A stretch of 64,000 bases of DNA, from assembly GCA_015654675.1 (NCBI GenBank), contig JAATGM010000047.1:62001-126000 (forward strand), in the 5' to 3' direction. A program made the position numbers and the translations under genes. Positions within the stretch are counted from its first letter, which is position 1. The number at the start of each line of letters is the position of its first letter. Of this stretch, positions 1 to 64,000 are shown piece by piece. This stretch comes from Planctomycetota bacterium. GTDB taxonomy: Bacteria; Planctomycetota; Phycisphaerae; UBA1845; UTPLA1. Under the pieces are notes generated by a model. That model was given only the letters and a program-made list of their open reading frames with translations, was not told the origin of the DNA and ran no database searches.

Positions 1-10
1 AGGTAATCAG

Positions 11-3000
11 ATGCCGGAATCTCTCGACGTCCGGGCAAAGCGCATCATCGACGCGGCCGTCGAACTCTCTGGCGCCGAGCGCGAGGCCTGCATCCAGCGC
101 GCCTGCGGCGCCGACACCCAGTTGCGCAATCGCGTGGATGCCTTGCTCGCCGCGATGCAGACCGAAGACACATTCCTCAGCGAACCGGAGGTCAGTGTCC
201 CGCCGCTCGACACGGCCGCCACCGTCGAACAGGTTGGCGGCCGGATCGGTCCCTACAAACTTCTCGAACTCATCGGTGAAGGCGGATTCGGCTCGGTCTT
301 CATGGCCGAACAGTTCGTTCCACTCAATCGCCGCGTCGCACTCAAGATCATCAAACTCGGCATGGACACCCGCGCCGTCGTCGCCCGCTTCGAGCAGGAA
401 CGCCAGGCGCTGGCACTCATGGACCATGCCCACATCGCCAAGGTCCTCGACGCCGGTGCGACTCAGGCCGGCCGGCCGTATTTCGTCATGGAGCTGGTCA
501 AAGGCCAGCCCATCACCGAATACTGCGACACCGAAAATCTCTCCATCGCTGATCGGCTTCAGTTATTCACCCAGGTGTGCCGCGCCGTCCAGCACGCCCA
601 CACGAAGGGTGTCATCCATCGCGACATCAAGCCGGGCAACATCCTCGTTCGCACGCAGGACGGTCGGCCGCACTGCAAAATCATCGACTTCGGCGTGGCC
701 AAAGCCATCCAGCGCCCACTGGTCGACAAAACAATCTTCACCGAGTTTCGCCAGCTCATTGGCACACCCGTCTACATGAGCCCCGAGCAGGCCACCGGCA
801 GTCTCGACATTGACACCCGCACCGATGTTTATTCGCTCGGCGTCCTGCTCTACGAACTGCTCACCGGCCAGACGCCATTCGAGGCGCATCGGCTCCGCTC
901 GGCCGCGTTTGAAGAAATGCAGCGCATCATTCGCGATGTCGATCCGCCCAAGCCAAGCACGCGCGTCAGCGCGATGACGGCGGCTTCCGTCCTGCCAAAG
1001 CCGGCCTCAAGCAGCGCCAAGTCATCCGGTTCCGGTCAAACGGCGGCAACGGTCGCCGCCGTGCGCCGCAGCGACCCGCGACTGCTCGTCCGCACCCTCC
1101 GTGGCGAACTCGACTGGATCGTCATGCGCGCCCTCGATAAGGATCGCGCCCGGCGCTATGAGTCCCCCGGCGATCTCGCGGCAGATGTCGAACGGTGCCT
1201 CGCCGGCGAACCCGTGCAGGCCGCGCCGCCCAGCACTTCCTACCGGCTAAGAAAGCTGGCGCGCCGCCATCGTGTCGGCGTGGCCGTCACCGCCATCGTG
1301 ACCGCGGCCCTCGTGCTCGGGTTCGGTGTGGCCGTCTGGGAAGCCCGCGTCGCGGCCCGCGACCGCGATTCCGCCCGGCGTTCGGCCGCCGAAGCCGAGA
1401 AGGCCCGCGCTGATGCCGAGGCGCGCCGCCAGGAGATGGAGCGCGTGGCCCAGTTTCAGGCGGCGGAGCTTCGCGGGGTCGATCCGGAGCAGATGGGCAA
1501 GCAAATCTGCGCGGCCTTGCTGATCGACGCCAAATCGGCGATGCAGCGCGCCGGGTTGCAGGCCACCGAGATCGCCACCCGCCAGGCCGAACTGAACAAA
1601 ATGCTCGCCGACGTAAACCCGACCAACGTCGCGCTCAAAACGCTCGATGAAAACATCTTCGCCCGCGCGCTCGCCGCGGTCGACAAACAATTCAAGGATC
1701 AGCCGCTGATCCGGGCGCGCCTGCTGCACACACTTGGCGAAACGATGTCCAATCTCGGATTGCTCGAATCCGCCGATTCACCACTCGCGCAGGCCCTGGC
1801 GATACGGCGTGAATCGCTCGGCGATCTGCATCGAGATACGATCGACACGCTCGTCGCGGTAGGCATCCTCGCCCAGCAACAGGGGAAGTTGCCGGATGCG
1901 GAGGCAAAACTTCGCGAGGCCGCGCGCCTCGCGATGCTCGTTCCCGACTGTCCCCCTGAATCGCGCCTCGAGGCGACGATTAACCTCGCATCCGTGTTGC
2001 AGATGCTGGGCAAGCTGGCCGAGGCGGAGTCCTGCTGTCGCGACTCGATTGAACAATCACAAAAACTGCTCGGCCCGGATCACATCGATTCGATCAGCGC
2101 GATCAACAATCTGGGATTCGTTCAATTCGGGCAGGGCAAGTTGAAGGACGCCGAGGCGAGTTTTCGGCGCTCGCTTGATGCGTTTCGCCGCACGGTGGGC
2201 GACGAACACGCCGGGACGCGCGCGGCGGCGAATAATCTCGCTTCGATCCTGCAACGCGAGGGCAAGCTCGCTGAAGCCGAGAAGTTGTTTCGCGACGCAC
2301 TCTCTATTGCCCGCCGCACCGACGGCGAGGAGCATCCGACCACGTTGCAGTTGGCTAACAATGTCGGCTTCGTGCTCTATCTGGCCGGCAAGTACGACGA
2401 ATCAGAAGTGTTCGCCCGCGACACACTCGATCGACGCCGTCGCGTGCTCGGCAACGATCACTACGATACGCTGCAATCCATCCACAATATGGGCCTGCTG
2501 CGCCAGGCGACGGGAAAGCCGGACGAAGCCGAAAAGTTCTTTCGCGAGGCCGTCGATCGGCGGCGCCAAGTCCTGGGCGAGAAGAGCGCGGCCACGCTTC
2601 AATCACTCTGCTCGCTGGGTGTGTTCTTCCGTGAGCAGGGCCGCCTGGCCGATGCCGAACCGCTGCTCCGTGCCGCGCTCGATGGCCGCCGCGCGGCGCT
2701 CGGTGACGAACATCCGGACACGCTCGAATCGCTGATGGCCATGGGTCGGCTGCAGGCCGCTCAGGGAAAACTGCAGGATTCCGAAGCGACCTTTCGCCAG
2801 GCCATGCGCCTCTATGCAAAGAAGGACGGCGAGAAGCATTTCCAGACCGCCCGGGCGCGCTGCGAGCTCGGCGCGGTGCTGCGCGACGAGGGCCGATTCG
2901 CGGACGCCGAGTCGCTCCTGCTCGAAGCGAGCGATGAGCTGAACGCCGACGAGGCCGTGTCCGACAAGGCCGCCCGAAAGCAGTGCGCCGAGGCGATCGT

Positions 3001-3088
3001 CACGCTTTACGAGTTGTGGGACAAATCCGCCGCCGGCCACAAGCACGCCGCCCGGGCGGAGGAGTGGCGAAAGCGGCAGGGGGGCTAG
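11..3088 (+). CDS. Membrane-anchored Ser/Thr protein kinase with C-terminal TPR array
   Basis: 1025-residue Hanks-type kinase. Residues about 80-400 are the kinase domain: glycine loop GEGGFGSV (from 89), ATP-binding Lys112 in VALKII, catalytic HRDIKPGN (203-210), metal-binding DFG (226-228) and the activation-segment SPEQ (257-260). A Ser/Ala-rich insertion lies near residues 325-350. One membrane helix follows (about 420-440, 'VAVTAIVTAALVLGFGVAVW'), then an Ala/Glu/Arg-rich helical stretch. About ten kinesin-light-chain-like TPRs ('GDEHPDTLESL' type) fill residues 570-1000. The TPR half is probably extracytoplasmic and the kinase cytoplasmic. The N-terminal 60 residues are the helical segment common in planctomycete kinases, which usually follow an ECF sigma gene; that neighbour would lie off the window edge. 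The stop overlaps the convergent stop of the next gene in a CTAG palindrome. Substrate unknown. Confidence 0.93.
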   Translation: MPESLDVRAKRIIDAAVELSGAEREACIQRACGADTQLRNRVDALLAAMQTEDTFLSEPEVSVPPLDTAATVEQVGGRIGPYKLLELIGEGGFGSVFMAEQFVPLNRRVALKIIKLGMDTRAVVARFEQERQALALMDHAHIAKVLDAGATQAGRPYFVMELVKGQPITEYCDTENLSIADRLQLFTQVCRAVQHAHTKGVIHRDIKPGNILVRTQDGRPHCKIIDFGVAKAIQRPLVDKTIFTEFRQLIGTPVYMSPEQATGSLDIDTRTDVYSLGVLLYELLTGQTPFEAHRLRSAAFEEMQRIIRDVDPPKPSTRVSAMTAASVLPKPASSSAKSSGSGQTAATVAAVRRSDPRLLVRTLRGELDWIVMRALDKDRARRYESPGDLAADVERCLAGEPVQAAPPSTSYRLRKLARRHRVGVAVTAIVTAALVLGFGVAVWEARVAARDRDSARRSAAEAEKARADAEARRQEMERVAQFQAAELRGVDPEQMGKQICAALLIDAKSAMQRAGLQATEIATRQAELNKMLADVNPTNVALKTLDENIFARALAAVDKQFKDQPLIRARLLHTLGETMSNLGLLESADSPLAQALAIRRESLGDLHRDTIDTLVAVGILAQQQGKLPDAEAKLREAARLAMLVPDCPPESRLEATINLASVLQMLGKLAEAESCCRDSIEQSQKLLGPDHIDSISAINNLGFVQFGQGKLKDAEASFRRSLDAFRRTVGDEHAGTRAAANNLASILQREGKLAEAEKLFRDALSIARRTDGEEHPTTLQLANNVGFVLYLAGKYDESEVFARDTLDRRRRVLGNDHYDTLQSIHNMGLLRQATGKPDEAEKFFREAVDRRRQVLGEKSAATLQSLCSLGVFFREQGRLADAEPLLRAALDGRRAALGDEHPDTLESLMAMGRLQAAQGKLQDSEATFRQAMRLYAKKDGEKHFQTARARCELGAVLRDEGRFADAESLLLEASDELNADEAVSDKAARKQCAEAIVTLYELWDKSAAGHKHAARAEEWRKRQGG

Positions 3089-3639
3089 AACGGCGACTCG
3101 TCGCCGCTGGGCCCATAGCTCCACGGCACCGCAGCGCCGATCATCCGCAGATAGACGCCGAACTGCCCGCGATGCTGATACCAGTGATTGAGCAGGACGT
3201 TGCGCAGGAACACGCCGCGAGGCAATGCCATCAGCTCCCGGCCGCCGCGAATAAAGCGGATGGTCGCCCGCATGCGCTCGTCGTCGATGGTCGGCAGCGT
3301 TTTCCGTACATACGCCGCGCCGCGGTCGAGTAGTTCGAGTATCTCGCGCACCGATTTCGCCTGCTGGCGCTCGCGAAACTCCGGCGGCGTCACTTCATCC
3401 GCCAGCGCCATCGCCAGTACGCGTTCCGGAATTTCGGCCAGGTGCAACGCGAGCTGACCGGCCGTCATCGATTTTGGGTGCGGTCGCCACGCAATGCTTC
3501 CTTCGGGCAATCGCTCCAGAAACCTCCGAGTGGTCGCGAGCTCTCGCTCGAATTCCTCGAGCATGACTCGCCCGATGGCGCAATCGGCGCGTTCGTGGCC
3601 CTGCCGAATTGTGGGATGTTGAGCTGATTGGGTAGTCAT
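3085..3639 (-). CDS. DinB-like (DUF1569/DinB superfamily) protein
   Basis: 184 residues. The fold signature is a four-helix bundle with three spaced metal ligands: His in 'LALHLAEIP', and the two His of 'NHWYQHRGQF' near the C terminus. DinB/YfiT proteins of this kind are metal-binding putative thiol-dependent transferases; the substrate here is not known. An AGGAG five bases upstream of ATG 3639 supports the start. It is the last gene of the minus-strand operon that begins with the ArsR regulator, 12 bases after the small membrane protein gene. That context suggests a stress or detoxification role, which is inference. Confidence 0.8.
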   Translation of the reverse strand: MTTQSAQHPTIRQGHERADCAIGRVMLEEFERELATTRRFLERLPEGSIAWRPHPKSMTAGQLALHLAEIPERVLAMALADEVTPPEFRERQQAKSVREILELLDRGAAYVRKTLPTIDDERMRATIRFIRGGRELMALPRGVFLRNVLLNHWYQHRGQFGVYLRMIGAAVPWSYGPSGDESPF

Positions 3640-3651
3640 ATTGGCTCCTGC

Positions 3652-3909
3652 TTATTCATGAATTTGGTTTTGAATGAACCCGCGCACGCGGCGCATCGCC
3701 AGAAATGCGAGGGATGCCGTGCAGATAACAATGAGCGCCATTCGTATGGATGACGCGGCCGATATCGAGATGCCAATGCCCGTTGCCAGCGCCACATATC
3801 CCGCCACGCAAACCGGGCACTTGGGAAGCAGCGCCAGCGTCAGCCCCGGAATAATCCACCCGGCCGCATGCCGGCCCTGTCGTCCGATGCTGCAACACGA
3901 CCGACTCAC
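3652..3909 (-). CDS. Small membrane protein with CPVC motif
   Basis: 85 residues from a GTG start that overlaps the stop of the DUF899 gene as GTGA, which suggests translational coupling; an upstream TTG at 3933 is a less likely start. Two membrane helices are visible: '[20 protein letters not shown]' and '[18 protein letters not shown]'. The CPVC pair lies inside the first helix, as in MerT/MerC-like metal or thiol-handling membrane proteins, and the N terminus carries another Cys pair (SCCS). Its neighbour is a thioredoxin-fold DUF899 protein, so a redox or metal partnership is plausible but unproven. I do not recognise a named family. Confidence 0.65.
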
Positions 3910-4733
3910 GTCTGTTTCCCCGCTCCGCAGCAACCGTGCTCAGATGCCGCGACCGCCGTCTTGGCGACGTCCGGCCAGTACGGCTTATCGGCGTCAGCGA
4001 AGCCGCCGCCGTCGTAACGATCGTGGTGCCGGACCCACGCCATGCCGAACGGAAGCTCTCCTTCATTTCGCCCCTTCGGAACCAGATCGAGCAGCGTGTA
4101 TGTCCCGATCAAAGCATCAAGGCCGCGCCCATAGGTCGAGTAGCTATGAAAGAGACGGCCACTCGGATCTTTGGCGAACACACTTGCCCCCGGCGCTTCC
4201 TCGCTCGGAAATTCCTGCATGGCATAGTTGTAGTCCACCGCTCCGGTGTCCCGCTGCTGCGGCGTAAACGACGCGTGGAAGTCGTAATTGAAATCGCTTC
4301 CGAAAGACGAAACCCACCGGAATCGCCAGCCCATGCGTTTCTTGAAGGCCTCGATCTTCGCCAGCGGCGCTCGCGAGACCATGACCAGCGCCACGTCCCG
4401 CGCTTGAAGGTGCGGAACCGCGCCGTCGATGTGATCGACCACGAAGGAGCAGCTTGGACAGCCCTCGGCCCATGCCGGGCCGAACATGAAGTGATAGATG
4501 GCGAGCTGGCTGCAGCCGCCGAACAGGTCGCCGAGCGTCGCTTTCCCGTCCGAAGAATCGAACACGTAGTCCTTTGTGACGGGTTTCCAGGGCAACTCGC
4601 GCCGCGCCAGCGCGAGCTCGTCGTGCTGCCGCGTCAATTCCTTCTCTTTGGCCAGAAGCGCGACCCGCGCTTTCAGCCACTCGTCGTGGCCAACAACCCT
4701 GTGCCCGGATGCCTGCAATGTATTCGCGCTCAT
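3906..4733 (-). CDS. DUF899 family thioredoxin-fold protein
   Basis: 275 residues. The pattern '[26 protein letters not shown]' (around 80-105) with a CPSC redox-like pair and '[19 protein letters not shown]' is characteristic of DUF899, a thioredoxin-like family of unknown substrate. The C terminus ends in a Cys-rich tail (HGCCGAG), an extra feature that might bind metal. Start ATG 4733 overlaps the stop of the SRPBCC gene (ATGA), so the two are probably translated together. It belongs to the ArsR-led operon. In many bacteria DUF899 genes sit beside SRPBCC and ArsR genes, as here. Confidence 0.88.
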
Positions 4734-5224
4734 CGCTTTCCATCCTTCCGTTCATTGCGAGTCGCCCCGCCCGCCTTGCGTTCCGCCAGTTCACGAATCC
4801 GCTTCAACCCGTGCGCCCAACCATCCGGCATGCCGTCGCGCATCTCGGGCGGAATCAATCCCATCGCCCGGTGCACGAGTGTCAGCCGCGTCACGCCGCC
4901 TTCGGCCTTCAGGCGATATTGCACGTGGTTGATCGCCGGAAACGACATCGGCATCGGCCCGTAAAGCTCCAGCAAATTCGGCGGTTTGATCACCTGAACG
5001 TGTCCCCACAGGTGCCCCGTGTTGTTGCCGAGGTCGCGATACCACCGCCCGCCCGGCCACGGCTCGACCTTCATCGGAAACGGCTTGCCGTCCGGCAGTT
5101 GGCTGCCCGGCCCCAGCTCTTCCAGCACCACCTCGAATGTCACTTCGATCGGCGCGGCAATCTCCGTCTCCTTGCGGATTTCCAGCGTCTGGACCGCTTC
5201 CTGCTCCAGGGTGCTCGTCGTCAT
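4730..5224 (-). CDS. SRPBCC (START/AHSA1-like) domain protein
   Basis: 164 residues from ATG 5224, with AAGGAG seven bases upstream; a GTG at 5227 is closer to the ribosome site than ideal. The sequence opens with 'IRKETEIAAPIEVTFEVVLEE', the first strand and helix of the helix-grip hydrophobic pocket fold, and ends with a long C-terminal helix. Such proteins bind small hydrophobic ligands. It follows the ArsR gene by 12 bases and overlaps the DUF899 gene by 4. The ArsR plus SRPBCC pair is a common bacterial arrangement; the ligand is unknown. Confidence 0.85.
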   Translation of the reverse strand: MTTSTLEQEAVQTLEIRKETEIAAPIEVTFEVVLEELGPGSQLPDGKPFPMKVEPWPGGRWYRDLGNNTGHLWGHVQVIKPPNLLELYGPMPMSFPAINHVQYRLKAEGGVTRLTLVHRAMGLIPPEMRDGMPDGWAHGLKRIRELAERKAGGATRNERKDGKR

Positions 5225-5236
5225 CACAATTCTCCT

Positions 5237-5596
5237 TTATGCCTTCTCATCCGGATTATTAGCCCGCTCTTTCGCCTTGCGTTCCGCCCGCCGCTTGATT
5301 CGATCAAGCTGCTGCGTCCAGAATCGCTCATACGCCTTCACCCAGTCGTGCACCGGCTTCAACTGGCTCGCCTGAAGTTCGTACAGCCGTTGCCGCCCGT
5401 CTTTGGCCGCCGTCACGATTCCAACCTCGCGCAGTACGCCCAAATGCTTCGACACGGCCGGCTGCGGCAGCCCGAGGGCCACGACAATCGTCCCGACTGC
5501 GAGTGCCCCGTGACGGGCCAGCAGATCGACAATCTGTCGCCGCCGCGGCTCGGCGATGGCGTTGAATACGTCCGTGGTCGTGGCTGCTCTTGGCAT
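5237..5596 (-). CDS. ArsR-family winged-helix transcriptional repressor
   Basis: 119 residues. The winged helix-turn-helix covers residues 5-85: 'IAEPRRRQIVDLLARHGAL', recognition helix 'LPQPAVSKHLGVLREVGIV' and the wing 'AKDGRQRLYEL'. There is no Cys pair in the recognition region, so this is not a classical arsenic or metal sensor. A basic tail follows (RIKRRAERKAKERA). It is the first gene of a five-gene operon with SRPBCC, DUF899, CPVC membrane and DinB-like proteins. The start ATG lies six bases after a -10 box and has no Shine-Dalgarno, so the mRNA should be leaderless. A palindrome between the -35 and -10 boxes is the likely autoregulatory operator. Confidence 0.9.
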   Translation of the reverse strand: MPRAATTTDVFNAIAEPRRRQIVDLLARHGALAVGTIVVALGLPQPAVSKHLGVLREVGIVTAAKDGRQRLYELQASQLKPVHDWVKAYERFWTQQLDRIKRRAERKAKERANNPDEKA

Positions 5597-5602
5597 GCCG
5601 GT

Positions 5603-5630
5603 ATCATATTCCTATATGGGAATATGTCAA
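5603..5630 (-). promoter_or_regulatory. Consensus promoter with embedded palindromic operator of the ArsR operon
   Basis: On the minus strand: TTGACA (5630-5625), 16-base spacer, TATGAT (5608-5603), then six bases to the ATG at 5596, which coincides with the predicted +1. An inverted repeat with 8-base arms CATATTCC...GGAATATG occupies 5605-5626, with 20 of 22 positions symmetric, covering the spacer and touching both boxes. A repressor bound there would block RNA polymerase. The most economical binder is the ArsR protein encoded immediately downstream. Confidence 0.8.
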
Positions 5631-5664
5631 GCGACAATATTTCCAAGCGAAAAACAGGGCTCTT

Positions 5665-6837
5665 TCAGACTTTGCGAAGTGCTTCGATGATGTTCGTCCG
5701 CGCCGCCTTGAACGCCGGCGCGATCCCGCCCACCACACCCACCAACATGGAAAGCCCGATTGCGATCAACACCACCCCCGGCGTGAGCTTCGGATCATAC
5801 GCGTATGCGGTCCAGGTGATGTCCGACAGATACTCCTGCCGCGGCCGCTGGTAGAGCACACTGGCAATCAGCCCGGTTGCGCAGGCCAGTCCGCACATGG
5901 CAAACGACTCGATGAGAAACGCCAGCACGATCGCGGTTCGTCGGAACCCAACTGTCCGCAGCATCGCGATCTCGCGCCGCCGCCCGTCCACGGCCGCATA
6001 GAGCGTGTTCGCGACGGCGAAGATTGCCCCAAACGCCATGACCCCGATCAGGATCGACACCAGCAGAACAATCTCGCGCATCCGCGCCGAGAGTTCGGCG
6101 TAGTACTCCGGTTCGCGCCGCGCATCGAGTCGAACCGACGAGCCCATGATGTAGCGAATGGCTTCGTCGGCCTGCTCCGGATTCGCCAGTCGCATGGCCG
6201 CACTCGACACGAACCGCCGGCCGTATGCATCGCTCAGGATCGTCCGCGGCGCCCAGATCTCGTTTTCCAAAGCGCCGCCGCCCGCCTCGAACACACCGAC
6301 CACGCGGAATCGACGGTTATGCGAACGCCCGAGCAGAACCTCATCCCCGATCTGCAGATTGGCATACCGATCGCGCGCCGCCTTGCCGACGACGAGTTCC
6401 AACGCCCCCGGCGCCATCTTCCGCCCCTCAACGGTCTGCACCTCGTTGTGCACAACCCATCCAACCGGATCGATGCCACGGATGGCCACATTGGATCGGG
6501 CCCCATTCGCCCCTCGTCGTGGAATCGACGCCTGAACGCACAACTCCGGACTGATCAGCAGTTCGCCCGCCGCATCGCGCGAAATGCCCGGCGTCTGCAT
6601 CAGCCGCGCCGACTCTTCCGGCATGATCAAGCTCGTGCTCTCCGCCTTCGACCCCGGCTTGAGCACCAGCAGATTGGCCGCCGAACCCGTCGCCGCCAGC
6701 GATGCCCGAATCCCTGCCGCGAATGAAAGCAGCACGCACAGCACGAACACGACGATCGTCACCACGACAAACGTGAGCAGACTGTTCAGCTTCTGCCGCA
6801 GCAGACTATGCCATGTGTAATACAGCGGTAGACGCAC
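5665..6837 (-). CDS. FtsX-like ABC transporter permease
   Basis: 390 residues from GTG 6837 (GGAAGTG six bases upstream). N-terminal membrane helix ('LLTFVVVTIVVFVLCVLLSF'), a large periplasmic MacB-like domain (about 45-255), then three C-terminal helices around 'SILIGVMAFGAIFAVANTLY', 'LAFLIESFAMCGLACATGLI' and the final 'VVLIAIGLSMLVGVVGGIAP'. The motif 'DGRRREIAMLRTVGFRR' after the second helix is typical of FtsX permeases. It lies 39 bases after the second permease gene, so the two probably form a heterodimer. No ATPase is encoded in the window, so the partner must come from elsewhere. Confidence 0.88.
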   Translation of the reverse strand: MRLPLYYTWHSLLRQKLNSLLTFVVVTIVVFVLCVLLSFAAGIRASLAATGSAANLLVLKPGSKAESTSLIMPEESARLMQTPGISRDAAGELLISPELCVQASIPRRGANGARSNVAIRGIDPVGWVVHNEVQTVEGRKMAPGALELVVGKAARDRYANLQIGDEVLLGRSHNRRFRVVGVFEAGGGALENEIWAPRTILSDAYGRRFVSSAAMRLANPEQADEAIRYIMGSSVRLDARREPEYYAELSARMREIVLLVSILIGVMAFGAIFAVANTLYAAVDGRRREIAMLRTVGFRRTAIVLAFLIESFAMCGLACATGLIASVLYQRPRQEYLSDITWTAYAYDPKLTPGVVLIAIGLSMLVGVVGGIAPAFKAARTNIIEALRKV

Positions 6838-6876
6838 AATTCACTTCCAAGCAGCGACCATGGCGGCCGAACTGCC

Positions 6877-8067
6877 TCACTCCAGATTTCGCAAGGCACC
6901 CACAACCGTCGCGCGCGAAGCGTTCCATGCCGGCCACGCCGCCGCCAGCACGCCCACGATCAGCGCCATCGTTTGCGCCTTGATGCAAGTCGACAGCGGG
7001 ATCGTCAGATGCTGAATCAGCGGAACGCTCACATCGCCCAGCGGCGTGTACCCGAATCCGATGAACGGCACCGCCGCCCCGATCAATCCGCCCAGCATGC
7101 ACAAGCTCAGACTCTCCATCTGAATGAGCCCGAAAATGGCGGCGGGGGAGAAGCCGATCGATCGCAGGATCGCGATTTCGCTGCGTCGGTCGCGCAGATT
7201 CATGTTCATCGTGTTAGTAGCGGCAATCACCGCCACGATAATCGTGATGGCCGAAAGCCGGCTCAGGTTGCGCGGCATGTCGAAAAACTGCGTGATGAAC
7301 TCATTGAGAAAGGCCTTCTCATCTTCTGTCTTCGTCGGATCGGGAAACGCAGCGAAGTGCGCATCGATTGTCGTGCGAAAATGATCCAGATCACCCTTCG
7401 ACCCACACCGAACATAGAAAAACGAAACCCAGTCGATTGAGTTCCACTCCGCCGCCGAAGGCGTCGCCTTGATCGACTCCTCGAGATAGTCGAGCCGGCA
7501 GTAATTCGTGACTGGGTCCCGCCCCGGCCGCGCCGCCGTCGCAACAACCCGAAACTCGAGCAACAGGTAGGGGGGCAGCGACGATCGAATATTGACCCGA
7601 TCGCCGGGCTTCAGGCCGAAGTTGGCCGCCGTGGCCGGACCGATCAGAATCGATTGTCGATTGCTCCGCCATTGTGCCGCTTCTTCGGTCGTCAGTTGCT
7701 GATCGGGAAAGGTCTTCACGAAAGTGTCGACATCCGCCGCAAGCGTCGTCAGCGGGCGTGGATCGTTCTCCACCTGTCCGCCGATCCAGCGCATCCCGCA
7801 AACGGAAAGAATCTTTTTCCCTGTGGGGTCCAATGCCTCAATTCTCGCGCGATACCCCGATGGGAGCGGGTAGATCACCGAAGCGCTGTTCGCCACCACC
7901 AGCCGCAGTTGCTGCGCCGAGCTGTTCATGAAGCCGTCGATCCCGTCAATGACGGCCGTCGACAACACGTAAATCGTGATGGGCAGCCCGACGGCCACGC
8001 AGGTAAGTGCCATGCGGAGTCGGTTTCGAGTGAGATTGCGGAGGATGTAGACCAGCCGAAGCGGCAT
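6877..8067 (-). CDS. FtsX-like ABC transporter permease
   Basis: 396 residues. I start it at ATG 8067, where 'GGAG' lies 6-7 bases upstream and the protein opens with 'MPLRLVYILRNLTRNRLRMA', the usual beginning of FtsX permeases; a longer frame to 8184 would add a non-conserved head and run into the divergent gene. Layout as in its neighbour: one N-terminal helix, a periplasmic domain, and three C-terminal helices with 'DRRSEIAILRSIGFSPAAI' between the second and third. First gene of the permease pair. Divergent from the DUF3419 gene across about 90 bases. Confidence 0.88.
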   Translation of the reverse strand: MPLRLVYILRNLTRNRLRMALTCVAVGLPITIYVLSTAVIDGIDGFMNSSAQQLRLVVANSASVIYPLPSGYRARIEALDPTGKKILSVCGMRWIGGQVENDPRPLTTLAADVDTFVKTFPDQQLTTEEAAQWRSNRQSILIGPATAANFGLKPGDRVNIRSSLPPYLLLEFRVVATAARPGRDPVTNYCRLDYLEESIKATPSAAEWNSIDWVSFFYVRCGSKGDLDHFRTTIDAHFAAFPDPTKTEDEKAFLNEFITQFFDMPRNLSRLSAITIIVAVIAATNTMNMNLRDRRSEIAILRSIGFSPAAIFGLIQMESLSLCMLGGLIGAAVPFIGFGYTPLGDVSVPLIQHLTIPLSTCIKAQTMALIVGVLAAAWPAWNASRATVVGALRNLE

Positions 8068-8159
8068 TCCGACTCCACTTTGGACAATGTTATTCCGCCG
8101 AACTCTACCATCGTGCCCACAGAACGGAAAAACAATGGTTTCACCACTCCGACAGGGGT

Positions 8160-9389
8160 ATGATTGTGATACTCGCCGGCGCATTCGCCGTTTCCTACGG
8201 GCTGAAAGCGAGGATCTGGTTGCAACGATTCTCCAATGACGCGGTGTCGCCGAGTGGCGGCAACGGATCGGCGCGTACCCTCCGTTCCCGATTCCGCGAC
8301 GCGTTTGTCTATAGCCCGCTCGCCTTTGCCGAAACCGCAGAATCGATCGAACTCGTGCAGCGCGGTCTGCGCGTTCAGCCCGGCGATACGGTCGCCGGCA
8401 TTACCAGCTCCGGCGATGTCCTGCTCTCACTCCTCGCGAGCAATCCCAAACGCATTCACGGCTTTGACGCCAATCCCACCCAGACAGCCCTCGCGCGCCT
8501 CAAGCGCGAACTCTGTACCGACATGCCGGTGGACGAAGCCATGTCGTTTCTCGGCCTCACCGCCGAACCGCCCGACCAACGACTCAGAAAATGGCACGCC
8601 CTCAAGCCGCGCCTGGGACCGGCCGGCGACCTGCTCGAGCGATTCGACATCGGCGCCGGCCTCCTCAATTGTGGAACGACGCGCAAGCTATTCCGGCTGA
8701 CCGTGCTCGGCCTCCGCCTCTGCCTCGGAAGCGACGGCTTTCGCCGCCTCGTCAGTCCCGACTCGACGCCCGCCTCGCGCATGCAGCTGCTCAACGAAGC
8801 TCGCCAGCGCGGCATCTACCGCTGGCTCATCCGCCCGACCCTCGCCGCCGGCCGCCGCCCCTTCCAGCATTTCCTCTACCCGCCCGCACTGTGCAGTAAC
8901 TCCGATCACCCGCAGCGGGCTCTCAACGACATCCTCGAGAGCTACTCGCGGCTCTTCGAAGTCGGACTGGCCGAGAACCCCGTCTTCGAACGCTTCATGA
9001 CTGGCCGCGTTCCCGATGAGCAAGTCCGCCAGCTTTATTCCGACGAGGCCTGGCCGGTGCTCAGGCAGCGCATCGGCGACATCAGTTTCGAAACATTGCC
9101 CATCACCCAGGGCTTGCTCGAACTGAGTCCGTGCTCGACCGACGCGTTCTACCTCTCCAACGCGCCCGACTACCTCCGTCCCGACGGCCTGCGTTCCCTG
9201 TCCGACGCACTATCGCGCGCCTCCCGCCCCGGAGCCCGCGTCTTCTATCTTTCGCTCGACTCGCAATGCCCGTTCGAATGCTGCGGTGTGCCGATCCCCT
9301 TTGCGCGATGCAACGACGTCGAGCAATCGCTCACTCGCGCCGATACGGTTGGCCTTTACCGTTTCATTGGAGTGCGTTGTGGTGCGTAA
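8160..9389 (+). CDS. DUF3419 protein, BtaA-like 3-amino-3-carboxypropyl transferase
   Basis: Up to 409 residues. The SAM-binding signature of DUF3419 is clear: 'GDTVAGITSSGDVLLSLL' (75-92) followed by 'IHGFDANPTQTALARLKRE' (99-117), matching the GG/GD and acidic 'D.NP.Q' motifs of BtaA. BtaA moves the 3-amino-3-carboxypropyl group of SAM onto diacylglycerol in betaine-lipid synthesis; the acceptor here is unknown. A second conserved stretch is 'AFYLSNAPDYLRPDGL' near residue 325. The start is uncertain: the first 40 residues look non-conserved, ATG 8160 has no ribosome site, and TTG 8220 or GTG 8244 are alternatives. Its stop overlaps the radical SAM start, and a second, divergent DUF3419 gene follows that. 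Confidence 0.85.
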   Translation: MIVILAGAFAVSYGLKARIWLQRFSNDAVSPSGGNGSARTLRSRFRDAFVYSPLAFAETAESIELVQRGLRVQPGDTVAGITSSGDVLLSLLASNPKRIHGFDANPTQTALARLKRELCTDMPVDEAMSFLGLTAEPPDQRLRKWHALKPRLGPAGDLLERFDIGAGLLNCGTTRKLFRLTVLGLRLCLGSDGFRRLVSPDSTPASRMQLLNEARQRGIYRWLIRPTLAAGRRPFQHFLYPPALCSNSDHPQRALNDILESYSRLFEVGLAENPVFERFMTGRVPDEQVRQLYSDEAWPVLRQRIGDISFETLPITQGLLELSPCSTDAFYLSNAPDYLRPDGLRSLSDALSRASRPGARVFYLSLDSQCPFECCGVPIPFARCNDVEQSLTRADTVGLYRFIGVRCGA

Positions 9390-10698
9390 GATCGTTCTAA
9401 TCGATCCCGCCACCCGTCAGGTGCTCGCGCATCGCGGGCAGCTCGATGGCCTGCGCCGATTCCGCTACTGCCCGCACCTCGGTCTGCAGGCGTTGGCCGG
9501 CGCCTCGCCGAGCCGCGAAGTCCGCATCATCGACGAGCGCCTCGAACGATTCGATCCCGCATCGCTCGAAGCCGACTTGGTCGGTATCACCGTGCGAACC
9601 GGCCTGGCGCCGCGCGCCCACGAACTCGCCCGTGTCTTCCACCAACGCGGCATTTCGGTCGTCTTTGGCGGCCCCTATACAACCCTCACGCCAGACCTAG
9701 CCCTCGCCGACCCGGCCGTCCGCTGCGTGGTCCGCGGACCAGCCGTCGGCGCATGGAACGACCTGCTCGCCGATATCGAGGCAAATCGCGCGCAGCGAGT
9801 CTACGAAGGCAAAGCTCAGGCCGGCGTCACCATCAGCCACGTCGCCGCACCCACCGGCCCCTATCGTCCATCGACCGCCCTCGTCCAGATTACCCAGGGC
9901 TGCAACTTCAAGTGCAGCTTTTGCGTCATCCCCAGTCTCTACGAAGAGCGCTTCGTCGCCCCGTCCGTCGAGCAGGCCCTCGCTGCCATCGCCTCGACCG
10001 AAGCCCGGCTGCTCGCATTCGTCGACGACAACCTGATCGGCAACCTCGTCTTCGCCCGTCAGCTTTTCGCCGGTCTGCGCGGCATGGGAAAGCGCTGGTT
10101 CTGCCAGGCCACGCTGAACGTCGCCCGCGACCCGGCGCTCGTCGCCCTCATGTCCGAGGCGGGCTGCGTCGGCGTCAACATTGGCATCGAGACCATCAAC
10201 TCCGCCATCTGGGAGCAGCAAAACAAGCGCCAGAACTTCAGTTGCGAACTCACCGCCGCCATCCAGCGGCTTCACGACCATGGCATCTGCGTCTCCGGCG
10301 GCTTCATCTTCGGCTTCGATCAGGACGACGTCACCGTATTTGACCGCTCGCTCGATTTCATGGCCCGCAGCAAGCTCGACTTCGCCGCCTGCCACATCCT
10401 GACGCCCTATCCCGGTCTCCCGTTCCATGAGCAACTGAAGCGCGAAGGCCGCATCCTGACCGACGATCTCAGCCGCTACAGCACCTACGAAGTCGTCTTC
10501 CAGCCGCTGCAGATGTCACCCGATCAACTGCAGGAGGGCTTCAATCGCGTCGTCCGCGAGTTCTATTCCATCCGCCGCGTCTGCCGCCGGTTCGTGAGCG
10601 CCGTACAGCCGCTCGGCCTGTCATCCGCCGCCTTCTCGGCCTTCGGCGGCTACGTCGTCCACTCGAATCTCAATCGCGGACTGCCGATCCACGCCTGA
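9379..10698 (+). CDS. B12-binding-type radical SAM enzyme (DUF4070-like C terminus)
   Basis: 439 residues from GTG 9379, with GGAG seven bases upstream; the start lies inside the end of the previous gene. Residues 1-145 resemble a cobalamin-binding Rossmann domain ('EADLVGITVRTG', 'VVFGGPYTTLTP'), though I see no DxHxxG His ligand. The radical SAM core begins at 165 with the cluster motif GCNFKCSFC (Cys175, 179, 182; CX3CX2C), then 'LAFVDDNLIGN', 'GVNIGIETIN' and 'GGFIFGFDQDD'. The C terminus ('HILTPYPGLPFHEQL', 'VVFQPLQMSPDQLQEGF') matches the DUF4070-type extension. It needs SAM and a [4Fe-4S] cluster, probably for methylation or C-C bond chemistry. Being flanked by two SAM-dependent aminocarboxypropyl transferase-like genes suggests one shared pathway. 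Confidence 0.9.
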   Translation: MVRKIVLIDPATRQVLAHRGQLDGLRRFRYCPHLGLQALAGASPSREVRIIDERLERFDPASLEADLVGITVRTGLAPRAHELARVFHQRGISVVFGGPYTTLTPDLALADPAVRCVVRGPAVGAWNDLLADIEANRAQRVYEGKAQAGVTISHVAAPTGPYRPSTALVQITQGCNFKCSFCVIPSLYEERFVAPSVEQALAAIASTEARLLAFVDDNLIGNLVFARQLFAGLRGMGKRWFCQATLNVARDPALVALMSEAGCVGVNIGIETINSAIWEQQNKRQNFSCELTAAIQRLHDHGICVSGGFIFGFDQDDVTVFDRSLDFMARSKLDFAACHILTPYPGLPFHEQLKREGRILTDDLSRYSTYEVVFQPLQMSPDQLQEGFNRVVREFYSIRRVCRRFVSAVQPLGLSSAAFSAFGGYVVHSNLNRGLPIHA

Positions 10699-10702
10699 GC
10701 GC

Positions 10703-11686
10703 ATGGCATCCCTGACTCACGCATTGCTGACCGAAGATGAAGCGGTCCTGCTGCACGCGCTCGAACCGTCGGCGAATGATCGTGTGCTCGCCCTCTTCGC
10801 TCGTGGCAACGGCGACGCCGGCTTGGCCCTGCTCCAAGCCGGTCCAACGGTCGTATTCATGCACGACCTGTTCGATCATGAATCCCTGACGTCGCAATTT
10901 CAGTTGAAGCAGTGGCTCTTTCGCCATCTCGATAATGAAAAGCTGCGAACATTCCTCGCCATCGACGAGGGCAGGCAACCAATCGATCGCCTCGCAATTC
11001 TGGACGAAGCGCTGCGCGAACTCCCGCCACCGTGCCATGAGTTCTGGCATCCCCGCCGCGCCTGCGTCCGTGCGGGAATGGGCCGCAACGACAGCACCGC
11101 TGCCTGGTGCCGCACCCTCGCTAAATTCCTCGCGGTCTACGAAAAACTCCCGCGCCCGCTCCAGATCGCTTCACTATTCGCCGGCCGCTGTCTCGCCCCG
11201 TTCTACTTCCCGCGTGAAGAGCGGGAATTTTCGCTCGGCTATCGCCAGTTGATGCAAGCCCCGCAATCGATGCTAAACAGGTTCACAAGTCGCGCCGACC
11301 GCAATCTGGAAAAGCTGATCCCCTACGCAACCTTCCAATACCTCTCACTGCATGGCCAGGAATCCATTCGATCCGACCTCAACCGCATCCAACTCATCGA
11401 TCAACTCCCGGCCGGACACGGCTGCAACAAGGTCTACTTGTCGAACATCATCGACTACCTGCCTGAAGCCCGGTTTCTCGAATTGCTGCGTCAGATCGCC
11501 GCCAGTGCCAAACGGCCGTGTCGCGCCTTCGTTAACTCGTCCTACGACTCGCCCGAGCCGCACCCATACCTGCGATCCGCGGAAAAATCCGGTGTCGCAA
11601 GAATCGACACCGGCCGGACCAATCACGCCCGATCAACAGACCGAGTCCGCGCCTATCCCGGTCTATCTATCATCGAGCTGATCTAA
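10703..11686 (+). CDS. Divergent DUF3419-like protein
   Basis: 327 residues, starting five bases after the radical SAM stop without a ribosome site, so probably translated by reinitiation. It repeats the layout of the first DUF3419 protein: 'DRVLALFARGNGDAGLALLQ' (26-45) then 'VVFMHDLFDHESLTSQFQLK' (50-69) in place of the SAM loop and 'D.NP.Q' motif, and 'KVYLSNIIDYLPEARFLEL' near residue 250 in place of 'FYLSNAPDYL'. The acidic residue is kept but the NP.Q part has become FDHES, so SAM binding may be altered or lost. It may be a second transferase with another acceptor or a non-catalytic partner. Homology to DUF3419 is my reading of these motifs. Confidence 0.65.
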   Translation: MASLTHALLTEDEAVLLHALEPSANDRVLALFARGNGDAGLALLQAGPTVVFMHDLFDHESLTSQFQLKQWLFRHLDNEKLRTFLAIDEGRQPIDRLAILDEALRELPPPCHEFWHPRRACVRAGMGRNDSTAAWCRTLAKFLAVYEKLPRPLQIASLFAGRCLAPFYFPREEREFSLGYRQLMQAPQSMLNRFTSRADRNLEKLIPYATFQYLSLHGQESIRSDLNRIQLIDQLPAGHGCNKVYLSNIIDYLPEARFLELLRQIAASAKRPCRAFVNSSYDSPEPHPYLRSAEKSGVARIDTGRTNHARSTDRVRAYPGLSIIELI

Positions 11687-11719
11687 TGCGCGATGCTGGC
11701 GATGACTGCTATTCCCCGA

Positions 11720-12133
11720 TCACACCACATTCAGCGTGACATCAATGTTTCCGCGCGTGGCCCGCGAATACGGACAGATCTGGTGCGCAGCGTCGACGAT
11801 CGACCGCGCCGTATCGCGATCCACTCCCGGCAGCTGGACGTTCAATCGCGCGGCCAGCGTGTAATTGCCGCCAACCAGCCCCAGGTCCACTTCCGCGTCA
11901 ATGGCTGTATCCGGCGGAAGCGTCAGCTTCATCTTCCCGGCCGCCACTTTCATCGCGCCGATGAAACACGCCGACCAACCCACGGCGAACAGCTGCTCCG
12001 GGTTGGTGCCCGTGCCGGGGCCGCCGGGCGACGATAGTTTGACGTCCAGTCGGCCATCCGATGTCCGCGATGCCCCGTCCCGGCCGCCCGTCGTGTGTGC
12101 CTTCGCGGTGTAGATGATCTTGTCGAATGCCAT
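11720..12133 (-). CDS. ohr: Ohr-type organic hydroperoxide resistance protein
   Basis: 137 residues, the usual length for Ohr. The two peroxidatic/resolving cysteines are in place: 'FAVGWSACFIGAMK' and 'HQICPYSRATRGNIDV', with the family 'DGRLDVKLSSPGGPGTGTNP' loop carrying the conserved region before the first Cys. Ohr reduces organic and lipid hydroperoxides using lipoylated proteins as reductant. AAAGGAG six bases before the ATG gives a firm start. No MarR/OhrR regulator gene is adjacent. Convergent with the DUF3419-radical SAM operon, 33 bases apart. Confidence 0.93.
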   Translation of the reverse strand: MAFDKIIYTAKAHTTGGRDGASRTSDGRLDVKLSSPGGPGTGTNPEQLFAVGWSACFIGAMKVAAGKMKLTLPPDTAIDAEVDLGLVGGNYTLAARLNVQLPGVDRDTARSIVDAAHQICPYSRATRGNIDVTLNVV

Positions 12134-12242
12134 GCTGAGCTCCTTTCACACGGAAGGTGCCTTGCTTCTGGCGTGCTGTCAATCGATCGCGACGGCTCGC
12201 TTCTCCCGTCATCGAGCGACCTCGGAAAGCGAAAAAACGCTG

Positions 12243-12248
12243 TATAAT
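12243..12248 (+). promoter_or_regulatory. -10 box TATAAT, probable leaderless start
   Basis: Perfect TATAAT seven bases before ATG 12256 and no Shine-Dalgarno in between, so transcription should begin at or next to the start codon. No good -35 box is visible at 16-18 bases. Confidence 0.55.
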
Positions 12249-12255
12249 CGCCGCC

Positions 12256-12933
12256 ATGACCGTCAAAGAAGTCCTCGCACAGCTCAAGTCCCGTGGCGAC
12301 GACGCTCGCCGCAAGCACAACATCAAGGCCGGCGCGCCCGACAACCAGTTCGGCGTAAAGCTCGGTGACATCCGCGCGATCGGCAAGAAGATCAAATCCG
12401 ACCACGAACTCGCCCGCAAACTCTGGGACACCGGCAACGTCGAAGCCCAGCTCATGGCCACGCTCATCCTCAAGCCGCAATCACTTTCCGCGAGTGACAT
12501 CGACAAGATGACGCGCACCACCACCTGCACGCAGGTGGCAGAGTGGCTGAACTCTTATGTCGTCGCGATACATCCCGAGAAGGATGCGCTGCGCGAGAAG
12601 TGGATGAAGGACAAGGATCGCTGGGCCGCCCGCGCCGGCTGGCATCTCACCGCCAGCCGCGTGAACAAGGGTGCAAAGGGGCAAGCCGACGGTCTCGACC
12701 CAGTCGCCCTGCTCGACCGCATCGAGAAAGAACTGTCCAAGGCAAAGCCCGAAGTGCAGTGGACCATGAACAACACGCTCGCCGCGATCGGCATCAAGCA
12801 CGCGCAGCACCGCAAGCGCGCCATCGCCATCGGCGAGAAAATCGGCCTCTATCGCGACTGGCCCGTGTCAAAGGGCTGCACGCCGCCGTACGTCCCGGTC
12901 TGGGTCGATGCAATGGTAAAGCGCACTGGTTGA
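12256..12933 (+). CDS. AlkD-like DNA alkylation repair protein
   Basis: 225 residues made of HEAT-like helical repeats. The N terminus 'LKSRGDDARRKHNIKAGAP' and 'FGVKLGDIRAIGKKIKSDHE' match the DNA alkylation repair (AlkD/AlkC superfamily) pattern, and 'KWMKDKDRWAARAGWHLTA' carries the Trp/Asp-rich central segment. AlkD glycosylases remove positively charged alkylated bases such as 3- and 7-methylpurines. The start at 12256 is chosen because a perfect -10 box ends seven bases before it and the upstream in-frame extension is not conserved-looking. Next to ohr, but on the opposite strand. Confidence 0.85.
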   Translation: MTVKEVLAQLKSRGDDARRKHNIKAGAPDNQFGVKLGDIRAIGKKIKSDHELARKLWDTGNVEAQLMATLILKPQSLSASDIDKMTRTTTCTQVAEWLNSYVVAIHPEKDALREKWMKDKDRWAARAGWHLTASRVNKGAKGQADGLDPVALLDRIEKELSKAKPEVQWTMNNTLAAIGIKHAQHRKRAIAIGEKIGLYRDWPVSKGCTPPYVPVWVDAMVKRTG

Positions 12934-13002
12934 GACCGGCCGCAAACTCCCGCTTGCGATTCTCGGAATGTGATTTAGTCCCGCGAACTTGAAGGAAACG
13001 CG

Positions 13003-13560
13003 ATGCAACTCCTGCTCCTCCTCTGGCTCCCGATTCTCCTCTCCGCCGCCGCCGTCTGGATTCTCGCCACCATCGCCTGGGTAGCGCTGCCCCATCACAA
13101 GCAGGACTTCATCGCCCTCCCCGACGAAGACGCGTTCATCGAGTTCATCCGCAGAAGCGGCATCAAGCCCGGCAACTTTGTCTTCCCCGATTTCCGCGGT
13201 CGAGAGGCGATGAAATCAGAGAAGATCACCAAAATTCTGGAGCAAGGCCCGGTCGGCCACCTCAGCGTCTGGCAGTCGCCGCTGACAATGGGCAGCAAAT
13301 TGATCGCCACGTTTTTCGTCTACTTCGTAGTGAGCACGCTGATCGCGTACCTCACGCGCGTCGCCCTCCCCGGCCCGGCGCCCTTCGCGAAAGTCTTCCA
13401 GATCGCCGCGACCGCCGGCATACTCGCGTACAGCTTCTCGTTCATTCCCAACGGCATCTGGTTCGGCGCGTACAAACGCTCGCTCGTCGCGTCGTTAGTC
13501 GACGGCATCGTCTTCGGCTGCATCACCGGCGCCATCTTCGCGTGGTTCTGGCATCATTAA
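13003..13560 (+). CDS. Hypothetical four-helix membrane protein
   Basis: 185 residues with an N-terminal helix ('LLLLWLPILLSAAAVWILAT'), a soluble loop (about 30-95) and three further helices from residue 105 to the end. AAGGAAACG precedes the ATG. The family is common as a hypothetical protein in planctomycetes and proteobacteria, but I cannot assign a function. The 274 bases that follow it hold no gene; a TATACT at 13733-13738 could be a -10 box for the next gene, without a convincing -35. Confidence 0.75.
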   Translation: MQLLLLLWLPILLSAAAVWILATIAWVALPHHKQDFIALPDEDAFIEFIRRSGIKPGNFVFPDFRGREAMKSEKITKILEQGPVGHLSVWQSPLTMGSKLIATFFVYFVVSTLIAYLTRVALPGPAPFAKVFQIAATAGILAYSFSFIPNGIWFGAYKRSLVASLVDGIVFGCITGAIFAWFWHH

Positions 13561-13834
13561 GGCGAAGGTCAACCCCCCGGAACAACACCGAATGCCATGG
13601 AGTTGCACCGTTCCACGGGACTGATCCCCTGAATGGCATCTGCGTTTTGAGGTGCTTTTTCAATTCTGCCATGAGTCTTTGAGAATGACGAACAATTGCG
13701 CAGACTCAATGATGCAGAAATTGGAAGTTGAGTATACTCTTATGCTCACTTTCGAGAGCCGTGGTGGGCCGACGGTCGGCTACTCGCGCGCGTCTTCTTA
13801 GGTGATCCTCGGTCGTTAGTCGGAGCTTCAAGCC

Positions 13835-14332
13835 ATGAGCACTTCACAGCTAAGCACCCCACCCCAAACTGCGGCGGAGCGGCGAGCGGCAGAAGCCGAG
13901 TTGCGTACGTTCATCACCAAGTTTGCGCCCGACCATCTGCGGCTCGTAACCGCCGTGCGCAAGTCGCTGCGAAAGCGTCTGCCCACCGCCTATGAGGTGG
14001 TGTATGAATATCGCAGCTGGTTCGTCATCAGCATTTCGCCGAGCGAGCAAGGGTACGAGGGCGTTTTCGGCATCCGCGGCGATGCAGACGGCGTGAAGCT
14101 CTACTTCAATCACGGTAAGGATCTGCCCGATCCTGAGAAACTGTTGAAGGGGTCCGCCCAAGTGCGCTCGATTGGCGTGGAGGCCGCATCCACACTCGCT
14201 CGTCCGGCGGTCGCACGCCTGATCGACGAGGCCATCGCTCGCAATCGTGTGCCGTTCCCGCGTGCCGGCCGCGGTCCGGTAGTCATTCGTTCGACGCAGG
14301 CCAAGAAGCGTCCACGGCGTCGTCCAGCCTGA
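13835..14332 (+). CDS. DUF1801 (YdhG-like) domain protein
   Basis: 165 residues. The DUF1801 hallmark 'VRKSLRKRLPTAYEVVYEY' (around 41-59) and 'GVKLYFNHGKDLPDPEKLLK' (about 88-107) are present, followed by 'QVRSIGV'. The fold is small alpha/beta and its function is not established; E. coli YdhG is a relative. A basic tail (KKRPRRRPA) ends the protein. GGAG nine bases before the ATG. Monocistronic by position. Confidence 0.85.
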   Translation: MSTSQLSTPPQTAAERRAAEAELRTFITKFAPDHLRLVTAVRKSLRKRLPTAYEVVYEYRSWFVISISPSEQGYEGVFGIRGDADGVKLYFNHGKDLPDPEKLLKGSAQVRSIGVEAASTLARPAVARLIDEAIARNRVPFPRAGRGPVVIRSTQAKKRPRRRPA

Positions 14333-14441
14333 CACGCGGTTGCGCCCGACACGGTCGCCAACGGCGAGCCACTCTTTAGGAAGGGTGGAGACTACTCCAA
14401 TCGCTGATCTGGACTTCACGCACGGCCCCGGCGCAGCTTCG

Positions 14442-15224
14442 TCATGGACACGTCGCAGCGTTCAGCAGGTCAGCAACGAAGACGGTGACATCGGCGTGGG
14501 TGAGACCCGCAGCGCCGTCCATTTCCGCACACGTGCAGCCCCCGCCAAAGATTATGCAGTTGGTGAACTGTTGAATGTCACCGCCGTTCTTGAGACCGTC
14601 GGCGTTCATGTCGCCCGGGCATGCGCAGAGGACCTCCGTCATCGACACGTTATCGAGCGCACTCAGGTAGTTGTTCGCCGCGCTCCCGTTGAAGAACGTG
14701 ATACTGGTCGTGGAGCCAGTCGCGGTGAATTGCACGGTAAACAACTTCCAATTCAGCATGTTGGACGGGCCGGTAGGGTTGAAGTAACCCACGCGGGCGC
14801 CGCCGTCGATGCTGAGATCCACCGTAGCGGGGAAGAAGATGCCGCCGCCCGTGGCCGAGCCGACGTAGAAGCTGAGTTGATAGACTGCGCCGATCGTCGT
14901 CGCGACGTTCTGTCTCACCCCACTGGTACTCGAATTGGAAGTGATGCCCGCGAGGTCGGTCCATTGATTCCCGTTTTGGGCCTGGAATACGATGCCGCTC
15001 TGCGTGAAGGTTCCGCTGATCACCGATGAGTCGACGCCCACCACGGTCCAGCCCGTGATGGCCGTTGATCCGCCCGCATAATTGATGTATCCGCCGGAGG
15101 GGACAATCGGAACCTCGAACGATCCATTGACGATCAGATTCGCCTCAACCGGCGCGACCGCCAGAGTCAGCACGGCCACACAGGCTACGGCCAGTCGGGC
15201 CTCGCACACTCGTATGTTGAACAT
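14442..15224 (-). CDS. Secreted DUF642-like protein with C-terminal dockerin-like module
   Basis: 260 residues from ATG 15224, which has AAGGAG six bases upstream and starts a signal peptide ('LAVACVAVLTLAVAPVEA'). Residues about 27-200 match DUF642-type beta-sandwich proteins ('NLIVNGSFEVPIVPSGG', 'ITGWTVVGVDSSVISG', 'LDNVSMTEV'), a galactose-binding-like fold. The last 60 residues are a dockerin-like pair: 'CPGDMNADGLKNGGDIQQF' and a degenerate second half 'AEMDGAAGLTHADVTVFVA'. In planctomycetes such modules are widespread on exported proteins; their receptor is unknown. Faces an ECF sigma gene across about 300 bases. Confidence 0.82.
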   Translation of the reverse strand: MFNIRVCEARLAVACVAVLTLAVAPVEANLIVNGSFEVPIVPSGGYINYAGGSTAITGWTVVGVDSSVISGTFTQSGIVFQAQNGNQWTDLAGITSNSSTSGVRQNVATTIGAVYQLSFYVGSATGGGIFFPATVDLSIDGGARVGYFNPTGPSNMLNWKLFTVQFTATGSTTSITFFNGSAANNYLSALDNVSMTEVLCACPGDMNADGLKNGGDIQQFTNCIIFGGGCTCAEMDGAAGLTHADVTVFVADLLNAATCP

Positions 15225-15530
15225 CCCAATCTCCTTGTCGATCCTAAGAACTGAGCCCCGTGAGCCGGTATCCGTCTGGATATGGAAAGAAGCGGGAAAT
15301 GCCGATTCGCATACACGCCGAATGGCCTTATTTAGGGCAAATGAGAGGGCTGCCTCGGTAAGCGCGTTTTTGGCGACGGACGCTGCCCTCGCTTCAGGCG
15401 GCGTCAACGGCGAGCCCCTCTTGGCCAAGTGGGGATACCCGCTTCTCCAGCCAAGGGACGGTCAAATTCTGCTAAAATGGGGTTGATCGGCGACGCGAAA
15501 CCGCAGGCTCGCGCGAGGACGCATTCTCCT
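15225..15530. other. Divergent intergenic region between the DUF642 and ECF genes
   Basis: About 306 bases without a supported gene. It holds the AAGGAG ribosome site of the minus-strand gene at 15231-15236 and a possible plus-strand -10 (TAAAAT, 15473-15478) for the sigma factor. No repeat or RNA gene is apparent. Confidence 0.5.
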
Positions 15531-16148
15531 ATGATCGACTCCGAGGGCGAATTGTTGAAGCGCGCAATTGGCGGGGATATGTCCGCCTTGACGACGCTGC
15601 TGGAGCACAACTGCGAAGCACTGCGAGCCATGCTGAATATCGATAAGAAATGGGCCAGCGTGCTTGATCCGGATGACGTGCTGCAGGTGACATTCCTGGA
15701 GGCGTTTCTGCAAATCGGCAAATTCAAGGCCGAGGGCTCTGGGGCCTTTCTCGGTTGGTTAAATCGAATAGCCCAGAACAACCTCCGCGATGCGGTTCGC
15801 GAATTGTCCGCCGTCAAGCGATCGCCGCCCGGGCAGCGTATCGGGGCCGGCGGACAGCAAGACTCGGCCCTGCATCTGCTCGCCAACCTGGGGATGACGA
15901 CCACAACGCCCAGCCGCAGCGCTGCGAGCGCGGAAGTCAGCGCCGCCATCAACAGCGCGATTGCATTGATGCCGCCGGATTACGGCACGGTGGTCCGGCT
16001 CTACGACCTTGAAGGCAAGTCGATCGGGGATGTCGCCGTCGCTATGGGACGGACCGCCGGGGCCGTCCACATGCTTCGCACGCGGGCCCACGAACACCTT
16101 CGGGAGATTCTCGGCTCCGACACCGCGTTTTTTTCGCAATGCGCGTAA
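15531..16148 (+). CDS. ECF-type RNA polymerase sigma factor
   Basis: 205 residues from ATG 15531 (an upstream in-frame ATG at 15429 would add a non-conserved head). Region 2 spans 'WASVLDPDDVLQVTFLEAFL' with the conserved DDV-Q core; region 4 is the helix-turn-helix 'LPPDYGTVV...YDLEGKSIGDVAVAMGRTAGAVHMLRTRA' at the C terminus. No anti-sigma gene follows. Instead a Ser/Thr kinase gene begins 61 bases downstream, the standard planctomycete arrangement in which kinase activity is thought to control the sigma factor. Confidence 0.9.
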   Translation: MIDSEGELLKRAIGGDMSALTTLLEHNCEALRAMLNIDKKWASVLDPDDVLQVTFLEAFLQIGKFKAEGSGAFLGWLNRIAQNNLRDAVRELSAVKRSPPGQRIGAGGQQDSALHLLANLGMTTTTPSRSAASAEVSAAINSAIALMPPDYGTVVRLYDLEGKSIGDVAVAMGRTAGAVHMLRTRAHEHLREILGSDTAFFSQCA

Positions 16149-16209
16149 ATGCCAGGTGGTCATTGACGCTTAACCCCCGGAGCGAACCGCCGCCGGTCCG
16201 TGAATTGGC

Positions 16210-18948
16210 ATGAACAACAGCCGCCCAGCTTCCGGCCACTCAAACGTTCGAGACCTCATAGCCGGCGCCCGGAGCCAGGCAGAGGCGGCCCGCGACCTTC
16301 CCGGTCGAGGTGATCGAATCGCCGCGGTGCGGGCCACCTTGGCGGTCGCCGACTCCCAGAGCAGCGGGCATTTCGATTCCGACGCCCTGCCGAAGGAACT
16401 GCTCGAACAATTCCGGCTCACCGGCCAGGTCTATCGGGGCGGTCAGGGCTTCGTTTGCGTGGCGGTGCAGAAATCAACGGGACGCCGGGTCGCAATCAAA
16501 GTCATGCGCGACGGGCCCTTCTCGGACCGCGAGGATTGCCTGCGCTTCGAGCGCGAAGCGCGAATTCTCGCGCAGCTCGATCACCCCAACATCGTGGGCA
16601 TCATCGACAGCGGGCTGTCACGCGGACTCTTCTACTTCGTCATGGACTTCGTGGAAGGCGAACCGCTCAGCTCGTGGATGAGCACCCGGGCCGAATCACT
16701 TTCGCAGGCAAAACGGGAACGGTCGTCTTCGCGCCGCTCGTTCCGTTTTAGTCGCGCTACCGGCCGGGGCCGTGAAGATCTGAACGACATCCTGAAGTTG
16801 TTTCTTAAGGTTGCCAACGCCATTCACGCAGCCCATCTGCGCGGCGTCATTCACCGCGATCTCAAACCGGGCAACATTCACGTCGATTCAGCGGGCGAGC
16901 CGCACATTCTGGATTTCGGAATGGCCAAGGTCGATGACGTCGGCGGCGGCAGCAGCGCCTCGGCCATGACTCAGAGCGGCCGCTTCTTTGGTTCGCTGCC
17001 CTGGGCATCGCCGGAGCAGGCGGCCGGGCGATTCACCGAGGTGGATGTCCGCAGCGACGTCTATGCGCTGGGTGTCATCCTTTACCAGATGCTCAGCGGC
17101 ACGTTTCCCTATTCGCTCGACGGGGGACCGGCGCAGGTGTTGTACGTCATTCAGAACGTGGAACCCACGCGCATCCGTTCGCGCAATGCTCTCATAGACG
17201 ATGAACTGGAAACGATCGTCCACAAGTGTCTCCAGAAGGATCCGTCGCGCCGCTATCAATCCGCCGGTGAACTCTCCGAGGATTTGCGCCGGCACCAGGC
17301 TGGCGAACCCATTGCCGCCAAGCGCGACGCGCTGCCGTATCTGATCAAAAAGGCCGCGCGCCGCTACGCAATGCCGCTGGGGATCGCGGCGACATTTATG
17401 GTTCTCGTGGTCAGTGCCCTGATCGTGTCTGTCTGGCTCTGGCGCGTCGCGGCCGATGCCGAAAAGACTGCACTGCGCGAGCGGGATCGAACGCTGGCGT
17501 CCGAACAGGAGCAGACTCGGCAGCGCGCCCGGGCTGAGTCGGAGGCGGCCCACGCGAGATCGGTTAATTCGCTGCTGCAACAATTACTGACCGGTTCAAG
17601 CCCTTATCACAACTCCAATCGGGAGGTGACCGCCCGCGAACTGCTTGAAAGTGCGGCGAGAAAACTTGAAGTCGGCGCGGCGGACCAACCGGAGGTGGAG
17701 GCGCGGGCTCGCATCACGCTGGGAGCGGCGTTTTTTGGTATTGGGCATCCGAAGGAGGCTGCCCAACAACTGACAATCGCCCTGAAAATGTGGACTGACA
17801 TACGCGGGAACGAATCTCCGGAGATTGTCGAAACACTTGGATTGCTGTCACTGGTGCGACTGGTGGAAGGTGACCGGAACGAGGCAGAATCGCTGGCCCG
17901 CCGCTGCCTGGACATGTCGCGGCGCCTCTATCCGGGCGATGACGTACAGAAAGGCATTGCCCTGGAGTGCATGGCAAAAGCCCTGATCGAACAGGGAAAA
18001 CCAGCAGAGGCAGAGCCGCTGATACAGGAGGCAATCGCCCTGTATGGCCGGCTCGAAGGGGAGGACAGTCTTCGCGTCTCACGCGGGCTCGTCAACCTCG
18101 CGCGGGCCATGCTGCACGACCGCTCCAAAGTGGATGAGTCGCTGCGTATCCTCGAGGACGCACTGGCCATTAATCGCCGGCGTTTTGGGGGCAAGCATGC
18201 CGACATGGTGCAGAATCTGACCGCTCTCGCGAATATTCTCGCTGCAAACAAAAACGACGTGGACGCGGAGTCGCGCTATCTTGAAGCCATCGCGCTGGGG
18301 CGCGAGGTCTTTGGCCCCGACCACCCGGATGTGGTAGTACCCGAGGCCAACCTTGTAACCTTGTACATCCGCAACAACCGGCTCGCGGAGGCGGAAGTCC
18401 TCGCGTACCAGGTCCACGACGCCGAGTTGCGCATCTTCGGGCCAGACAATCCGCGAATTCTCGGCCATGAACAGACGCTCGGTGAAATTCGAGAACGGAT
18501 TCCGGACCTGCCCGGCGCGGAAGCCCACTATCGCGCGGCGCTGGAAAATGCCGCTCGCCTCAATGTGGAAAGGCATATCACCGCGTGCATCGTAAGGTCG
18601 AATCTCGCGATCCTGCTGGTAGATGCCGGTCGCTATGACGAAGCCCAGGCGCTGCTGGAAGAGCAAATCATGAATTCGGACGCTGATTCAGTCCTCACCA
18701 AGTGGTGCTTCTTCCATGCCAAATCGCTGCTGGGCGAAATTCGAATGGCCCAGGGTCAGTGGGCTGAGGCCGAGCTTCTATTGAAGGAGGGCGTCGACGG
18801 GCTGAAGACCACTTCGCTGGTAGCGCCGCGCCGCCGACGCCGCGCGATCGAACAGCTCGCCCGCTGCTACGACGAATTGAACATTGCATCGCCCGGCGCT
18901 GGAAACGACACGAAGGCGGCCCTCTGCCGCGAGCAACTCTCGCCCTGA
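16210..18948 (+). CDS. Membrane-anchored Ser/Thr kinase with TPR tail, partner of the upstream ECF sigma
   Basis: 912 residues. Kinase domain about 70-375: unusual glycine loop 'YRGGQGFVCVAV' (75-86), Lys97 in VAIKVM, HRDLKPGN (215-222), DFG (235-237), SPEQ (268-271). Between the hinge and helix E there is a Ser/Arg-rich insertion (about 160-190, 'RERSSSRRSFRF') that the other two kinases lack. A membrane helix follows at about 390-415 ('AATFMVLVVSALIVSVWLW'), then a coiled-coil stretch and about ten TPRs to the C terminus. Cotranscription with the ECF gene 61 bases upstream is likely. Substrate and signal unknown. Confidence 0.92.
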   Translation: MNNSRPASGHSNVRDLIAGARSQAEAARDLPGRGDRIAAVRATLAVADSQSSGHFDSDALPKELLEQFRLTGQVYRGGQGFVCVAVQKSTGRRVAIKVMRDGPFSDREDCLRFEREARILAQLDHPNIVGIIDSGLSRGLFYFVMDFVEGEPLSSWMSTRAESLSQAKRERSSSRRSFRFSRATGRGREDLNDILKLFLKVANAIHAAHLRGVIHRDLKPGNIHVDSAGEPHILDFGMAKVDDVGGGSSASAMTQSGRFFGSLPWASPEQAAGRFTEVDVRSDVYALGVILYQMLSGTFPYSLDGGPAQVLYVIQNVEPTRIRSRNALIDDELETIVHKCLQKDPSRRYQSAGELSEDLRRHQAGEPIAAKRDALPYLIKKAARRYAMPLGIAATFMVLVVSALIVSVWLWRVAADAEKTALRERDRTLASEQEQTRQRARAESEAAHARSVNSLLQQLLTGSSPYHNSNREVTARELLESAARKLEVGAADQPEVEARARITLGAAFFGIGHPKEAAQQLTIALKMWTDIRGNESPEIVETLGLLSLVRLVEGDRNEAESLARRCLDMSRRLYPGDDVQKGIALECMAKALIEQGKPAEAEPLIQEAIALYGRLEGEDSLRVSRGLVNLARAMLHDRSKVDESLRILEDALAINRRRFGGKHADMVQNLTALANILAANKNDVDAESRYLEAIALGREVFGPDHPDVVVPEANLVTLYIRNNRLAEAEVLAYQVHDAELRIFGPDNPRILGHEQTLGEIRERIPDLPGAEAHYRAALENAARLNVERHITACIVRSNLAILLVDAGRYDEAQALLEEQIMNSDADSVLTKWCFFHAKSLLGEIRMAQGQWAEAELLLKEGVDGLKTTSLVAPRRRRRAIEQLARCYDELNIASPGAGNDTKAALCREQLSP

Positions 18949-19253
18949 ACAGCAAATCACTGACAATCCATTTGGGATTTGATTTGCACGTCGTCGTCCA
19001 GCGGGCGACTCAATCAGATCCCTTTGAAAGAAACGATTCGGGCCTCCAGACGCAATAATCACTGCAACTAGAGAGGCCGGAGGGTTGTTTTGACGTCATT
19101 TCTTCGATTTGAAGAGCCCGGATCGAGTATGATCGCCATACCCATCTCGGCTTGATTCAAGAATTCAAGTCTCGCAAGAGATGAATGTCGCGGTCCGTCA
19201 CGGACAGAGCCTGCCACGCTTCATGAGGATAGGAAATCAGGGAGAAGTGAAAC
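18949..19253. other. Intergenic region upstream of the lamin-tail protein gene
   Basis: 305 bases. A TATGAT at 19128-19133 may be a -10 box but lacks a -35 at proper spacing. GGGAGAAG just before 19254 is the ribosome site of the next gene. A short tight palindrome GTCCGTCACGGAC lies near 19200. Nothing else seen. Confidence 0.4.
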
Positions 19254-21452
19254 GTGAGTGATTCCGATCAACTCGTACCGGTTCAATGTCAATCCTTGCG
19301 GGCCGCCGACCGTTTTGTACCACGGCTTGGTGGCGCGATGATGCCGGTCGCGGTGGCAGCCGGCCGGTCCAGTGGTCACGCGCGAGAGGCAACTTCATCA
19401 ACGCAGGATCAACGAAGTGCAGGATCCATGTCGAGCTCAGTCCGTTGTAAGAGCGTCCGGCATCTGGCGGTTTGCCTGGGACTGTTGGGGACCGCCCTTC
19501 TCCCTGCGCCTGGCGCTTCGGCTTCGGTAGTGATTAGCCAGGTGTATGGCGGTGGCGGCAACAGTGGCGCACCTTACCAAAATGACTTTATCGAGATATA
19601 CAACCGCGGGCCAACGCCCCAGAGCCTCACCGGCTGGTCTGTGCAATACGCAGATGCAACCAGCTCAAGCTGGTCGGTGACGCCGTTGACTTCGGTCATG
19701 CTTCAGCCAGGACAATACTATCTGGTGAAGGAGGCGAGCGGTGGCGCGGTGGGCGCATTGCTCCCAACTGCTGATGCGAGTGGCGCGACCAACTTGTCTG
19801 CGACGGCTGGAAAGGTCGCGCTGGTCAATTCCACAGCCGCCGTCACCTCTGTATGTAACGCTCCACCCGGGGCGACGATATTGGACCTTGTCGGCTACGG
19901 TTTCACCGCGAACTGCTTCGATGGCAACCCGGCACCTGCTCCTAGCGCGACGACTGCCGATCTCCGCGCAAACAGCGGCTGCACGGACACAAATAACAAT
20001 AGCGCCGACTTCGCTGCTGGGGCACCTAGTCCGCGCAATACGGCGTCTACTTTTAACACACTGCCGACCTGCACCATCACAGCGGCATCGTGCGCTATCG
20101 CCAACTCGACGGGCAATACCGCCTCGGTGCCGGATGCAGGCGTCGGGGCGACTTACTCGTGGATACTGACCAACGCCACGATCACGGCGGGAGCCGGGAC
20201 AAACTCGATCATTTACACCGCCGGGGCCAGTGGCAGCGTAGGGCTTAGCGTCACGGTCGCGAACTCGACGGGATGCTCCATCACATGCAACACCAACGTG
20301 CCCACTAACATCACGGTGTCGACGAATGGCGGGGATAGAATTGAATGCATCGGCCAACAAACCTGCCCTCTGGGCGGTAACACACCCCCCAGCGGCGGCT
20401 CGGGCCTGTGGACCGTGGACAGCGGCGGGACCGGCACGTTCAACCATGCCACCAGCGGCGATTCCAACTTCACGCCCACCAGCGGCACGAGCATCGTGCT
20501 GAAGTGGACGGTCTCCAGCCCGTGTGGCCCGGATGCCTCCTCGACGCTGACGGTATCGATATTCTCCTGCCAGAACGGCGGGATATGCGTCCACAACCCC
20601 TGCAGCACCTTTGCCTTTTGCTCCTGCCTGACTGGATACAGTGGCGTGCTCTGCCAGACCGCGCTTTCCGGCGCATGCTGTCTCCCCGGCGGCGCCGGGT
20701 GCCAATTTATCACGATAGCCCAATGCAACAGCCTGGGTGGCACATGGTCTCAAAACCAGTGCCCCTCTCCGGCGACCGTTGGCGGGCCGCAGGCGATCTG
20801 CAGCGGCGGGACAACGGCTGGACTGGGGGGCAACGCCCCTGTCGATGGCACGAGTCAATGGTCGGTCGTCAGCGGCGGGACCGGCACGTTCAACCCGTTT
20901 TTCGGTCTACCCAACGCCACGTTCACGCATGTCAGCGGCAGCGGCCCGATCATACTGCGCTGGACCAACACGAATTCCATCTGCACAACACACGCCGACG
21001 TGACCGTGACGGTGAATACTCCTCCGGCCGTGTCCATTATTTCGAATCCAGGTCCGGCGACGATCTGCGCGGGGGGCTCTACGACCTTTACGGCGACGGC
21101 CGGTGGGACCGGCCCGCTTCACTACAACTGGCGCAGAGGCGGTTCGTCGTTAGGCGCGGCTGATCAGAACACGCTGACGACGGGTGTCGCAGGAAGCTAC
21201 GACGTTGTCGTATCGGGCGCTTGCACGCCGACCGCGACCAGCAATGCGATCACGCTGACGCTCTTTCCCGGAGGTAGCGGCGACGGAAACGCCAGCGGCA
21301 CGGTCAACGGCGACGACATTCAGGGATGTGTGAACGCATTGCTTCAGGGCGGGTTGCCGTCCGCGACGTATTGCGCGTATGACATGAATGCGGACAGCGT
21401 CGTCGATATCAACGACATCGCAGGATTCGTCACAGTTCTGTTGGGGCCTTGA
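19254..21452 (+). CDS. Secreted lamin-tail/EGF-like/Ig-like multidomain protein with dockerin-like C terminus
   Basis: 732 residues from GTG 19254 (GGGAGAAG upstream); ATG 19428 with AGGA is an alternative that would start directly at the signal peptide 'VRHLAVCLGLLGTALLPAPG'. Domains in order: lamin-tail domain (about 90-265, 'VVISQVYGGGGNSGAPYQND', 'DFIEIYNRG', 'LTGWSVQYA'); a PKD/Ig-like stretch; a repeat unit with 'SGGTGTFN' near 395; an EGF-like module (439-467) with six cysteines 'CQNGGICVHNPC...CSCLTGYSGVLC'; a second 'SGGTGTFN' unit near 540; an Ig-like domain ('PPAVSIISNPGPATICAGG'); and a dockerin-like end 'GDGNASGTVNGDDIQGCVNA'. Probably a surface or extracellular adhesion protein; function inferred only from domains. 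Confidence 0.85.
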   Translation: MSDSDQLVPVQCQSLRAADRFVPRLGGAMMPVAVAAGRSSGHAREATSSTQDQRSAGSMSSSVRCKSVRHLAVCLGLLGTALLPAPGASASVVISQVYGGGGNSGAPYQNDFIEIYNRGPTPQSLTGWSVQYADATSSSWSVTPLTSVMLQPGQYYLVKEASGGAVGALLPTADASGATNLSATAGKVALVNSTAAVTSVCNAPPGATILDLVGYGFTANCFDGNPAPAPSATTADLRANSGCTDTNNNSADFAAGAPSPRNTASTFNTLPTCTITAASCAIANSTGNTASVPDAGVGATYSWILTNATITAGAGTNSIIYTAGASGSVGLSVTVANSTGCSITCNTNVPTNITVSTNGGDRIECIGQQTCPLGGNTPPSGGSGLWTVDSGGTGTFNHATSGDSNFTPTSGTSIVLKWTVSSPCGPDASSTLTVSIFSCQNGGICVHNPCSTFAFCSCLTGYSGVLCQTALSGACCLPGGAGCQFITIAQCNSLGGTWSQNQCPSPATVGGPQAICSGGTTAGLGGNAPVDGTSQWSVVSGGTGTFNPFFGLPNATFTHVSGSGPIILRWTNTNSICTTHADVTVTVNTPPAVSIISNPGPATICAGGSTTFTATAGGTGPLHYNWRRGGSSLGAADQNTLTTGVAGSYDVVVSGACTPTATSNAITLTLFPGGSGDGNASGTVNGDDIQGCVNALLQGGLPSATYCAYDMNADSVVDINDIAGFVTVLLGP

Positions 21453-21501
21453 CCTCTTCATGGGGAGGGAGAGGGGGTTGTGCAAGCCCGTCGGCTTCTG
21501 C

Positions 21502-21612
21502 TGCGGCGACCTCAACCTCGATGGATAATTCAATGGCCAGGACGCGCAAGGATTCGTGAATGCCCTCTTTGGCGGGACAGACATGTCCGTGATGCAGAGT
21601 GGCGATCGAATA
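21502..21612 (+). pseudogene. Decayed dockerin-like module
   Basis: Read from 21502 the frame gives CGDLNLDG, a TAA stop at 21526, then FNGQDAQGFVNALFGG. Across the stop this is the first half of the dockerin-like module seen in neighbouring genes (CPGD.N.DG.VNG.DIQGFV). It lies in a different frame from the intact module that ends 50 bases upstream, so it is a remnant of another gene or of a duplicated end. Confidence 0.55.
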
Positions 21613-21695
21613 CCACGCTCGATGCAATAATCGATCTACGCAAATGAACATCGGGTCGAGATTTGAAAAATTATTGTCCCGACATGCTTTAGGAA

Positions 21696-21767
<72 letters not shown>

Positions 21768-21813
21768 AATTTGATCATCAATAATAACTTACAGCCCGCA
21801 TTCTCCATCGCAA

Positions 21814-21942
21814 TCACAGCGCCGATCGCGCTGCATCCGCAAGGCGACCACAGACGATATCCACTTTTCTGCATTTGGGAAGGGCCCATGCAACTTGGAC
21901 CATTCCCATGCCGCCCCGGCCAAGCTCGCGTTCGACTTGATG
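21814..21942 (-). pseudogene. Possible remnant of a Ser/Thr kinase glycine loop
   Basis: A short minus-strand frame reads HQVERELGRGGMGMVQVA (21942-21889), then loses kinase character and stops at 21814. 'VERELGRGGMG.V' is the start of a typical bacterial kinase N lobe. Upstream the same frame is closed by stops. There is no surrounding kinase, so this would be a fragment. A chance match cannot be excluded. The rest of 21768-22228 shows no gene. Confidence 0.35.
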
Positions 21943-22228
21943 CGTCCACAATTTTCGTCAAAGTGGTGAAGGAATGTCCGCTGCCGCGCTGCCTGCATAC
22001 GCCGACCGGTCGCCATCGATCTGCCTGTTTCGAATTGTCCTACCGTTCGATATGCGAATGCAGCGTAGGAACGCTGGCCGGGGCGCTCCCCGTTTGACGC
22101 CCCGGCCAGGTCGCTCTGTTGTTCCCCCCTGTAGACGTATCTAACCTCGAACCGGCCACTGAATATTCGCTGAAAATGCTCGTCCCGGCTGAACGCGTCG
22201 ACCGCTGCTTGCGGCTAAACTATTCCGC

Positions 22229-23341
22229 GTGCATGACTTCCGCGCACAATTCCGACTCCGATCCCCCGGCTCATTTCGGATCGCAATCAGTCTGAGCTTC
22301 GCAGTACTGACGCTCGCTCCAACCGCGAACAGCGCGGTCATCAACGCCCCGCCAGATTCTCAATTCGCTGAAGCGCTCGCGATGGACCAGCTGGCGGTCG
22401 TTGCACGCATGCTCCGCGAGCAGGGCGCCAGCCGTGAAGCCGAGCCGCTCTTCCGGCTCATCGTTGATCGCCGCGAACGAAATCCCAATTCGACGCCCTG
22501 CGATCGTGCCGCCGCCGCCGCCGAACTCGCCGGCATCCTGGCCGATCTTGGCCAGATCGACGAAGCCACCACTCAGTTTCAGAAATCGATCGCCGACTTT
22601 CGTCGTTGCGCCAAGAACGCCGATCTCCGCCTGGCCGATGCACTGCTCGCGTTTGGCGCCGTGCTCCGCGACAAAAGCGACTGGGACACCGCCGAACGGA
22701 ATTGCCATGAAGCGGTAGAAATTCGAAAGGCAGCGTTCGGCCCAGACGACCCCAGGACGACCGTAGGCGAAGTAGTCTTGGCTGACGTCTATCGCATAGA
22801 GGGCCGCCAGGACGCCATCAAACTATTCGAGCAATCGCTCGATCGCGTCCGGCGTTCGCGCGGCGAGCGCCACCCCGACTACGCCTTCGCTCTCGGCGTG
22901 TTCGGCGCATCCGTTGCCGAGATAACGCCGGATCGCAGCCGCACACTGCTTCAATCGGCGATTGCGGCGGAGCGCGCCCTTCCGCGCCAGAAGCATCCGC
23001 AGCTCGCTGCCGATCTCTACGCCCTCGGCCGGCTGGAGCTGGAATTTGGCACCGCCGTCGCCGCCGAACCGCTGCTTCTCGAAGCGCTCGACATCCAGCA
23101 GACTCGATTTCCCACGGACGACTTGCGCATCGCACGCACCCGCAGCGCTCTGGGAGAAGCGCTCACCAAGCTGAGTCGCTTCAAGGAAGCCGAGCCGCTC
23201 CTGCGCAAATCACTCGATACGTTGATGAGCAACCTGCCACCCTTCGGGCCCGACGTCATGGAAGCCCGCCAGCGCCTGATTGATTACTTCGACGCCTCCG
23301 GCCAACCGAAAATGGCCGAGATCTACCGCACGCACCCATAA
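22229..23341 (+). CDS. Secreted TPR protein
   Basis: 370 residues from GTG 22229. An N-terminal signal or anchor segment ('FRIAISLSFAVLTLAPTANSA') is followed by about seven kinesin-light-chain-like TPRs ('EALTKLSRFKEAEPLLRKSL' and others), closely resembling the tails of the kinases in this window but without a kinase domain. It may be a detached kinase TPR tail or a scaffold. A TAAACT -10-like box ends seven bases before the GTG and there is no Shine-Dalgarno, so a leaderless message is possible. Confidence 0.75.
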   Translation: MHDFRAQFRLRSPGSFRIAISLSFAVLTLAPTANSAVINAPPDSQFAEALAMDQLAVVARMLREQGASREAEPLFRLIVDRRERNPNSTPCDRAAAAAELAGILADLGQIDEATTQFQKSIADFRRCAKNADLRLADALLAFGAVLRDKSDWDTAERNCHEAVEIRKAAFGPDDPRTTVGEVVLADVYRIEGRQDAIKLFEQSLDRVRRSRGERHPDYAFALGVFGASVAEITPDRSRTLLQSAIAAERALPRQKHPQLAADLYALGRLELEFGTAVAAEPLLLEALDIQQTRFPTDDLRIARTRSALGEALTKLSRFKEAEPLLRKSLDTLMSNLPPFGPDVMEARQRLIDYFDASGQPKMAEIYRTHP

Positions 23342-23671
23342 TCGCGCTGCAAATCAGTCCCTCACCGCTCACATCGCCGGCGATCTACTTGCTCGGAATT
23401 CGACTGCCACCGGCCATTTGCCATCCCGGCCTCGATTATTTACGGACCCACTAGGGATCCGATTGGCTCGGCCAACTCGCAATTCAACCTCCTGATCCGC
23501 GCGTATCCGATTCCATTCCCGAGCAGTTGGTTCAGGCCATTCTCAATTCCCGCAAAAACGCGCATTGAGCTTCGTCGCAATTCCCGTGTAACGTACCACC
23601 CAAAGGACGCATCCCAGTGTCGGCGTCCGGTCTCGCCGCCAACACCGCCGACGAAGGGCTGCCCAATCCCC
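23342..23671. other. Intergenic region before the GH63-like gene
   Basis: 330 bases with no supported gene, RNA or repeat. No clear promoter or ribosome site for the downstream gene could be picked out. Confidence 0.4.
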
Positions 23672-26408
<2,737 letters not shown>

Positions 26409-26431
<23 letters not shown>

Positions 26432-27260
26432 TCGAATACGGATATCCGGCTATCGCATGTTTTGATGACCCGCCCCCGCGCAGCGTCGCCTCAGTCGGAA
26501 ACACCCCAAACTCAACCCGCCGATTCGGATCGACGTTCCCGCGAAGTCCGCGCGGCAACAGCAACACCAATCCGCGCCCGTCGCCTAGTGCCCAGAAAAA
26601 CCCGCCCGCCTCCGGCTTGTATCCGCCAAGCCCGAGTTCGCTCCCCAGCCGACGCGCCAGCGCCGCCCGCTCTTCATCGGCGATAATCAGTCCAATCTCG
26701 CTCGCATACAGAATGTCGCGGCTCGTGAACTCCCCATCCGCTCCATTGCCGAGATCATGCCGCGCGATGTACTCCACCAGGTTCCCCGCCGGATCCCAGA
26801 AGAACACCGAGTGCGCGTTCCAATTCGAAAAGTGCCGCACGTCATCCGGATAAGCGGCATCCCGCAGCGGTGGGGGAGTGGTGATCAACGCCGATCGTTT
26901 CAGTTGCCAGGCCCGCGCCGCTCGAATCTTGTTCTCCGGAATATTGAACGCGAAGTGATAGAACGGCCGCTCCGTCGCGCTCTCCGTACGCACAAAGGTG
27001 ATCGGCGTAGCCCCACCGGCCATGGTCAGCTCGGTCGGCGTCTCCGCCAATACCCGCAGCCCCAGCTTGTTCGAGTAGAAGTCTTTCAACTCGCCAAGCG
27101 ATCCGAGAGTCCGCAGTCGAAGCGACTGAATCAGCGGCTCTCCATCGGTTTGCCGACGGCCGACGCCCTCAGCGGCAAACAACTCATCCCCATGCAGCAT
27201 GGTCGCGAGCGCCGCCGCCGACGCCTGCACAAACCCCCGCCGCCCGATCCCGCCGCTCAT
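26409..27260 (-). CDS. Tat-exported VOC (glyoxalase/dioxygenase superfamily) protein
   Basis: 283 residues from ATG 27260. The start gives a twin-arginine signal, 'GIGRRGFVQASAAALATML', so the protein should be exported folded. Two VOC half-domains follow: 'LRTLGSLGELKDFYSNKLGL' with 'YHFAFNIPENKI' and 'HSVFFWDPAGNLVEYIARHD', then 'ASEIGLIIADEERAALARRL'. The His and Glu ligands expected in a metal VOC site (HFAFN, VEYIAR) are present. Reaction unknown. Divergent from the NCS1 transporter gene, 109 bases apart. Confidence 0.8.
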
Positions 27261-27369
27261 ATCGATCGCCGCCCAGGTTGCTCGCCAGCCAGAGTCTAGC
27301 GCGCCCGCCGCCGCGTTCACAAGCCCGTCGCTGTACGCCCGCATCGCATTTTGTTAGTGTCCTGCCTCC

Positions 27370-28887
<1,518 letters not shown>

Positions 28888-28896
28888 CAGATCTGC

Positions 28897-28925
28897 TTGG
28901 ACCGCGCCGCGCCGGTGGATACACT
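28897..28925 (+). promoter_or_regulatory. Promoter of the first nucleotidyltransferase module
   Basis: TTGGAC (28897-28902), 17-base spacer, TACACT (28920-28925), then six bases to ATG 28932, which is the predicted +1. This would give a leaderless message separate from the transporter gene that ends at 28887. Confidence 0.6.
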
Positions 28926-28931
28926 CTAGTA

Positions 28932-29261
28932 ATGCAGCACGCTGTGCACGATCTCGTGAGTGTCGAATTGGCAAAGCGCGTCGCGGACGGATTGCCGATG
29001 CATCCAGAATGGCTCGATCTCGCACGGGAGAATCTGCGACGTTGGTTGCATCGAAACGCCGATTCCCCAGGCCTGATCCGCTGCTATCGAGAGTGGTTCG
29101 CAATTCTCGATCGGTCGCTCGACGAAATCCGGGCTGTTCTGACCGAAGGCACGGACGAAGGTCAGCGCCTGCGTCAGAATTCGCCCTTCGTCGGCGTGCT
29201 CTCACCATCCGAAGTCTGGGAAATCAAGCATCGCGTACGAAATGAAGCGACAGGAACTTGA
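28932..29261 (+). CDS. Small helical protein, partner of nucleotidyltransferase
   Basis: 109 residues, mostly alpha-helical, with no membrane segment ('HPEWLDLARENLRRWLHRNA', 'CYREWFAILDRSLDEIRAVL'). The end overlaps the nucleotidyltransferase-like gene by 20 bases, so the two form a unit. It shares general character with the 68-residue protein at 32673-32879, which partners the other nucleotidyltransferase. A chromosomal toxin-antitoxin-like role is a reasonable guess; I do not recognise the family. It has its own promoter, probably leaderless. Confidence 0.75.
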   Translation: MQHAVHDLVSVELAKRVADGLPMHPEWLDLARENLRRWLHRNADSPGLIRCYREWFAILDRSLDEIRAVLTEGTDEGQRLRQNSPFVGVLSPSEVWEIKHRVRNEATGT

Positions 29262-29766
29262 GCACATTTTGCGCGCCGCCGCCGCCATCACTGGTACCGA
29301 CCAGTTTGTCGTCATTGGCTCTCAGGCCATCTACGGCGAGTTCAAAGAGCCGCCGGCTGAGCTGGTCAATTCAATCGAGGCCGACGTCTTCTCATTCCGC
29401 AGCCCCGATGATGCGAATCTGATCGATGGCAGCATCGGCGAAGGGTCACCTTTCCATCAAACCTTCGGCTACTACGCTCACGGCGTAGGCGAAGAGACGG
29501 CCGTACTTCCACTTGGTTGGAAAGATCGGCTCGTGCCCCTTCGCTCCGCCCAAACTGCCGGTGCCACCGGCCTCTGCCTCGAAGTCCACGACCTCGCCGT
29601 CTCCAAACTAATCGCAGGCCGCGAGAAAGACCTCGATTTTGTCGGTGCGCTCCTGCGACATCGTTTGGCCGAACCGCAAACGATTCGTGACCGATTGGCC
29701 AAAACAACGGTTGACGAAGCCCGACGCCAACTCGCCGTTCAGCGCGTTCAGCGTCTCTCCGCCTGA
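29242..29766 (+). CDS. Nucleotidyltransferase-like protein (DUF6036/AbiEii type)
   Basis: 174 residues. 'QFVVIGSQAIYGEFKEPPAE' is the GS-containing start of a pol-beta-type nucleotidyltransferase fold, and 'SIEADVFSFRSPDD' replaces the usual DxD metal motif in degenerate form. 'CLEVHDLAVSKLIAGREKDL' is the helical segment typical of DUF6036/AbiEii-type proteins ('..DL...K..A.R.KD..D'). Such proteins occur in two-gene toxin-antitoxin or abortive-infection modules. The small gene before it overlaps by 20 bases. It separates the NCS1 transporter from the dihydropyrimidinase. Confidence 0.75.
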   Translation: MKRQELEHILRAAAAITGTDQFVVIGSQAIYGEFKEPPAELVNSIEADVFSFRSPDDANLIDGSIGEGSPFHQTFGYYAHGVGEETAVLPLGWKDRLVPLRSAQTAGATGLCLEVHDLAVSKLIAGREKDLDFVGALLRHRLAEPQTIRDRLAKTTVDEARRQLAVQRVQRLSA

Positions 29767-29858
29767 TTCATTCGCCATCTTGACGACCGCGCCCTTCCCC
29801 CGTGAAATCCGACGTATCGAATCGGATCGGGATTGAATCCGAAATCCGGAGGGAACCC

Positions 29859-31253
29859 ATGTCCTACGACACCATCATCGCCAACGGCAAACTCATCTCC
29901 GACACAAAAACCACCCAGGCCGACATCGCCATCAAAGGCGAAAAAATCGCCGCCATCGGCAAGGGCCTCGCGAAAAAGCACAAAGGCGTTCCCACCATCG
30001 ACGCCAAAGGCCGCTACGTCATCCCCGGCGGCATCGACGTCCACGTCCACCTTGCCCTCCCGTTCTGCGGCACGGTCTCCGCCGACGACTACGACTCTGG
30101 CACCCGCGCCGCGGCCGCCGGCGGCGTCACCACCGTCATCGACTTCGCGATCCCTTACGGCGAAGAATCGCTACAACAAGCCGTCGATAATTGGATGAAG
30201 CGCGCCGCCGACAAGGCCTGCGTCGATTACACCTTCCACTGCGCCATCACCAACTGGGCCCGCCATGGCCCGCAGATCAAGGACATCTTCCGCCAGGGCA
30301 TCCCCACATATAAGCAATTCATGATTTACGAATCGCAGGGCTGGCAGTCCGACGACGCTGCCATCTACGCCGCCCTCCGGGAACTGAAAGACCTCGGTGG
30401 CCTGCTCCTCATTCACGCCGAATCCAGCCGCGTCCTCGACTTCCTCATCAATCAGAACCACACGCCCGAGCTGATGCGTAAGTACGGCGCTTATCTCCAC
30501 ACCATGACCCGCCCCAACTTCATCGAGGCCGAAGCCATCGAGCGCGTCATCCACTGGACTCGCGTCACCAAGGGCCGCTCCTTCATCGTCCACATGAGCA
30601 CTGGCGAAGGCGCCGACCTCATCAAAAACGCCCAGGACGACGGCGTCGACATCCTCGCCGAAACCTGCGCCCAGTACCTCGTCCTCGACGACGAAAAGTT
30701 CAAAGGCGAAGACGGCCACCTCTTCGCCACCTGCCCGCAGCTCAAGCGCCCAACCGACCAGAAGCGCCTCTGGCAGGGCATCAAGCGCGGCGAGGTCTGC
30801 AACGTCTCGACCGACACCTGCACCTTCACCCGCACGCAGAAAGCCATGTGGAACGGCGACTGGACCAAAATCCCCATGGGTATGCCCGGCCTCGAAACCC
30901 TCATGCCCATCGTCTACACGCACGGCGTCCTCAAGAACCGCCTCTCCATCCACGACTACGTTAACCGCCTCTGCACCGCGCCCGCGAAAATCATGGGCCT
31001 CTTCCCGCGCAAGGGCGTGCTCAAAGTAGGAAGCGACGCCGACATCACCGTTTTCCACCCGACGCGCAAGACGAAGGTCGACTACAAAACTATGCAGACC
31101 AATTGCGACTGGTCCCCGTTCCAGGGCTGGAACCTCGCCGGCTTCGCCGAACACACCTTCTGCCGTGGCCGCCAGGTGATAGACAATTACAAGTTCGTCG
31201 GAAAAAACGGCTACGGCCGCTTCATCCCGCGCGACCACGTAGGCACCGCCTAG
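29859..31253 (+). CDS. hydA: Dihydropyrimidinase (D-hydantoinase family)
   Basis: 464 residues from ATG 29859 (GGAGGG upstream). Cyclic amidohydrolase with all binuclear metal ligands I can check: DVHVH (60-64), the carboxylated lysine in 'TYKQFMIYES' (Lys152) and the His in 'LLIHAESSR' (about 185). It opens the ring of 5,6-dihydrouracil and dihydrothymine to N-carbamoyl-beta-amino acids, and also hydantoins. Step two of the reductive pyrimidine pathway; the PreT and PreA subunits for step one are encoded next, and the NCS1 carrier lies upstream. No gene for step three (beta-ureidopropionase) is in the window. Confidence 0.92.
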   Translation: MSYDTIIANGKLISDTKTTQADIAIKGEKIAAIGKGLAKKHKGVPTIDAKGRYVIPGGIDVHVHLALPFCGTVSADDYDSGTRAAAAGGVTTVIDFAIPYGEESLQQAVDNWMKRAADKACVDYTFHCAITNWARHGPQIKDIFRQGIPTYKQFMIYESQGWQSDDAAIYAALRELKDLGGLLLIHAESSRVLDFLINQNHTPELMRKYGAYLHTMTRPNFIEAEAIERVIHWTRVTKGRSFIVHMSTGEGADLIKNAQDDGVDILAETCAQYLVLDDEKFKGEDGHLFATCPQLKRPTDQKRLWQGIKRGEVCNVSTDTCTFTRTQKAMWNGDWTKIPMGMPGLETLMPIVYTHGVLKNRLSIHDYVNRLCTAPAKIMGLFPRKGVLKVGSDADITVFHPTRKTKVDYKTMQTNCDWSPFQGWNLAGFAEHTFCRGRQVIDNYKFVGKNGYGRFIPRDHVGTA

Positions 31254-31270
31254 ATCGGCGTGCAACAAAC

Positions 31271-31309
31271 TCCCCCTCTCCCGGCGGGAGAGGGCAGGGG
31301 TGAGGGCGA
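31271..31309. repeat. REP-like hairpin repeat, copy 1
   Basis: CCCTCTCCC-GGC-GGGAGAGGG forms a perfect 9-bp stem at 31274-31294, followed by GCAGGGGTGAGGGCG. A second copy with the same stem and a related tail is at 35053-35092. The T-rich tail of a terminator is missing. The family resembles dispersed intergenic REP-like repeats known from many high-GC genomes. Confidence 0.7.
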
Positions 31310-31348
31310 ACCGTAATTCTGGAAGAAGGCCCACGTAGAGCACGAAAT

Positions 31349-32683
31349 ATGCCAGACACAAATCCCCTCCTCGCATCCGCCCACCCCGGCTTCAACGACA
31401 TCCACCCGCCGCTCACCTCCTCCGAGGCCATCGCCGAGGCCACCCGCTGCCTCTACTGCTTCGACGCCCCCTGCACCCGCGCCTGCCCGACCCACATCGA
31501 CATCCCGCGCTTCATCCGCCAGATCATGCACCGCGACCCGGTCGGCGCCGCCAAGACCATCCTCGATTCCAACATCTTCGGCGGCTCCTGCGCCCGCGTC
31601 TGCCCGACCGAAGTCCTCTGCGAAGGCGCCTGCGTCGACAACACCATGCTCAAGGCCCCCGTCCAGATCGGCCGCCTGCAGCGCTTCGCCTGCGACACCG
31701 CTCACGACATCAGCTTCGAGTTCTATCAGCCCGGCCCGGACACAGGCCGCCGCGTCGCCATCGTCGGCGCAGGGCCCGCCGGCCTCACCTGCGCCCACGA
31801 GCTCCGCAAGCGTGGCCACGCCGTCACCATGTTCGATGCCGCCAAACACCCTGGCGGCCTCAACACCCACGGCATCGCCCCCTACAAGCTCTCAACCCAG
31901 TTCGCCCTGAGCGAAACCGATCGAATTCTCCAGCTGGGCATCGACCTCCGCCTCAAGCAGGCCATCGACGGCAAAAAACTCGCCAAACTGCTCGGCGATT
32001 TCGACGCTGTCTTCCTCGCCATCGGCCTCGGCCGCACGGCTCCGCTCGGCATTCCCGGCGAGAACCTAAAGGGCTTCATCGAAAGTCTGGAGTTCATCTA
32101 CCGCGCCCATACCGAGCCAATGAAGAAGCTGAGAGTCGGCAATCGTGTCGTGGTGATCGGCGGAGGTAACACCGCGATCGACGTGGCCCGCACGGCCCGC
32201 CACCTCGGCGCCGAAGAAGTAACCATCGCCTACCGCCGCGACGCCGCTTCCATGTCCGCCTTCCAGCACGAACAGGAAGGCGCTCTCGCCGAAGGCGTCA
32301 AAATCGAATTCTTGGCCGCGCCAACGCGCATCCTCGGCAAGTCCGGCCGCGTCTCAGGCGTCCGCTTCGCCCGCGTGAAAATGCAAGGCAAAGGCCGCAA
32401 GGCAACGCTCAAGCCCGTCCGCGGCAGCGATTTCGACGTGCCCGCCGACACCGTCATCCGCGCACTAGGCCAGGAGCCGCTGCTCGATATCGCGAAGGCA
32501 CTGCCAAAGCTGAAGTTCACCCCCAAGGGTCGAATCATCGCCGACGCCGACACCCATGCAACATCCGTCTCAGGTCTTTACGCTGGTGGTGACTGCCGCC
32601 ACGGCGCGGGAGAAGAAGTAGTCAACGCAGTGCAGGACGGTAAGCAGGCGGCGGCAGGAATCAACACCGCTCTCAGTCGGTAG
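31349..32683 (+). CDS. preT: NAD-dependent dihydropyrimidine dehydrogenase subunit PreT
   Basis: 444 residues. The N-terminal Fe-S domain has two tetra-cysteine sets: 'CLYCFDAPCTRACPTHIDI' (from Cys34) and 'CARVCPTEVLCEGAC'. The rest is a GltD-like two-dinucleotide-fold flavoprotein: FAD motif 'VAIVGAGPAGLTCA' and NAD motif 'VVVIGGGNTAIDVA'. PreT takes electrons from NADH and passes them through its Fe-S clusters to PreA, which reduces uracil and thymine. The preA gene follows 817 bases downstream, separated by a minus-strand two-gene module. The start lies about 40 bases after a REP-like repeat. Confidence 0.92.
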   Translation: MPDTNPLLASAHPGFNDIHPPLTSSEAIAEATRCLYCFDAPCTRACPTHIDIPRFIRQIMHRDPVGAAKTILDSNIFGGSCARVCPTEVLCEGACVDNTMLKAPVQIGRLQRFACDTAHDISFEFYQPGPDTGRRVAIVGAGPAGLTCAHELRKRGHAVTMFDAAKHPGGLNTHGIAPYKLSTQFALSETDRILQLGIDLRLKQAIDGKKLAKLLGDFDAVFLAIGLGRTAPLGIPGENLKGFIESLEFIYRAHTEPMKKLRVGNRVVVIGGGNTAIDVARTARHLGAEEVTIAYRRDAASMSAFQHEQEGALAEGVKIEFLAAPTRILGKSGRVSGVRFARVKMQGKGRKATLKPVRGSDFDVPADTVIRALGQEPLLDIAKALPKLKFTPKGRIIADADTHATSVSGLYAGGDCRHGAGEEVVNAVQDGKQAAAGINTALSR

Positions 32684-32879
32684 GGGGGCAATGCCGCGCT
32701 TCCGCGTCGCGTCGCGCCCGCGCTTCATGCGCCAAGTCCATCACTTCCAACATCTCCCCCAGCCACCGTACTCGTTCCTCGATGCTCAGCTTGAGAAACT
32801 CCTCCCGATGCCACGCGCTCGCCTCGTCAAACGTCATGGTCGGCGACGGAACCGAATTGCTGTCGTCGGGAGAGCTCAA
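32673..32879 (-). CDS. Small acidic helical protein, partner of nucleotidyltransferase
   Basis: 68 residues: 'MTFDEASAWHREEFLKLSIE', then 'ERVRWLGEMLEVMDLAHEAR'. Its ATG overlaps the stop of the nucleotidyltransferase gene (ATGA), so the two are translationally coupled. The 'LS.EERVRWLGEMLE' stretch is common in small genes beside DUF6036/AbiEii nucleotidyltransferases. The 3' end overlaps the end of preT by 11 bases. Function unknown; toxin-antitoxin-like by layout. Confidence 0.7.
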   Translation of the reverse strand: MSSPDDSNSVPSPTMTFDEASAWHREEFLKLSIEERVRWLGEMLEVMDLAHEARARRDAEARHCPPTD

Positions 32880-33379
32880 AGTCTAATTCCTCCACGAGAT
32901 TTTATTACGTGGAGCGCCTGGACGTCCATCAGGTCTTGCGGCCGGCCGGTGCGAGTCTTCATATCGATCAGATCGTCGATCGCGCAGACCCTGAACGTCT
33001 GCCCACCGGCGGACATGGTTGCCGCCCGTGCATGAAACGTTTCCCATTCAATCGGCGACTCCACAAACAAATCGACCGCGAATGTCGGACTCAGCGAATC
33101 GATCATCGTAAATACCACCGCGCCCTTTTCGGCTAGCCAGCGCTGGCGTTCCTTCTCGTCCGCAAACCCAAATGGATCAACCGGCGCACGCGGCTTCATC
33201 TCCAATCCGACCAGCGCCTCAATCGCCTTCCGCGCCTCGCCCGGCGAAAGGTCCACGACAATGTCCAGGTCCCGAGTCGCCCGATTGTGCCCGTGCATGA
33301 CTGCGGCAAACCCCCCAACTATGACATACCGCACGCCATGCCGGTTCAGCGATTCAATCACCCGCAGGAATGGATTCAT
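32876..33379 (-). CDS. Nucleotidyltransferase (AbiEii/DUF6036-like)
   Basis: 167 residues from ATG 33379; an upstream frame to 33451 would add a non-conserved 24 residues. The fold signature is complete: 'RYVIVGGFAAVMHGHNRATR' followed by 'DLDIVVD', giving the GG and DxD metal-binding motifs of MNT/AbiEii-type enzymes, and later 'FAVDLFVESP' for the third acidic position. A C-terminal 'IDDLIDMKTRTGRPQDLMDV' matches the family. First of a two-gene minus-strand module with a 68-residue partner, placed between preT and preA on the opposite strand. Confidence 0.85.
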   Translation of the reverse strand: MNPFLRVIESLNRHGVRYVIVGGFAAVMHGHNRATRDLDIVVDLSPGEARKAIEALVGLEMKPRAPVDPFGFADEKERQRWLAEKGAVVFTMIDSLSPTFAVDLFVESPIEWETFHARAATMSAGGQTFRVCAIDDLIDMKTRTGRPQDLMDVQALHVIKSRGGIRL

Positions 33380-33499
33380 CGCCTCACACTCTATTCGCCG
33401 CCCGCCCTCCATTCCACCAACGCCCACCGTCGCAATCCCCGTTTCTCGCACGCCCCCTCGCGTTACAATGCCGTTCGTCTATTTCCGACGGAGGCCATG

Positions 33500-35050
33500 A
33501 TGAAACCCAATCGCAACGGCAAGCCCCGATCCAACGGCAATCCCAAACCCGCCGCCACCGCCTACCAACCCATCGACCTCTCCGTCTCCTTCTGCGGCGT
33601 CCACTCGCCCAACCCCTTCTGGCTCGCCTCCGCGCCGCCCACCAACTCCGAATACCAGGTCCGCCGCGCCTTCGAGGCCGGCTGGGGCGGCGCCGTCTGG
33701 AAAACCCTCACCAACGAGCCCATCGTCAATGTCTCCTCGCGCTACGGCGGCGTCGATTACGACGGCCGCAAGGTAATGGGCCTGAACAACATCGAGCTCA
33801 TCACCGACCGCACCCTCGAAGACAACCTCGCCGAAGTCACCCGGGTGAAGCGCGACTTCCCGAAACACGCCCTCTTCGTCTCCCTCATGGTCGAGTCGAA
33901 AAAGGAAGTCTGGCAAGACGTCGTCAAGCAAACTCAGGACGCCGGCGCAGACGGCATCGAACTCAACTTCGGCTGCCCCCACGGAATGTCCGAGCGCGGC
34001 ATGGGCGCCGCCGTCGGCCAGGTCCCCGAATACACCTGCATGATCGTCGAGTGGGTCAAAGCGGCCGCCCGCATCCCCGTCATCGTCAAGCTCACCCCCA
34101 ACATCTCCGACATCCGCGCCGCCGGCCGCGCCGCCAAGCGCGGCGGCGCCGACGCCATCAGTCTCATTAACACCATCAACTCCATCATGGGCGTCGACCT
34201 CGAAACCCTCGCCCCCAAGCCGCAGGTCGCTGGCTTCGGCTCGCACGGCGGCTACTGCGGCCCGGCCGTCAAGCCCATCGCCCTCAACATGGTCTCGCAG
34301 ATCGCCTCCGACCCGGACATCCGCCTGCCCATCAGCGGCATCGGCGGCATTCAGGCCTGGCAGGACGCCGTCGAACACATGCTCCTCGGCGCAACCACCA
34401 CCCAGGTCTGCACCGCCGTCATGCACTACGGCTTCCGCATCGTCCAGCAGCTCATCGATGGTCTGTCCAGTTGGATGCGTCAGAAGAATTACACCCGCGT
34501 GACCGACTTCATCGGCGCATCCGTCGATCGCGTTCGCGACTGGGGCGACCTCGACCTCAACTACAAAGTCGTCGCCCAGATCGACCAGGCCAAGTGCATC
34601 AATTGCGGCCTCTGCTACATCGCCTGCGAAGACGGCTGCCACCAGTCCATCAAGCGCGACAAAGTCACCGAAGAAGAGTTCGTCGCCCGCGCCGGCCGCC
34701 AGCCGGCCATGGTCGGTTCCCAGGCCCCGACGTCCGTCGCTGGCGGCTCGGCCGTGCGCATGCCCGACAATCACAAGACCCACGCCCGAACCCCGCCCCC
34801 CAACCTGCGCACCTTCGTCAGCGGCACCGACCGCTACGTCCACGGCGCCGGCGACGGCTACGTCAACCTCTACACCATCAACCAGAACACCTGCGTCGGC
34901 TGCAACATGTGCTCGCTGGTCTGCCCCGTCGACGAATGCATCACGATGCGCCAGATCGACACCGGCAAACCCAAAATGAGCTGGCGCGACTACCAAAAGC
35001 TGCTCGCCGAAGGAAAAATGGAAAAAATCCAACCCCCGCAACACGTATGA
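33500..35050 (+). CDS. preA: NAD-dependent dihydropyrimidine dehydrogenase subunit PreA
   Basis: 516 residues; ATG 33500 is five bases from GGAGG (33490-33494), with another ATG directly before it. The FMN TIM barrel (about 25-345) contains 'ELNFGCPHGMSERGMG' with Cys159, the counterpart of the catalytic Cys671 of mammalian DPD. Two ferredoxin clusters follow: 'CINCGLCYIACEDGCHQ' and 'CVGCNMCSLVCPVDEC'. A longer linker than usual (about 380-460) separates the two Cys sets. Reduces uracil/thymine to the 5,6-dihydro forms (reversible) with electrons from PreT. A TACAAT (33464-33469) may be its own -10. Confidence 0.93.
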   Translation: MKPNRNGKPRSNGNPKPAATAYQPIDLSVSFCGVHSPNPFWLASAPPTNSEYQVRRAFEAGWGGAVWKTLTNEPIVNVSSRYGGVDYDGRKVMGLNNIELITDRTLEDNLAEVTRVKRDFPKHALFVSLMVESKKEVWQDVVKQTQDAGADGIELNFGCPHGMSERGMGAAVGQVPEYTCMIVEWVKAAARIPVIVKLTPNISDIRAAGRAAKRGGADAISLINTINSIMGVDLETLAPKPQVAGFGSHGGYCGPAVKPIALNMVSQIASDPDIRLPISGIGGIQAWQDAVEHMLLGATTTQVCTAVMHYGFRIVQQLIDGLSSWMRQKNYTRVTDFIGASVDRVRDWGDLDLNYKVVAQIDQAKCINCGLCYIACEDGCHQSIKRDKVTEEEFVARAGRQPAMVGSQAPTSVAGGSAVRMPDNHKTHARTPPPNLRTFVSGTDRYVHGAGDGYVNLYTINQNTCVGCNMCSLVCPVDECITMRQIDTGKPKMSWRDYQKLLAEGKMEKIQPPQHV

Positions 35051-35052
35051 TG

Positions 35053-35092
35053 CCCCCTCTCCCTGGAAGGGAGAGGGTAGGAGTGAAGGTCG
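35053..35092. repeat. REP-like hairpin repeat, copy 2
   Basis: CCCTCTCCC-TGGAA-GGGAGAGGG (35055-35077), then GTAGGAGTGAAGGTCG. Same 9-bp stem as copy 1 (31274-31294) and a tail that differs at a few bases. It starts three bases after the preA stop. Confidence 0.7.
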
Positions 35093-35168
35093 ATGGAGCG
35101 ATGCGCTCGTCGCTGTAATTTTCGAGTCGAAGCATCTCCGCAGCACCCACAGCCGCACCCCCTATACT

Positions 35169-35918
35169 ATGACGCAACTTCCCTTCACAACCCCGTTCCC
35201 ACGCCCGACCGAATTCTCTCCACGGTTATGCGAAATCTTTCCGGAGATCACGGAGCGAATTCTGGACTCGCGCGACGCCGACCTAAGTTGGCACGAGTAC
35301 CGTTTCATCTTTGACTACGATTTGCTGGACTGGCCCGACGAAGTGCTTTTTCCGGGCGCCGCATACTTTCTCCCATCGGTCTTCGCCTTCATGCGCGACG
35401 CGCCGTCCGACTCCTTCGAGATTCACGGCGATGTAGTGAGCTTTGTGCGAACGGCAAACGCATTCCTGTCGTCCGCCGGCCTGCTTGCCGAAGTGCATCG
35501 CGCGTTCGCAGACTGCCTCCGCGCCTGGACCGCCAGGTTCGAGATTGTTCATTACGGTCATAACGCACCTGAGCTAGGCGGTTCCCGCTTGCGCTACCAG
35601 GACATTGTTCAAAATTGCGACTATGCGCTCGGCGTAATTCAGGATCTCGTCGACCGTCGCACTGATGCCGCCGTGGCCGACGCCTTCGTCGCCGAGCTCT
35701 CCCGGCCGGACGCCACTCCGACCCAATCCGCCTGGTTCTTGGAACTCGCCGGCATCCGATACTCGCCAAGATGCAGAATTCGCAAAGGTCCGACACTCAC
35801 GATTCTCTCCGACGAAACGCTCCACCGGCGAGCCGCCGAAATCGCCTCCCGCGACCCATCGCTTATGCAGGGCTCCCCAACCTACTGGCCCGACCTCAAA
35901 CGCCTTCTCAATCTCTGA
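35169..35918 (+). CDS. Hypothetical protein
   Basis: 249 residues, soluble, no signal peptide. Notable stretches: 'WHEYRFIFDYDLLDWPDEVL', 'GGSRLRYQDIVQNCDYALGV' and 'PTLTILSDETLHRRAAEI'. I do not recognise the family. A TATACT directly abuts the ATG at 35169; if it is a -10 box the true start would be further in, but no good alternative codon is evident. Codon use and composition match its neighbours. It precedes a lipoprotein gene by 22 bases. Confidence 0.6.
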   Translation: MTQLPFTTPFPRPTEFSPRLCEIFPEITERILDSRDADLSWHEYRFIFDYDLLDWPDEVLFPGAAYFLPSVFAFMRDAPSDSFEIHGDVVSFVRTANAFLSSAGLLAEVHRAFADCLRAWTARFEIVHYGHNAPELGGSRLRYQDIVQNCDYALGVIQDLVDRRTDAAVADAFVAELSRPDATPTQSAWFLELAGIRYSPRCRIRKGPTLTILSDETLHRRAAEIASRDPSLMQGSPTYWPDLKRLLNL

Positions 35919-35940
35919 CCGCGCGGTACGATCCATCGTC

Positions 35941-36600
35941 ATGCACGCATCACACTCCTTCACGAGCCGGGCAATACTCGCGCTGTCCATCGTCGGCATG
36001 TCAGCGCTGGCAGCATGTAGCCAGTCCAATCATCTCCCGTCCGCGCACAAGCTGCCCGCCGCATCCCAACCCGCCGAATTCACCGACGAAGACCGGCAAG
36101 TAATCGAGGCCGTGCTGCTCTCGTTGATCAACGATCCGCAATTCCGTGTCTACGGCGCGGAGAGCGGGCACTGTAATTCGATCGCCTTGATCAACGAGAC
36201 GCAAAGAGCAACCCATCGCCTGGAAGAGGAATATGAGCACTGCCCGATGCCGGGCGGCCTCAGTCCCGACGCAATCCGCGCATTCGCAGAGCGCAATAAA
36301 CAGCCAGCTCCGATCGACGCCACCGGCTGGGGTGCGCAGATTCGCGTCATCAAGGAAGTTGATATTCCAAGAAATCAGTATGTTTACTCCCCGGACGAAA
36401 GGGAGTACTGCCTTCAGAATCCCGGAACGCGGGGCGTGGTCCGTGCCTGCCTGCCGTGCTACCTCGGCGACGCGACGAGCGCCTATCTCGAGCTGGGCTA
36501 TCGCTGGAGCGCGGCACATTCCGCATCCGCGGAGTTCCTGCTTCGTAAGACCAACGGCAAATGGACCGTGATCCAGCGCACATTCAAGCTCTATGCTTGA
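35941..36600 (+). CDS. Hypothetical lipoprotein
   Basis: 219 residues with a lipobox: 'ILALSIVGMSALAACSQSNH', cleavage before Cys about 25. The mature part begins with a Pro/Ala linker and then 'FTDEDRQVIEAVLLSLINDP', a pattern seen in secreted planctomycete proteins of unknown role; 'RACLPCYLGD' holds a Cys pair. TACGAT ends eight bases before the ATG and no Shine-Dalgarno is present, so the message may be leaderless. Confidence 0.7.
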   Translation: MHASHSFTSRAILALSIVGMSALAACSQSNHLPSAHKLPAASQPAEFTDEDRQVIEAVLLSLINDPQFRVYGAESGHCNSIALINETQRATHRLEEEYEHCPMPGGLSPDAIRAFAERNKQPAPIDATGWGAQIRVIKEVDIPRNQYVYSPDEREYCLQNPGTRGVVRACLPCYLGDATSAYLELGYRWSAAHSASAEFLLRKTNGKWTVIQRTFKLYA

Positions 36601-36644
36601 AAATTCGGCGAACGACGTGTCGCTGTTCGGGCTGGAGTAGGGCA

Positions 36645-37037
36645 GTGGTCGATCCGAATGAAGCGCCGCAGTCCACACCGCCTCGCCGCAAAGACTCAAT
36701 GTCCGCCTTCTTCCGCCGCAAATGTCACTTCAGCCCGCCGTGCCCCAATTGCGATTGTCTCGTCTCCGAAGTCGCCGAAACCCCCGAGAACGATACGCGC
36801 AGAATCCAGAACTGGATCATTTCCATCATCATTTTCCCCCTGATCATCCTGGACGGGGGCGCCATCAGCTCTCGCTTCTTCTCAGACTACGAGTACATCT
36901 GCAAAAACTGTGCTGCCCGCTTCCGCAACAACAAACAGCTCTACCCGCGCCCCGTCCGCTGCCCTGATTGCGACTACGAGTTGAAAAACCTCACCGCCAA
37001 TCGCTGCCCCGAATGCGGATGGAAAATCCCTCAATGA
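36645..37037 (+). CDS. Zinc-ribbon protein with one membrane helix
   Basis: 130 residues from GTG 36645 (GGAG seven bases upstream); ATG 36699 is an alternative. Four CxxC pairs: CPNC, CKNC, CPDC and CPEC, the last two forming 'CPDCDYELKNLTANRCPECG', the planctomycete zinc-ribbon signature. A membrane helix 'WIISIIIFPLIILDGGAIS' sits between the first and second pair. Function unknown. The same ribbon appears in the protein at 57459-58301. Confidence 0.7.
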   Translation: MVDPNEAPQSTPPRRKDSMSAFFRRKCHFSPPCPNCDCLVSEVAETPENDTRRIQNWIISIIIFPLIILDGGAISSRFFSDYEYICKNCAARFRNNKQLYPRPVRCPDCDYELKNLTANRCPECGWKIPQ

Positions 37038-37121
37038 ACGTCCGGAAGACGTGCCTTTGATGGCGCGCAAAAAAGAAGTGCGCCCACTCGGCTTCCGGCG
37101 AGTACCTGCATCCGCCCGCAA

Positions 37122-38651
37122 TCATGGACAAGCACCGCCGGCGATGAGCTTCCCAACAAATCCCTGAACATCGCGGCCGTTCACCAATCCATCGCCACCA
37201 AAATCGCCCGGGCAACAAGCCGGTGCCGCCGGGCACCCGCCGCCTGCAATCAACTGTGCGACAAATCCCGGAATATCCCCATTGCTGACGACGCCGCTCG
37301 CGTCGAAGTCACCGGAGCAACACGCAACGGCCGCGCAGCCGAGTTCGAAAACATAGGCCGAGCCGGCGTCGGCCCCGCCGACCGTGTTGTCAAAGATCGC
37401 CCCGATCACCGCCGTGTCGCCCGAGAGCGCCAGCGATCCGCCGAAGACGTCGCCCGCCGCACCGTCGGCCGCCGTCAGTTTGTGTTGCTCGGTCCACACG
37501 GTCCCGGCGCGCGTGAAGACGTAAGCCTAACCGGCGTCCACCCCGCTGGCATGGTCGTCCGAATAAGCCCCGACGATGACTGTGTTGCCCGATAGCGCCA
37601 GCGCGAAGCCGAACTCGTCGCCCGCCGCCGCGTCGGAGGCCGTCAGTTTGGCTTGTTGGGTCCAGACGGTTCCGGACCGAGTGAAGACATAAGCCGAGCC
37701 CGCGTTGGCTCCGCCCGCGTGGTCATCCCATCGCGAGCCGACGACGATCGTGTCACCGTCGATCGCGACCTGACGGCCGAACTCGTCCATCGCCGCGCCG
37801 TCGGAAGCCGTCAGCTTGGCCTGCTCAACCCAGGAGTTACCCGATTTGACGAAAACGTACGCCGAGCCTGCATCAGTCCCGCCGGCGTTGTCTTCGGCAG
37901 ACGCCCCGACCACAGCCGTGTCTTGCGAAGGCGACATCGCGACTGAAATTCCGAACTGGTCGCCCGACACCCCGTCCGAGGGATGCACTTGCTGCGGCAC
38001 CCACTGCACAATTCCCGAAGGGGCGGTGCGCGCATAGAAGAATGCCGAACCACCGTAGCCGCCCGGAGCGACGTGGGCCCCGACCACGGCCGTGTCACCC
38101 TCCAGCGCCACCGAAACGCCAAAGTACTGAAACGAGCCGAATTGCGGGCACTCAATTGCCGCTTGCTGAGTCCATTCCTCGCTGCCCGGAGGGCCGGACC
38201 GGACGAAGATGTAAATCAGGCCCGTGGCATTCCCATTGGGCCACAGCCACGCACCGACCAGGGCCGTGTTACCCGAGACTGCAACCGAGATGCCGGACTG
38301 GTCGCCCGTTTCCAGCCCGAACACGGGTTCGGTGCCGATCAGCTTGGCCTGTTGCGTCCAGACGCCGCTTCCGGGCGGACCGGAGCGGACATAGACATAC
38401 GCCGCGCCGGCATCGACGCCGGTCGCGTTGTCGTCTTGCCGCGCCCCGACCACGATCGTGTTCCCGTTAATCGCGACATTGCCGAACCAGTCATCCGCCG
38501 CCGCGTCGGAAGATGTAAGCTTGCCCATCTCCTGCGGGTTACACTGCCCCCGCACCGGCGTGCCCGCTGCGACAACCACGAGCAATCCGCACGCCACCGT
38601 AATGCCGCGCCGCAACCCACAACGATCCAGGCGAATAGAGAATCGGTTCAT
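37122..38651 (-). pseudogene. Secreted FG-GAP (beta-propeller) repeat protein broken by one nonsense codon
   Basis: Starts at ATG 38651 (GAGG seven bases upstream) with a signal peptide ('ITVACGLLVVVAAGTPVRG'), then about seven repeats of the type 'LTASD.A..DEFG..VA..GDT.VVG...D' and 'ADAGSAYVF', as in integrin-alpha-like propellers. At 37529-37527 the codon is TAG, where every other repeat has TCG (DAG-S-AYVF). The frame continues intact for 135 more codons: another repeat half, then two dockerin-like modules ('CSGDFDASGVVSNGDIPGFV', 'CPGDFGGDGLVNGRDVQGF') and a TAA/TGA end at 37122. One C-to-A change explains it. A recent pseudogene, a sequencing error or readthrough would all fit; the truncated protein would lose its C-terminal modules. 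Confidence 0.85.
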
Positions 38652-38846
38652 CGTTCGTCCTCACCCTTGAGCCCAAAACCACGCCCAATTCCGGCCAGGA
38701 CCGCTTTCGCGTCGAGACAACCGGCGGCGGTATGATGGCGGACACTTCTGGCCGCCGAGCCGAGAAGCGTTCCGCCTCGTACCGGCCTCAATAGCCCGTA
38801 CGAAAAAGACGCGCGATTCCCTTCATCGAAATTGAGGAAAGTCCGA

Positions 38847-39428
38847 ATGGAGAGCCCGGGGCCGGCGAATCTGACGTGTCTGCTCGACGCAGCCGCTCAG
38901 GGCGATCCGCGCGCGGCCGAGCAGTTGCTGCCGCTGCTCTACGACGAGCTGCGTCGCTTGGCCCACTCCTATATGAACCGCCAATCCGACGGGCAAACGT
39001 TGCAAACAACGGCGTTGGTCCACGAAGCGTATGTCCGGCTCGTGGGCAATGCCGACCCCGGCTGGAACGGGCGCGGCCATTTCTTCGCCGCAGCCGCGCA
39101 AGCAATGCGGCAGATCCTGATCGAGCAGGCCCGGCGCAAGGCCGCGCTAAAACATGGCGGCGATGCTCGCCGCGTCAACCTCGACGCCGTCGAACCGGAA
39201 GTCCAACCGCCGTCGGACGACGTCCTTGCGCTGAACGAAGCACTGACCGAATTGGAGCAGGCCGACCCTCGCAAGGCCCGTCTGGTATTGCTGCACCACT
39301 TCGCCGGCTTGACCATGCCGGAAGCGGCGGCCGCAATGGGCATATCAGTCTCGACCGCGGAACGCGAGTGGCGTTTCGCCCGGGCACTCCTGTTTACTCA
39401 AATTCGCGAAAAGAATGACAAATCCTGA
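38847..39428 (+). CDS. ECF-type RNA polymerase sigma factor
   Basis: 193 residues from ATG 38847 (GAGGAAA six bases upstream). Belongs to the planctomycete/verrucomicrobial ECF type recognisable by 'LLPLLYDELRRLAHSYMNRQ', 'TLQTTALVHEAYVRLVG' and 'RGHFFAAAAQAMRQILIEQA'. Region 4 helix-turn-helix: 'RLVLLHHFAGLTMPEAAAAM' and 'ISVSTAEREWRFARALL'. A TPR kinase begins 41 bases downstream, so this is another ECF-kinase pair. No anti-sigma factor is present. Confidence 0.93.
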   Translation: MESPGPANLTCLLDAAAQGDPRAAEQLLPLLYDELRRLAHSYMNRQSDGQTLQTTALVHEAYVRLVGNADPGWNGRGHFFAAAAQAMRQILIEQARRKAALKHGGDARRVNLDAVEPEVQPPSDDVLALNEALTELEQADPRKARLVLLHHFAGLTMPEAAAAMGISVSTAEREWRFARALLFTQIREKNDKS

Positions 39429-39469
39429 CGGCACCGAAGCCGCAACTTCGTACTGATCTCCGGACGCCC

Positions 39470-41926
39470 ATGGACCCAGCACGACTGATCAAGGCCGAGT
39501 CGATCTTTAACGACCTCGCCGGTCTCGCGAAGGCCTCGCGCGCTTCCAAGCTCGCGACGCGCTGCGCGGGCGACCATGAACTTCACTTGCTCGTCGAGCA
39601 CTTGCTGGCAAACGACGATTCCGGCATGGGCAACTTCCTGCAATTCCCGGCCTTCGTTCCGGCCGAGGGCCTTTCGCCCAAAGAGGCATCGACGCTTCCG
39701 ATATCAATCGGCGGTTACCAAATAATTCGCTGCATCGGCGAGGGTGGCATGGGTGTGGTGTATGAGGCGCGGCAGTCCAATCCGCGCCGCACGGTCGCCC
39801 TAAAGGTGCTTCGCTCGGCTCTGCCGTCCAGCGAGATGCTTTCGCGCTTTCGGCATGAGGCCAACATCCTCGCCCAGCTGCGACACCCCGGAATCGCTCA
39901 CATCTACGAAGCGGCCGTAGCGCAAGTCAGTCTGGGCGACGGCATTCAATCATCGCAGCCCTATTTCGCGATGGAACTGGTCGAGGGCCCGTCCCTCCGA
40001 GCGTTTGCAGACAGCCGAACACTGAATATCCGGCAGCGGCTGGAGCTGATGACCCTCGTATGCGAGGCCGTCCAGCATGCTCACGAAAAGGGAGTAATCC
40101 ACCGCGATCTGAAGTCGGACAACATTCTGATCGAGGCGACCGGCCAACCGAGAATCCTCGATTTCGGCGTGGCGCGCCTCGTCGGCTCGGACGCCGAACT
40201 GCGAACATTACATACCCGCGCGGGCGAAATCGTCGGCACGCTCGCCTACATGAGTCCTGAGCAACTCGCCGGAAATTCGTCAGAGGTCGACACACGCTCC
40301 GACGTCTATTCGCTGGGCGTGATTCTCTACGATCTCCTCGCAGGCCGGCTGCCCCACGACGTGAGCGGACTGGCGCTCGCCGAGGCGGCCCGCCGCATTC
40401 GCGACGACGAACCGCCGCCGCCCAGTGCCCACGATGCCCGGCTGCGCGGCGAAATCGACTGGATCGTGATGAAGGCCATCGAAAAGGACCGCTCGCGGCG
40501 CTACGCATCGGCCGGAGAAGTCGCCCGCGATCTCCGCCACCATCTGGCCGGTGAACCGATCGACGCCCGCCGTGACAGCGGCTGGTATGTTCTTAAGAAA
40601 ACGTTGAGCCGCCGTCGCGGCATTGTCGCGGCGGCGGGCGCGGTCATGCTCGCCTTGGCGATCGGAGTCACGGGCACGACTTGGCAGGCCATTCGCGCCT
40701 CACGCGAACGTGACCAGGCCGCCGCGCAGGCCCTGCGGGCCACCGAAACCGCCGAGCTACTTAAACGCATGATCCGTTCCGCGACGCCGGAAATGGCACA
40801 GGGCGCAAGCCCGACCGTGCGCGAGATGCTCGATGCGGCCTCGCTGGACTTGGCAAACAACGGCTCAATCCAATCGCTAGTAGCCGCCGACACTCACGAA
40901 ACCCTGGCCGACGCCTACGACTCCCTCGGCGAGTATGCCCGAGCCGAAGTCCACGCCCGCCGGGCTTTCAAACTTCGCTCCAACCATCAGGGGCCGCGCC
41001 ACCCCGACACGCTGCAAGCCGCCGGCACCCTCGCCCGCATCCTCTCGCGCCTCGACCGCGACGACGAAGCGCAGCGAATCTGCCGTGACGCCCTCGACAC
41101 CGCCCGGGCCGATCTCGGACCGAGTCACCCCGCCTCCATCGGGCTCGCGATTAACTACGCGTTCGTTCTCGCATTCACCCCTTCACCCGACCAGGCCGAG
41201 GTCATCCGCTGGACCCGTGAGGGCTACGAGCGGTCCATCGACGCCTTCGGCCGGGACGATCCGCACACGCTGCGGGCCGCGACTGACCTCGGCGTCACCC
41301 TGATGAACTCGCAGCAGTTGGACGAAGCCGAGAAGTTGTTTCGATATGTGCTCGATGCGCGGCAGCGTCAACTGGGCCCCGATCATCCGGATCTGATCAT
41401 CTCGCTGCACAACCTCGCCAGCATTCTCGACTGGCGCGACGACGTACCCGGTGCTCGCGAACTCTCCCTCCAGGTCTTGGAACGCGCCGATCGCATCCTC
41501 GGTCCCGGTCATCCGCGCACCTGCCGTTACGCCAATACCCTTGGCACGCTCAACGCCCAGCTCGGTCGCTGGGAGGACGCCGAGCGATACGCGCGGCGGG
41601 CGATGGTCGCGGCTGCCCGGCTCGGCCCCACTCATCAGGACGTGCTGAAATACCGCGGCCTGCTCGCCTCATCGCTGATCGAGCAAAAGCGCCTCGCCGA
41701 AGCTCAACCTCTGGTGGACGAGCAAAACGACCTTTGCCTGCGGGAATTCGGCGCAAAACATCCCAACACACTTCAGGCAATCACGTTGAAATTCGACCTC
41801 GCCAAGGCCCAGGGCCGGCTCGACGAAATGCGGCACTGGACGGAAGTTCTGAAGGGCACGCCCTGGGAGGAGTCGGTCTCCAAACAGCTCGCGGACGCCG
41901 AACGAGAAATGCAACCGAAACCATAA
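39470..41926 (+). CDS. Membrane-anchored Ser/Thr kinase with TPR tail, partner of the upstream ECF sigma
   Basis: 818 residues. Kinase domain about 83-370: GEGGMGVVYEA (90-100), Lys112 in VALKVL, HRDLKSDN (211-218; Ser replaces the common Pro), DFG (231-233), SPEQ in the activation loop. Membrane helix near 385-405 ('IVAAAGAVMLALAIGVTGTT'). About eight TPRs of the 'LGPDHPDLIISLHNLASILD' type fill the rest. The helical N-terminal segment (1-60) resembles that of the kinase at 11-3088. Follows the ECF gene by 41 bases; probably one operon. Confidence 0.93.
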   Translation: MDPARLIKAESIFNDLAGLAKASRASKLATRCAGDHELHLLVEHLLANDDSGMGNFLQFPAFVPAEGLSPKEASTLPISIGGYQIIRCIGEGGMGVVYEARQSNPRRTVALKVLRSALPSSEMLSRFRHEANILAQLRHPGIAHIYEAAVAQVSLGDGIQSSQPYFAMELVEGPSLRAFADSRTLNIRQRLELMTLVCEAVQHAHEKGVIHRDLKSDNILIEATGQPRILDFGVARLVGSDAELRTLHTRAGEIVGTLAYMSPEQLAGNSSEVDTRSDVYSLGVILYDLLAGRLPHDVSGLALAEAARRIRDDEPPPPSAHDARLRGEIDWIVMKAIEKDRSRRYASAGEVARDLRHHLAGEPIDARRDSGWYVLKKTLSRRRGIVAAAGAVMLALAIGVTGTTWQAIRASRERDQAAAQALRATETAELLKRMIRSATPEMAQGASPTVREMLDAASLDLANNGSIQSLVAADTHETLADAYDSLGEYARAEVHARRAFKLRSNHQGPRHPDTLQAAGTLARILSRLDRDDEAQRICRDALDTARADLGPSHPASIGLAINYAFVLAFTPSPDQAEVIRWTREGYERSIDAFGRDDPHTLRAATDLGVTLMNSQQLDEAEKLFRYVLDARQRQLGPDHPDLIISLHNLASILDWRDDVPGARELSLQVLERADRILGPGHPRTCRYANTLGTLNAQLGRWEDAERYARRAMVAAARLGPTHQDVLKYRGLLASSLIEQKRLAEAQPLVDEQNDLCLREFGAKHPNTLQAITLKFDLAKAQGRLDEMRHWTEVLKGTPWEESVSKQLADAEREMQPKP

Positions 41927-42022
41927 TAAGGCGCGACCTCAGGCCCACGCGGCCCCACGTGCTCGGTGTCTTGCCACCAGGCGATTATCATCACTCAGAA
42001 TTACAAGGAGGAGGGAGCTTCC

Positions 42023-42388
42023 ATGATCCAAGGACTTAGAACTGCCATGTACCCCACGCCCGACCTCGCTCGCGGCAAGGCCTGGTACAGCTCGGTGCTG
42101 GAGCGCCAGCCCTACTTCGACGAGCCATACTATGTCGGCTTCTCAGTCGGCGGTTTCGAGCTCGGCCTGGTCCCCGACGGCGAACCGGGTAGCGCCGGCA
42201 CGCAGGTCTTCTGGGGTGTCGCCGATGCGACGGCGGCAGTCCAAAAGCTCGTCACGCTCGGCGCAAAAATCCACGAAGACGTGAAGGATGTCGGCGGCGG
42301 CATCAAAGTCGCCTCCGTCTGGGACCCCTTCGGAAACCTATTCGGAGTGATCGAAAACCCGCACTTCAAACGAGAAGAAGTGCAATAA
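42023..42388 (+). CDS. VOC-family (glyoxalase-like) protein
   Basis: 121 residues from ATG 42023, preceded by a strong AAGGAGGAGGGAG. Single VOC domain: 'YPTPDLARGKAWYSSVLERQ', 'YVGFSVGGFELGLVPDG' and 'VASVWDPFGNLFGVIENPHF'. The C-terminal Glu of a glyoxalase metal site is replaced in 'FGVIEN', so the E is present but the N-terminal His is not; it may bind ligand rather than catalyse. Substrate unknown. Confidence 0.85.
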   Translation: MIQGLRTAMYPTPDLARGKAWYSSVLERQPYFDEPYYVGFSVGGFELGLVPDGEPGSAGTQVFWGVADATAAVQKLVTLGAKIHEDVKDVGGGIKVASVWDPFGNLFGVIENPHFKREEVQ

Positions 42389-42413
42389 CTCCACCATGAG
42401 TTTCTCGTCGGTT

Positions 42414-42614
42414 CTAGGATGATCGGTTTCGTTTCCAATAACTTTGCGCCGAAGCAAACGAGCCGCCGGTCACAATGGCCCACTTGGTGATCTCAACAAT
42501 CGCCGTCTCGCCCCGCCCCAATCCCCCTGAAACATAGTGGACGGCAATACTGAGCAGCGTCCCCAGAAAGAGGAATGTATGAATAAACCGTCCGATGAAC
42601 GCGCCGCGCGTCAT
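42414..42614 (-). CDS. Small hypothetical membrane protein
   Basis: 66 residues from ATG 42614 with one or two hydrophobic segments ('FIHTFLFLGTLLSIAVHYVS', 'ITKWAIVTGGSFASA'). It lies 35 bases after the ABC-2 permease gene on the same strand, so could be its last cistron. No strong ribosome site; modest support. Confidence 0.45.
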   Translation of the reverse strand: MTRGAFIGRFIHTFLFLGTLLSIAVHYVSGGLGRGETAIVEITKWAIVTGGSFASAQSYWKRNRSS

Positions 42615-42649
42615 CTCACGACCCAAGATCGAAGACTCAGACTCGCTCG

Positions 42650-43441
42650 CTAAGCACTCGCCCCGCTATACCGCCGCACCCCATATCGCCAGAATGCGCT
42701 CGCCAGCAAAAACATCACCGGCGCGGTCACCACGCCCACCGCCAGCACCCATCCCGAGGGCAGCTTTCCGAAAAACGCCTGTGCCGGCACATTCGTGATG
42801 AACATCACCGGAACGACGAACGTGAAAAACCAGCGAACCGCCGCCGGATAAACCGCCACCGGATACCGCGAAACCTCAAACAGGTTCCAGAACACCATCT
42901 CAATGTTCGCCACGCGCGTAAACCAGAACGACGTCGTCGCCAGCGCCAACCAGATCGAATAAACGATCATCACCCCCAGCGCGAGGTAAAACAAAAACGC
43001 CGCCACCTGCCCGATCGGCATCTTGTGTAACAGTTTCACGGTCGCAAACGTCGCCAGTCCCACCCCCAGCATCACGTCAAACAGTTCGTAGAGCACCACG
43101 CGCCGCACACTCGCCAGGAACTGGTTTCCCACCGGCCGCATCAATACATAGTCAAGCGTCCCGGTCCGAATGTCCTCCATCGTCTGCCGCATGTTGGGCG
43201 CGATGAAGATTCGAATCGACCCGACGATCGCCCGATAAACCCCCAATAAAGTGAGCGATTCCCACACTCCCCACCCATTCAGCGACTTCGTGTTCGAATA
43301 GATCACCCATACGCCCATCAGCTCGGCCGCCAGATGCAGCACCGCCACGCCGATCCGCATCAGGAAATCGAACCGATACGCCGCGTCATTCTGAATGCTG
43401 ACGCGCGCGAACATCAATATCAGTTTGAGCCGCCGAACCAC
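42650..43441 (-). CDS. ABC-2 type permease (DUF990-like)
   Basis: About 263 residues with six membrane helices. The family signature is 'MFARVSIQNDAAYRFDFLMR' at the N terminus, 'RTGTLDYVLMRPVGNQFLAS' in the middle and 'MFITNVPAQAFFGKLP' near the end, as in ABC-2 permeases of the DUF990/PF06182 group. No ATPase gene is adjacent. I take GTG 43441 because a TATAGT box (43454-43449) covers the other GTG at 43450; this choice is tentative. Confidence 0.8.
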   Translation of the reverse strand: MVRRLKLILMFARVSIQNDAAYRFDFLMRIGVAVLHLAAELMGVWVIYSNTKSLNGWGVWESLTLLGVYRAIVGSIRIFIAPNMRQTMEDIRTGTLDYVLMRPVGNQFLASVRRVVLYELFDVMLGVGLATFATVKLLHKMPIGQVAAFLFYLALGVMIVYSIWLALATTSFWFTRVANIEMVFWNLFEVSRYPVAVYPAAVRWFFTFVVPVMFITNVPAQAFFGKLPSGWVLAVGVVTAPVMFLLASAFWRYGVRRYSGASA

Positions 43442-43593
43442 GCCGCCCACTATACCGCGCGCATCGATTCCCGCCGATCGAACATCGCTCCCAACCCGAT
43501 CATCCGCGCGGTTCTCCCGCCCGATTTGCTTGACAGCCCCGCGTCTCCGCCTTCCACTGATTCCAGACGCATCGCCGCGTCATCAGGACTCGC

Positions 43594-44649
43594 ATGGCCC
43601 GACTCCTCCGCGCCAAAGAAACCGGCCTCGTGGCCGTCATCCTCGTCCTCGGAGGACTGCTCGCCTTCTTCGGTGGCTCCGTCACCGTCAAGCAACGCGA
43701 CGCCGCCACCGGCCGCGTCATCGGTCAGACCCAGGTCAACAAATTCCTGCAGCCCGCCAACATCGACAACATCCTTAAGAGTTGCTCGTGGACCGCCGTC
43801 ATGGCCGTCGGCGCGACCATCCTCATCATCTCCGGCGGCATCGATCTCTCCGTCGGTTCCATCTACTGCCTCGCGGCCGTCGCCGGCGCAATGGTCCTCC
43901 GCGCGCTCGGCCCCTCGGGTGACCACCCCAACACGCCCGCATTCGTCGCCATCGCCCTCGGCATACTCGCCGCCGGCGCAGTCGGAACCTTAGCCGGTGT
44001 CGGCAACGGCCTGATGGTCGTGCTGCTCCGCGTCCACCCCTTCATCATCACGCTCGGCACGATGTCTATGTACCGCGGTGTCGCCTTCGTCATTACGAAG
44101 GCCCAGGCCGTCACCGACTATCCGCCTGTCTTCGGCGAACTGGTCCGCTGGTCCGTCGGCGACATCACCCCGCTCCCCATCATGGTCGTCCTTCTCACCG
44201 CCGCCGTCGGATACGTCCTCCTCATGCACACCGCCCTCGGCCGCGAAATTTACGCCGTCGGCGGAAACGAAACCGCCTGCCTCTTCTCCGGCATCCGCGT
44301 CGGTCGCGTGAAGCTCGCCGTCTTCACCCTCGCCGGCCTCACCGCCGGCGTAGCCGCCGTCATCACGCTTGGCGTCTTCGGCTCAGCCGACTCGTCCACC
44401 GGCCGCGGCTACGAACTCGACGTGATCGCCGCCGCAGTGGTGGGGGGGGCCAGTCTCTCCGGCGGCCGTGGTACCGCCCTTGGCGCCATCCTCGGCGCGA
44501 TCGTCATACAGCTCATCGCTAACGGTATCGTCATCCTCGACATCGACTCCAACTACACCGAAATCATCAAGGGTGCCGTCATCATCGTCGCCGTCGTCCT
44601 CGACCGATTCAGCACGACGCTCGGCCAACGCCGTCTGGTAAAGGCCTGA
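43594..44649 (+). CDS. Sugar/nucleoside ABC transporter permease (RbsC-like)
   Basis: 351 residues, BPD_transp_2 family with about nine helices: 'VMAVGATILIISGGIDLSVG' (the conserved IDLSVG), 'FIITLGTMSMYRGVAFVITK' and 'ALGREIYAVGGNETACLFSG'. These permeases import ribose, xylose, autoinducer or similar sugars with a periplasmic binding protein and an RbsA-type ATPase. Neither partner is encoded here. AGGA five bases before the ATG. Confidence 0.9.
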   Translation: MARLLRAKETGLVAVILVLGGLLAFFGGSVTVKQRDAATGRVIGQTQVNKFLQPANIDNILKSCSWTAVMAVGATILIISGGIDLSVGSIYCLAAVAGAMVLRALGPSGDHPNTPAFVAIALGILAAGAVGTLAGVGNGLMVVLLRVHPFIITLGTMSMYRGVAFVITKAQAVTDYPPVFGELVRWSVGDITPLPIMVVLLTAAVGYVLLMHTALGREIYAVGGNETACLFSGIRVGRVKLAVFTLAGLTAGVAAVITLGVFGSADSSTGRGYELDVIAAAVVGGASLSGGRGTALGAILGAIVIQLIANGIVILDIDSNYTEIIKGAVIIVAVVLDRFSTTLGQRRLVKA

Positions 44650-44749
44650 AACCTCGCTTTGGGCTTGATCCGCACCCGCCAGTCCCATACGATAAAACGT
44701 GCCTCAAGGGGACGAGCTGACTAAACCTCAATCGAACGGGGAGGCATCC

Positions 44750-45625
44750 ATGTTCCGCGCAGCACATTTCTCACTTGGCGTATTGTCGCTCTTCGCACTG
44801 ACCAGCCCAGTCCCGGCCGACTTCGCTTCAATTGACCCCTTCAGGTCATCCGCCGGACCGGGCCCATCCACCATCACCCTGCCATTCGCGGAAGACTTCG
44901 AGGAGCCGCGCTGGCACGCTGGCTCCGCCGCGCAAAACGGTTGGCAAAACGCGGTCAGCCCGGACATGCCGTATATCTCCGGCGCCAGTTTCGCCCGCAC
45001 GGGTTCGCAGTCGCTTCGCGTCGAAGACGACCCGCGCATCGGCCCCGGCTTCCCCGGCGCGCTCTACCTCAGCCCGCTCTTCGTTGGAGCCCCCGGCCCG
45101 CGCAGCGTCTCAGCCCGCGTTTATATTTCAAATCTCGGCGGCGCCGATTACTTCATCAGTCCGCAGTCCGTCGCCCTCAATCTCGCCTGCGCCCGCGTCA
45201 AATTCGCCGGCCGCGACCCGAACGGCGACGGAACCCCGGGCGACATCGAAATCCTCAACGACTCAAACGGCCCCGCCCCCGGCGGAATCGCCTTCGTCCC
45301 CACCAGCCGAAACTACGCCCCCGGACAGGAACGCGACGTTCGCATCGACTTTGTCGGAAACAACCAGATCAAGTATTACTACGGCGGCGAGTTGATCTTC
45401 ACCGGCTCAACGCTCTTCAACGACGCCACCGGCCTCACCTGCAACGGCCCCCAGCTCGATCAACTCGCCATCGCCGACAACCAGGCCCAGTTCTTCACCA
45501 TCGGCAACTACGCCGACTACGACAACATCGCCGTCACGCCCGAACCGGCCAGCGCAACGCTAGTCTTGCTGGCCACCGCGGCTGCCATCCGGAATTACGG
45601 CAGCGGTCGAATTCGCCAACGCTGA
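44750..45625 (+). CDS. PEP-CTERM exported protein
   Basis: 291 residues from ATG 44750 (GGGGAGG upstream). Signal peptide 'FSLGVLSLFALTSPVPA', a beta-sandwich body ('LPFAEDFEEPRWHAGS'), and a C-terminal sorting tail: 'VTPEPASATLVLLATAAAI' followed by a short basic end RQR. PEP-CTERM proteins are cleaved and handled by exosortase (EpsH/XrtA), whose gene is not in the window. Probably an extracellular or envelope protein of unknown ligand. Confidence 0.85.
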   Translation: MFRAAHFSLGVLSLFALTSPVPADFASIDPFRSSAGPGPSTITLPFAEDFEEPRWHAGSAAQNGWQNAVSPDMPYISGASFARTGSQSLRVEDDPRIGPGFPGALYLSPLFVGAPGPRSVSARVYISNLGGADYFISPQSVALNLACARVKFAGRDPNGDGTPGDIEILNDSNGPAPGGIAFVPTSRNYAPGQERDVRIDFVGNNQIKYYYGGELIFTGSTLFNDATGLTCNGPQLDQLAIADNQAQFFTIGNYADYDNIAVTPEPASATLVLLATAAAIRNYGSGRIRQR

Positions 45626-45692
45626 ATTTGCCCGGGCGCGGGTTATATGCGATAGCACTAGAGCAGGGGGGCAATCCGGCACGGGAGTCGGT

Positions 45693-46727
45693 ATGCATCC
45701 ACAACGCCCCACATCGTCGCAAGCGGCGCGATCTCGACTCATTTCGGCCCTTATATTCGCCGTCGTAATCCTCGTCGGCTGCGGTGCGCCTTCCATTCCT
45801 GATGGCGGATGGCAGCCGCCGCCGGATCCATCGATTGGCGGCGTAAGCAACGCCTCACAGGATGCACCGCCGCCGCCATCGCTCGGCACGCTCCAGATTT
45901 TCCCAGCCGACAACCCCTGGAATCAGGACGTCTCCGGCCTGCCCGTCCACCCCAACTCCGCCAACTATCTCGCAACCATCGGCCTAGAGCGCGGCCTGCA
46001 CCCCGACTTCGGCACCGTCTGGGAAGGCGCGCCAATCGGCATCCCTTACGTCGTCGTCCACGGCGACCAGACGCGCGTCCCCGTCAGCTTCGACTACGAC
46101 GACGAGAGCGACCCCGGCCCGTACCCGATCCCGCCCGATGCCCCGATCGAAGGCGGCCCGAACGCCGACGGCGACCGCCACATCCTCGTCATCGATAGCG
46201 ACAATCGAATGTTGTACGAATTGTACGACGCCCACCCATCCGGCAACGGTTGGACGGCCGGCTCAGGCGCCGTCTTTGATCTGACGTCCAACGCGTTGCG
46301 TCCCGCCGGCTGGACCTCGGCCGACGCCGCCGGCCTGCCGATCTTCCCCGGCCTCGCCCGCTACGACGAAATCGTCGAACAAGGCGAGCTGCGCCACGCC
46401 CTGCGTTTCACCGTGTCGCAAAGCCAGAGCGCCTATATTCCGCCCGCCACGCACGAGGCCAGTTCATCGACCGATCCGAATCGCCCGCCAATGGGCCTGC
46501 GCGTCCGGCTCAAGGCAAGCTTCGACGTCTCGCCTTATCCGCCGTGCGTCCAGGTCATCCTCCGCGGCCTGAAGCGCTACGGCATGATCGTCGCCGACAA
46601 TGGCTCAAACTGGTACGTCTCGGGCGCACCCGACTCGCGTTGGAACGACGACGAGCTTGGCCAGCTTCGAAACGTGAAGGGTCACGATTTCGAGGTCGTC
46701 TATACTGGCCAGCTCGTCACCGATTGA
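45693..46727 (+). CDS. Secreted lipoprotein, hypothetical
   Basis: 344 residues with GGGAG five bases before the ATG. Lipobox 'ALIFAVVILVGCGAPSIPDG', a Pro-rich linker (PPPDPSIGG...DAPPPPS), then a large domain: 'IFPADNPWNQDVSGLPVHPN', 'HILVIDSDNRMLYELYDA', 'RYGMIVADNGSNWYVSGA' and 'PDSRWNDDELGQLRNVKG'. The last two motifs recur in secreted proteins of several phyla and suggest a carbohydrate-active or structural fold, but I cannot name the activity. Confidence 0.8.
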   Translation: MHPQRPTSSQAARSRLISALIFAVVILVGCGAPSIPDGGWQPPPDPSIGGVSNASQDAPPPPSLGTLQIFPADNPWNQDVSGLPVHPNSANYLATIGLERGLHPDFGTVWEGAPIGIPYVVVHGDQTRVPVSFDYDDESDPGPYPIPPDAPIEGGPNADGDRHILVIDSDNRMLYELYDAHPSGNGWTAGSGAVFDLTSNALRPAGWTSADAAGLPIFPGLARYDEIVEQGELRHALRFTVSQSQSAYIPPATHEASSSTDPNRPPMGLRVRLKASFDVSPYPPCVQVILRGLKRYGMIVADNGSNWYVSGAPDSRWNDDELGQLRNVKGHDFEVVYTGQLVTD

Positions 46728-46847
46728 CTATTTCCGCAGCGCCTTCGCCGCGATGAAAACAATGATCGCGCCAAACAACCCGCCGCCCAGCAGCAGGTAA
46801 ATAATCGAATACCCAATCGCCGCTAGCATCATTGCATGCGCTAACAT
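46728..46847 (-). CDS. Tiny membrane protein, 39 residues
   Basis: ATG 46847 follows AGAGGA by seven bases. The peptide is almost one hydrophobic hairpin: 'LAAIGYSIIYLLLGGGLFGA' and 'IIVFIAAKALRK'. Its stop touches the convergent lipoprotein stop. It follows the DUF3309 gene on the same strand by 38 bases, so the two may be one small operon. Similar tiny hydrophobic genes commonly sit beside DUF1328/DUF3309 genes. Confidence 0.65.
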   Translation of the reverse strand: MLAHAMMLAAIGYSIIYLLLGGGLFGAIIVFIAAKALRK

Positions 46848-46885
46848 GGTGGTTTCCTCTTTCAAAAGAAGTGATGAAACGTTCC

Positions 46886-47044
46886 TTAGAACCGATATCC
46901 CAATAACATCAGGATGACCAGGATAATCAAAATGGTCCCGAGTCCGCCGCTCGGCCCGTATCCCCAGTTCCGGCTGTGCGGCCATGCCGGAATCGCTCCC
47001 AGCAGCAACAAAATCAACACAATGAGCAGCACGGTGGAAATCAT
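46886..47044 (-). CDS. DUF3309 small membrane protein
   Basis: 52 residues, ATG 47044 with GGAG seven bases upstream. The DUF3309 pattern is complete: a helix 'VLLIVLILLLLGAIPAWPHS', then 'RNWGYGPSGGLGTILIILVI' and a short basic-aromatic end (GYRF). Function unknown; often induced under stress in other bacteria. Too short to be called by default gene finders. Confidence 0.85.
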   Translation of the reverse strand: MISTVLLIVLILLLLGAIPAWPHSRNWGYGPSGGLGTILIILVILMLLGYRF

Positions 47045-47216
47045 GATATGTCTCCGACTGTGCCCCGCCGGGGTGGCAGGACCATGTAGGGAGCTTTCGG
47101 GGCCGATTGGTGCTAACCGCTAAATTCGCCGTGAACTGGAGTTCATCCCGCCCCGCCCAACTAGCTCCATATAGTCCCACATCGTTTGAAGTGCGTTTTG
47201 TCGGAGACCACTGACC

Positions 47217-48914
47217 TTGAGCATCTCATTGCGCCCCGAACACCTGAAGCGTTACGCATCGATCGCCATGCTCCTCGTGCGCCACGGCCGGGCCGACTGG
47301 GTCCAGCAGATGGGCCTCGACGCCGCCTTGCGCGAGTCCGGCACGGATGCCACCCCCGAAGTGAAGGCCAAAGCCGAGGAGCTCGCCGCCGATCTTGAGC
47401 AACTCGGCCCGACCTTCGTCAAGCTCGGCCAGTTGCTCTCCGGCCGCGCCGACCTGCTGCCGCCTCAATATCTCGAAGCGTTGAGCCGCCTGCAGGACGA
47501 CACCGCCCCGTTCCCATTCGAAGAGGTCGAAAAGATCGTATCCGCCGAGCTCGGCGTGCGGATCTCGCGCGCCTTTTCCGAGTTCGATCCCAAGCCCATC
47601 GCCGCCGCCTCGCTCGGCCAGGTCCACGCCGCCCAATTGCGGGACGGTCGCGCCGTCGCCGTAAAGGTCCAGCGGCCCGGTGTCCGCGAACAGGTCATGC
47701 TCGACTTCGAGGCCCTCGAATCCATCGCCGAGTTCATCGACCAGCACACCGAGTTCGGCAAGGCCCACGCCGTCACCCGCCACCTCGCCGAGCTTAAGAA
47801 AAATGTCATCGCCGAGCTCGACTACCACCGCGAAGCCGCCAATCTCGTCACGCTCGCAGACAATCTCGCCGAGTTCGAAACCATCGTCGTGCCCCGCCCC
47901 ATCGACGGCTTCTGCTCCTCGCGCGTACTGACCATGCAGCACATCCGCGGCTCGAAAATCCCGACGCTAAGCCCGGCCGTTCTCCTCGAGGTAGATGGCG
48001 CCGTTCTCGCCCGCGAACTCTTCCGCGCTTATCTCAAACAGCTTTTGGTTGATGGCTTTTTCCACGCCGACCCGCATCCCGGCAACATCCTGCTGACCGA
48101 CGACCGTAAGCTCGCCATGCTCGACCTCGGTCTCGTCGGCCGCCTCACCCCTGACACGCAGCAGGGTCTGCTCAAAATGCTGCTCGCCATCAGCGAAGGC
48201 CGCGGCGAAAGCGCCTCCGACGAAGCCGTCCGCCTGGCCGAGTCCACCGCCGACGCCGATCCGCAGAAATTCCACCGCGAAATCGCCGATGTCGTCGGCG
48301 TCCACGCCACCCAGTCCGTCGGCGAGCTGCACGTCGGCCGCCTGCTCCTGCAGATTCAATCCATCGCCGGCGCCTGCGGCTACCGCCTGCACGCTTCGTT
48401 CACAATGATCGGCAAAATGCTCCTCAACCTCGATCGCATCGGAAAGGTCCTCGACGCCGGCTTCGACCCCAACGCCGCCATCCGAAACGAAGCCATCAAG
48501 CTCATGAAGACTCGCGTCGGCAAGAGCTTCACCCTCGGCAACATCCTGCAGACCACGCTCGAAGCCAACGAGTTCGTCCAGCGCCTCCCACAGCGCCTCA
48601 ATCAGGTGCTCGACTCGCTCGCCACCAAAGAGCTCAAAATCCGCGTCGACGCCTTCGACGAAAACCACCTGCTCAAAGGCCTGCACAAAATCGCCAACCG
48701 CATCACCGCCGGCCTCGTGCTCGCCGCCCTCATCCTCGGCGCGGCCCTGCTGACGCGCGTCGAAACACCGTTCCGCCTCTGGGGCTACCCCGGCTTCGCC
48801 ATGCTGCTCTTCATGGCCGCGACCATGGGCGGACTCATCCTCCTCATCCGCATCCACCGCCAGGACATGCAGACCGAAGTCGAAGTCAACAAAACTCGCA
48901 AGCGCCGCCCCTGA
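47217..48914 (+). CDS. UbiB/ABC1 atypical kinase family protein
   Basis: 565 residues; start TTG 47217 has GGAG about nine bases upstream, and ATG 47268 is an alternative. ABC1/UbiB signatures: 'LEQLGPTFVKLGQLLSGRAD' (KxGQ), the Ala-rich loop 'AAASLGQVHAA', 'VAVKVQRPGV', and 'DGFFHADPHPGNILL' with 'LAMLDLGLVGRL' (DFG equivalent DLG). Two C-terminal membrane helices. UbiB proteins assist ubiquinone or other isoprenoid-quinone biosynthesis and lipid handling; no quinone genes are nearby. Confidence 0.92.
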   Translation: MSISLRPEHLKRYASIAMLLVRHGRADWVQQMGLDAALRESGTDATPEVKAKAEELAADLEQLGPTFVKLGQLLSGRADLLPPQYLEALSRLQDDTAPFPFEEVEKIVSAELGVRISRAFSEFDPKPIAAASLGQVHAAQLRDGRAVAVKVQRPGVREQVMLDFEALESIAEFIDQHTEFGKAHAVTRHLAELKKNVIAELDYHREAANLVTLADNLAEFETIVVPRPIDGFCSSRVLTMQHIRGSKIPTLSPAVLLEVDGAVLARELFRAYLKQLLVDGFFHADPHPGNILLTDDRKLAMLDLGLVGRLTPDTQQGLLKMLLAISEGRGESASDEAVRLAESTADADPQKFHREIADVVGVHATQSVGELHVGRLLLQIQSIAGACGYRLHASFTMIGKMLLNLDRIGKVLDAGFDPNAAIRNEAIKLMKTRVGKSFTLGNILQTTLEANEFVQRLPQRLNQVLDSLATKELKIRVDAFDENHLLKGLHKIANRITAGLVLAALILGAALLTRVETPFRLWGYPGFAMLLFMAATMGGLILLIRIHRQDMQTEVEVNKTRKRRP

Positions 48915-48953
48915 GCGAATTGTCACCTCGCCAATCGCGATACAATCGCTCCC

Positions 48954-49529
48954 ATGACACGAACCGCCACGTCTCGGCGCAACGCTCGAGCGATCGCGAT
49001 AGGCGCCGTGCTGGCCCTGATCGCCGTGCTCTGGTACTGGCAGCCGTGGCGTCCGACTACTGCCGAATTCATGGCTGCCATGGGTGGCGACGAGGTCATT
49101 CGACTTATCCGCGCGGCAAAGACCGCCCAAGCATACCGAATCCATCCCCCTGATCGCAAGCAGCAATTACCCGAAGTCTTCCCGGCCGCTTACCCCATCA
49201 TCACGGGTCCGGTCTCCGTCGCGCCGGAAACGGTCGCACCTCTTCGCGACTTGCTCTTGCGCCCCAAGTCCTATTCCTGGAAAGCTGCATATAAGGAGTG
49301 CACGTTCGACCCCGGAGTCAGGACTTTATTCGAAGCTGAGGGACACACAATCGACGTGCTCTTCTGTTTCGAGTGCGATCAGCTTCAAATCTATCGTGAT
49401 CAGAAGTATGTCGCCGCGCTCGATATCGACCCTTCGCGCCCAGAATTTGTACGGATCGTGAAGCAGCTGCTGCCCAACGATCCCGACATCAGCGCGCTAA
49501 CCGAAGACCGCCACGCCCGCGCTCGCTGA
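48954..49529 (+). CDS. Hypothetical membrane-anchored protein
   Basis: 191 residues. One N-terminal helix ('IAIGAVLALIAVLWYWQPW') then a soluble domain with 'TIDVLFCFECDQLQIYRDQK' and 'TFDPGVRTLFEAEG'; the FCFEC pair recurs in hypothetical proteins of many bacteria. TACAAT ends seven bases before the ATG without a Shine-Dalgarno, so the message is probably (near) leaderless. Function unknown. Confidence 0.7.
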   Translation: MTRTATSRRNARAIAIGAVLALIAVLWYWQPWRPTTAEFMAAMGGDEVIRLIRAAKTAQAYRIHPPDRKQQLPEVFPAAYPIITGPVSVAPETVAPLRDLLLRPKSYSWKAAYKECTFDPGVRTLFEAEGHTIDVLFCFECDQLQIYRDQKYVAALDIDPSRPEFVRIVKQLLPNDPDISALTEDRHARAR

Positions 49530-49561
49530 CGACGCACACCCGTCGCCGGTCCGCTTTTCGA

Positions 49562-50428
49562 TTATTGGGTTGCCTTACTATTGGATTGCTTCGCCTTAGC
49601 CGCCAGCCCGGCCGCCCGCACCAGCCCATTCCCATCCCCCGCAAGCCGATCAACCATGCCCGCCGCGCCAAGCTCAGGATGCGTCCGAACGACCTCGGCC
49701 GCGTAGAGTCGCGCCCACCAGCGCGGATGCCGCGACATCAGTTCCACCTGCTGCAATGCCGCCGCATCAACCGCGTTCGCCCCAGCGAATCCATACCGAC
49801 GCTTCCACAACAAATCGCTCACGACATGCTCGGCCCACAGAATCGGCTTGATCTCACCCGGCTCGCGGAGCTGATAAGCCCGCACCATTGTCAGCAGCGC
49901 CGTCCCCGCATCCGACTGATACATCAACTCAACCAGCGAAGCCCGCGGCTCGCGCCCATGCCGCACATCATCCTCAATAATGGCGCGGTAAGTCGAAAAG
50001 TCCGGCGGCCGCGTCGCCGACCGATCCTCATAACCCTTCAACAACTCGCGCACATCGCCGCGAACCGCCGCGTCCCGATCATCCAGATGCGTCACCAGCG
50101 CCGTCACCACCACATCCTTCGGCGCACCCAGCCGGCTGAAAGCCCGCCCGACAATCGCCCGCGCCCGACGATCACCCTGATGCTGCGCCGAATACCAAAC
50201 CAGTTGCCCGACCAGCTCAGCCGGTTCGCGCTCCCCGAGCGCAACCAGTTCATCCATCTGCCGCCGCGCATCATCCGCGTTCGCCGCCCGTTCGACTCGG
50301 CCAATCGCCGCCTGAATCACGCCGTCCGGAGAAAGATCAGGCGCCGATGCCGCCGGCGCAGCAAAGCTCGGCACGCAGAACACGCCGACAATAAAAACCT
50401 TGCTGATCCCGAGCTTCACAGTCCGCAC
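49562..50428 (-). CDS. Secreted alpha-helical (HEAT-like) protein
   Basis: 288 residues from GTG 50428. Signal peptide 'VFIVGVFCVPSFAAPAASA', then helical repeats ('AAVRGDVRELLKGYEDRSA', 'WWARLYAAEVVRTHPELGAA', 'VVVTALVTHLDDRDA') that resemble HEAT/ARM repeats. It starts four bases after the stop of the dockerin-bearing hydrolase gene, so they are probably cotranscribed. Function unknown. Confidence 0.7.
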   Translation of the reverse strand: MRTVKLGISKVFIVGVFCVPSFAAPAASAPDLSPDGVIQAAIGRVERAANADDARRQMDELVALGEREPAELVGQLVWYSAQHQGDRRARAIVGRAFSRLGAPKDVVVTALVTHLDDRDAAVRGDVRELLKGYEDRSATRPPDFSTYRAIIEDDVRHGREPRASLVELMYQSDAGTALLTMVRAYQLREPGEIKPILWAEHVVSDLLWKRRYGFAGANAVDAAALQQVELMSRHPRWWARLYAAEVVRTHPELGAAGMVDRLAGDGNGLVRAAGLAAKAKQSNSKATQ

Positions 50429-50432
50429 CTCA

Positions 50433-51821
50433 TCACGGCGTCAACCTTGCCGCGAGATTCGTCTCGACAAAGCTCCGCACTTGCACGAAATCATCCACCG
50501 TGAAGTGCGTCGCTCCCACGCCCCACGGCGTCGTCTCCACATTCAATCCAGTCGGCGGCGGATCAGAGTTCAGCACCGGCCCGCCATCCAGAAAGAAATC
50601 GCTCAGCGTCCCGACTTGATATTGGTTCGCGTGATAAACCGTGCTCGGTGGCCGTCGCGTCTCCTGGTCCACGTCGAAGTCCGAGTCGTTCTGCACCCCA
50701 TCGACATACGATGTCGCTACGATCTCAAACACGCCGATTCCTGCCCGGTCATTATCCAGCCGCTCGGCCAGGTCGTGAGTCGATCCGCCGCCATGGCTGT
50801 AGCCAAAGCTCGAAACCTCATCGACCATCCGGTTCCGCACCGCGTTCACCACCTCGTCATAAACCGGCCCCGAGCCATCCGCCGTCACGTCATCCTCATC
50901 ATGCATGTGCACGTCAAACCCGCGCTGATAAAGCGCGATCCCAAGCACAAACGTCCCATGATTCGGATCAACCGGCACCGAAGGCACCTGGCTCTCGCCC
51001 CCCAGCGCCATCACAATGTGATGAAACGTATGAAACCGAAGCGTATCAAGTGCGTACTCCGCCGCCAGCGGCTGCAATTGCAGCTCAGCCGTGCCGTGCG
51101 CGGCCATCCCCCACTCAACCCACAGCGTGAGCGACGAACCGGCCATCGGTAGGGCGGTCGTCTTGTCATTCACGAACGCAATTTCCGTCCCGGCCGCCTT
51201 GTTGCGAGTCGTCCAAACGCGAAGCGCACCGGACTCGCGCCGCAGCGCGATCGGCACGCCCGGCCGCGTCGTCTCAACCAGCAACTCAATCAAATCGTCT
51301 TCCCCGGCCGGATCGACGTCCCCCGGCGCATTAATCCGGATGCCGGGCCCGAGAACGGCGTCTTCTTCGTCCGCCTCACCCACCGCCGTCTTTGAAAACG
51401 GAAAATACCCCGCGCCGTGCTGCGGCCGATAGGCCGTCAGATTGCCAAAGGCACATGCCCCAGGATCGCACACCGCGCCCGCCCCAAGCCAAAGCCCCGC
51501 GCACGCTGCCTCCGAGCTCAGGGCACACGCGGCGGCTCCGATGCAGCAAGCCCCGACCGGCACCGGCGCCAGCAAACACCCAACAAATCCCTGAATATCG
51601 CGCCCATCCACGCCCCCGCTCGCATCAAGGTCGCCCGCGCACGCGGAGCATCCTGAGCCGCCGCCCAGCAGCGCCGCCACAAACGGCCCGATGTCGGCCG
51701 CGTCATGCACCGCGTCGCAATTCAAGTCGCACGAGTCGCAGGTCGTCCCGCCATTCGCCGTCGAGCTTCCCGCCACGACCAGCGCCGCCACCCACGCCAG
51801 CAGTATTCGCCCCCGCATCAT
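50433..51821 (-). CDS. Secreted alpha/beta-hydrolase-like protein with N-terminal dockerin-like repeats
   Basis: 462 residues. Signal peptide 'ILLAWVAALVVAGSSTANGG', then two dockerin-like repeats ('CDLNCDAVHDAADIGPFV', 'CAGDLDASGGVDGRDIQGF') and a Cys-rich patch, all at the N terminus rather than the usual C terminus. The second half looks like a lipase/PGAP1-type alpha/beta-hydrolase: 'SSFGYSHGGGSTHDLAERL' holds the nucleophile elbow G-Y-S-H-G, with 'HFTVDDFVQVR' supplying a candidate His. An extracellular esterase or lipase acting where the dockerin module docks is plausible. In a minus-strand run with an epimerase upstream. Confidence 0.8.
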   Translation of the reverse strand: MMRGRILLAWVAALVVAGSSTANGGTTCDSCDLNCDAVHDAADIGPFVAALLGGGSGCSACAGDLDASGGVDGRDIQGFVGCLLAPVPVGACCIGAAACALSSEAACAGLWLGAGAVCDPGACAFGNLTAYRPQHGAGYFPFSKTAVGEADEEDAVLGPGIRINAPGDVDPAGEDDLIELLVETTRPGVPIALRRESGALRVWTTRNKAAGTEIAFVNDKTTALPMAGSSLTLWVEWGMAAHGTAELQLQPLAAEYALDTLRFHTFHHIVMALGGESQVPSVPVDPNHGTFVLGIALYQRGFDVHMHDEDDVTADGSGPVYDEVVNAVRNRMVDEVSSFGYSHGGGSTHDLAERLDNDRAGIGVFEIVATSYVDGVQNDSDFDVDQETRRPPSTVYHANQYQVGTLSDFFLDGGPVLNSDPPPTGLNVETTPWGVGATHFTVDDFVQVRSFVETNLAARLTP

Positions 51822-51824
51822 TCG

Positions 51825-52865
51825 CTATCGCCCCGCGCCAACCAACTCCCCGGCCGGTTTCTCCGATCGCGGCTTCTCGCGCTGCTCCAGATACCACCGA
51901 ATTGTCGCCGGAATCCCGGCCTCATACGAAACCGTGCTCTTCCACCCCAGCTTTTCGCGTGCCTTCTCAGCCGAGAAAAACGCCCGCCGGCCCATCAGCC
52001 AGACCGCGTATCGCGTCACCAGCGGCGGTTTCTTCGTCTTGAAAAGGTGACCAAAGATCTCAAACAAAAACGCCGCGTTGTACGCCACGCTGTACGGCAC
52101 ATGCTTCGTCACCGGCGGCGCGCCCGCCGCCTTGCACAGCAGCTCGTAATACCGCTTCGGCGTCAGCGGCCCGTCATTGCTGACGTTAAACGCCTCGTGA
52201 ATGGCCTCGGGTTTGTCCGCCGCCAGAATGCACGCCTCGGCCACGTTCCCCGCGTAAACCATGTTCATGCGGTTCTCGCCATCGCCCAGAAACTTCGCCT
52301 TCCGCGCCCGCACCATGTTCACCATTCGCGCCACGGTCGCCCGGTCGCGCGGCCCATACAGCCAGCTCGGCCGGATGATGGTGAAGTTGATCCGCCCCTT
52401 GCGCGACCAAAGCTCGTGCTCAACGACCACCTTGGCCCGCGTGTAATACGACCACTTGTGAACGTTCTGCCCGAGCGGCGCCGTCTCATCCAGCACCAGC
52501 CCCTCGCCGTTCACATGCCCATACACACTGATCGAGCTGATATGAATCATCCGCGGCACTTTGGCCGCCTCGATCGCGTCAAACAGGTTCTTGCTCCCGT
52601 CGATCGTGATCCGCTGAAACTCGCTCCACGGCCCCCAGTCGCCGACGCGAGCAGCCGCGTGATACACGCACGTCACCCCGCGCAAAGCCGCATCCAGCGA
52701 AGCCCGATCCGTCAGATCGCCGTAGGCATATTCAACATTCTGCGTATCCAGCCAGCTCGTATCCGCCCCGCGCCGCACCAGCACCCGCACCGGCCGGTTC
52801 CTCCGCCGAAGCTGCTCGACAATATGACTTCCCAAAAGGCCCGTGGCCCCGGTCACAAGATTCAT
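51825..52865 (-). CDS. NAD(P)-dependent epimerase/dehydratase (extended SDR)
   Basis: 346 residues from ATG 52865. Rossmann motif 'VTGATGLLGSHIVEQL' (GxxGxxG), 'HAAARVGDWGPW', catalytic YxxxK in 'WSYYTRAKVVVEHEL', and 'FTIIRPSWLYGPRDRATV'. Extended SDRs of this type act on nucleotide sugars, steroids/3-beta-hydroxy groups or flavonoid-like substrates; 'HISSISVYG' and the overall pattern resemble 3-beta-HSD/hopanoid-type SDRs. The substrate is undetermined. Three bases separate it from the hydrolase gene. Confidence 0.88.
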   Translation of the reverse strand: MNLVTGATGLLGSHIVEQLRRRNRPVRVLVRRGADTSWLDTQNVEYAYGDLTDRASLDAALRGVTCVYHAAARVGDWGPWSEFQRITIDGSKNLFDAIEAAKVPRMIHISSISVYGHVNGEGLVLDETAPLGQNVHKWSYYTRAKVVVEHELWSRKGRINFTIIRPSWLYGPRDRATVARMVNMVRARKAKFLGDGENRMNMVYAGNVAEACILAADKPEAIHEAFNVSNDGPLTPKRYYELLCKAAGAPPVTKHVPYSVAYNAAFLFEIFGHLFKTKKPPLVTRYAVWLMGRRAFFSAEKAREKLGWKSTVSYEAGIPATIRWYLEQREKPRSEKPAGELVGAGR

Positions 52866-52939
52866 CAATTCGCTCGCTTTCGTGAGGAAACACTAAGAAA
52901 TGCCGCACAAGCCGTCAAGCGAGTGCTGAACCGAGCGAC

Positions 52940-53512
52940 TCACGTCAGCCGCAGATGCCGCGTCCCATCCGACAAATCCACCCCGCGAACCAGCAGCCCC
53001 AGATAACTCGTCCGCTCCACCGTCGCCCCCGCAAACCCCAGTGTCGCCGCAACCGCGTTCACCGCCGCTTCCCCCGGCCCCTCAATCTCCACAAACCGCC
53101 CGATCACCGGCAGCTCGTCCAGCTCCACTGAGCAATCCCGCAGCCGCCACGTCTCGCGCCGCTTCTCAAACGCGAAAAACTCCGCGAACCCAAGTTGCGT
53201 CAGCAACGCCGCCGCCTTCTCCGCGTCGCCCACCGTCACCTCAAACTCCGGCCGCACCTTCATCGCCCCGGCCTGAATCGGCCCCTTGAATGTCATCGTC
53301 GCCGCGACCGGCTCACCGTCGATCGCCGCCGCAGCCCGCACCCGCAACCCACACCCCGCATCTCGCAATGCCCCATCCGCCCGATCAAAAAATCGGTTCG
53401 TCTCAATCACACATCCAACGCGCGCTGCCCCCGCCGACCGCAGCTTCGCCCGCACGGGCTCATGCTCGGCAACCGCGTACTTCGCCTCAATCTCAAGCGG
53501 ACCCGCTGCCAT
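52940..53512 (-). CDS. CYTH-domain protein (CyaB/ThTPase-like)
   Basis: 190 residues. The CYTH signature EIEAKY (ExExK) is at residues 7-12, with later charged strands ('CGLRVRAAAA', 'ATMTFKGPI', 'KRRETWRLRDCSVELDEL', 'GRFVEIEGP') forming the triphosphate tunnel. Members hydrolyse or cyclise triphosphates: thiamine triphosphatase, inorganic triphosphatase, class IV adenylate cyclase. Which applies cannot be told. It lies 24 bases after leuS on the same strand. Confidence 0.9.
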   Translation of the reverse strand: MAAGPLEIEAKYAVAEHEPVRAKLRSAGAARVGCVIETNRFFDRADGALRDAGCGLRVRAAAAIDGEPVAATMTFKGPIQAGAMKVRPEFEVTVGDAEKAAALLTQLGFAEFFAFEKRRETWRLRDCSVELDELPVIGRFVEIEGPGEAAVNAVAATLGFAGATVERTSYLGLLVRGVDLSDGTRHLRLT

Positions 53513-53536
53513 GCTCGCCCCGTCCCGTCCCAGCCG

Positions 53537-56398
53537 CTACCCGACGACAATGTTCACAATCTTCCCCGCAATCACAATCACCTTCCGCACCTGCTTCCCC
53601 GCCATCTTCGCCTGAACCTTCGCATCCCTCAGCGCGGTCGATTCGCAAAGCTCCTGGTTCGCACCGGCCGGCACGCGCACCGTCCCCGCCAATTTCCCGT
53701 TCACCTGCACCGCCATCTCAATCTCGCTCTCGGTCAGCAGCGCCGCGTCAAAGCTCGGCCACGCCTCATAAGCCAGACTGCCAGTCCAATCCGCCCCGCG
53801 CAACCGCTGCCAAAGCTCTTCGGCAATGTGCGGCGCAAACGGCGCCAGCAACAGCAGGAACCGCTCCAACTGATCGCGCCGCACCGCCTCCGCCCGCGTC
53901 GCCTCGTTCACAAACTCCATCATCGCCGAGATGGCCGTATTGAACTGCATGATCGCCAGGTCTTCCGTAACCTTCTTGATCGTCTTGTGCAGCGCCTTCT
54001 CGATCGCCTCGGTCGCTCCCGCCGCTCCGATCTTTACGGAAAGTTGCCCCGTCTCCGGATCAACCACCAGCCGCCACGCCCGCTGCAAAAACCGAAACAC
54101 CCCCGGCACGTCGCGCGGGTTCCACGGCTTGCTCGCCTCCAGTGGCCCCATGAACATCTCATACAGCCGCAGCGAGTCCGCCCCGTACTCCTTCACCACG
54201 TCATCCGGATTGATGACGTTCTTCAAACTCTTGCTCATCTTCTCGACCGCGCCGACCAGCTTCTCGCCGCTCGATCGCTGATAAGCCCCGTCCTCGCGAA
54301 AGTCGATCTCGTCGTAGCCGATCGGCACGCCGCGCGCGTCGCGATACGCAAAAGCCCGGATCATCCCCTGGTTGAACAGCTTCCCAAACGGCTCCGGCGT
54401 GCTGACATATCCAAGGTCAAACAACACCTTGTGCCAGAACCGCGCATACAACAGGTGCAGCACCGCATGCTCGGCCCCGCCCACGTACAGATCCACGCCG
54501 CCAAAATGCGGCTTCCCGTCGCGCTTATGCGACACCATCCAATACTTCTCCGCCTCCTTCGAAACCGGCGCCTTTCGATTCGTCGGATCGCAGAACCGCA
54601 GGTAATACCAGCACGACCCCGCCCAGTTCGGCATCGTGTTCAGTTCGCGCCGCCCTTCGCCCCCGCACTGCGGACACGTCGTCCGCACCCAGTCTTTCGC
54701 TCGATGCAGCGGCGGCTCCGGTTCCGTCCGCGCGTCATCCGCCTGCGCCGTCGGCTGAAAGTTATCCAGATCAGGCAACTGCACCGGAAGCTGATCCTCC
54801 GGCACGCCCACCGGCCCGCATTTCCCGCAATGAATGATCGGGAACGGCTCGCCCCAATACCGCTGCCGCGAAAACAGCCAGTCGCGCAGCTTGTACTGCA
54901 CCCGTCCGCGCCCCAGCCCTTCGCCCTCCAGCCACCCGGTAATCTTCTTCTTCGCCTCCGGAGTCGCCAGCCCGTTCAGCTCGCACTCCGCCCGCGCACC
55001 GGCCGGCGGCGAATTCACCGCCGTCCCATCGCCGACAAACCCGCGCCACTCCTCGCCGCCCGACGGCTGCACAACCTGCACAACCGGCAGCCCAAACTGC
55101 GTCGCGAACTCCAGATCGCGCGTGTCATGCCCCGGCACGGCCATGATTGCCCCGGTCCCGTAGCCCATCAGCACATAGTCCGCCACCCAGATTGGAATCC
55201 GCGCCCGCCCCTCGCCCTCCGCCCAAACCGGATTGAGCGCATACGCCCCCGTAAACACGCCCGTCTTTTCCTTCGCCTCCGCCGTCCGGCTCAGCTCGCT
55301 CTTCTTCACCGCCTCGGCGACATACTTCCGCACCGCCTCGCGCTGCCCATCCGTCGTGAGCTGCTCGACCAGCGAATGCTCCGGCGCAAGCACCATGTAC
55401 GTCGCACCAAACAACGTGTCCGGCCGCGTCGTAAAAATCCCGATCGTCTCGTCCGACCCCTCAACGCCGAACACCACCTCGGCCCCGTGGCTCCGCCCGA
55501 TCCAGTTCCGCTGCATGCTCTTGACCGACTCCGGCCAGTCGAGCGGATCCAGGTCGCGCTCAAGCCGATCAGCATACGCCGTAATCCGCAGCATCCACTG
55601 CTTCAGCGGCCGTCGGAAAACCGGATGGTTCCCGCGCTCGCTCCGCCCCTCGGAAGTCACCTCCTCATTCGCCAGCACGGTCCCCAGCGCCGGGCACCAG
55701 TTCACCGGCACCTCCGCCAGGTAAGCCAGCCGATGATCATCGATGACCTCGCGCCGCTCCTCTTCGCTCAACTCATGCCAGAATCGCGTCCCCGGCTCGA
55801 TGCCACCTGTCTGCTGAAACCCGATTGCAGACCCCGCTACGAGTTCTCCGTTGAAGCGAACCACCAGCCGCTCCGCCTCCAGGTGCTGCTCCAGCACCCC
55901 GATCGGCATCGCCTTCCCCTCGGCCGCGTCATAGTAATGATTGAAGAGCTGCAGAAAGATCCACTGCGTCCAGCGATAGTAATTCGGGTCGGTCGTCGAG
56001 ATCTCGCGCGACCAGTCATACGAAAACCCCAGCCGCTGAAGCTGCTCGCGAAACCGCGCGATGTTCCGCTCCGTCGTGATCCGCGGATGCGTATTTGTCT
56101 CAACCGCGTACTGCTCGGCCGGCAGCCCGAACGCGTCCCACCCCATTGGGTGCAACACGTTCCGCCCGCGCATGCGTTCCCACCGCGCCAGGATATCGGT
56201 CGCCGTGTATCCCTCGGGATGGCCCACGTGCAGCCCGGCCCCGCTGGGGTAAGGAAAGAAGTCGAGCACGTAATACTTCGCCCGGCTCGCATCGAAGCCC
56301 GCCTCGCCCGGGTTCGCCGCCCGGAACGTCGCCTTCTCCTTCCAGTACGCCTGCCACTTGGGCTCAACCGCCGAAAAGCTGTATGCGTGTTCGCTCAT
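53537..56398 (-). CDS. leuS: Leucyl-tRNA synthetase
   Basis: 953 residues from ATG 56398 (starts '[18 protein letters not shown]', the normal N terminus); an in-frame ATG at 56422 and a longer frame upstream are not needed. Class I motifs: '[13 protein letters not shown]' (HIGH, residues 57-60) and KMSKS (720-724). The editing domain is present between them ('[20 protein letters not shown]', '[12 protein letters not shown]'). Zinc-binding pairs CGKCGP and CPQCGG are visible. Charges tRNA-Leu in the cytoplasm. First gene of a five-gene minus-strand run reaching 49562. Confidence 0.97.
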
Positions 56399-56836
56399 CC
56401 ATGACCATCCTTGCCCGGACATCGCCGGAGCGGCCGCAATTCTAGGACCGCACGCCCGCCGTACAAGCTGCCTTTCGTGTCGCGCGCAAACAACATCGCG
56501 CCCTCCGCCGCACTTTTCGCGATCGCGAGCGTAAGTCCTGTCAGACACGACGCCCGGCCGCCCCAAACGCGCGCTCGCTCGCAAGGCGATGTTGCACGCC
56601 GTCAACGTCGTCGAATATTCGGCCATCCATCGTTCGATCGCGCCGCGTGTCGAATTCAATGATGGACCGGAAAACACCGCGTGGAATAGCATGAATTAGG
56701 CGGGCCGCGCCGCTCTCGGGTTCCTGACGATCGCTGGCACAGGCCTTGCTCTAGTACCGCTCGTCAGCGGAAAACGGGAAGCGCCGAACGCACCCGAAAC
56801 GGGCGATCGGCAGCTCAAATAGGAAGCGAGGGGACA
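56399..56836. other. Divergent intergenic region between leuS and the coiled-coil gene
   Basis: 438 bases. It carries the leuS leader and, near 56823-56835, the GAGGGGAC ribosome site of the plus-strand gene. I see no T-box elements, tRNA or clear promoter hexamers. Confidence 0.4.
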
Positions 56837-57115
56837 GTGGACGAGAACTTGTTTCAGTCAAAGCTGGCCGAACTGGTCGCCGAAATCTCGACCCTCCCGG
56901 CCGACGAGCGGGCCAAACTCGAGCTGATGGCCGAGGAAACCAAGGCCCGCCACGAGAAGCTCAAGAAAACCGTCAACAGTCTGCAGGAGAACATGGACTA
57001 CCTGCGACTCGCCATCAAATACCTGCTCTTCGATCTCGAGGCCACTCGCCGCGAAAACGGCTACCTCCGCAAGATGTTGGAGGAAGGCCCCGAGCAGCAG
57101 GAAGGCAATCAATAG
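56837..57115 (+). CDS. Coiled-coil hypothetical protein
   Basis: 92 residues from GTG 56837 (AGGGG closely upstream). Almost entirely charged alpha-helix: 'LPADERAKLELMAEETKARH', 'KLKKTVNSLQENMDYLRLAI', 'YLLFDLEATRRENGYLRKML'. The pattern recurs in planctomycete hypothetical proteins; a role as an adaptor or regulator is speculation. A strong terminator lies about 115 bases after its stop. Confidence 0.75.
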   Translation: MDENLFQSKLAELVAEISTLPADERAKLELMAEETKARHEKLKKTVNSLQENMDYLRLAIKYLLFDLEATRRENGYLRKMLEEGPEQQEGNQ

Positions 57116-57230
57116 TCTCGAAGTGATCTCGGGGATGGAATGGGGGGGACGCGGTCCGAACTACTGCCAAGAGGGGAGGGTCGCACCCGTCGTCCCGGGA
57201 TCAAGGATATACGGTCGGAGGGGGAAGCAG

Positions 57231-57265
57231 GCACGCCCGGTAAATCCGGGCGTGCTTCATTTATT
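57231..57265 (+). terminator. Rho-independent terminator
   Basis: GCACGCCCGG (57231-57240), loop TAAAT, CCGGGCGTGC (57246-57255): a perfect 10-bp stem, followed by TTCATTTATT. Probably ends the coiled-coil gene transcript. Confidence 0.75.
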
Positions 57266-57327
57266 GATCGCTGCATAGAACACGGAGACCGCTCAATAAG
57301 GGAGCCGATTTTCAGAGCATGCCGCAA

Positions 57328-57410
57328 TTCGCCCGGAGGGCGAACGATTGTTGCCAGGGACTTCAGTCCCTGGAAAGGGTCCCTTTCAAGTTGGGCCGCC
57401 CGGAGGGCGG
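57328..57410. repeat. Cluster of four tight hairpins (REP-like)
   Basis: In 83 bases: TTCGCCC-GGA-GGGCGAA (57328-57344), CCAGGGAC-TTCA-GTCCCTGG (57354-57373), GAAAGGG-T-CCCTTTC (57373-57387) and CCGCCC-GGA-GGGCGG (57396-57410). The first and last share the core GCCCGGAGGGC. All stems are perfect. The region lies between the coiled-coil gene and the zinc-ribbon gene and codes for no supported protein. Confidence 0.7.
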
Positions 57411-57458
57411 ACGAAGCCCCCATCACCGACTCGCGGGTTTTGCTAGAATCGTTTTCGC

Positions 57459-58301
57459 ATGCCCAAACCCGACCCACCCGCCCCAAACACGACAAACATC
57501 TGGGACAATCTTCTCTGCCCCGTCTGCGAATATAGCTTGCGTGGCCTCCCCGAGCCGCGCTGCCCCGAATGCGGTGACGTACTTACGGACGAACAACTCT
57601 CGGACTTCGACCGACCGGTTCCCCGACCGGCAATGCCCTGGGACCGGCATGCGGGAATCGTGTCTTATCTGAAAACCTGGTGGCAGGTTGCGACCTCCCC
57701 TGGCCGAACCGCGCGCGGCTTTCCCGCGGTTCCGATTTCCGAGAACGCTCGCCGCTACGCCCGCATAAGCACCATTGCCGCCATCCTGATGTTCGTCGTC
57801 TGCAATCTACGATTGTTCTGGCTCCGCCCGGAATCACTCTTTCCCACCCTACTCGGATTCACCATCGGATCGATCTTCGCATACGAGACCTGCGAATCAC
57901 TCCTGGCCGAATTGCTCTCAAACGTCGCTCGTCCACCTCACCAGCGCGACCCGACGGCATACTGGTTTTGGCAAGGACTTCTCCAATATCTTGGAGGCTT
58001 CAAGCCGCTCCTCGTCGCTTGCGCTTGTGTGGGGCTTCAAGTGTTCGGAGGTCCACGAACTTCCAGTGTCGCACCTCATCTGCTTACCGCTTCATGGCTG
58101 CTCAGCATCGCAGTCGTCGGGTGGTGGTTCGCGGCGGTCGTGACCATGGCCAGGCAGTGGGAGCAGGGCGCGGCAATTGTTGCAAAGTCGGTCGCATGCG
58201 TCGCAGGTACAGCCTTGGTTGCAGGGGTTGTTTTCTGGCTCCTTGGCGCGATCTCTGCCGCGCTTGGATTTGCTGTCGCAGCCCTGCTTGAGGGTCTTTG
58301 A
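57459..58301 (+). CDS. Zinc-ribbon multi-helix membrane protein
   Basis: 280 residues. N-terminal ribbon 'CPVCEYSLRGLPEPRCPECG' (20-39), the planctomycete-type motif, then a Pro-rich linker and five or six membrane helices ('ISTIAAILMFVVCNLRLFWL', 'TASWLLSIAVVGWWFAAVVT', 'VACVAGTALVAGVVFWLLGA'), resembling Yip1-like layouts. Function unknown. A TAGAAT box ends nine bases before the ATG with no Shine-Dalgarno, another possible very short leader. Confidence 0.78.
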   Translation: MPKPDPPAPNTTNIWDNLLCPVCEYSLRGLPEPRCPECGDVLTDEQLSDFDRPVPRPAMPWDRHAGIVSYLKTWWQVATSPGRTARGFPAVPISENARRYARISTIAAILMFVVCNLRLFWLRPESLFPTLLGFTIGSIFAYETCESLLAELLSNVARPPHQRDPTAYWFWQGLLQYLGGFKPLLVACACVGLQVFGGPRTSSVAPHLLTASWLLSIAVVGWWFAAVVTMARQWEQGAAIVAKSVACVAGTALVAGVVFWLLGAISAALGFAVAALLEGL

Positions 58302-58444
58302 TTGACGACGAACCGTCTACGGACAAGCCGTCATCGAATCATTCAACAACTTCGCGCCGAATCATCCGGGAACCGCGTCGCTGTCGTCCATTCGAGATTT
58401 CTGCCCGCCTAGACCGTAAGCTATGCCATCGGCTGGAGGAACCG

Positions 58445-59494
58445 ATGTTCAAACCAAATCGAACCGCTGGCTGGCGCGGCGTCGTGCCGCTGCTGCTTCT
58501 GACGTGTGTGTGTGGTCTAGCCGAGCTGGCGGCGCCACCTGCGTCGAATGCACAAACCACGCAGGCCGGCGCCTTGGACTCGGTTGCGCCCGGACGACTG
58601 AATGCACCCGCATCCTTGCACGAGGCCGCGAAGGTCATCGACTTTCGCACGTTTCCCGCGCTAAAGCGCGACGAATTCGTGCAGCAGTCCGCAACAAAGT
58701 TCGTTTACACCCTCGCCCAACCGGACCTTTCCAAAGACATGCAGTTCTACCGCGACAAGTTCACCGCCGCGGGCTGGAAGATCGACTACGACAAGGTCGA
58801 CCCCAAACTTTCGTTCGGTACGTTTCGCTGCTCGAAACAGGGGTTCGTCGTGGATGTGACCATCTTCCAGAACCCCGGCAACAAGAAAATGCAGGTATCG
58901 CTGGAGAACCAGGGCAATGTCGATGCCCGCGCAATCCCGCGGCCGGCAGGCGCCGATGTCACGCAAGCGCAATCCAACGTGGCGATCTTCCGCACTGGTT
59001 CAAAGCCGGCCGAGGTCGCGCGCTTTCTGCGGACCGAACTGAAGCGCCTCGGCTGGCGCGAGGCCGTGAACCCCGACATGCCGGCTGACGAGGAGCAGGA
59101 TGATTCCGGCTACGTGAGCTTCATCCAGCGCGGCGTGCACATCGGCGCGAATATGCAGGTCAAGGATGGGAAGACCGAGGTCATGTACGATGCCGGCCTG
59201 CTCCAGGTGGGAGTGCCGATCATGCCCGATGCAAAGGGCCGCATTGAGCATTGCGAAGCGCCGTATCTTCACCTGGGCTACGCGACGCCATCGCCGCCGA
59301 ACGCCGTGCTCGAGTTTTACCGCAAGGAGCTGCCCGCTCTGGGCTGGTCGCTGCGTCCCGGCACGGGCAAGATCGAGAACGGCAAGGCCAAGGCGGCTTT
59401 CGACGGGCCGGACAAGAAGGCCCTGCGTCTGGAGCTGCTCAACCAGGGCGGTCCCACGCTCGTGCTCGTCTCCAACCGGCCCGAGGGGCGGTGA
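58445..59494 (+). CDS. Secreted repeat protein, hypothetical
   Basis: 349 residues from ATG 58445 (GGAGG five bases upstream). Signal peptide 'VVPLLLLTCVCGLAELAAPP', then three copies of one domain of about 100 residues. Each has a helix ending in a Gly-Trp ('MQFYRDKFTAAGWKIDYDK', 'ARFLRTELKRLGWREAVN', 'LEFYRKELPALGWSLRPG') followed by strands and a closing 'LENQGN' or 'LLNQGG'. The unit resembles small alpha/beta domains found in planctomycete exported proteins. Function not known. Confidence 0.75.
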   Translation: MFKPNRTAGWRGVVPLLLLTCVCGLAELAAPPASNAQTTQAGALDSVAPGRLNAPASLHEAAKVIDFRTFPALKRDEFVQQSATKFVYTLAQPDLSKDMQFYRDKFTAAGWKIDYDKVDPKLSFGTFRCSKQGFVVDVTIFQNPGNKKMQVSLENQGNVDARAIPRPAGADVTQAQSNVAIFRTGSKPAEVARFLRTELKRLGWREAVNPDMPADEEQDDSGYVSFIQRGVHIGANMQVKDGKTEVMYDAGLLQVGVPIMPDAKGRIEHCEAPYLHLGYATPSPPNAVLEFYRKELPALGWSLRPGTGKIENGKAKAAFDGPDKKALRLELLNQGGPTLVLVSNRPEGR

Positions 59495-59588
59495 AGGGCG
59501 CGTGGGTCCGGCGTCGCAGTGCCGGCCCAGCGGTTCTTCAGCGCGAGGTCGTGCTCGTTGTGGCGAGCGCATTTCGCCACTCGCTTTC

Positions 59589-61544
59589 CTACGGGCACAT
59601 TGGGTTCGGGTCGTTCAGGAGCTTCGCGACAAACACCGGCCAATCCGGCAACGCCGGATCAAACAACCCATCCCCATTCATATCCGAACACCCGCACCCC
59701 GGCGCAGCCGGCGTCCCGCCCATCCAACACGCCGTAAATCGTTGCACATCCCGCCCATCCACAAAGTTGTCCCCGTTCACATCGCCCGGACAAGTTCCGC
59801 ACAGCAGCACCGCCGCCGGTGCCTCAATAGCCCCCACATCGCATTCCGCAATCCCGTTCCCATCCCCATCCACAGGCCGCAGGTTGCCACACTGATCGAC
59901 CGTCAGCACATTCCCCGCCACATCCGCACAGAACCCGCGATCAATCGCCGGACTCCCGGGTAGGGGGGTAAACGCCGGCGCGATACCACAAGGAGTCGGA
60001 GGCGAAAGCATCGTGTTGATCGGCACCGCCATCGTCCCCGACTGATCACTCGCCGCCCCAAGTCCGCCGCTCCCGTCCACATCAATGTTGTGCCCCAACG
60101 ACGTCACCGGCGAAGCCGCGAGAATGTTCGCAAAAATCCCCGGCGGCGAGCCGTTGTCATCCACGATCGTCCCGATGATCCGCAGCGTCGCCACCGTCCC
60201 CAGCGTGTTCCCGTTGTAAATGCTGTTCCCAAATCCGGGCGCTGCCCCGTTGAACACCATCGTGCAAGCGCTCAGCTCAACCGTTCCGCTGAAATCATTC
60301 GCAATCCCGCCGCCGACGCCCTGCACCGCCGTATTCCCATCAATCGTGCAATTTACCGCCCGCACAATCCCCGCCGGATTCTGGTTGTAAATCGCCCCGC
60401 CGCCGGCCGCATTGACCACCAGCCCATCCGACCGATTGTTCGAAATCCCGCACCGCGTCAGCGTCACGTCGCCCGCATTGTTGATCGCACCGCCCAGGTT
60501 GGTCGCCGCGTTAAGTCGAAAGAAGCACTCGCTCGCCCGCAACGTCGAACCAAACTGGTTATTGATCGCGCCGCCGCCATTGTCGGCCGTGTTCGACTCG
60601 AACCTGACGCGCTCCAGCGTTACCGACCCCGGCGTCTGGTTCGCGATGCCGCCGCCATTTCCGCCGCCGATCGCACGATTCGCGACAATCGGCACGTCGG
60701 CGATTGTCAACGACCCGAGATTCCGAAATGCTCCGCCCTGCGTAGCCTGATTACTCTGAACCAGCCCGCTCTGAATCTTCACCGACGCGCCACCCGCAAC
60801 ATGCATGAACCCACCGCGATTCGCCTGGTCAAAAATCCCGCCGACATTGGTCCCATCAAACTGCGCCCCAATCGCCAGAAAAATCCCGCCGCCATCGCCG
60901 CTCGCAATGCACCCCGACGCCCCAAAGTTAGTCGCCTCAACTTTCTTCGACGACCAAAGCCCCGCGCCGGTCGTCGCCATGCCCCCCTCAAGCTGCACGT
61001 CGCGAAATCGCAAGATGCCGCCCTCATGCAAAATCGTCCCGCCCGTCGTCCCGTTGAACCCCGTCGCCTGTCCGAATTGAAGCGTCAGTCCCGAAAGCAG
61101 CACCGGCGTCGTCGCCGCCAGCGTATTCCGAATTCGAAACACGCGATCTGCCTGCCCGGCCGGAAACCCATTCGCCATGACGAAAGTTGCCCCGGCACCC
61201 GTCCCCAGAATCTGCAACTCCGTCATCGCCGGAATCGGATCGATATCGATATCACCCACAGCCGCACCGCCAACACCGCCGATCGAAAGCACGTAGTTCC
61301 CCGAACTCGGCAAAACGACCTGCACCAATCCCGCCGTAGCCGTCGCCTCCATCACCGCCGCCCGCAAAGAGCAGTTCCCGTTCGCGTCCGAGCAAACCCC
61401 ATCCCCCGGCAACGAATCCACCGAATCAGAAAACACGTTCACCACATACGTCGTCTGCCCAAAGGCCGGCCCCGTAAGAAGCACAATCGCCGCAACGGCA
61501 ATCAACCAACAAAACGGCGCGGGAACTGATGCAATCGTCCGCAT
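59589..61544 (-). CDS. Secreted CSLREA/beta-helix protein with dockerin-like C terminus
   Basis: 651 residues; GGAG seven bases before the ATG. Signal peptide ('[19 protein letters not shown]'), then the CSLREA-type N-terminal motif '[19 protein letters not shown]', a right-handed parallel beta-helix with repeats such as '[20 protein letters not shown]' and '[19 protein letters not shown]', a choice-of-anchor-like segment ('[15 protein letters not shown]'), and two dockerin-like units ('[19 protein letters not shown]', '[20 protein letters not shown]'). Likely extracellular, perhaps polysaccharide-binding. Confidence 0.88.
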
Positions 61545-61731
61545 GAACCATCTCCGATGCCGCGAGGCCTCTCAAAGTATGACGGCTGATCCCCGCGCCC
61601 CGGACACGCGATTCCCCAACTCCAGCCACCGCTATCCCTTCCGTCCCGCCTTCCCGCCCGCCCAATCCCCGCTAAAATGCCCCCAACCAGAAGTAGCAGA
61701 GCCACCAGGACACAAACGAAGGGAGCAAACC

Positions 61732-63213
61732 ATGTCCACCGCCACCATGCCCGTTTCAGACCGCAAAATCAAAATCGGCGCCACCAAGCTGCTGATCAAC
61801 AACGAATGGGTCGGCGCCGAGTCCGGCCGCACCTTCGAATCCATCGACCCGACCAACGGCGAGGTCATCTGCCACGTCGCCGAGGCCGACGAAGCCGATG
61901 TCCACAAGGCCGTCAAGGCCGCCCGCGCCGCCTTCGAGCCGGGCAGCAAGTGGCGCAAAATGTCCGCCACCCGCCGCGGCGAACTCCTCTACAAGCTCGC
62001 CGCGCTCATCGAAGCCAACATCGACGAGCTCGCCAAGCTCGAATCCATCGACAACGGCAAACCCTACGCCGTCGCCAAGGCCGCCGATCTCCCGCTCACC
62101 ATCGCCTGCTACAAATACTTCGCCGGCTGGGCCGACAAAATTCACGGCAAGACCATCCCCATCGGCGGCCCCTACTTCTGCTACACCCGCCCCGAACCCG
62201 TCGGCGTCTGCGGCCAGATCATTCCATGGAACTTCCCGCTCCTCATGCAGGCCTGGAAGCTCGCCCCCGCGCTCGCCTGTGGCAACACTATCATCCTTAA
62301 GCCCGCCGAGCAGACGCCGCTCACCGCCCTCCGCATCGGCGAGCTCATCGTCGAAGCCGGCTTCCCCGCCGGCGTCGTCAACATCCTCCCCGGCTTCGGC
62401 CCCACGGCTGGCGCCGCAATCTCCGGCCACATGGACATCGACAAAGTCGCCTTCACCGGCTCGACCGAGGTCGGCAAGCTCATCATGGAGGCCGCCGCCA
62501 AGAGCAACCTCAAGCGAATCACGCTCGAACTCGGCGGCAAGAGCCCCAACATCGTATTCGCCGACGCCGACCTCGACGCCGCCGTCGAGGGCTCGCACTT
62601 CGCCCTCTTCTTCAACCAGGGCCAGTGCTGCTGCGCCGGCAGCCGCCTCTTCGTCGAGGAAAAAGTCTACGACGAGTTCGTCGCCAAGAGCGTCGAGCGC
62701 GCCAAGAAACGCACCGTCGGCGACCCGTTCGACCCCAAGACCGAGCAGGGCCCCCAGGTGGACAAAGCCCAGTTCGACAAGGTCATGAGCTACATCGACG
62801 CCGGCAAGCGGGAAGGCGCCAAGCTCCTCGCCGGCGGCGGCCGCAAGGGCGAAAAAGGTTTCTTTATTGAGCCGACCGTCTTCGGCGACGTGAAGGACGA
62901 AATGAAGATCGCCCAGGAGGAAATTTTCGGCCCCGTCCTCAGCATCATCAAGTTCAAGGATCTGAACGACGTCATCCAGCGCGCCAACAAGTCCATCTAC
63001 GGCCTCGCCGCCGCCGTCTGGACGCGCGACATCGGCAAGGCCCACGCCATCGCCAACGGCGTCCGCGCCGGCACCGTCTGGGTCAACTGCTACGACGTCT
63101 TCGACGCCGCCGCCCCCTTCGGCGGCTTCAAACAATCCGGCATTGGCCGCGAACTCGGTGAATACGGCTTGCAGCAGTACAGCGAAATCAAAACGGTCAC
63201 CATCAAGCTCTGA
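61732..63213 (+). CDS. Aldehyde dehydrogenase (NAD(P)+, ALDH1/2-like)
   Basis: 493 residues from ATG 61732 (GGGAG seven bases upstream). NAD-binding and catalytic motifs: '[20 protein letters not shown]', '[11 protein letters not shown]', Glu in '[13 protein letters not shown]', and catalytic Cys in '[14 protein letters not shown]' (one of three adjacent Cys). C terminus '[20 protein letters not shown]' closes the fold. Oxidises aldehydes to acids; substrate not determined, with general ALDH1/2 or betaine-aldehyde type likeness. Monocistronic, with a strong terminator 21 bases downstream. Confidence 0.95.
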
Positions 63214-63234
63214 CGATCCAGTCCTAAAGAACCT

Positions 63235-63275
63235 GAAGGCCCGTCGATCACCAATCGACGGGCCTTCTTCGTTTC
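63235..63275 (+). terminator. Rho-independent terminator of the aldehyde dehydrogenase gene
   Basis: GAAGGCCCGTCGAT (63235-63248), loop CACCA, ATCGACGGGCCTTC (63254-63267): a perfect 14-bp stem, followed by TTCGTTTC. Confidence 0.88.
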
Positions 63276-63319
63276 AACCCGATCTTCGCCTCCACGCTCG
63301 GTTCTCTCCCAAACAGAAT

Positions 63320-63348
63320 GGGGCCCGCGGATGTCATCCACGGGCCCC
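63320..63348. terminator. Hairpin, possible terminator of the small-peptide genes
   Basis: GGGGCCCG (63320-63327) pairs with CGGGCCCC (63341-63348), one C/A mismatch, then GGAT/ATCC and loop GTC. It lies 28 bases after the stop of the minus-strand 38-residue gene. A T-run is weak on either strand. Confidence 0.5.
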
Positions 63349-63375
63349 GTCACTGGCTCGCTTTCCCCTTCGGAA

Positions 63376-63492
63376 TTAGAGCCCCATCGACGACACGACG
63401 TTGTACGGCACACTCAACATGTCCACCGCCATCGACCACGGAAACTGGTTCGGGATCTGGTTGATGAGGATTTTCAGAAACAAAGCAATCAT
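63376..63492 (-). CDS. Tiny hydrophobic peptide, 38 residues
   Basis: ATG 63492 follows AAAGGAG by exactly seven bases, an optimal ribosome site. Sequence begins 'MIALFLKILINQIPNQFPWS' and ends 'VDMLSVPYNVVSSMGL'; amphipathic to hydrophobic. It lies after another tiny gene (63631-63768) on the same strand, and a hairpin lies 28 bases downstream. No family recognised. Confidence 0.6.
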   Translation of the reverse strand: MIALFLKILINQIPNQFPWSMAVDMLSVPYNVVSSMGL

Positions 63493-63630
63493 CGCACAAC
63501 TCCTTTCAGACAAAAACTCTCTGCAAATACGGGGCCGCGTGTTCCCGTCCCCCGGGGCGCCACGCGGCCCGCGGTCAAGGGTTCTCGCATCACCATGCGA
63601 GCCCGTTATTTTCAAAGTTGTGTTTGGAAA

Positions 63631-63768
63631 TCAGTGAGCGGCCGTTCCACCCAGCCACGTCGGAACGTGCTGCCGGACGTGTTCGATCAGCGCGTCGCCG
63701 CTCGCCAGCGCCAGAAATCCCAGCAGCAAAGTCGAGGCAACCGGATCGATCGTGTCGAGCGTAAACAT
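63631..63768 (-). CDS. Tiny membrane peptide, 45 residues
   Basis: ATG 63768 with GGAGG ten bases upstream. One membrane helix, 'PVASTLLLGFLALASGDALI', then 'EHVRQHVPTWLGGTAAH'. A 7-bp hairpin CTCGCAT-CACC-ATGCGAG (63584-63601) lies between it and the next tiny gene. No family recognised. Confidence 0.5.
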   Translation of the reverse strand: MFTLDTIDPVASTLLLGFLALASGDALIEHVRQHVPTWLGGTAAH

Positions 63769-64000
63769 GGCTTTCAAACCTCCGGGGAGAGAGGCCGCCG
63801 TGCGGCATCGCGAGTTTTTACTGCCCGTCTTCATCACGACTGACGCTTATCCATTCCCCGTGCCACCACTCGAACCCCGCGTTACACTCCAATAATCGAG
63901 GCCGGCCGGCCAAGCTGGGTAAATCTTCCCGCTTATGGGATTTGCCCCCCGCAATGCTGCCATGAGGTGTACCCAATGCCCCCCAATTGGATCCTGACCG
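63769..64000. other. Right window end, no complete gene
   Basis: An ATG at 63976 opens a frame (MPPNWILT) that runs off the window and may be the start of a gene, without a clear ribosome site. Nothing else is supported here. Confidence 0.25.

Follow-up and report, generated by a model that had tools for sequence, protein, structure and literature searches.

A radical SAM gene between two dissimilar DUF3419 genes, beside a private permease pair, in two genera of one Planctomycetota family

Three same-strand genes in the 64,000-nucleotide window (the whole stretch of DNA that was analysed) encode a DUF3419 protein of the BtaA superfamily (A), a B12-type radical SAM protein (B) and a strongly diverged second DUF3419 homologue (C), and the trio recurs, with the same two permease genes beside it, in a second genus of the family. 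This arrangement suggests that the functional unit extends past the trio first noted to the permease pair and comprises five genes. We read it, with a probability of about 0.35, as a small biosynthesis-and-export locus in which, by the chemistry that we infer, A and C would carry out group transfer, B would carry out radical chemistry and the permeases would move a lipid-like product.

ORF calls confirmed the trio at 8160-11686 of the window, with A at 8160..9389, B at 9382..10698 and C at 10703..11686, all on the plus strand. A and B overlap by 8 bases (9382-9389), and a gap of 4 bases separates the stop of B from the start of C, as expected from the overlapping or touching genes described in an earlier note on this DNA. 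The start of A is uncertain (8160, 8220 or 8244). The alignment with its orthologue in the second trio genome (G497) begins no earlier than about residue 21-25, and upstream of this the orthologue has an in-frame stop. TTG 8220 or GTG 8244 is a better fit than ATG 8160, which overlaps the neighbouring permease ORF. The two FtsX/LolCE-like permeases lie divergently on the minus strand, at 6877..8184 (PF02687, E 1.3e-13; true start probably 8067) and 5665..6837 (PF02687, E 6.7e-17; PF12704, E 2.2e-16). Given starts at 8220 for A and 8067 for the permease, the intergenic stretch between them spans 8068..8219, by its position only a putative shared promoter region.

A matched PF11899 (DUF3419) with E 1.3e-25 and 90.8 bits, above the gathering cut-off of 28.2, and matched a profile of 16 DUF3419 proteins with E 5.5e-28 in a profile-profile comparison. 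A PDB sequence search with A gave no sensible match, PHROGs matched neither A nor C, and the predicted structure of A was unusable (mean pLDDT 35.2). The SAM motifs of A had been called intact, which is true of the glycine loop ITSSGD and the acidic loop FDANPTQ but not of 'ED', whose Asp, present in 34/34 relatives, is replaced by Ser62 in both A orthologues. The common 'WD' motif is also missing from A in the alignment, and a late Leu, again found in 34/34 relatives, is Tyr293, leaving A with seven of the nine residues that are invariant among 34 DUF3419 relatives.

C itself scored 26.0 bits against PF11899 (E 6.5e-6), about 2 bits under the cut-off of 28.2 and over residues 6-119 only. Its G497 orthologue scored 74 bits (E 3e-21) against a DUF3419 family HMM built without C, and hhalign matched C to DUF3419 at 98.3% (E 1.3e-14) over 291 columns. 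By these profile comparisons C is a member of the DUF3419 superfamily, homologous over most of its length, in agreement with the earlier note. That note had also placed the change in C in its acidic loop; the alignment contradicts this, as the acidic residue, Asp55, which 34/34 relatives share, is still present, and the His of 'HDLFD' has Phe as its counterpart in the G497 orthologue. More distinct changes are an insertion of two residues in the glycine loop (ARGNGDA) and the loss of a central stretch. Because the altered loop is identical in both orthologues, it does not reflect decay, and C, in which a G-x-G loop and the acidic residue remain, may bind SAM itself. The model of C is of low confidence (mean pLDDT 50.5); with it, VIA-align gave matches to the class I SAM-methyltransferase fold with Z up to 12.9, the rows being mostly methyltransferases or enzymes of the same fold, while Foldseek with the same model found no match at E 0.001. 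The profile match and the fold matches of this low-confidence model thus both speak against C being structurally unlike DUF3419. Weak matches to C in three genomes of the class (E 8.2e-5 to 9.4e-4) were counted as chance because the loci concerned (L038-L040) hold no ORF matching the DUF3419 HMM.

Of the nine invariant columns, two are lost from both A orthologues (the Asp of 'ED' and the late Leu). Both C orthologues have lost one (Gly to Asp), and the window copy of C alone has lost two more; no column is missing from both proteins. Direct comparison of A with C by hhalign was weak (10.7%), ruling out that either is a recent duplicate of the other. The full tree pairs A with C (91/80), a joining of two long branches of which the tree program warned, and when one of them is left out the other moves to a different place; C taken alone joins a 12-row group including L044, L045 and L055 (SH-aLRT 100).

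B matched Radical_SAM PF04055 above the cut-off (E 9.2e-12; 45.9 bits against 29.5), whereas its scores for B12-binding PF02310 (28.3 bits; cut-off 32.1) and DUF4070 PF13282 (21.7 bits; cut-off 22) fell below theirs. Of the earlier designation as a B12-binding-type radical SAM enzyme with Cys175/179/182, the radical SAM part is supported by PF04055 and by the CX3CX2C motif, with the numbering off by one (Cys176/180/183 counted from 9376, or 174/178/181 if the count begins at the likely GTG start, 9382); the B12-binding match stays below its cut-off. The best NCBIfam models were PhpK, HpnJ and BchE, all far under cut-off (top score 71.4 bits against 600). A PDB sequence search with B returned 6fd2, 'putative apramycin biosynthetic oxidoreductase 4' (E 4.2e-8), which we take to be AprD4. 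Use of cobalamin by the host is probable, given that a B12-dependent methionine synthase activation domain is encoded in its genome.

The gene order is not unique to one genome: A-B-C recurs in G497 with 65, 74 and 53% identity, respectively, forming a conserved operon-like trio in two genera, which fits the operon proposed earlier. Conservation across Planctomycetota is not wide, as the trio was found in 2/17 genomes of the family and 2/114 of the order. NG86 dN/dS between the window and G497 was 0.21 for A, 0.20 for B and 0.34 for C, approximate values with dS near or above 1, and was low for the two permeases as well. As judged from these ratios, A, B and C are under purifying selection in both genomes, and recurrence in another genus together with low dN/dS indicates that the trio is more than a chance arrangement. 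A two-row alignment search of genome contigs recovered only the second trio genome (JAKLKO010000038.1, Phycisphaerae bacterium isolate MAG.52); it used two patterns only and hence gives no broad negative. In a single-protein scan of genome contigs with A, 51 stretches fit a pattern and none was confirmed as a relative.

The permeases adjoin the trio divergently and in the same order in both trio genomes. Each is closer to its G497 counterpart than to the core copy encoded elsewhere in the genome (79-80% against 55% identity for 6877..8184; 74% against 56% for 5665..6837), and the pair, a set of paralogues, is private to the two trio genomes: searches of the remaining 15 genomes of the family did not find it. 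Core copies occur in 11/17 family genomes, including both trio genomes, and the core exporter consists of an ATPase, four permeases and HlyD. No core-type ATPase or HlyD gene for the private pair was found in the window, the preceding 10 kb or the G497 contig.

In the biosynthesis-and-export reading, A would act as a class I SAM enzyme that transfers a 3-amino-3-carboxypropyl (or other SAM-derived) group onto an acceptor that is a lipid or resembles one. C still has some of the family-invariant residues that A lacks and would serve as a partner subunit of A or as a second transferase. B would next act on that molecule by radical C-C chemistry, be it methylation, cyclisation or rearrangement. 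The permease pair, to which the core exporter would perhaps lend its ATPase and HlyD subunits, would then carry the product, a small molecule or modified lipid, through the inner membrane or to the outer one. The reading draws on the shared five-gene order, the low dN/dS of all five genes, the confinement of the permease paralogues to trio genomes, the profile assignment of A and C and the probable use of cobalamin. In addition, BtaA is a SAM:diacylglycerol 3-amino-3-carboxypropyl transferase (PMC3972451), and some non-methylating B12 radical SAM enzymes act on lipids (PMC13142503). Other DUF3419 genes of the phylum, moreover, lie near lipid or isoprenoid genes (HMG-CoA reductase, a membrane protein, a PPDK-like phosphotransferase) or, at L041, adjoin an MMPL transporter. 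Against it stand the small number of genomes (two, possibly with one origin), the missing 'ED' Asp and 'WD' of A, the sub-cut-off cobalamin domain of B, the lack of a core-type ATPase or HlyD gene near the private permeases and the absence of a DUF3419 ORF from 10 loci of close B relatives (nine of the top 11 sampled, together with G057). In a bolder form, which we consider improbable, A and C would be a split heteromeric enzyme, each contributing parts of the active site. With a dedicated B and exporter pair it would make and place a SAM-derived membrane lipid with C-C modifications, of a class not seen before, in a few bacteria of Phycisphaerae type.

The roles of A and C could be distributed in other ways. 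They may form an obligate heteromer, one subunit binding SAM and the other shaping or holding the acceptor site, as in METTL3-METTL14, where these roles are split between subunits; neither would then work alone. The disjoint losses at the nine invariant columns and the shared loop of C point to such a division, but so few positions may differ by chance and C may bind SAM itself, so we regard it as a tentative possibility. It is somewhat less probable, and in our view rather doubtful, that A, C or both belong to a side branch of DUF3419 made up of ordinary SAM-dependent methyltransferases and do not transfer aminocarboxypropyl groups. The favoured trees do place both outside the DUF3419 clade with BtaB-like neighbours (the likely BtaA clade), and the fold matches of C are to methyltransferases and enzymes of that fold; yet the AU test did not reject joining that clade (p 0.381 for A, 0.165 for C), so that an exclusion of A from it was not upheld, and a class I fold cannot separate methyl from aminocarboxypropyl transfer.

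The same AU result, with the PF11899 domain of A, would allow A to be the BtaA of a betaine-lipid (DGTS) pathway that has degenerated or been relocated, its methyltransferase gene lying elsewhere, and in G663, of the same order, a DUF3419 gene adjoins a methyltransferase-domain gene. A BtaB-like query, however, matched nothing at E 1e-5 when run against the full genomes of both trio hosts, bearing out the reported absence of BtaB, while the positive-control genome G159 was matched (43% identity); DGTS needs neither a radical SAM enzyme nor a second DUF3419 protein, and we hold this pathway very improbable. Finally, A, B and C may do separate jobs and stand together through inheritance from an ancestor that the two hosts shared recently. 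That the trio occurs in just two genomes within a single family, that its genes have diverged unequally (53 to 74% identity) and that GC follows each host genome, hence no sign of recent arrival, would all suit such a neutral neighbourhood. We nevertheless find it unlikely, since the order and the 8-base A/B overlap are the same in both genomes, the permease duplicate occurs only with the trio, and the next three window genes past C are absent from the G497 contig, though this extends just 1.4 kb past C.

Under the biosynthesis-and-export reading, the locus is a compact five-gene unit suited to expression and lipidomics, and together with the other DUF3419 neighbourhoods it suggests several unstudied DUF3419 pathways in the phylum. 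To our knowledge, no function of DUF3419 outside BtaA has been described, and the superfamily is known almost only through it. A literature search, with most subscription papers outside its scope, returned no paper joining DUF3419 with radical SAM. Like the BtaA that accompanies BtaB, both A and C belong to the DUF3419 superfamily, and A keeps ITSSGD and FDANPTQ; unlike that system, the trio comes without a BtaB-like match, breaks 'ED' and lacks 'WD' in A, and adds a radical SAM protein and a second, diverged DUF3419 protein. Other DUF3419 loci of the phylum resemble it in that their DUF3419 gene has lipid, isoprenoid or transport genes as neighbours, but none of the 35 contains a B-like radical SAM gene, and the stretches around these genes hold no second DUF3419 gene (at L067 a single gene appears as two fragments). 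L074 holds a CX3CX2C ORF, presumably YgiQ-like from its appearance, which was set aside. B scores far below the curated NCBIfam cut-offs for PhpK, HpnJ, BchE and the ladderane-type TIGR04072, but shares with them a putative N-terminal B12-binding-like region, the CX3CX2C motif and a partial DUF4070-like tail. Likewise, the private pair differs from LolCE/MacB-type exporters in having no ATPase or HlyD gene nearby, both of which accompany the core copy at 5/5 loci read, and resembles them in consisting of two permeases of FtsX type that carry a MacB-like periplasmic domain.

The gene set reported in the earlier note is present as three plus-strand open reading frames: A (8160-9389), a DUF3419 protein scoring 90.8 bits against Pfam; B (9382-10698), a radical SAM protein (45.9 bits) with B12-binding and DUF4070 matches slightly below their respective cut-offs; and C (10703-11686), at 26.0 bits for DUF3419 below the Pfam cut-off of 28.2. 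B probably begins with a GTG at 9382, sharing its first 8 bases with the end of A, and the same overlap and start residues were found in G497, a second genome with the trio from another genus of the same family (JAKLKO010000038.1, Phycisphaerae bacterium isolate MAG.52). The start of A is uncertain, because its G497 orthologue can be aligned no earlier than about residue 21-25 and is preceded by an in-frame stop. The gene order, which had to be checked for uniqueness to this genome, is identical in G497, with 65% (A), 74% (B) and 53% (C) identity to the window. NG86 estimates of dN/dS between the two, rough since dS is near or above 1, were 0.21, 0.20 and 0.34, respectively. Together with the conserved order, these low values indicate that the trio, C included, is maintained.

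The trio recurs in a second genome but is rare. A was present in 2 of 17 genomes of the window's family, and C, searched with a two-row profile, in 2 of 114 of the order. Within the class, C was matched in 5 of 298 genomes (3 of them weakly) and A in 3 of 397 at E 1e-15; in the third of these, the DUF3419 gene adjoins a methyltransferase-domain gene, and neither B nor C lies on its contig. In a phylum sample of 392 genomes, 34 matched A at E 1e-5; one of them is the genome of the window, and the rest match at 22-47% identity. As the samples were even draws with many incomplete genomes, absence of the trio elsewhere is not proven.

The assignment of C to DUF3419 was borne out by two profile comparisons. 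A profile HMM trained on both A orthologues plus about 35 further DUF3419 ORFs, with C excluded, matched the G497 orthologue of C at 74 bits (E 3e-21, domains at both ends), and hhalign against 16 DUF3419 proteins gave C 98.3% (E 1.3e-14, 291 columns) and A 99.8% (E 5.5e-28); direct resemblance between A and C is hardly detectable. The predicted model of C was poor (mean pLDDT 50.5), but VIA-align listed methyltransferases and enzymes of that fold at Z up to 12.9, and a Foldseek search with it returned no match at E 0.001. In an alignment of 34 relatives, from which two fragment rows of L067 had been removed, nine columns are invariant. Both A orthologues keep seven, the two missing being the Asp of 'ED' and a Leu late in the sequence; both C orthologues keep six, with one Gly lost in both and two positions variable. 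The glycine loop of C carries a two-residue insert, identical in both orthologues, and its central stretch is absent. The acidic residue is retained. A motif close to the C-terminus reads LSNAPDYL in A, LSNIIDYL in C and FSNVVDYL in the G497 C; at this site 10 of the 34 relatives have LSDIFEY and six SN..DW or SN..DY.

To relate A and C to BtaA, we relied on six relatives forming one clade (100/100) in the DUF3419 tree. They are likely the BtaA group, a naming that follows motifs we take to be those of BtaA, with no characterised BtaA among the compared sequences. Four of their loci (L062, L063, L048, L071) carry a gene of methyltransferase size after the DUF3419 gene; Pfam confirmed a methyltransferase domain in L062 only, and the L048 gene (from genome G159) was confirmed by its 43% identity to that of L062. 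Favoured trees place both A and C outside this clade: C alone groups with 12 rows (SH-aLRT 100), and A alone joins L041 and L043 with weak support (91). The AU test did not reject joining the clade for A (p 0.381) or C (p 0.165), so the trees do not settle their placement. In keeping with the reported absence of BtaB, the BtaB-like protein of L062 used as a query found its G159 control and matched neither trio genome at E 1e-5; the genome may still encode other methyltransferases.

Other DUF3419 loci have different surroundings. A cluster type recurring in other genomes of the phylum (L044, L045, L055, partly L043) contains a PPDK/PEP-utilising phosphotransferase (confirmed in L043 and L045) and, downstream, a protein of ~450 aa with no Pfam match above cut-off; HMG-CoA reductase is present in L044 and L055, and an AMP-binding enzyme in L044. 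The cluster has the look of a DUF3419 pathway connected with isoprenoids. In L041 (4316-7902) the 5' end of the DUF3419 gene overlaps the 3' end of a gene for an MMPL-family transporter, a further DUF3419 tied to a transporter. On a Rhizobium plasmid (CP041205.1, L060 835-5155), MBL-fold and 'CoF synthetase' genes, DUF3419 and a hypothetical protein stand in a row, the synthetase and hypothetical protein having no Pfam match at 0.001.

The best NCBIfam profiles for B were PhpK (71.4 bits), HpnJ (58) and BchE (56.1), all far under their cut-offs. A two-row profile of B matched 108 of 294 phylum genomes at E 1e-40, and the best match outside the trio scored 290 bits; the closest paralogue that the genome of the window itself encodes reached 159. 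A B-like ORF (E 0.01) occurred in only the trio locus among 36 DUF3419 loci, and none of 10 loci of close B relatives (nine of the 11 best plus G057) had a DUF3419 ORF at E 0.1. Loci L101 and L103, from other phylum genomes, have three or more relatives of B, radical SAM ORFs of the B12 type, side by side. The window's genome encodes a B12-dependent methionine synthase activation domain. Cobalamin radical SAM enzymes are described in a review as catalysing methylation, ring contraction, and thioether and ring formation (PMC13331322), and a preprint extends the list to HpnJ and to lipids as proposed substrates (PMC13142503).

Divergent from the trio and upstream of it lie two minus-strand FtsX/MacB-core permease genes (5665-6837 and 6877-8184, Pfam), which adjoin it in G497 as well. 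Downstream of the pair, an ArsR-type regulator stands beside an AHSA1-type protein (4730-5596, minus strand). With one permease as query, 12 of 17 family genomes gave matches at E 1e-30. The trio genomes alone have a 79%-identical type, and a core type with 53-57% identity occurs in 11 of the 17, both trio genomes among them. In each of the five core loci examined (G000, G497, G436, G487, G492), four permeases stand in a row that is bounded by an ABC ATPase on one side and an HlyD-type protein on the other (Pfam-checked on one of each), and the pair beside the trio are counterparts of permeases three and four. Searches with the core ATPase and HlyD at E 1e-4 found nothing in the window, the preceding 10 kb or the G497 trio contig. 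In midpoint-rooted trees the two trio-associated copies are sisters (100/100), separate from the five core copies. Between trio genomes the pair (window 5665-8184, L037, L127) is 80 and 74% identical, the core four 63-69%, and its dN/dS (NG86, rough as for the trio) is 0.11 and 0.15. The higher identity may reflect stronger constraint or a unit exchanged between lineages. GC content gave no hint of recent arrival, and the next three genes tested past C had no match on the G497 contig, which stops 1.4 kb past C and 0.2 kb past the permeases.

The neighbourhood of two DUF3419 genes, one radical SAM gene and two exporter permease genes is thus conserved and constrained. We propose that A, perhaps together with C, would transfer a SAM-derived group, that B would perform radical C-C chemistry on the same product, and that the permease pair would transport it, perhaps using the ATPase and HlyD of the core exporter. 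We regard this whole chain as tentative (probability about 0.35); it is weakest on which group is transferred and on whether the acceptor is a lipid. Each component is of a known kind, and the papers searched held no case of DUF3419 combined with radical SAM.
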